21,840 nt of DNA from positions 2,960-24,799 of the IMG/VR virus record IMGVR_UViG_3300003319_000285; one strand, written 5' to 3'. The notes under the pieces were generated by a model that saw nothing but the letters and a program-made list of their open reading frames with translations, did no database searches and was not told where the DNA came from. A program made the position numbers and the translations under genes. Positions 1 through 21,840 of the stretch are shown here, in pieces (positions within the stretch are counted from its first letter, which is position 1; the number at the start of each line of letters is the position of its first letter). The stretch is from a virus.

Positions 1-659
1 GCATAATCGACTACTATCGCACAGAGGAGCTGTCTTCTTAAACTCTTGCCCATGATTGTCTGGAACAGAGGTCCCTTCTTATCTCCTCGGATAGCTGTGT
101 ACTTTTCAACCCAGGAAAAAGCCTCTGTCGTAAGAGGTACTGTTCTTGTCTTGCCTCTTTTCCCGCAGGAGATCATCACCTTGTCTTGCGATACATGATG
201 CAGTTGTAAGTCGCACAGCTCACTAGCACGCAGGCCAGAGGAATACAATAGCTCAAGTATCGCTCTATCTCTTAGGCCTGACTCTGTTTGTATATCAGGC
301 TGCGAGAGTATCTTGTCCACTTCTTCTATCGTAGGAATACGCGGTGCCTTTTGATGAATCCTAGGAGGTGAAATGTCTTGTGTTAGATCAATCGCTATAG
401 TCTTGTTCCTACGCAAGTACCTGCAAAAGGACCGAATCGCCATGTAATACCTGTTGATGCTGGACTCACTCTTGCCTGTCTTCTTACAAATGCCGAGGTA
501 GTCAATTATGTGAACTGGCTTGATAGAACCTGCTCGTTTGATGTTCTTCGTTGCAAGGTGCTCTATAAAGCGTGACACATCGTACTTGTAAGCCTCAATC
601 GTTGGTGTGCTCTTGCTTAAGGAAAGCTCGTTGATGAAACTAGTTAGGCTTTCCAGCAT
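1..659 (-). CDS. Xer-like tyrosine recombinase (C-terminus beyond window)
   Basis: Reading the minus strand from ATG at 659 gives 219 residues open to the window edge. The N-terminal 100 residues look like a SAM-like core-binding domain (Asn-Arg-Tyr-Tyr, then Ile-Arg-Ser-Phe). The catalytic domain starts near residue 115 and holds the first catalytic arginine in SGLRASEL (R144) and the beta-hairpin lysine region CGKRGKTR (K167/K170). The HxxR box and the nucleophilic tyrosine would lie off the left edge; XerC/D proteins are about 300 residues, so roughly 80 are missing. The phrase GLRDRAILELLYSSGLRASEL is typical of XerC/XerD rather than of lambda-type integrases. The start overlaps the upstream gene by 20 nt, which suggests coupling. 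It may resolve multimers of a plasmid prophage, as Xer-type proteins do on chlamydial plasmids, or integrate the phage; the sequence does not decide. Confidence 0.9.
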   Translation of the reverse strand, partial: MLESLTSFINELSLSKSTPTIEAYKYDVSRFIEHLATKNIKRAGSIKPVHIIDYLGICKKTGKSESSINRYYMAIRSFCRYLRRNKTIAIDLTQDISPPRIHQKAPRIPTIEEVDKILSQPDIQTESGLRDRAILELLYSSGLRASELCDLQLHHVSQDKVMISCGKRGKTRTVPLTTEAFSWVEKYTAIRGDKKGPLFQTIMGKSLRRQLLCAIVVDY

Positions 660-855
660 CGAGTTTGAAATCTGATTCCGATTCCTCATCTAGCGCGTTC
701 CTTTTCTTGTAATACTGTGCTCTGAGATAGCGAAAGTATTGTATTATCCCTTCTGTTTTTGATATCCCCAGGTCTATACATAGCTTGGCATACATGTCGT
801 ATAGATCCGCAGGGACATTTAAGTTTAAAGCCTTTTTTCCTGTGTTTCTCTTCAT
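640..855 (-). CDS. Small ribbon-helix-helix-like protein upstream of recombinase
   Basis: This 71-residue protein has a short basic N-terminus, then an alternating strand (KALNLNVPADLYDMYAKL) and two helices with a turn (LGISKTEGIIQYFRYLRAQY), the pattern of Arc/CopG-type ribbon-helix-helix DNA-binding proteins. An AAGGG sequence sits about 8 nt before the ATG. Its end overlaps the recombinase start, so the two form one minus-strand operon. A role as autoregulator or directionality/accessory factor for the recombinase is inferred from position only. The acidic C-terminal tail (DEESESD) is not part of the usual fold. Confidence 0.75.
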   Translation of the reverse strand: MKRNTGKKALNLNVPADLYDMYAKLCIDLGISKTEGIIQYFRYLRAQYYKKRNALDEESESDFKLDAGKPN

Positions 856-887
856 CTAATCCCTTGTGTAAAGCATTCAATTGAGTC

Positions 888-916
888 ATCTTATACCCGT
901 GTAGTTTTGTAGACAA
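888..916 (-). promoter_or_regulatory. Candidate promoter of the recombinase operon
   Basis: On the minus strand TTGTCT (911-916) and TAAGAT (888-893) are separated by 17 nt, 32 nt before the start of the ribbon-helix-helix gene. Each box matches the sigma-70 consensus at four of six positions, so this is only a plausible site. Confidence 0.3.
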
Positions 917-973
917 GATTTACTCTCGAGTTGGTGTAAAGTAATCCGAAGCAAAAGATCACCTAGCAGAGAG

Positions 974-1023
974 AGTCAAACATAAGCCTGTTAAGCACTT
1001 CGTTTAAAAGCTTATGTTCGAAT
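974..1023. repeat. Interrupted dyad with dif-like arms
   Basis: The left arm, read on the minus strand, is GCTTATGTTTGACT (974-987) and the right arm on the plus strand is GCTTATGTTCGAAT (1010-1023). They agree at 12 of 14 positions with a perfect 9-bp core, 22 bp apart. TTATGTT is the core of the XerD-binding half of bacterial dif sites. The dyad lies between the recombinase operon and the small terminase gene. It could be a recombination or attachment site, an operator for the divergent genes, or an RNA hairpin; the 22-bp gap is wider than in a standard Xer site. Confidence 0.45.
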
Positions 1024-1145
1024 GAATGACAATCTATCATCTCATCTACATATCTGTCTACGCAAATGAATTTATTGATAGAAAATACCTAGGAGGATAG
1101 AGTATTGGTAGAGATAAAATAGGTGCTTTACATTGGAGAAAAGTC

Positions 1146-1574
1146 ATGAAAGGCAAGAAGTTAACGACAAAAGAGAGAAGAGAGAAACTTGAACAGGATA
1201 AAAACGAACGAAGAAAAATATTCAAAGAGCTTTGCGAGCATGTAGGGAGAGGATTCAGTTTGGATTGCTTTGCACCACTTAGTGTAACGAGTATTAGAGG
1301 TTATTTGAAGATGTTTCCTGATGAGTTTATTGAAGAAGAGCTTGTAGAAGCCCAACGCAAAGGTAAATCCCACTGGGAGGACATCGGATACAGGCAAGCA
1401 AGTGGCAGCTGTCTAGGCAACTCTCGCACGTGGTATTACAACATGGCTAATCGTTACGGATGGCGTGAAAAGCTCGAGGTTGAAGCCGAACATAAGGGTC
1501 AGGTTGCGATCAATGTCATAAGTTATGCAACGCAAAAGCTCTTAGACAATAGCGAGAACAACAAACAACCGTAA
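1146..1574 (+). CDS. Probable small terminase subunit (DNA-packaging protein)
   Basis: This 142-residue protein begins with a highly charged helix, followed by a helical DNA-binding-like segment (HVGRGFSLDCFAPLSVTSIR). A C-terminal pattern follows: KGKSHWEDIGYRQASG..., ...SRTWYYNMANRYGWREK. The combination of W-x-x-I-G and then W-x-x-N-M-x-N-R-x-G-W-R-[DE]-K recurs in small terminase subunits and packaging proteins of podoviruses, where it follows the DNA-recognition domain. GGAGAAA lies 5 nt before the ATG. The protein would recognise phage DNA and load the large subunit, which is encoded 5.7 kb away at 7296. Such separation is unusual but known. The call rests on the motif pattern alone. 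Confidence 0.6.
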   Translation: MKGKKLTTKERREKLEQDKNERRKIFKELCEHVGRGFSLDCFAPLSVTSIRGYLKMFPDEFIEEELVEAQRKGKSHWEDIGYRQASGSCLGNSRTWYYNMANRYGWREKLEVEAEHKGQVAINVISYATQKLLDNSENNKQP

Positions 1575-1745
1575 TAACAATTATGAACACCTATTTTTCC
1601 TTGGGAAAATGAACCTAAAAGTTTAAGAAGCGAAGGGGTATGGACCCATGCAGGGGTGACGTACTTATATTCAGGACCCCATCTAAAATTTTTCACAACT
1701 CAGGATTGATTTTTTTGATCCCCAGGACTTTCTTACTTTTGTTCT
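1575..1745. other. Intergenic stretch with weak hairpins
   Basis: No gene is seen here. A 6-bp hairpin with a 3-nt loop lies at 1595-1609 (TTTTCC/GGAAAA). A GGGGT/ACCCC hairpin lies at 1653-1680, followed by an AT-rich run ending in five T. Either could terminate the small terminase transcript, but both are weak. Confidence 0.3.
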
Positions 1746-1766
1746 ATGTTTTGTTTATTGTGCGAG

Positions 1767-1877
1767 ATGAGCGAAGCGATCCTAATTGACACTATAAGAC
1801 TTGTTTTCTCTCATTTCAGTGATGTTTTGTGGTACTTTCATATTCTTTTAGAGTTCTTCGATGGGCAAGATGAGTGA
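1767..1877 (+). CDS. Candidate 36-residue hydrophobic micro-protein
   Basis: A short frame begins MSEAILIDTIRLVF and is rich in hydrophobic and aromatic residues. An in-frame ATG also exists at 1746, which would add seven residues. Its last codons overlap the next micro-ORF in an ATGAGTGA arrangement typical of translational coupling. The first ten residues match the next frame conservatively (MSE-x-x-x-ID-x-I), which argues that both are translated. No strong ribosome binding site is visible. Function is unknown; small membrane peptides of this size are sometimes toxins or regulators, but nothing here shows that. Confidence 0.3.
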   Translation: MSEAILIDTIRLVFSHFSDVLWYFHILLEFFDGQDE

Positions 1878-1965
1878 AACGGTCGTGATTGACTCTATCT
1901 TCTCGCTGGCGACATTAATAGTGTCCCTCTTCTTTATTTCCTCTGTGATCGAGATGAGGCGATGA
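1870..1965 (+). CDS. Candidate 31-residue membrane micro-protein, paralogue of the preceding one
   Basis: The frame starts MSETVVIDSIFSLATLIV and continues as a hydrophobic segment long enough to cross a membrane, ending in a short charged tail. It begins inside the end of the previous micro-ORF. Its stop overlaps a third ATG (1962) in ATGA, but that frame stops after four codons and may be the stump of a third copy. In-frame alternative start: ATG at 1861. Short length and the lack of a clear Shine-Dalgarno sequence keep confidence low. Confidence 0.3.
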   Translation: MSETVVIDSIFSLATLIVSLFFISSVIEMRR

Positions 1966-2010
1966 GCCGGTCTTAGTTGTCTCTTTTATTCCGTAGGACA
2001 TTAGATTATC

Positions 2011-2098
2011 AGACGTTATGCTCGTTGGTTATTTGTCCGAAGCTTCTTGTATTGCCTTTTCTGGCACGATTCTTGATTGCCGTACAAGCATAATGTCT
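2011..2098. repeat. 15-bp inverted repeat with 58-bp loop
   Basis: AGACGTTATGCTCGT (2011-2025) and ACAAGCATAATGTCT (2084-2098) are inverted copies matching at 13 of 15 positions; as plus-strand RNA one mismatch becomes a G-U pair. It lies in the gene-free gap before the XRE gene. It could be an operator, a small RNA stem or a recombination site. Confidence 0.4.
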
Positions 2099-2163
2099 AG
2101 TCTAGTTGGTATATTTTAGTTGTCATCTTTCCTATTTTGATTTGGTCGTCAATTTAGGAAAGC

Positions 2164-2379
2164 ATGAGAACCAAGGTTGTGTTGCTTAGACAGTTTGGTA
2201 TGATGGTTAGGTTACGTAGGAGCCAATGCAATATCACACAAATGAGACTAGCAGAATTAGTTGGGTGTTCTCTCCAGGCGATTGGTAATATTGAAAGAGG
2301 AGAATCTAATCCTTCGTTAATTATGGTGTATAGGATAGCTCGGGCACTAAATGTTTCTGCAAAAGAGCTTTTACCTTAG
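2164..2379 (+). CDS. XRE-family helix-turn-helix regulator
   Basis: This 71-residue protein is essentially one Cro/CI-type domain. The helix-turn-helix core spans about residues 25-52 (QMRLAELVGCSLQAIGNIERG), followed by the conserved ESNPSL and the C-terminal helix ending NVSAKELLP. AGGAAAG lies just before the ATG; a second in-frame methionine at residue 13 is possible. Small single-domain XRE proteins commonly act as phage or plasmid repressors. It lies directly upstream of the EUO-like gene, so the two may form a regulatory pair controlling lysogeny. Its operator is not identified; the GGATACC repeats near 10064 are one candidate target. Confidence 0.85.
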   Translation: MRTKVVLLRQFGMMVRLRRSQCNITQMRLAELVGCSLQAIGNIERGESNPSLIMVYRIARALNVSAKELLP

Positions 2380-2436
2380 ATTGTTGAAAAAAGTTATTGA
2401 AAAGTTTATTTAAGTAGCAACAACAAAGGAGAAATC

Positions 2437-2838
2437 ATGGAGCAATATGTTTCTGTTAGAGAGGCCGCCAGGATAAAGAAAGTAACTAGGCAGGCGATAT
2501 ATTTAGCGATTCGGTTGAAAAAGCTTAGGGCATACAAATATGGCGACAGGTTTAGGATCTTTCGAGTGGACTTAGATGATTACGATAGTAAGAGGTATTC
2601 TCGAGAAATGACCACATACAAAGGGGAGCCAATCTATGACGATTCTAAAGGTGTTATGTCGATTGATAAAGCTGCTAAGATGCTGGGGATACCTACTCAG
2701 AAGGTATATTATGCTGCTAGGACGGGCAAGTTAAAGGCTATGAGAAAGGGATCTTGTTGGGTAGTTTATGTTGAAGATCTTTTCAGGTATCAGGATGACT
2801 ATTTAAAAAGTAACTTTACACATCGAGCGGTTTCATAG
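2437..2838 (+). CDS. EUO-like transcription factor with two excisionase-type HTH domains
   Basis: The 133 residues contain two MerR/excisionase-type DNA-binding units. The first is at residues 5-45 (SVREAARIKKVTRQAIYLAI, then RxFRVDLDDY). The second is at 74-125 (MSIDKAAKMLGIPTQKVYYA, then GSCWVVYVEDLFRYQDDYL). They are joined by a KRYSR...YKGEPIYDD linker. The order of parts, the RYSR-x-x-x-x-Y-x-GE linker and the RKGSxWVVYVxDLxRY close match what I recall of EUO, a protein of about 180 residues found across Chlamydiae. EUO represses late developmental genes. This copy lacks the longer N- and C-terminal extensions. AGGAG lies 6 nt before the ATG. By inference it may repress phage late genes or mimic the host regulator. 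Confidence 0.72.
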   Translation: MEQYVSVREAARIKKVTRQAIYLAIRLKKLRAYKYGDRFRIFRVDLDDYDSKRYSREMTTYKGEPIYDDSKGVMSIDKAAKMLGIPTQKVYYAARTGKLKAMRKGSCWVVYVEDLFRYQDDYLKSNFTHRAVS

Positions 2839-2903
2839 AGACAGAAGCTGCTTTCGTTTAAATTTAAACTTGTCATATATAGTTTGTTTTTGCATTGTAA
2901 GAC

Positions 2904-3149
2904 TTGAACGATGAATCCAGCAGGATTTTTTGTTCTTTGGATAGGTTCTTGCGATGTTTTGGGCTATGTATGGAATTTCGTACGAGTTTAGATTCTTTTA
3001 TTTATTTTCCAAAAAGCATTGATCCTGAGAGTGAGGCCTCTTTCGAGAGGGTGTTTTGCTCTGTCCAAGATAGTTCACTATTGAAGCAACAGATTTTAGA
3101 AAGATGGAAGGTCATCCGCAATGCAATCGAATCCTCAAGTGCTGGTTAA
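2904..3149 (+). CDS. Hypothetical 81-residue protein (TTG start)
   Basis: I do not recognise this protein. The only full-length start is TTG at 2904, without a good ribosome binding site; an in-frame ATG lies about 20 codons in. The C-terminal half is helical and charged (LLKQQILERWKVIRNAIE) and looks like real coding sequence. It overlaps the next gene by 29 nt. A competing 26-codon ATG frame starts at 2911 in another phase, so the true N-terminus is uncertain. Confidence 0.45.
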   Translation: MNDESSRIFCSLDRFLRCFGLCMEFRTSLDSFIYFPKSIDPESEASFERVFCSVQDSSLLKQQILERWKVIRNAIESSSAG

Positions 3150-3348
3150 TCTGAAGAGTGGCGACAGGGTTTTATACGATGTTGATGATTACGACAAGTA
3201 CAAGGGTGTTTGCTCTCAGTTGCGCCAGGGTTACGATTGGGTGGAGATAGGTGAAAACTCCTGCGTAAGATCTGAAATGATAGCGAGTGTTTATTATCTC
3301 CCGGAGGGATATGCCAAGAATAAGAGTAACAGTGTTGGTAAAGAGTGA
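3121..3348 (+). CDS. Hypothetical 75-residue protein
   Basis: This protein is unrecognised. It reads as a small alpha/beta protein with acidic-aromatic repeats (YDVDDYDKYKG, then YDWVEIG). AAGG lies about 9 nt before the ATG. It overlaps both neighbours, in keeping with the compressed run of small accessory genes from 2904 to 4293, which are probably co-transcribed and dispensable for virion assembly. Confidence 0.55.
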   Translation: MQSNPQVLVNLKSGDRVLYDVDDYDKYKGVCSQLRQGYDWVEIGENSCVRSEMIASVYYLPEGYAKNKSNSVGKE

Positions 3349-3475
3349 CATGTATCCCTTTTATATCTACGGCGAGCGTTATGAATGGGAAGACGATGAG
3401 TTTGAAGATAAAATCTGGTGCAAGCCTAAAGAGAAAGAGAAAGAAGATGTCGAAAAGAATCATTCTAAACAATAG
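3311..3475 (+). CDS. Hypothetical 54-residue charged protein
   Basis: The start is set at ATG 3311 because GGAGGG lies 2-7 nt upstream, better than the in-frame ATG at 3287. The product (MPRIRVTVLVKSDMYPFYIY) has a short beta-rich N-terminal half and an acidic, then lysine/glutamate-rich tail. It overlaps the genes on both sides. Function is unknown. Confidence 0.5.
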   Translation: MPRIRVTVLVKSDMYPFYIYGERYEWEDDEFEDKIWCKPKEKEKEDVEKNHSKQ

Positions 3476-3641
3476 GAGCGCAATTCCAGGATGTTGGGTA
3501 GCGGTAGCTCTTTCCTATGCAGTGAATCAGTCAATACTCTGGGCGATGTTGCATTTGTTTTGTGGGTGGCTTTATGTGGTCTACTGGTTGTTCTCGTATA
3601 CGAACTTTAGAGAATGGGTCTTGCAATGGGTAGTGACATAG
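3447..3641 (+). CDS. Small membrane protein (64 residues)
   Basis: Starting at ATG 3447, after an AAAGAGAAAGAAG stretch, the product has a basic N-terminus (MSKRIILNN). Two closely spaced hydrophobic, tryptophan-rich segments follow (about residues 13-32 and 35-48), so one or two membrane passes are likely. The N-terminal part overlaps the previous gene. A holin-like role cannot be excluded, but there is no endolysin nearby and the position is in the early/accessory region. Function is not recognised. Confidence 0.5.
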   Translation: MSKRIILNNRSAIPGCWVAVALSYAVNQSILWAMLHLFCGWLYVVYWLFSYTNFREWVLQWVVT

Positions 3642-3650
3642 GATAGGTGT

Positions 3651-3878
3651 ATGAATTGGACTTGCGTGGACAGAGAAGTTCCGAAGGAGTTTGGGTGTTA
3701 CGATGTCACTATCGAGGACTGCTGTTCGGATACGAGACTATTGAATATTGCATTGTTCCGTCCTAAGGGAGATCAGTGGGAATTGTTACTAGACAAGCAC
3801 AATTATGAAGGCTTTCGGGTGATTGCATGGAGAGACAGGGGGGAACCGTTTGATTGGAAAGACTTACAGGAGAAATAG
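3651..3878 (+). CDS. DUF551-like small phage protein
   Basis: The 75-residue sequence begins MNWTCVDREVPKEFGCYDVT and has a near C-terminal GFRVIAWRDRGEPFDW. An N-terminal W-x-x-V-x-x-x-x-P, a central YxVT strand and a terminal VIAW-x-x-x-x-x-P are the pattern of DUF551, a common small protein of phages and prophages with no known biochemical role. It ends 1 nt before the GTG of the next gene, so the two are coupled. The family call is from the pattern only. Confidence 0.55.
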   Translation: MNWTCVDREVPKEFGCYDVTIEDCCSDTRLLNIALFRPKGDQWELLLDKHNYEGFRVIAWRDRGEPFDWKDLQEK

Positions 3879-3879
3879 A

Positions 3880-4293
3880 GTGAAAGACGAAGAAATTTGG
3901 AGATTAATAAAGATTGGAGCACTGGTTATGGCGCTTCTTGTGGGGAGCACTTGGGGATATTACAATTTTCTTCACCCTTACATGCACGTTTGGCAAGAGA
4001 GCATGGTAGGACAAGCAGAACTTGCGAGAGCAGAGTCTAACAGACAGATAGCAACACTAGAAGCAATAGCAAAAAAAGAATCGGCAAAAGCTCTATGTGA
4101 AGCTGAAATTATTCGAGCTGAAGGCGTAGCGAAGGCAAATAAGATTATCGGGGACAGCTTAACTGGCAACGAGGGATATTTACGCTACTTATGGATTCAG
4201 GGGCTTCAAACTAACAATATGCAAGTGGTTTATGTTCCAACAGAGGCAAATCTACCTATTATGGAAAGCCAAAGACTAAAGGTTGATAGATAA
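3880..4293 (+). CDS. Prohibitin/SPFH-tail-like phage membrane protein
   Basis: The start is placed at GTG 3880, with AGGAG 7 nt upstream and directly after the previous stop; an in-frame ATG at 3823 would overlap the previous gene. The 137-residue product has one N-terminal transmembrane segment (about residues 9-25). A long helix follows, rich in Ala, Glu, Arg and Lys (AELARAESNRQIATLEAIAK). The end is a conserved NKIIGDSLTGNEGYLRYLWIQ...VVYVPTEANLPIMES. This matches the C-terminal coiled-coil part of prohibitin-like proteins often seen in phages, without the SPFH domain itself. It likely sits in the inner membrane with the coil in the cytoplasm or periplasm. Its role in phages is unclear; protection of membrane or protease complexes has been proposed for relatives. 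Confidence 0.65.
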   Translation: MKDEEIWRLIKIGALVMALLVGSTWGYYNFLHPYMHVWQESMVGQAELARAESNRQIATLEAIAKKESAKALCEAEIIRAEGVAKANKIIGDSLTGNEGYLRYLWIQGLQTNNMQVVYVPTEANLPIMESQRLKVDR

Positions 4294-4311
4294 GTAGAAT
4301 ATAAGTACTCT

Positions 4312-4385
4312 ACACGTGTTATGCACATATTACTAATTCAGTATATAGGCAGAATACACATATCAAACACGTAGGAGGCACATAT
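4312..4385. promoter_or_regulatory. Phased RCACATAT repeats upstream of parA (candidate operator/centromere)
   Basis: The octamer [GA]CACATAT occurs at 4323-4330, 4356-4363 and 4378-4385, spaced 33 and 22 bp, that is three and two helical turns. A fourth copy lies at 5054-5061 just before the partner gene. A longer 20-bp block at 4344-4363 recurs with 18 of 20 matches at 5042-5061. Clustered short repeats on one DNA face are how ribbon-helix-helix partition proteins bind their operator and centromere. ACACGT, a palindromic half, also appears twice (4312 and 4367). Confidence 0.5.
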
Positions 4386-5046
4386 GATAGTAGTCATCGG
4401 AGGTATCAAAGGTGGCAGTGGTAAAACAACCTTGGCAACGAATCTTGCAGCGATAAGGTCATTAGAAGGAAGCAAGATTCTGTTAGTCGATGCAGATGAG
4501 CAGAAGTCAGCAACTGATTGGGCGGCACAGAGAGACAGTTGGGAAATAGATGAAAGTCTTGCGGTAGTTCATCTTTCTGGCAAGGGGTTATATACTCAGG
4601 TACAGAAGCTCGGCTCAGATTATGACGAGGTTATTGTAGATGTAGGGGGAAGAGACACCACCAGTCAGAGAGCGGCACTAACGATAGCTGATATGTTTGT
4701 GGTTCCTTTCAAGCCTCGCTCGTTAGATATTTGGACTCTAGGGTCACTTAAGACGATGATAAACGAGATCAAGGCTGTGAATCCTTCGTTGGTGTGTCTT
4801 GCTGTGGTGAATCAAGCGGATGCAAGAGGTTCGGACAATAAAGAAGCAATAGAAATTCTGAAAGAGTGCGAAGAGATTCAGTGCTTAGAGGAATCAATTG
4901 GTTATCGGAAGGCCTTTGGTAATGCAGCATCTGAGGGCCTTTCCGTTGTTGAGATGAGAGATAAGGATAAAGACAAGAAAGCAATTGAGGAAATTAGAAA
5001 GCTTCATGATTACATATATGTCACATGTTTTGCAGGCAAGATATAG
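4384..5046 (+). CDS. parA: ParA-type partition ATPase
   Basis: The 220-residue protein carries the deviant Walker A KGGSGKTT (residues 9-16, signature lysine K9). The A-prime motif LLVDADEQ is at 33-40 and the Walker B VIVDVGGRD at 83-91. It has no N-terminal DNA-binding extension, so it belongs to the small plasmid ParA class that pairs with ribbon-helix-helix partners. A strong AGGAGG lies 5 nt before the ATG. The ATPase would use the nucleoid to segregate extrachromosomal copies through its partner at 5062. Presence of such a pair beside phage structural genes is the main argument for maintenance as a plasmid. Phage genomes that only integrate rarely need it. Confidence 0.92.
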   Translation: MIVVIGGIKGGSGKTTLATNLAAIRSLEGSKILLVDADEQKSATDWAAQRDSWEIDESLAVVHLSGKGLYTQVQKLGSDYDEVIVDVGGRDTTSQRAALTIADMFVVPFKPRSLDIWTLGSLKTMINEIKAVNPSLVCLAVVNQADARGSDNKEAIEILKECEEIQCLEESIGYRKAFGNAASEGLSVVEMRDKDKDKKAIEEIRKLHDYIYVTCFAGKI

Positions 5047-5061
5047 GCAGGAGACACATAT

Positions 5062-5289
5062 ATGACAATCAAAAGAAAAATAGAAAAAACAGAATTAAAC
5101 AAGGTCATCGAGAAGGGTGGTCATGTAACGGCAGATATGGATACGAAGGCACAGTGGACGACATTCACGCTTCGGATTAAGAGAAAGATGTTGAAGGAAA
5201 TAGGAGAAGCTATTGAAGACATAGAGGGTTTGAATAAGACAGGCTTTATGTTGCAGGCGATACAGGAGAAGTTGAAGAGGAGAGAATGA
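5062..5289 (+). CDS. ParB-like ribbon-helix-helix partner of ParA
   Basis: This 75-residue basic protein has a disordered N-terminus and a C-terminal ribbon-helix-helix: strand WTTFTLRIKRKMLKEIGEAI, then helix LNKTGFMLQAIQEKL. It follows parA by 15 nt. That is the usual place for the centromere-binding protein of type Ib-like partition loci (ParG and omega class). It would bind the RCACATAT repeats and also repress the operon. The sequence shared upstream of both genes, including the region right before this ATG, supports autoregulation. Its stop overlaps the RNA ligase start (ATGA). Confidence 0.7.
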   Translation: MTIKRKIEKTELNKVIEKGGHVTADMDTKAQWTTFTLRIKRKMLKEIGEAIEDIEGLNKTGFMLQAIQEKLKRRE

Positions 5290-6269
5290 CAGAAGAACCG
5301 GGCTTAGTTTACATCGGATTAATCGTGCAGGTAGATCCTATTCCGAATGCCGACCTCATCGTAAGTGCTACAGTTGTTTGCGGTAAAGGTGGTAGATGGC
5401 AAGGTGTCGTACGAAAAGATGAATTAAGCAAGGGAATGAAATGTGTTGTGTATCTTCCTGATGCGTTAATTCCTCCGACTGATGAAATGAGGTTCATGGA
5501 GAGCCGCGGATGGCGTGTGAGAATGTGCCGATTCCGCGGTGCTCCTAGTGAGGTTTTGATAATGCCTCTTCCTTTGTCTCACAAGATTCTTTGGCCTTTA
5601 GATGTTGGCACGGATGTGACCTTAGCTTTTGGTGTAACCAAGTATTTTAAACCAATTCCGGCCAATCTTCAGGGTCTTGCCAAGGGTGATTTTCCTCAGT
5701 TCATTCCAAAGACAGATGAGCTCAATTATCAGAGCAATTCTGACTTGGTAGAAGCTTTGCATGGCAACAAGTACTACATCACGGAGAAAGCAGACGGTTC
5801 ATCAACTACTGCGTTTAGGTACAAGGGTGAATTCGGCATCTGTAGCAGGAATTATGAGCTAGAGAGAAACTTAGAGAATGGCTATTGGAAAGTCGCAGAC
5901 AAGTACCAATTGGAGGCAAAACTTCCGAATAATATAGCGCTTCAGTGGGAGACATGCGGGCCAAAGATACAGAGCAATCCGATGGGGTTACATGAAGTGG
6001 ATGGATTCGCTTTTTCGTCTTATAATATTGAAGAAAAGCGATATTTGGTGATGGAGGAGTTCTTTCAGTTGTGTGATCAGCTTCAGTTCCCGACAGTTCG
6101 CTTAGTTGACAGAGGAAATGCGTTTGATAAGGAAAAAGTAGCAACTCTTGGCGAAGGCACATACGCTAATGGAAAAGAACGAGAAGGTGTAGTGGTCCGT
6201 TCACAAGGAAACCGCTCTGGTCATGGTCCTATCAGCTTCAAAGTCATTAACCTTAACTACGACAAATAA
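5286..6269 (+). CDS. ATP-dependent RNA ligase (DRB0094/Rnl5-like)
   Basis: The 327-residue protein has an N-terminal OB-like region (about 1-120) and a nucleotidyltransferase domain. Motif I is EKADGSS, with the adenylated lysine at K168. Motif III-like elements are GICSRN (184-189) and DGFAFS (239-244), motif IV is EGVVVRS (300-306) and motif V is SFKVIN with K319. An N-terminal OB domain in front of a KxDG ligase is the layout of the Deinococcus DRB0094 group, which seals nicks with 3'-OH/5'-phosphate ends in RNA. Phage RNA ligases usually repair tRNA cut by host anticodon nucleases. It overlaps the upstream gene by 4 nt. A tRNA-like element lies 0.4 kb downstream. Confidence 0.85.
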   Translation: MTEEPGLVYIGLIVQVDPIPNADLIVSATVVCGKGGRWQGVVRKDELSKGMKCVVYLPDALIPPTDEMRFMESRGWRVRMCRFRGAPSEVLIMPLPLSHKILWPLDVGTDVTLAFGVTKYFKPIPANLQGLAKGDFPQFIPKTDELNYQSNSDLVEALHGNKYYITEKADGSSTTAFRYKGEFGICSRNYELERNLENGYWKVADKYQLEAKLPNNIALQWETCGPKIQSNPMGLHEVDGFAFSSYNIEEKRYLVMEEFFQLCDQLQFPTVRLVDRGNAFDKEKVATLGEGTYANGKEREGVVVRSQGNRSGHGPISFKVINLNYDK

Positions 6270-6279
6270 GGAAAGCAAG

Positions 6280-6414
6280 ATGGATAAGAAAATCAAAAAG
6301 CTACAGAAACAAACGAAGAAATTGGTGAAAGGAGAAGCGGAGTTGCTGAAAGCAGATAAGAAGCGAGACAAAGCTTGCGACTATGGGGAGAAGATGTTGA
6401 AGAAGAAGAAGTGA
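6280..6414 (+). CDS. Tiny lysine-rich protein (44 residues)
   Basis: From ATG 6280, with AAGGAAAG just upstream, the product has 17 lysines in 44 residues and no hydrophobic core (MDKKIKKLQKQTKKLVKGEA). It shares the pattern L-K-[KA]-x-D-[KR] with the 42-residue protein at 13548. A nucleic-acid-binding or charge-neutralising role is possible. In-frame upstream ATG 6223 lies inside the RNA ligase and is rejected. Confidence 0.6.
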   Translation: MDKKIKKLQKQTKKLVKGEAELLKADKKRDKACDYGEKMLKKKK

Positions 6415-6416
6415 TC

Positions 6417-6662
6417 ATGCCTGACATCTCCATGTGTGTGGGTGGTGATTGTCCTCTCAAGAAGGATTGCTACCGATACAGAGCGATTCCTTATATACGA
6501 CAGAGCTTTTTCACGATACCTCCTAGAGAAGGAAAAGAGTGCAAATACTTCTGGCAGCTTGAGAAAGGGCATAAGATCCGCTGCATGGATGAGATTAAAG
6601 GGCACGTGGATTCAGGCGAAAGAGCGAGCGTTGATGGACCGCCACAAGGTGAAGGGACTTGA
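6417..6662 (+). CDS. Small cysteine-rich, probably zinc-binding phage protein
   Basis: The start is ATG 6417, two nucleotides after the previous stop. The 81-residue product begins MPDISMCVGGDCPLKKDCYR and has a further cysteine in REGKECKYFW. Three closely spaced cysteines (C-x4-C-x5-C) and a fourth about 30 residues later, with tyrosine and phenylalanine between, form a pattern found in many small uncharacterised phage proteins; metal binding is likely. The C-terminal 30 residues look unstructured. Confidence 0.6.
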   Translation: MPDISMCVGGDCPLKKDCYRYRAIPYIRQSFFTIPPREGKECKYFWQLEKGHKIRCMDEIKGHVDSGERASVDGPPQGEGT

Positions 6663-6683
6663 TCTCATTAGCCACCCATCTTC

Positions 6684-6755
6684 GGGTCTTTAGTGCAGTG
6701 GAAGTTCACACCTCGATGCATAGAGGAAGCGGCGGTTCAATTCCGTCAGGGCCCT
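6684..6755 (+). tRNA. tRNA-Cys(GCA)-like RNA with irregular anticodon arm
   Basis: The 72-nt sequence folds as a cloverleaf. The acceptor stem is GGGTCTT (6684-6690) with AGGGCCC (6748-6754), seven pairs including two G-U. The D arm is GTG/CAC (6693-6695, 6707-6709) with GG in its loop. The T arm is GGCGG/CCGTC (6731-6735, 6743-6747) around loop TTCAATT. Counting from the 5' side puts T33 at 6717 and anticodon GCA at 6718-6720; the discriminator is T, as in tRNA-Cys. The anticodon stem is CCTC/GAGG with an 8-nt loop, so the arm is one nucleotide off the standard 17. No CCA is encoded. It may be a functional odd tRNA, a decayed tRNA or an attachment-site remnant. Confidence 0.55.
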
Positions 6756-6890
6756 TTACACGGTTGACAGTGACACTGGTTAGGAACTGTCCGTAGGTAG
6801 CACGTTACAGCTGCGTTTTCATAACCTCCTTGGGTATTTTGTTGTTGCTGACCTACTTGCTGGATTCCGGTGAGACGTACGATAGGTTGG
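6756..6890 (+). other. Gene-free structured stretch before the terminator
   Basis: No protein gene is seen. Possible RNA stems are GACAGT/ACTGTC (near 6766-6791) and a longer stem with one bulge, GTAGGTAGC (near 6793) with GCTGACCTAC (6847-6856). It may be a small RNA or the 3' trailer of the tRNA-like transcript ending at the terminator at 6892-6957. Confidence 0.3.
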
Positions 6891-6891
6891 G

Positions 6892-6957
6892 GAGACATAA
6901 TAAACAGCTCGGGCCAAGTCGGATTTGGGGAGCTTACCGAGCTGCGTCTCTTTTTTT
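6892..6957 (+). terminator. Strong rho-independent terminator
   Basis: CAGCTCGG (6905-6912) pairs perfectly with CCGAGCTG (6937-6944). An outer stem GAGAC (6892-6896) pairs with GTCTC (6946-6950), followed at once by seven T. It separates the left-hand transcription unit and tRNA-like RNA from the terminase operon. Confidence 0.85.
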
Positions 6958-6965
6958 GCCTGATG

Positions 6966-6984
6966 TGTAAAGTAAATATTTGAA
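6966..6984 (+). promoter_or_regulatory. Late-promoter-like motif, copy 1 (before terminase operon)
   Basis: TGTAAAGTAAATATTTGAA lies 9 nt after the terminator T-run and 15 nt before the ATG at 7000. It shares length and most positions with the motifs at 10299 and 14359. Confidence 0.6.
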
Positions 6985-6999
6985 ACCAACGAGAACAAA

Positions 7000-7299
7000 A
7001 TGAAGAAATATATGATGATAACACCCGAGACATTTACTAAGCTTGGTGGGTGTTTTGCTGGAGGTGAAGAGGTCCAAACGTTTGTCGAGCAGATGAATGA
7101 AGTGATGGATGAATTAGCATTTAACAAACTGTTGATACAAAGGGTTGAGCTAGACCAATCGACTGTTCTTCTTATGAAACAGATATGTATTTTTAGTTTG
7201 TTTTGCCGAGAGCATATGGATTTGATTCACCAACTCATCGCTAATTTGAGCCTGCATGAGATGACGGAAGAGGAAATCAACAAGTTCAAAGGGGAATGA
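7000..7299 (+). CDS. Hypothetical protein preceding the large terminase
   Basis: The 99-residue product is unrecognised. It reads as all-helical, with acidic segments and a hydrophobic middle (LLMKQICIFSLFCREHMDLI) that is amphipathic rather than a clear membrane span. It is the first gene after the terminator and motif copy 1, and overlaps the terminase start by ATGA. Position alone would suggest a small terminase subunit, but it lacks the packaging-protein motif seen at 1146-1574 and has no obvious DNA-binding element. No strong ribosome binding site is visible before its ATG. Confidence 0.7.
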   Translation: MKKYMMITPETFTKLGGCFAGGEEVQTFVEQMNEVMDELAFNKLLIQRVELDQSTVLLMKQICIFSLFCREHMDLIHQLIANLSLHEMTEEEINKFKGE

Positions 7300-8627
7300 T
7301 GTCGATAACGATTCCTTACGGATACTCGCCTAGACACTATCAAGAAAACATATTAACCGCATTGGATGACGGCTGTCGAAATGCCTGCTGGGTTGTACAT
7401 CGCCGAGGGGGTAAAGACACTACGATGTGGAACTACATGATTAAACGCGCTTACCTTGAGCCTGGCACGTATTATTATTTCTTACCAAGCTTTGCGCAAG
7501 CCAAGAGAGTGGTCTGGGATGGAATGACAAACGAAGGTAAGAGGATGTTGGATTACATTCCCAAGGCAATTATAGATGGTAACCCAAACAACACGGAGAT
7601 GAAGGTTTGGATAAACGGAGCATCCGGACAGAGCCTTATACAATTGATTGGTGCAGACAGTTACGACGCCATTATGGGAACGAATCCACGCGGAGTGATA
7701 TTTAGCGAATGGTCTTTGATGGATCCGATGGCATATGAGTTCGTGAAGCCGATTCTTGCTGCTAATGGTGGCTGGTGTGCTTTTATCTACACTCCCCGAG
7801 GCAAGAATCATGGATGGGAGTTGGCAGAAATTGCGAGAAGAAATCCTGACGAATGGTTTTTTGAGATACTGACCGTCAGAGATACTGGTGTTCTCACGGA
7901 GGATCAGGTAGAGGCAGAGCGCAGAAAAGGCATGCCAGAGGACATGATACAACAGGAGTTCTTTTGCAACTTCAACCGAGGACAGGAAGGAAGCTACTAC
8001 GGCCGACAAGTTGATGAGCTGCGCAAGAAAGGACAAATAACAAAAGTTAGCTATGACCCTGCAGTACCTGTGCGAACGTATTGGGACCTTGGCATTGGTG
8101 ATTCTACGGCAATTTGGTTTGCTCAGTTTGTTGGTAAAGAGATCCATTTGATTAATTACTATGAGAACTCCGGTGAAGGATTAGCTCACTATGCACGAAT
8201 TTTGGATGAGTTTCGGAGAGAAGTCGGATGTGTATATGACCTTCACGTTGCTCCACATGACATTCAAGCGAGGGAACTGACAACAGGGAAGACAAGACTT
8301 GAAACAGCTCGTTGGTTAGGTCTGAGCTTCCGTGTTGCGCCAAAACTGAGCTTAGAGTCTGGGATAGAAGCTGTGCGTATGATTCTCTCACGTTGCTGGT
8401 TTGATGAAAGGCGATGCGAGCATGGGATAAAGTGCCTGGAGAACTACCGCAAGCAGTACAATGAGAAGTTTCGTGTGTATGGAGATAAGCCGTTTCACGA
8501 TTATACTTCGCATGGGGCTGATGCCTTTCGTATGATGGCGATAACGGAGGGTCAATTTCGTCCAGATCGTGGCGTGGATGATGTTGACTATGACCGAATG
8601 AAGAGCTTGTGGGGTTGGCGTGTTTAA
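7296..8627 (+). CDS. Terminase large subunit (packaging ATPase/nuclease)
   Basis: The 443-residue protein shows the ATPase signature HRRGGKDT (residues 35-42, Walker A variant), VIFSEW with the catalytic glutamate (134-139, Walker B) and a coupling element YTPRGKNH (165-172). The nuclease domain has WDLGIGDST (D264), PHDIQ (D322) and HGADAFR (D409), the spaced acidic residues of the RNase H-like fold. The short, compact form resembles large terminases of podoviruses with N4-gp56-type capsids. It pumps DNA into the prohead through the portal and cuts concatemers. Two methionines open the gene; the ATGA overlap favours the first. The stop is followed by a TTAAGTTG/CAACTTGA hairpin (8624-8659) without a T-run. 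Confidence 0.95.
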   Translation: MMSITIPYGYSPRHYQENILTALDDGCRNACWVVHRRGGKDTTMWNYMIKRAYLEPGTYYYFLPSFAQAKRVVWDGMTNEGKRMLDYIPKAIIDGNPNNTEMKVWINGASGQSLIQLIGADSYDAIMGTNPRGVIFSEWSLMDPMAYEFVKPILAANGGWCAFIYTPRGKNHGWELAEIARRNPDEWFFEILTVRDTGVLTEDQVEAERRKGMPEDMIQQEFFCNFNRGQEGSYYGRQVDELRKKGQITKVSYDPAVPVRTYWDLGIGDSTAIWFAQFVGKEIHLINYYENSGEGLAHYARILDEFRREVGCVYDLHVAPHDIQARELTTGKTRLETARWLGLSFRVAPKLSLESGIEAVRMILSRCWFDERRCEHGIKCLENYRKQYNEKFRVYGDKPFHDYTSHGADAFRMMAITEGQFRPDRGVDDVDYDRMKSLWGWRV

Positions 8628-8748
8628 GTTGCTTCGCTATTTCCTCCTTAACAACTTGAGAAATAATTTCACTTAGGTCAAAACAATTGGATTTGTCTCC
8701 TTGCGTGTGTATGATTTTGCTTGATGATGATCGGTTTATGTCTGTCAT
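8152..8748 (-). CDS. Doubtful ORF: intergenic start, antisense to terminase
   Basis: A minus-strand frame starts at 8748, 36 nt after the replication gene stop, with AAGGA 12 nt before its ATG. Its first 40 codons, outside the terminase, read as a plausible helix (LSEIISQVVKEEIAKQLK). From there it runs antisense through the terminase 3' end with the serine/histidine-rich composition typical of antisense frames. Either a short real protein reads into the terminase end or the whole frame is chance. Confidence 0.2.
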   Translation of the reverse strand: MTDINRSSSSKIIHTQGDKSNCFDLSEIISQVVKEEIAKQLKHANPTSSSFGHSQHHPRHDLDEIDPPLSPSYERHQPHAKYNRETAYLHTHETSHCTACGSSPGTLSHARIAFHQTSNVRESYAQLLSQTLSSVLAQHGSSDLTNELFQVLSSLLSVPSLECHVEQREGHIHIRLLSETHPKFVHSELILHRSSHSN

Positions 8749-8784
8749 GTTTTCGTATTATCCTTGTTGCGTTTGTTTTACATT

Positions 8785-9768
8785 TCACGGGTCATTTTCG
8801 CTAGAATCATAGTCAATGCCGCATTTCTTCAACAGTTGTAAAAATTCATGAGTAAAATTGCGTGATTTCCAATACACCGAGTATGGTTGCATCATTCCTG
8901 ATTTGTAAAACCCTACGCCAATGTCATCTACAGAGAATTCATATCCATTGTATATTTCACCATTCTTAAATCTTCCCAAGATAGTGTCTTTTTTAGAGAT
9001 CTTCGCCCGAGGTTTGTCCAGATCTTCCATGCTCTGAGCAAACTCCTCCGGGTTTTTTACGAAGTACTGGAGTAGTTTGATTCTTCCAACCGGCCCTCCT
9101 TGTATCTGCGTTGTAGGATGATAAGCGTACCTGACAGCTTGATCGACTACGGACTCGGGATACTTCATCAGCAAGCGCTTTTGTCTGTCGGAGAGATCAT
9201 AACATTTATTTAAGCATTCAAAAAAATTATTATTGCCGCCGGCAGGCATTTGTTTTCGATCCGGAGGAGGGTCCTCTTTTTGCTCCGCAATAATAATTGG
9301 TTCTTTCTTATATGGTTCTTTATTCTGTATCTTATTTTTGCACACCCGTGTAGCTTTATTTTGCACACCCGTGTATCTTATTTTTGCACACGTTAGTAAA
9401 TTTTTGAAAAAATTGTGGTTTTCGTGCCAAATATCCGTGATGGTAATTGTGTCTGCTTCTTCTTTTTTACGGTCACAAGCAGTCACATATATCAAGCTTT
9501 TGCCTTCAAGGATATCAAACGACTGTGACAAGTTTTTTTTTGATTTTGTGATTGTTGTATGAGATAGTCCTGATTTTTTTACTAAAGCGCGAGTTCCATA
9601 CCAACAGCCTCCATTTTCTCCGGCAATTTGTCTATATGTGCAGTAAAGCAAGAAATCGGAGTTTGAAATGAGTCCTTTTTCTCGCATGATAAATACGATA
9701 TTAGGTATTTCGGTTCTGTGATCTCTGGGAGATTCTTGATATATAATTCGTGTGTGGTGATTAGTCAT
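8785..9768 (-). CDS. Replication initiator-like protein (winged helix, contains iterons)
   Basis: The 327-residue protein has an N-terminal winged-helix-like part (about residues 23-115: NIVFIMREKGLISNSDFLLY, then WYGTRALVKKSGLSHTTITK). This is the kind seen in phage replisome organisers and plasmid Rep proteins, where a DNA-binding domain reads the origin. A variable middle (120-180) is encoded by three tandem 23-bp DNA repeats. A helical C-terminal part follows (LSDRQKRLLMKYPESVVDQA, GRIKLLQYFVKNPEEFA). The layout of binding domain, iteron-bearing middle and helical end is that of lambda O. It overlaps the upstream small gene by 8 nt and has only a weak ribosome binding site, so translation is probably coupled. 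The exact family is not recognised. Confidence 0.65.
   Translation of the reverse strand: MTNHHTRIIYQESPRDHRTEIPNIVFIMREKGLISNSDFLLYCTYRQIAGENGGCWYGTRALVKKSGLSHTTITKSKKNLSQSFDILEGKSLIYVTACDRKKEEADTITITDIWHENHNFFKNLLTCAKIRYTGVQNKATRVCKNKIQNKEPYKKEPIIIAEQKEDPPPDRKQMPAGGNNNFFECLNKCYDLSDRQKRLLMKYPESVVDQAVRYAYHPTTQIQGGPVGRIKLLQYFVKNPEEFAQSMEDLDKPRAKISKKDTILGRFKNGEIYNGYEFSVDDIGVGFYKSGMMQPYSVYWKSRNFTHEFLQLLKKCGIDYDSSENDP
9322..9390. repeat. Three tandem 23-bp iterons inside the initiator gene (candidate origin)
   Basis: Units begin at 9322, 9345 and 9368 with exact 23-bp period. The second and third share 20 of 23 bases and the first and third share 19, including GTATCTTATTTTTGCACA. Since 23 is not a multiple of three, each unit is read in a different frame and the protein is not repeated, so the DNA itself appears selected. 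AT-rich DNA (AAATTTTTGAAAAAATTG) adjoins the array. Confidence 0.7.
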
Positions 9769-10024
9769 TTTTATTCTTTATCCACCCATCTTCTTGCATT
9801 TCATTTAAGAGGTAATCAATACGTTCTATAGGAATAAAATCCAAAACTTCGTAAATTTTTTGTTTTTCACAGTTTCCGTAATGGTTAATAACTCCATCAA
9901 TAGCCGCCAATTCCCATCCGTTTTTTTTCAACAACTCTAAACATAAAGTTATGTGCGTGGGGTGGCTTTTGTACACTCGAAAGACGGTTTTTTCTGATAA
10001 CTTTTCTTTTTTTGATTTAGACAT
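9761..10024 (-). CDS. Small protein of the replication operon
   Basis: The start is set at ATG 10024, with AAGGAAG 6 nt upstream; a TTG 13 codons earlier at 10063 would sit in the operator repeats and is less likely. The 87-residue product has a basic N-terminus (MSKSKKEKLSEKT) and looks like a compact helical domain ending in a winged-helix-type hairpin (IERIDYLLNEMQEDGWIKN). It is the first gene of the minus-strand replication operon. A copy-number regulator or small DNA-binding partner of the initiator is a reasonable inference, but the family is not recognised. Confidence 0.65.
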   Translation of the reverse strand: MSKSKKEKLSEKTVFRVYKSHPTHITLCLELLKKNGWELAAIDGVINHYGNCEKQKIYEVLDFIPIERIDYLLNEMQEDGWIKNKND

Positions 10025-10048
10025 AGGACTTCCTTTTGTTAATTTGCG

Positions 10049-10076
10049 TTGCAAAAATTCCAAGGTATCCTATAAT
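10049..10076 (+). promoter_or_regulatory. Plus-strand promoter for a short antisense RNA
   Basis: A perfect TATAAT (10071-10076) is preceded by TTGCAA (10049-10054) with 16-nt spacing. The -10 box lies between and partly within the inverted GGTATCC/GGATACC operator, so a bound regulator would block it. Transcription would start near 10083. Confidence 0.5.
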
Positions 10077-10143
10077 GAAGGAATAGGATACCAATACCAC
10101 CTAGGATACCTGCCTGGATATGTGCATAGGATACTAGGATTCT
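10064..10143. repeat. GGATACC operator/iteron cluster
   Basis: GGTATCCTAT (10064-10073) and ATAGGATACC (10083-10092) form a perfect 10-bp inverted repeat around a 9-bp centre. Direct copies follow: CTAGGATACC (10101-10110), ATAGGATACT (10126-10135) and a weaker CTAGGATTCT (10134-10143). The cluster lies 40-120 bp upstream of the replication operon start, inside its presumed leader. It is a likely binding site for a repressor or the initiator. Confidence 0.7.
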
Positions 10144-10189
10144 TTAATTTGCATTTTAAGCTCACCCTTTCCGGGGGTGGGCTTTTTTT
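10083..10189 (+). ncRNA. Candidate antisense (countertranscribed) RNA to the replication leader
   Basis: Between the promoter at 10049-10076 and the terminator at 10158-10189 there is no open reading frame of note. The resulting RNA of about 105 nt would be fully complementary to the leader of the minus-strand replication operon, which a promoter at 10205-10233 should produce. This is the arrangement of plasmid copy-number control by antisense RNA. It is inferred entirely from the signals. Confidence 0.4.
10158..10189 (+). terminator. Rho-independent terminator on the plus strand
   Basis: AAGCTCACCC (10158-10167) pairs with GGGTGGGCTT (10175-10184) with one G-U pair and a 7-nt loop, followed by a run of seven T. 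On the minus strand the hairpin lacks a T-run, so it should stop only rightward transcripts. Confidence 0.85.
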
Positions 10190-10204
10190 ATTTAATTTAT
10201 CAAC

Positions 10205-10233
10205 AAAATATCCACAATTCAAAAACTTGTCAA
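10205..10233 (-). promoter_or_regulatory. Sigma-70-type promoter of the replication operon
   Basis: On the minus strand TTGACA (10228-10233) is a perfect -35 box and TATTTT (10205-10210) follows after 17 nt. The transcript would begin near 10198 and carry a leader of about 175 nt, holding the terminator hairpin sequence and the GGATACC repeats, before the small gene starting at 10024. Confidence 0.6.
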
Positions 10234-10298
10234 AATAATCTTTCTGCATTGATAACTCTTGCTAAAAATTAAAAAAAATACTTTACTCACACCTGACA

Positions 10299-10317
10299 TG
10301 TAAAGTGTTTTTTTGAA
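10299..10317 (+). promoter_or_regulatory. Late-promoter-like motif, copy 2 (before portal)
   Basis: TGTAAAGTGTTTTTTTGAA ends 12 nt before the portal ATG. It matches copies 1 and 3 in length and in the AAGT...TTTGAA frame. The two nucleotides after it (CC) are close to the ACC following copy 1. Confidence 0.6.
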
Positions 10318-10329
10318 CCAGAGTCGCGG

Positions 10330-12291
10330 ATGCCAACAGATTACGACATTGTTTCCGATTTCACCCAGGATTACAACCGCGCTTACATGCTTCTTAACAC
10401 CTACTATGCCGAGGCTTATCGCGATGTAGGCTTCTATCTTGGTAATCAGTGGAGTCTCGATCAATTAAAATATCTCAGCGACGAGAGACGGAATTCATTC
10501 ACGTTTAACAAATCACGCAAGACTATCAACATGGTCAGCGGATACTTGAGTGCAAATCAGATGCAGAGTGTCGTTGTCCATAGAGAGAACTCGAATCCTG
10601 AGACAGCAGAGCAGTTGACTGACTTGCTTCAAACACAGATGCGGCCAAAAGGTTACAAAGTAGCGAATAAAGCTAAACACAATAGTCTCGTGTCCGGAGT
10701 CGCTTGGGTTTCACCTTGGGTTGACTATCGGCAAGACTATGTGAATGGCCGGATTGACTTTCACCTGGACAACTGGAACGACGTGATCTGGGACCCGTTC
10801 AGTACTCGAATCGACTTGCAGGACAGCACTTTCGTGGCAAGAAGGAAGTACCTGAGCAAAGACGTCATCAAGTCATTAGTCCCTGGCTGCGAAAGAGAAG
10901 TCGATGCGATGGGATATGGTAATAGAGACGAGAAGTTTACCTATGAACCGTACGCAAGACAATGGGGACTACAGGAGCTGCTTGCCTACAATGAATACTG
11001 GAAGCAGCGGTACAAGAAAGGCTGGATACTGGTGGATAAAGCAACTGGTGAACAAAAGCCATGGAAGGGAGACAAGAAGCGCTTGGATATGCTTCAGCGA
11101 TTCTTTCCCAGTCTTGCTGTTATCGAAGGATATTATCTCACGGTTGAATATAACATCATCGTTGAGAATCGCCTGTTGTATAGCGGGGAAGATCCTTGGG
11201 GCTTGGGAGAATATCCTTTTGTGCCCTACTACTGCGTATTTGATCCATCGTATGACCTGGCTCAGTGGAAGTGGCAAGGGCTGCAGAGACTACTCCGTGA
11301 TTCCCAAGAAGAGTACAACATGCGCAAGTCTAAGCTGCTTGATATTGTTGATTCGCAGATAGGTGTCGGTTGGAAAGCAAAATCCGGTGCAGTGTCTAAT
11401 CCTAAGTCTTTGTTCCAGACAGGCCAGGGCAAGGTGATCTTCTTCAATCCTGGCTTTGAGTTGTCCGATGCTGAGCGTATTGAGCCTCCTTCGATTCCTG
11501 AGAGCTTATTTGCTTTGCAAGAGTCTTTCGATGCTGACATTAAGGACTTCGTCGACTTGGGTGCATTGGGGAACGACCAGAGCGACCGGATGAGTGCCAT
11601 GCTTTACAAGATGAAGCAATCCATGGCGATCATGCAGTTGGGTCCGATTATGGACAATTTCCGTGAGGCGGACTATCTGCTTAACAAGAAAGTGCTCAAG
11701 ATGATTCAAAAGTTCACGCCAGAGAAGGTAGAGCGATTGATTAAGCAACAACCGACTCCTGAGTTTTATAATAACACGTTCCTTGAGTACGACATTGACT
11801 TTGCTGAGATGCCGATGACCGATTACCAGAAGCAGTCGGCATTCATGCAAGCTTGGACGATGAAGATGGGCGGCGTAGATGTTCCGGACGAGCTGATGTG
11901 GGAATTGTCACCTTATCCGATCAGCAAGAAAGGCATGCAGCTCATTCAACAAAGATCAGAAGCCGCACAAGCACAACAGCAGCAAGAGGTCGAGGACAAG
12001 CAGCAGGTGAACGAACTCCTACAGGCGAAAGCATTTGGGGACATCGCCTTAGGACAAGAGCGGCTTAGCAGGATCAAGTACGATGCCGCGTTGAGCGAGG
12101 AAAGACTTGCGGCAGCACAGGAAGAAAGAAGCCGAGCTGGTCTCAATGAGGTCCGTGCGATTAAAGAGATGGACGAGATTGATATCAACAATGCTGGGAA
12201 GTTGCTCGACATGATTAGAGCTATTGAAGAAGAGCAACGATTGAAGCAAGCCGATACAGTCGTTCCTCAACCAGCAGTGACAGGTGCTTAA
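10330..12291 (+). CDS. Portal protein (P22-like)
   Basis: The 653-residue protein has the size and features of podovirus portals. The N-terminus is helical (DYNRAYMLLNTYYAEAYRDV) with a Phe-Asn-Lys-Ser-Arg core segment. A tryptophan-rich wing follows (DNWNDVIWDPFSTRIDL). A stem/crown-type helix comes near QEEYNMRKSKLLDIVDSQIG. The C-terminal part, about residues 520-640, is a long Gln/Glu/Ala-rich coiled coil, as in P22-type barrels. Twelve copies form the ring through which DNA enters and leaves. It is the first gene after motif copy 2 and leads a long run of late genes. Its stop overlaps the next ATG (TAATG). The ribosome binding site is poor (only GCGG just before ATG). Confidence 0.88.
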   Translation: MPTDYDIVSDFTQDYNRAYMLLNTYYAEAYRDVGFYLGNQWSLDQLKYLSDERRNSFTFNKSRKTINMVSGYLSANQMQSVVVHRENSNPETAEQLTDLLQTQMRPKGYKVANKAKHNSLVSGVAWVSPWVDYRQDYVNGRIDFHLDNWNDVIWDPFSTRIDLQDSTFVARRKYLSKDVIKSLVPGCEREVDAMGYGNRDEKFTYEPYARQWGLQELLAYNEYWKQRYKKGWILVDKATGEQKPWKGDKKRLDMLQRFFPSLAVIEGYYLTVEYNIIVENRLLYSGEDPWGLGEYPFVPYYCVFDPSYDLAQWKWQGLQRLLRDSQEEYNMRKSKLLDIVDSQIGVGWKAKSGAVSNPKSLFQTGQGKVIFFNPGFELSDAERIEPPSIPESLFALQESFDADIKDFVDLGALGNDQSDRMSAMLYKMKQSMAIMQLGPIMDNFREADYLLNKKVLKMIQKFTPEKVERLIKQQPTPEFYNNTFLEYDIDFAEMPMTDYQKQSAFMQAWTMKMGGVDVPDELMWELSPYPISKKGMQLIQQRSEAAQAQQQQEVEDKQQVNELLQAKAFGDIALGQERLSRIKYDAALSEERLAAAQEERSRAGLNEVRAIKEMDEIDINNAGKLLDMIRAIEEEQRLKQADTVVPQPAVTGA

Positions 12292-12536
12292 TGAACAACG
12301 ATGGATGGGGTTTTCTTGGTGCAGGAGCGAGCGACATGAGACAAGTGGGGGAGGACCTTCAGCACAACAGACAGACGCGCACAGATGACGAGAACCCTGC
12401 TGGTATGAATAGGACCGTGCGACAGACATCTGGCTTAGGTGGACCAATGAAAGAAGCAATAGATAAAGAAATGGCAAGACACAAAGAAGCACGAGTGATG
12501 CGATTGAAGCATTTAGAGGATCATTACAAGAGGTGA
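12291..12536 (+). CDS. Small hydrophilic late protein 1
   Basis: This protein is unrecognised. The 81 residues are strongly polar and probably disordered in the first half (GASDMRQVGEDLQHNRQTRT). The end is a charged helix (MKEAIDKEMARHKEARVMRL). It starts on the portal stop (TAATG), so it is co-translated with the portal and belongs to a series of nine such small genes reaching to 14331. Confidence 0.65.
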   Translation: MNNDGWGFLGAGASDMRQVGEDLQHNRQTRTDDENPAGMNRTVRQTSGLGGPMKEAIDKEMARHKEARVMRLKHLEDHYKR

Positions 12537-12539
12537 AGT

Positions 12540-12743
12540 ATGTATGGACCATTTGACATGTATCAGAAGGGCGAGTTCGAAGAGAGTTGGTCGAATCAGC
12601 TTGATGTCGCGGGGATGCAGCCTCATTCGCGGGAGTATCTTGAGCACGAGATGAACTGCAAGCGAAGCGAGCGCAAGTTTGAGATGATCGCTGACCAGGT
12701 GATTGATTACACGGATGGGATTCAGTTTTCAGGACGACCATGA
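12540..12743 (+). CDS. Small hydrophilic late protein 2
   Basis: The 67-residue product (MYGPFDMYQKGEFEESWSNQ) is unrecognised, rich in Met, Glu and aromatic residues, with one helix near KRSERKFEMIADQVID. It begins 3 nt after the previous stop, where GAGGTGA supplies a ribosome binding site, and overlaps the next gene by ATGA. Confidence 0.6.
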   Translation: MYGPFDMYQKGEFEESWSNQLDVAGMQPHSREYLEHEMNCKRSERKFEMIADQVIDYTDGIQFSGRP

Positions 12744-12967
12744 CATCGATGTACCAAGGTAGTGGGCAACACATGAGCGCCGTAGGCAAAGAGATGAAGA
12801 CGCGTTTGGCAGGACCTATCAGAGCATTGAAGCAGGGTAGCGATGGGCCGACTATGTCCGAATTACAGTTCATGCAGGATAACGAGAGAAAGCAACACGA
12901 GCAGAACTATATCTACGAGAATGGACACAACGACGGCAGTGCACCAGGATGGAGGAGCAGCTTCTGA
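12740..12967 (+). CDS. Small hydrophilic late protein 3
   Basis: The 75-residue product (MTSMYQGSGQHMSAVGKEMK) is unrecognised. It has a helix around VGKEMKTRLAGPIRALKQG and a polar tail rich in Asn, His and Gln. Coupled by overlap to both neighbours (ATGA before, TGATG after). Confidence 0.6.
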   Translation: MTSMYQGSGQHMSAVGKEMKTRLAGPIRALKQGSDGPTMSELQFMQDNERKQHEQNYIYENGHNDGSAPGWRSSF

Positions 12968-13290
12968 TGAAAGGCAATGCACCGATGAACACACTAAAGC
13001 CTCAACCAGGACAGACGAACAGCTACGATCCTAAGTTCCATCCATTACCAGGCGAGTGGGCTAAACATCAGCTAAGTAGCAAGGATCGGTATAGGCAGGA
13101 TACAAGCAGAAAACACACAGAACATACAGAGATTCAACGGGCTTTACAAGCAGAAGCAGCGCAGCATGAATACTGGGAAGAGTGGCAAGGAGTTAAACCA
13201 GGTAAGGCAGTATATGAAAACCCACGAGAGTTGCAAAACACACTGTTGCCAAGCGCAAAATACGGAACAGAGGGAAGAGGCTACGGCTAA
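12967..13290 (+). CDS. Small hydrophilic late protein 4
   Basis: The start at 12967 is chosen because GGAGGAG lies 9 nt upstream and the ATG overlaps the previous stop (TGATG); ATG 12949 has no such site. The 107-residue product is proline-, histidine- and glutamine-rich (KFHPLPGEWAKHQLSSKDRY) with one helix rich in Ala and Glu (IQRALQAEAAQHEYWEEWQG). Not recognised; probably mostly disordered. Confidence 0.6.
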   Translation: MKGNAPMNTLKPQPGQTNSYDPKFHPLPGEWAKHQLSSKDRYRQDTSRKHTEHTEIQRALQAEAAQHEYWEEWQGVKPGKAVYENPRELQNTLLPSAKYGTEGRGYG

Positions 13291-13291
13291 A

Positions 13292-13453
13292 ATGAAGTTA
13301 ATCAGGATTCTTTCTCATACCATCCAACAGATTGCCGAGATGGAAGAAGGAAGACTGGAGATGAAGGAAGGTAAGGTTAAATTCCGCCAATACCAAAGAG
13401 CCGAATGGAATGGCAACCAATTGCGAGCAATAGACGTAACGATTGAGGCGTAA
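13292..13453 (+). CDS. Small late protein 5 (53 residues)
   Basis: From ATG 13292, one nucleotide after the previous stop, the product is MKLIRILSHTIQQIAEMEEG and on. It looks like a small alpha/beta protein with a helix and two strands. The in-frame ATG at 13166 would overlap the previous gene by 125 nt and is rejected. Not recognised. Confidence 0.5.
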   Translation: MKLIRILSHTIQQIAEMEEGRLEMKEGKVKFRQYQRAEWNGNQLRAIDVTIEA

Positions 13454-13558
13454 ATGGACAAAGAAGATTGGAGATTCAAAGTAATGTGTGCTATCCGGCT
13501 TTTTTTTAGAGAAGGTTGGTCATTAGAAAAACTGAAAGAGAGAATCGATGAAATCTGA
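13454..13558 (+). CDS. Small late protein 6 (34 residues)
   Basis: The frame starts directly after the previous TAA: MDKEDWRFKVMCAIRLFFRE, then a charged helix to EIDEI-like end (ERIDEI). It overlaps the next start by 11 nt. Tight packing between its neighbours and a protein-like amphipathic sequence support it. Function unknown. Confidence 0.45.
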   Translation: MDKEDWRFKVMCAIRLFFREGWSLEKLKERIDEI

Positions 13559-13676
13559 AAAGAAAATGAGCGCATTAAAAAAGGCACGAAGTCAGTTGAA
13601 AAAGGCTGATCGAGCAAGCACGCCTCTGGCTATCAAGAGGAAGTTGAAAACAAAGAAACAGGAGAAGAAGACATGA
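13548..13676 (+). CDS. Small lysine-rich late protein 7 (42 residues)
   Basis: The product (MKSEKKMSALKKARSQLKKA) has 14 lysines in 42 residues and ends KTKKQEKKT. The composition and an L-K-K-A-D-R segment recall the lysine-rich protein at 6280. Its stop overlaps the next ATG (ATGA). A DNA-associated role is possible. Confidence 0.5.
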   Translation: MKSEKKMSALKKARSQLKKADRASTPLAIKRKLKTKKQEKKT

Positions 13677-13918
13677 AAGAGAACCCTTCAGGTCATCAAG
13701 ACGGTTTCGAAAGCATGGAACATTACAATCAGCGGGAGCCAATGGTTAGTCACCAATCAACGACTACACCTGAGTCTGTCGCGAAAGATTGGCAGGCCGG
13801 TGTTTACGAAATGAAACGAGAAGCAATGGACGAAGCTTATGGCATGGCAGGAAAACGCGATGTCGAGAAGGACTTTGGTAAAGCTCACTCGCAGTTTAGA
13901 GAATACAACTGGGCTTAA
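13673..13918 (+). CDS. Small hydrophilic late protein 8
   Basis: The 81-residue product (MKENPSGHQDGFESMEHYNQ) is polar in its first half and helical in the second (YEMKREAMDEAYGMAGKRDV). It has the same His/Gln/Met-rich character as proteins 1-4. Not recognised. Coupled to both neighbours by 1-4 nt overlaps. Confidence 0.6.
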   Translation: MKENPSGHQDGFESMEHYNQREPMVSHQSTTTPESVAKDWQAGVYEMKREAMDEAYGMAGKRDVEKDFGKAHSQFREYNWA

Positions 13919-14331
13919 TGATGGAAACAACACTTGTAGGACAGAAGCGCAACTCAAGCATGCAGGAGATGGGCGAGACAAGAGAACCGATGGCAAATGA
14001 TTGCTGGTCGGATGCTCAGAGGCTCGCTGAATTGTATTCCAAGCAGTTCGATCATGACTTTTGGATACTATACGCTGCTAAGCCACATGTACGATTTCAG
14101 CATGCAATTGTCGCAGGTTGGGAAGTAGTAGCAAAGCGGCCACCTCGTGCAATGGTTGGTGTTTTGGTCTTTAAGTGGTCCCATCGAGAGAAGAGATTGG
14201 TGGTCGAGTCAGACTTATGCTTGCCATACGATGTACCCATTAGCGATGCAGAGATGTCAAGCGAAAGTAAGGATTTCGTACCAACAGTAGAAGAAGCAGC
14301 CAAGAAGTCGGGATCGATTTTATTGGCATAG
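13918..14331 (+). CDS. Late protein 9 (137 residues, unrecognised)
   Basis: After a polar N-terminal 30 residues the sequence becomes a folded-looking alpha/beta domain: WSDAQRLAELYSKQFDHDFW, then FQHAIVAGWEVVAKRPPRAM and VFKWSHREKRLVVESDL. The C-terminus is acidic and helical. It closes the small-gene series before the gap with motif copy 3. It has two adjacent ATG codons; the first overlaps the previous stop. No family recognised. Confidence 0.65.
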   Translation: MMETTLVGQKRNSSMQEMGETREPMANDCWSDAQRLAELYSKQFDHDFWILYAAKPHVRFQHAIVAGWEVVAKRPPRAMVGVLVFKWSHREKRLVVESDLCLPYDVPISDAEMSSESKDFVPTVEEAAKKSGSILLA

Positions 14332-14358
14332 GTTTCTCTAAAAAAAATTTGTCTAAAG

Positions 14359-14377
14359 TGACAAGTATTTTTTTGAA
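14359..14377 (+). promoter_or_regulatory. Late-promoter-like motif, copy 3 (before scaffold and capsid)
   Basis: TGACAAGTATTTTTTTGAA lies in the 87-bp gap between the small-gene series and the scaffold gene, 41 nt before its ATG. It has the same 19-nt length as copies 1 and 2. A second TAAAGT sits 5 nt further upstream (14354-14359). Confidence 0.6.
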
Positions 14378-14418
14378 AAACGGGCGTAATTGTCTGTCGC
14401 CGAGACCAAGAGGAACAA

Positions 14419-15168
14419 ATGGATGAAATAGATATGTCGAGGCCAGGGACGGAGTTGTTTCCTGAGTCTTCGCAACAACAATACAACTCATATCAAGACG
14501 TAAACGTGGGTCAAGTCGTCGAGGATCCTTTAAACACGGGCGTTACTCAACCAGATGTCGCCGGTCAGGTGCAATTGTCCGACAAGGAGATGAACTTTCG
14601 GGCATTACGTGAGGAAGCAGCCAAGTTGAAGGAAGAGGCGAGCTATTGGAAGGGTCAAGCGGAAGCTTACTCGAAGATACCTGCTCGTCAGACAGAATCG
14701 GCGCAGCCAACCCAGGACGCATATGCAGCGTTGGATTGGGATGACTCGCGCGATGTTAGGAAAGCTTTCGACGCGATTAGACAGGAAAACCAAAGCCTCA
14801 GACATGAGATCAAGGATGCCCTGACAGCGATTGAAACTAAAACCCAGCGTCAAGACTGGAACAACATGGTCACTCAGCACGTACCGCAACTAACTAGTAA
14901 AAACCCGATATTTGCCGAGATGATCCAGAACTCATCGAATCCATACGAGGCAGCTTACTTGTTAGCGGAGCTTAATTCAAAAGCAAATGCGCCTGCTTCG
15001 GTGAATCAACAGAGTAACCATGGGCAACGCGCGCTAGCTAATGCACAGAAGCCACAGACGCTATCTAGTGTCGGTGGCCAGGGTCAATTGAGCGCGGCTG
15101 ACTATTATGCGAGCATGTCCGACGAGGATTTTATGAAACTTGCTGCGAGGAACTTGGCGAATATCTAA
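14419..15168 (+). CDS. Probable capsid scaffolding protein
   Basis: The 249-residue protein is acidic and Gln-rich, with a disordered N-terminus. Two coiled-coil stretches follow (about 56-85, REEAAKLKEEASYWKGQAEA; and 110-145, FDAIRQENQSLRHEIKDALT). The C-terminal tail ends YYASMSDEDFMKLAARNLAN. A short helical tail with SDEDFxKLxxRxL just before the capsid gene is typical of phage scaffolds, which bind the coat protein through a terminal helix and leave the prohead. GAGGAACAA precedes the ATG. Identification is by position and architecture, not by family match. Confidence 0.75.
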   Translation: MDEIDMSRPGTELFPESSQQQYNSYQDVNVGQVVEDPLNTGVTQPDVAGQVQLSDKEMNFRALREEAAKLKEEASYWKGQAEAYSKIPARQTESAQPTQDAYAALDWDDSRDVRKAFDAIRQENQSLRHEIKDALTAIETKTQRQDWNNMVTQHVPQLTSKNPIFAEMIQNSSNPYEAAYLLAELNSKANAPASVNQQSNHGQRALANAQKPQTLSSVGGQGQLSAADYYASMSDEDFMKLAARNLANI

Positions 15169-15185
15169 CCGATTAAGGTTCAGAT

Positions 15186-16130
15186 ATGCCTATTACAACA
15201 ACCGCGCAAGTCCCTCCAGAGGTGCGGACTTACTTCGACAGGCTCCTGCTTACACTAGCAAGGCCTTATTACATTTACGACATGTTTGCCCAGAAGAGAA
15301 CAATTCCTCTCAACTCTGGCGATCAGATGATTTTCAGACGCTATGCGACTCTTTCTGCTGCGACAGTACCTATTACAGACGGTACCACTCCTCCAGGAGA
15401 TGCGTTAGCCGTTACAGACTTCAGCACACAGATCAAGTGGTACGGAAACTTCGTCGTTATCACCGATCAGGTCCAGTTTACTGTGCAGGATCGAGTATTA
15501 AACGAAGCAACAAGAGTACTTTCGCTTCAGCTTGGACTTACGATCGACACTCTGATCAGAAACATGATGGTCGCTACGGCTTCCTCTATTCTCTGCTCCA
15601 ATGGTGTTAACGGTAACACTCCTACAGAGATTACAACCGCAGATATTAAGACTGCCGTGCGTGCTCTTCGTTTGGGTAACGCTCGCTTGATGACGAAGCC
15701 TATCCCAGGGGAAAATCGCTTTGCGACATCTCCTGTTAGATCAAGCTATTGGGGATTCATGGATGTTTCGATTCAGAATGACCTTGAAGCTTGCGCAGAC
15801 TTTTTAAGTGCAGCTAACTATCCCAACCCAATGGATGCTCTAGAGGCTGAATGGGGTTCAACTAACAACGTACGCTGGCTGTTGAGCACTAACGGATTCT
15901 CCACAAGTGCATCGCCCCCAGTTTGGAACAACATTATCTTAGGTCAAGAGGCTTATGGGGTTGTCAAGCTTGGTTCGAAAGAGGCCGAGTTCATCGTTAA
16001 GCCATTAGGTTCTAGCGGTACATCTGACCCATTAAACCAGCGTGGTTCTGTTGGGTACAAGTATCCGTTTGCTACTCGCCTCCTGAACGACAACTGGATT
16101 ACACGATTGTTATCCACACAAAGACTTTAA
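15186..16130 (+). CDS. Major capsid protein, N4-gp56 family
   Basis: The 314-residue protein starts MPITTTAQVPPEVRTYFDRL and continues with LARPYYIYDMFAQKRTIPLN and GDQMIFRRYATLSAATVPIT. The string of features YFDRxLLxxA, then K-R-x-x-P-x-x-x-G-x-x-[IM]-x-F-R-R-Y, then LTEG/LTDG-like TDGTTP, is characteristic of N4-gp56-family capsid proteins with an HK97-type fold. The end, VGYKYPFATRLLNDNWITRL, is also family-like (genomic ends with trimer-forming strand). AAGG lies 5 nt upstream. It forms the icosahedral shell. The gene follows the scaffold by 17 nt, the expected arrangement. Confidence 0.93.
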   Translation: MPITTTAQVPPEVRTYFDRLLLTLARPYYIYDMFAQKRTIPLNSGDQMIFRRYATLSAATVPITDGTTPPGDALAVTDFSTQIKWYGNFVVITDQVQFTVQDRVLNEATRVLSLQLGLTIDTLIRNMMVATASSILCSNGVNGNTPTEITTADIKTAVRALRLGNARLMTKPIPGENRFATSPVRSSYWGFMDVSIQNDLEACADFLSAANYPNPMDALEAEWGSTNNVRWLLSTNGFSTSASPPVWNNIILGQEAYGVVKLGSKEAEFIVKPLGSSGTSDPLNQRGSVGYKYPFATRLLNDNWITRLLSTQRL

Positions 16131-16146
16131 ATAGGAGGAAATTAAC

Positions 16147-16809
16147 ATGGCTCAATATAGAACAGGAACTTTTACATCTCCTGGAACTGCTGCTGCGCAG
16201 ACTATTGAATTGGGTTTTGAACCTAGTTCATTTAAGCTCACTAACTACACAGGCTGGGCAACCGCTACCGTAGTTTCTGAGGCCCAGTTTTTCCAAGGGA
16301 TGGCTGATGCACACGCATTGATTAAAACTGTCGCAACTGATGCAGATGTGACGGGCGTTTATCAAGTGCCATCTATTCTTACTACCAACGGGTTTACGCC
16401 ATTCAGTACAGGTGGGGATTGGGCTACAACTCAAGCAACCATTTCTAACGCTACTCAGGCTAATCCTTGCGTTATCACTGCTAACAGCCACGGCTTCTCT
16501 ACTGGAGATACTGTGACCATCAGCGGTGTTGTAGGAATGGTTCAGCTTAACACCAACCGATACATTATCACTGTGATTAACGCGAACTCGTTCAGTCTCA
16601 GCGATCTTTTCGGAAACCCAGTCGATTCTACAGCCTTTAGTGCTTACACGTCTGGGGGTATCGCTAACAAGATCTCATCAGATAGCACGCCTCCTGGTCT
16701 TCAGCAAGACGAGGGGTCAGCCGGCATTATCTTGGGTACATCGCTATTCAGGAACAACGCCGATGTCTTCTATTGGGAAGCTTGGTTAGAGACACCGACC
16801 GGTTGGTAA
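16147..16809 (+). CDS. FCCH-domain-containing virion protein, possible head decoration
   Basis: The 220-residue protein follows the capsid gene and has a strong GGAGG 8 nt before its ATG. This suggests high expression. The N-terminal part (1-95) is Ala/Thr-rich beta sequence (FTSPGTAAAQTIELGFEPSS). Residues about 98-170 (NPCVITANSHGFSTGDTVTI, then LNTNRYIITVINANSFSL) resemble the FCCH module named from ubiquitin-activating enzyme and common in phage virion proteins, where its role is structural. Head decoration or capsid stabilisation is inferred from position. A related domain is in the next gene. Confidence 0.65.
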   Translation: MAQYRTGTFTSPGTAAAQTIELGFEPSSFKLTNYTGWATATVVSEAQFFQGMADAHALIKTVATDADVTGVYQVPSILTTNGFTPFSTGGDWATTQATISNATQANPCVITANSHGFSTGDTVTISGVVGMVQLNTNRYIITVINANSFSLSDLFGNPVDSTAFSAYTSGGIANKISSDSTPPGLQQDEGSAGIILGTSLFRNNADVFYWEAWLETPTGW

Positions 16810-16818
16810 CAACAATTG

Positions 16819-16844
16819 CCGGGGAGGGGGCGACTCCTCTCCGG
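16819..16844 (+). terminator. GC-rich hairpin, possible attenuator
   Basis: CCGGGGAGG (16819-16827) pairs with CCTCTCCGG (16836-16844) with one G-U pair and an 8-nt loop. There is no T-run, so it is more likely an attenuator, RNA processing or mRNA-protecting structure at the 3' end of the capsid/decoration genes than a full terminator. Confidence 0.5.
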
Positions 16845-16858
16845 ACTTTAGGGAATGA

Positions 16859-17212
16859 ATGACATCAGAAGTTGGGTTTCCTCTTCAGACGATCTATCGC
16901 GTTACGGATGTTTCGAATGCATATCCAGCGGTGGTGACTTTGGTTGAAACGAGCAGGACATATGCATTAGCCGTGGCAGATCAGCAGATTATCACGTTTC
17001 ACAATGTAGGTGGGATGACTGAGCTAAACACCAATCGATACATGGTTAGCAATTTGGACACCAACACGAACACATTCTCTTTATACGAAATAGAAGGAAA
17101 CCCTGTGGATACGACGAATTTTCACACTTATACATCTGGAGGAGAGATAGACATCATATCCTTTCCAGGAACACCACCAGGGCTAATGTACAACAATATA
17201 GGAGTTAATTAA
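16859..17212 (+). CDS. Second FCCH-like virion protein
   Basis: The 117-residue protein shares with its neighbour the series ...GGMTELNTNRYMVSNLDTNTN, NTFSL, GNPVDTTNFHTYTSGG and a closing TPPGL, so it is a shortened paralogue from local duplication. The N-terminus (FPLQTIYRVTDVSNAYPAVV) is different. The ATG at 16859 is preceded by AGGGA; ATG 16855 opens another frame. Its stop overlaps the next start (TAATG). A minor capsid or head-tail joining part is plausible. Confidence 0.65.
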   Translation: MTSEVGFPLQTIYRVTDVSNAYPAVVTLVETSRTYALAVADQQIITFHNVGGMTELNTNRYMVSNLDTNTNTFSLYEIEGNPVDTTNFHTYTSGGEIDIISFPGTPPGLMYNNIGVN

Positions 17213-17610
17213 TGGCAATCGCAACAAGAAGAAGAGAAAAGAAGATCCCAGTAGAGAAATTACAAGAGGAGCATCTTTCGGGACCTGCAGATGAAACGAT
17301 AGAGCAGGTAGCCGCAGAGCTTAAAGACAACCAAGTTATTGTAGCCGACGAGATTCCTCATTACGAAAAGGTTGTGTTTAGAAATCAGAGAGACCCAGGT
17401 TATCCGCTTGAGTTTCACTATTCCAGCAAGTCTCATCCATTTAAGCAGTACAAGCTCATTGACGGCCATCAGTACAACTTACCTTTAGAGGTGATTAAGA
17501 ACTTAGAGAGTTGCAGGGAAAACATTGAGAAATACCGAAGAAATGCTGATGGGATCCCCGAGATTTACATAGCAGGATACAAGACACATTTCGTTTGTGA
17601 GAGGGTCTAA
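17212..17610 (+). CDS. Unassigned virion-region protein (132 residues)
   Basis: A basic N-terminus (MAIATRRREKKIPVEKLQEE) and acidic helix (ADETIEQVAAEL) lead to a folded part: YPLEFHYSSKSHPFKQYKLI, then DGHQYNLPLEVIKNLES. The pattern of a beta sheet followed by DG-x-x-Y-x-LP-x-x-V is common in small proteins lying between capsid and connector genes in podoviruses of this type. Function is not established. Tight overlaps on both sides place it in the virion operon. Confidence 0.6.
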   Translation: MAIATRRREKKIPVEKLQEEHLSGPADETIEQVAAELKDNQVIVADEIPHYEKVVFRNQRDPGYPLEFHYSSKSHPFKQYKLIDGHQYNLPLEVIKNLESCRENIEKYRRNADGIPEIYIAGYKTHFVCERV

Positions 17611-18524
17611 TGGCTAACTGGACGCTTGCTGATATAAGAACTAAGACAAGAGCGACGACTGGTAGGCCTGATACTTCTATGATGTCGAATGCTGTGTTGG
17701 ATGACTATATCAATAAGTTTTACCAATACGTGCTGACCAAGGAGCTGAAGATCTTCTGGGGTTACACCTATTACCAATTCTTTACTCAACCGAATATTGA
17801 TCAGTATGTTGGTCCGACTACAAGCTTTCAGACGATAAACCCACAGGTATGGTGCGATGGTTTCCCTATTGAATGGTACATCTCGCCAGACTTGTTTTAT
17901 CAGGACTGGCCGCAACAGGAGAACAAGTCAGTAGTAGCTACGGGGGATGGGACTACTGCTTCTTTTTCTTTCAACATCCCAGCATTTCCAATCATACCAG
18001 GGAGCTTATATGTCACAGATGGCACTCAGGTCGCCCAGGATGATGGGTCCGGAGGATTCCTTGCGCCTGATAGCGGTACTATTGATTATCTTACTGGTGC
18101 GGTTAGCGTTACATTCTCAGTAGCTCCGGCAAGTAACGCAAACATATCCCAGACATCGCAGACATACATGGCTAACAGACCACAGGCGATTCTTTATTTC
18201 AAGAGCAAGCCATTAGACGATTCCACACCAGCCGAGAGAAACAACCAGAACTATTTCGTCTTACGACCTGTGCCAGACAACGTGTACTTAGTCAAGATGC
18301 AGGGTATACAGATTCCTCCCGCTCTTGTTAATCCAACTGACGTGCCTTTTCGTGAAGACCTCGGCCCATTGATTGCTTACGGTGCTTCGCTTGAGATCTT
18401 CGCAGACTTTAACCAGATGGATCAGTACGACCAGGTGATGGTGCAGTACAACCGATACAAAGACGTGAGCATGCAAGACACTTATGAAGAGTACTTGTAC
18501 CAGCGCTCAGTTCCAGCTTTTTAG
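17610..18524 (+). CDS. Head-tail connector (adaptor/neck) protein with inserted beta module
   Basis: The 304-residue protein begins MANWTLADIRTKTRATTGRP, then VLDDYINKFYQYVLTKELKI. It ends with a helical region (DLGPLIAYGASLEIFADFNQ, YEEYLYQRSVPAF). Podovirus adaptors have such a helical body docking under the portal. Residues about 108-185 are a separate beta module (DGTTASFSFNIPAF, then GTIDYLTGAVSVTFSVAP) that recurs in the tail protein at 19102. Position after the capsid genes and before the gp10-like tail protein fits the neck. The assignment is by position and overall form. Confidence 0.65.
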   Translation: MANWTLADIRTKTRATTGRPDTSMMSNAVLDDYINKFYQYVLTKELKIFWGYTYYQFFTQPNIDQYVGPTTSFQTINPQVWCDGFPIEWYISPDLFYQDWPQQENKSVVATGDGTTASFSFNIPAFPIIPGSLYVTDGTQVAQDDGSGGFLAPDSGTIDYLTGAVSVTFSVAPASNANISQTSQTYMANRPQAILYFKSKPLDDSTPAERNNQNYFVLRPVPDNVYLVKMQGIQIPPALVNPTDVPFREDLGPLIAYGASLEIFADFNQMDQYDQVMVQYNRYKDVSMQDTYEEYLYQRSVPAF

Positions 18525-18532
18525 GAGAGACT

Positions 18533-19105
18533 ATGTCCACATATGACAATAACGTGCCCTTAGGGAATCAAACAATTGCTTTTACTACCGACTTGATACG
18601 AGGAAACTTTGCCTTCTTAAATAGTTCTATCGGGCAAGAGCACAACTTTGACGTAACTGACCCTGCAAAGACATATCACCTGCAAGCGTCTATGCCAAAC
18701 CAAGCTGATCCTGGCGCTTTGCCTACTGGTACAAACGGGATTTACTATGTCTCGGGTGGAGTTCCCAAGTTCTACTCTTCAGTTGCGCAATACATACAGA
18801 CCTCTCTCGGTGCACAAGGAAGTCTATCGGGAACTGTATCTTTAAACAGTGGCGGATTCACCAACATAGTCGCGCTTCCTGCTAGTTCTTGCGGCCAGTA
18901 TTTCCTCTTTCAGAAGGCTGGAGTAGGAACGGTATCTGGTCGATCGGCTTCGGGTACTTTTGTCTCTGACACTAATTCCATATGGCTTGTTGACGCTGAT
19001 TCACCTGGAATAATTCTTGCCTCAACTGCGTTGACTTGGAGGGCTGAATTGTTTAGCGGCGGACCACTTACGTTTGATTACTTTGTTATTTATTACACTC
19101 CATGA
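18533..19105 (+). CDS. Putative tail/neck accessory protein (190 residues)
   Basis: The sequence is beta-rich with many Ser, Thr and Gly (MSTYDNNVPLGNQTIAFTTD; later GSLSGTVSLNSGGFTNIVAL), as is usual for phage fibre or tail-surface proteins. AGGAGA lies 5 nt before the ATG. It overlaps the next gene by 4 nt (ATGA). A tail needle/fibre or head-fibre part is possible; nothing in the sequence allows a firm call. Not membrane-bound, no signal peptide. Confidence 0.55.
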   Translation: MSTYDNNVPLGNQTIAFTTDLIRGNFAFLNSSIGQEHNFDVTDPAKTYHLQASMPNQADPGALPTGTNGIYYVSGGVPKFYSSVAQYIQTSLGAQGSLSGTVSLNSGGFTNIVALPASSCGQYFLFQKAGVGTVSGRSASGTFVSDTNSIWLVDADSPGIILASTALTWRAELFSGGPLTFDYFVIYYTP

Positions 19106-21390
19106 CGAAAGAATATACTGGCTTTGCTATTTCTAACTTCCGTGTGGGTTTTGACGAATCGGTTGAGCCATGGCTTCTTCCGAGAGATGCATTTGCTGTG
19201 GTGAAGAATGCGCATCTTTATCGAGGAGTTGTAGAGAAGATTCCAGGGTATACGTTCTTTGCTAGAATCAGTTATCGAGAGACAATTGCTTTGACTGGCA
19301 TGATCGATGGAGCGAATAAGACCTTTACAGGCACATTATCACCTCTTCCTACGACCAATAATATCACGGTACAGTCTACAATTAACGCAGGTGCAACACA
19401 AACAGAGGTATTCACTGACGACGGAACAGGTACTTTGACTGGAAGTAATGGAGGCACCGGCACAGTCAACTATACTACAGGTGCAGTTTCTGTCACATTT
19501 GGAGCTGCTGCCCCGGTTAATCTTACGGTAGGTGGAACTCAGTACAATTCAGTGATCTTAACCTATGACCATGAGCCTGACACATATCGTCCTATCATGG
19601 GCATCAAGCCGTACTTCGCAGCAAATGGGTCACAAGATGTACTGATCTTCGATACTCGTCGTGTGGGTAAGATTGTAGAGCTACTAGATGACATGGCGGA
19701 AGATCAGTTGTCTGATTATGGCATCTCTGAGCTTCCACATGAGGTGCAGGATCTTGCTATCACAACAGGATTTAACAACACGACAGGGCCTTTTACGGGA
19801 ACCGTCAATACATTTCTTATCCCAGGTGAGGTACAGTTTCAGGTATTCGATGGATCTTCATCTACCGCTAACTTGCTTGGAACAATTGTAGACAATGGCG
19901 CAGGGTTATTGACCGGTGCTTTACTCGACCCTGCAGCACAAAACCTAATCAACTATGCCACAGGACAATGGCGAATGGTGTTTCTTGCGAATAGACCTGC
20001 TACGGATCAAATGAACTTTTCTGGATGCATCTATGGTAATATCTTCACAGGTAATTTTACAAACTTCTTCTCGGTAGTCAATTATCAGGCGAAGGCTTTT
20101 CTAACAAACAATGTTGATCCACCGATGTATTATGATGGTACCTGCGTTAAGTTTTTAAACACCAATCTATCGTCAAAGCCAAACACAATTGCTCCTTATG
20201 ACTTAAGTCACGTCTTGCATGTTACTGTCAATCGAGAGAGGCTTTTGTTAGTAGCTCCATTCTTGAATAACTCACCTGTTTTGAATTCTATCTATTGGTC
20301 TGTTGCAGGAGATCCGTTGGACTTTACAAATGATGAGCAGCTTCTTGCGCCGACTTCAGAGCCTATTCGCACCTTTAGTTTCATTAACAGCGACATGGTT
20401 GTGCGTTTCTCCAACTCCGAGCGGGTGTTTAGATATACCGGCGATGCATTTAGTCCTTTCCGATGGGATTCAACCAACTCATTGTGGCGATGCGATGCTT
20501 CTTACTCAGCCATCAACTATGACTCATGGTTTTCTTCCGTAGGTCAGCCGGCTATTGTTGGGTCTGATGGCGTGAATGTCAAACGAGTAGATGAGATTAT
20601 CCCCGACTTTACTTTGAATCTTCGAATCAGTGAGCAGCAGCCAGTTTTGTCGATAGACCAAGGCAGCATATCACAGTGTTATGGAGAAAGGTTTGATGAC
20701 TTTAAGGAAGGTTGGTTGTGCTATCGCGATTATAATAACAATTCTATTGCTGGTGTCAAGCCATCGGATAATGTACTGGCATTCAATTATCTGGACGGGA
20801 CTTATGCGGTATACACTTTTCCCTTCAGCTGTCTTGGATTCGGTCGTGTCATAGCAGCAGATGTCTGGGCAAACAACTTCGACTTATGGGAAGAGGCTAA
20901 CTACACCTGGGCATCTTATTCTCAGACCGAGGGTGCTCTTTTAGACTTGGGCGGTGATCAGAACGGCATCGTATACGAGATTGGCAATGGAAACAGCATT
21001 ACAGACATGGATGGAGATGCGATTCCCTGTCTCTTCGATATCATTACCAAGGACTTTAACCCATTTGTAGAAGCAGGCGAACTGGTTAGATTCGGATATG
21101 TGGATTTCTTAGTCAGCTCGAATCATGACACAGTGCTAAGAGTTCAGTTTTACAAAGATAATGAGATGGATGCTGACTTTACAAGCTTCTACCAGGAGAC
21201 GATTCTTACATTGCAGAACAACAGTCAGTCCAAGATCTGGAAGCGCATCTATGTCGGTGCAGTGGGCAAGTGCCATACGATGAGGATTTATCAAACAGCA
21301 GATGACTTTGTAGCGACTCATGAGAACCAACCGATTCGTATTCATGCAATTGTTCCTTATTTTAAAGCAGCAGGCAGGATATTTAGCTGA
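19102..21390 (+). CDS. Large tail protein, gp10/stabilisation-protein-like
   Basis: The 762-residue protein starts MTKEYTGFAISNFRVGFDES, with EPWLLPRDAFAVVKNAHLYR just after. This resembles the start of P22 gp10-like tail hub or nozzle proteins of podoviruses. Two copies of the beta module seen in the connector interrupt the body: about residues 68-150 (GTVNYTTGAVSVTFG) and 215-310 (NLINYATGQWRMVF). The remainder is a beta-propeller-like series with NSERVFRYTGD, GSDGVNVKRVDEIIPDF and RDYNNNSIAGVKPSDN. It would close the DNA channel and carry the receptor-binding parts. The start overlaps the previous gene; the stop overlaps the next ATG (TGATG). Confidence 0.72.
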   Translation: MTKEYTGFAISNFRVGFDESVEPWLLPRDAFAVVKNAHLYRGVVEKIPGYTFFARISYRETIALTGMIDGANKTFTGTLSPLPTTNNITVQSTINAGATQTEVFTDDGTGTLTGSNGGTGTVNYTTGAVSVTFGAAAPVNLTVGGTQYNSVILTYDHEPDTYRPIMGIKPYFAANGSQDVLIFDTRRVGKIVELLDDMAEDQLSDYGISELPHEVQDLAITTGFNNTTGPFTGTVNTFLIPGEVQFQVFDGSSSTANLLGTIVDNGAGLLTGALLDPAAQNLINYATGQWRMVFLANRPATDQMNFSGCIYGNIFTGNFTNFFSVVNYQAKAFLTNNVDPPMYYDGTCVKFLNTNLSSKPNTIAPYDLSHVLHVTVNRERLLLVAPFLNNSPVLNSIYWSVAGDPLDFTNDEQLLAPTSEPIRTFSFINSDMVVRFSNSERVFRYTGDAFSPFRWDSTNSLWRCDASYSAINYDSWFSSVGQPAIVGSDGVNVKRVDEIIPDFTLNLRISEQQPVLSIDQGSISQCYGERFDDFKEGWLCYRDYNNNSIAGVKPSDNVLAFNYLDGTYAVYTFPFSCLGFGRVIAADVWANNFDLWEEANYTWASYSQTEGALLDLGGDQNGIVYEIGNGNSITDMDGDAIPCLFDIITKDFNPFVEAGELVRFGYVDFLVSSNHDTVLRVQFYKDNEMDADFTSFYQETILTLQNNSQSKIWKRIYVGAVGKCHTMRIYQTADDFVATHENQPIRIHAIVPYFKAAGRIFS

Positions 21391-21840
21391 TGGGAAAGCT
21401 TCAACCGAACTTTAGCTGGCAGAAGTATGAGACTGTGGAGGAAAACTCCCGAGAGCAATTCCAGTACCAGCTTCAGCACGAGCATATTTTGATAGCCAAC
21501 TCATTGAATGCAACGATTGACGATGAGAGCTTCTTTACAAGAGAGAGACAGACTAGCTTCACTTGGGTCAACAACAAGCCGATATGGACAAAGACTATCG
21601 CGACATCTGCATGGGCAATGGTTGGAACTGTTAACACGATACCTCTTGGAATAAGCGGCGATTTTACTGTTATCAACATGGTCTGCTGTATTAGCGATGG
21701 TGCATTGTCTTCCAGCAACACACTTTTGTTACCTAATTTGGATGTTGCTGTTGCGGCGAATGAGATCTCCATTGCAAGAGTGGGTACCAATATTATTTTA
21801 ACAAGTGGCGGGACAGATTACTCGGCTTATTCAGGATTTG
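21390..21840 (+). CDS. Virion protein, 5' part (runs off the window)
   Basis: The frame opens with MGKLQPNFSWQKYETVEENS and is open for 150 codons to the edge. After a helical start (REQFQYQLQHEHILIANSLN) it turns into beta sequence (TSFTWVNNKPIWTKTIATSA, then GTVNTIPLGISGDFTVINMV). It is coupled to the tail protein by TGATG. This head-plus-beta layout is common in tail-fibre or tail-surface proteins that follow gp10-like genes. No family recognised. Confidence 0.65.
   Translation, partial: MGKLQPNFSWQKYETVEENSREQFQYQLQHEHILIANSLNATIDDESFFTRERQTSFTWVNNKPIWTKTIATSAWAMVGTVNTIPLGISGDFTVINMVCCISDGALSSSNTLLLPNLDVAVAANEISIARVGTNIILTSGGTDYSAYSGF

Follow-up and report, generated by a model that had tools for sequence, protein, structure and literature searches.

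Gene content of the phage region

The window, that is, the whole stretch of 21,840 nucleotides analyzed here, is part of a 24,799-bp IMG/VR virus record. A XerD-like tyrosine recombinase is encoded on the minus strand at 3–689 (TIGR02225, E 2e-47), its C-terminal part lying to the left of the window; the other genes named below are located on the plus strand. They include genes encoding a 142-aa phage protein (1146–1574), which sibling phages have conserved next to the control region; an XRE/Cro-type repressor-like protein of 71 aa (2164–2379; HTH_3, E 3e-14); a 133-aa EUO-like regulator (2437–2838); ParA-type partition ATPase (4384–5046; NF041546, E 1e-45, under the curated cut-off); RNA ligase (5286–6269; PF09414, E 1e-21); the large subunit of terminase (7296–8627; phrog_2, E 3e-21), used as the marker for finding sibling phages; portal protein (10330–12291; phrog_156, E 2e-55); and major head protein (15186–16130; phrog_1357, E 6e-41). 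Terminase, portal and head protein, together with the XerD-like recombinase, the XRE protein, RNA ligase and ParA, identify the carrier of the EUO-like gene as a tailed phage that is temperate and has a partition gene; it is probably plasmid-like. Sibling records are about 38–41 kb long; in two of them, G243 and G258, comparison of the first with the last kilobase shows 126 and 70 bp in common, a stretch that runs up to the record’s right end. These shared ends fit complete genomes of about 40 kb, so the record containing the window is partial.

The recombinases of the window and of the related phage L005 (5951–6844, minus strand) are both XerD-like rather than typical phage integrases, which may mean integration of the Xer/dif type. 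Genes of RNA repair are common in the window phage clade, represented by the RNA ligase of the window and by RtcB ligase in the sibling L044 (4946–6106).

The EUO-like gene and its control region

The EUO-like gene extends from ATG to TAG and is preceded by the ribosome-binding site AAAGGAG, read from the sequence at 2425–2431 (plus strand). Two excisionase-type HTH units, noticed in the earlier note, are confirmed in the product at about residues 4–52 and 73–122: Pfam HTH_17 (E 2e-18) and TIGR01764 ‘excise’ (E 3e-14) were each matched in two stretches, and the AlphaFold2 model (pLDDT 85) contains two helix-helix-wing (winged-HTH) units. The linker proposed between them, ‘RYSR...YKGE’, was found as RYSREMTTYKGE; across 94 chromosomal EUOs, conservation reaches 95% or more at its residues Y54, S55, R56, G63 and E64. 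The same note described the product as shorter than the host EUO, which is true only in part: the EUOs found in Chlamydia are mostly 181–189 aa long, but chromosomal EUOs overall begin at 134 aa, the median being 150 aa. The part absent from the window protein is the variable N-terminal tail.

The XRE repressor gene noted earlier as a neighbor lies directly upstream, separated from the EUO-like gene by a 57-bp AT-rich gap (2380–2436; 25% GC), a candidate operator. Upstream of the XRE gene, a 590-bp intergenic control region (1575–2163) carries 37-bp direct repeats at 1759–1795 and 1862–1898, 103 bp apart, a possible iteron, centromere or operator; the repeat core GATGAGYGAARCGRTC was also found upstream of the EUO-like gene of L203. 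Homologues of the window’s XRE gene likewise lie directly upstream of the EUO-like gene in L005, L042, L045 and L048. In L196, L197, L199, L200, L201, L204 and L251 the EUO-like gene comes immediately behind, or overlaps with, a small gene of the Cro/XRE type, several of the HTH matches being weak and below the Pfam cut-off. The pair is thus present in the window clade and in a second terminase clade. A Fisher test of XRE-EUO co-occurrence gave p 0.01, but the loci were assigned by hand and the value carries no weight. In the sibling L004 (8973–9466) the place of the XRE gene upstream of the EUO-like gene is taken by what, judged by eye, resembles a toxin–antitoxin pair of the RelBE type.

Scans for the EUO box (the Waddlia 15-mer and the minimal box), which the earlier note had recommended, remained at chance level without enrichment in the window or upstream of the phage copies. 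This is weak evidence, neither demonstrating nor excluding binding, given a published motif that is AT-rich and degenerate. Scans for promoters and terminators likewise stayed at chance level.

Homology to chromosomal EUO

Of 234 Chlamydiota genomes, 211 contain a match to the product of the EUO-like gene with E ≤ 1e-5, typically 1e-34 to 1e-41 (best 8.6e-42); the product is 44–55% identical to the best chromosomal EUOs. The chromosomal EUO of Candidatus Neptunochlamydia, encoded adjoining gltX and the gene for a tail-specific protease, is 48% identical (E 1e-39). No comparable rival match was found in 50,697 phage records, where the best match reached E 0.04 and covered 65% of the protein, nor did 72,556 plasmids contain any match at E 0.01. 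Solved structures yielded no informative sequence relative. A profile built solely from the 94 chromosomal EUOs gave 169 bits for the window protein, 61–163 bits for divergent phage copies and at most 39 bits for viral excisionases with a single HTH; the Pfam/NCBIfam label ‘excisionase’ was accordingly rejected as too general.

The EUO-like identity suggested earlier is thus upheld: the match to EUO far exceeds that to generic excisionases, and no closer match occurs in phages of other hosts. Judged by its sequence, the protein is a full-length EUO homologue, not a generic excisionase. The gene is located on a phage record, not beside gltX and the tail-specific protease gene, a chromosomal context displayed by L003; it is therefore a homologue of EUO rather than the chromosomal euo gene itself. 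Viral contigs scanned with patterns derived from the window protein alone, which did not fall at conserved positions, yielded no relatives. An alignment of the window protein with an EUO fragment served only to choose search patterns, and no conclusion is based on it.

Among 56 near-invariant EUO positions (at least 95% conserved in the 94 chromosomal EUOs), 46 are retained in the window protein and ten are changed: V23L, K26R, W39F, K58M, S59T, L65P, F67Y, Q78K, T94A and A107C. Residues Y22, R38 and Y91 correspond by spacing to Y31, R47 and Y100 of Waddlia EUO, the triple mutation of which impairs promoter binding (PMC4989314); Y/R/Y occupy these DNA-binding positions in all 94 chromosomal EUOs. 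Several other phage copies differ at the wing arginine (R38) and within the second recognition helix, so that their binding specificity may have moved.

Distribution among phages

The terminase search retrieved about 40 closely related records with 74–94% identity. The EUO-like gene is present in 11 of the 40 records of the window clade, including 8 of the 19 that are at least 36 kb long; since only about a third of the siblings carry it, this phage type can do without it. Phage EUOs are only 33–63% identical to one another although their terminases are much closer, which indicates that the gene diverges quickly. Full-length EUO-like copies were also found in a second terminase clade, 45–51% identical to the window terminase (L196, L197, L199, L201/L202 and L251), and in records with a remote terminase or no related one (L195, L205, L006, L200 and L204). 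By sequence comparison, divergent EUO-like copies are present in at least two lineages of tailed phages beyond the window clade. More than 20 of the divergent copies in phages have intact open reading frames; closely related pairs are all identical, leaving no usable pairs for dN/dS.

Host of the phage

Homology and binning indicate that the tailed virus of the window very probably infects chlamydia-like bacteria. Contig C232 (locus L251) of the chlamydial MAG G038 holds both an EUO-like gene and terminase, while the MAG’s own chromosomal EUO is located on a different contig. For the XerD-like integrase, the nearest matches are in Chlamydiota (46–47%), compared with about 36% for the best listed plasmid matches. 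Genes for U-box proteins (ubiquitin ligase type), scoring above the Pfam cut-off, were found on the minus strand of two EUO-carrying phages from two terminase clades, L005 (3556–4596) and L197 (19572–20315), which fits phages whose bacterial hosts live inside eukaryotes. The 142-aa neighbor protein is nearly absent from chlamydial genomes and uninformative on the host. Taken separately from function, the EUO homology of the window gene, its phage setting and the chlamydial host are strongly supported.

The phage U-box proteins are possible eukaryote-directed cargo. A terminase remnant adjoining a transposase gene in a 125-kb chlamydial contig (L252; G162:C1, 12000–31999) was read as a decayed prophage of a related type in a chlamydial chromosome and likewise points to a chlamydial host.

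Proposed function

EUO governs the switch between replicating and infectious forms of Chlamydiae (PMC11423577, PMC9816063). The window protein is most likely a DNA-binding early regulator of the phage, predicted to read operators of the EUO type. The best clue to function is the recurrence of the XRE–EUO pair in separate phage lineages, which suggests a regulatory cassette opening the rightward gene block and points first to control of the phage’s own genes. We consider it moderately probable that the EUO homologue and the XRE protein form an early switch of the phage, tied to the stage of the host cycle by an operator code shared with the host. The phage protein would bind AT-rich operators through both HTH units and act jointly with the XRE protein on early transcription; because it would share the operator code of host EUO, phage transcription would follow the host cycle.

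Direct action on host late genes, keeping the cell replicating, is possible but less certain. The two roles raised in the earlier note, linking induction to the host cycle or keeping the host in its replicating form, are made plausible by the DNA-reading residues that the window copy retains, but the EUO-box scans lend them no support. Excess EUO arrests development of C. trachomatis and blocks production of infectious forms (PMC11423577, PMC10653925), so a phage copy reading the same sites could do likewise. That repression of host late genes in trans should be the main role of the protein, a replicating cell favoring phage production, appears rather unlikely: the window copy nearly equals host EUO in the residues that read DNA, and the C. 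trachomatis overexpression result agrees with such a role, but specificity residues are divergent in many other phage copies and the recurring XRE-EUO cassette suggests self-regulation. It is improbable that the protein serves as a recombination directionality factor of the phage’s own integrase, either as an excisionase or as a Cox-like repressor and excisionase, in spite of its excisionase-type HTH units, the best PHROG match (‘excisionase and transcriptional regulator’), fold matches that include Xis and RdfS, and an integrase gene 1.7 kb away in the window clade. The copies of L196, L197, L199, L201 and L251 lie beside genes for RusA, exonuclease or terminase, on partial contigs, with no homologue of the window integrase in the stretch examined around them, which disfavors a pure excisionase role; moreover, many siblings have the integrase without the EUO-like gene, and no excisionase family comes close to EUO as a match to the protein.

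Recent capture of a host gene, now a passenger with no phage-specific role, would agree with the LG+G4 tree restricted to slow phage copies, where the window group falls beside EUO of G113 and G114 (94/94). This explanation is very improbable, given the intact reading frames of the divergent phage copies, the position behind an XRE gene repeated in separate lineages, and the C20 mixture-model tree, which places phage copies outside the chromosomal EUO clade (94/90).

Comparison with known systems

EUO of Chlamydiota shares with the window protein two tandem excisionase-like winged HTH units with equal spacing, the conserved linker and the DNA-binding residues; the window copy differs in being phage-encoded behind an XRE gene, in lacking the N-terminal tail and in the ten changed near-invariant positions. 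The best structure matches of the model were TraN, Xis, BldC and RdfS. The excisionases Xis, TorI and P2 Cox (phrog_66) have the same winged-HTH fold of the unit (4j2n, 8dgl), and an integrase is located near the copies of the window clade; however, the window protein consists of two fused units with an EUO-specific linker, is far nearer to EUO in sequence, and has relatives in phages without a window-type integrase near by. TraN of enterococcal conjugative plasmids (4pm3), also composed of two fused excisionase-like wHTH units, is the best whole-chain structure match, but with 14% identity and a full-chain TM-score of 0.35–0.40, and it functions in transfer rather than in developmental regulation. 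BldC of Streptomyces (6ama), a small excisionase/MerR-like DNA-binding protein controlling development, has the fold of the unit, but it contains a single HTH unit, belongs to an unrelated host and shows no close sequence relation.

Origin and significance

EUO has been stated to be absent outside Chlamydiota (PMC11423577, PMC1403754) and termed a putative chlamydial invention (PMC9816063). No report of a phage-borne EUO was found in the open-access literature (subscription papers and preprints being outside the scope), which also offered next to nothing about chlamydial tailed phages. The phage family represents the first outside relatives of EUO found, makes the origin and operator code of EUO testable, and flags tailed phages of a phylum described mainly with small chlamydiaphages.

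A single clade of all slow phage copies was not rejected (p 0.40). The placements of phage copies in the C20 and LG+G4 trees are both unsafe because of long branches; consequently, capture from the host and a phage origin of EUO are both possible. A descent of EUO from XRE-linked early regulators of tailed phages, with present phages keeping the ancestral family, is proposed here as a speculative and on balance unlikely scenario. If true, such an origin would make the master developmental regulator of Chlamydiae a domesticated phage switch.

A second chromosomal EUO (‘EUO2’), forming one well-supported clade (L125, L126, L157–L161 and others), was found in genomes G116, G117, G122, G123, G125, G128, G139, G145, G146, G157 and G161, in many of which it is located within about 1–2 kb of EUO.
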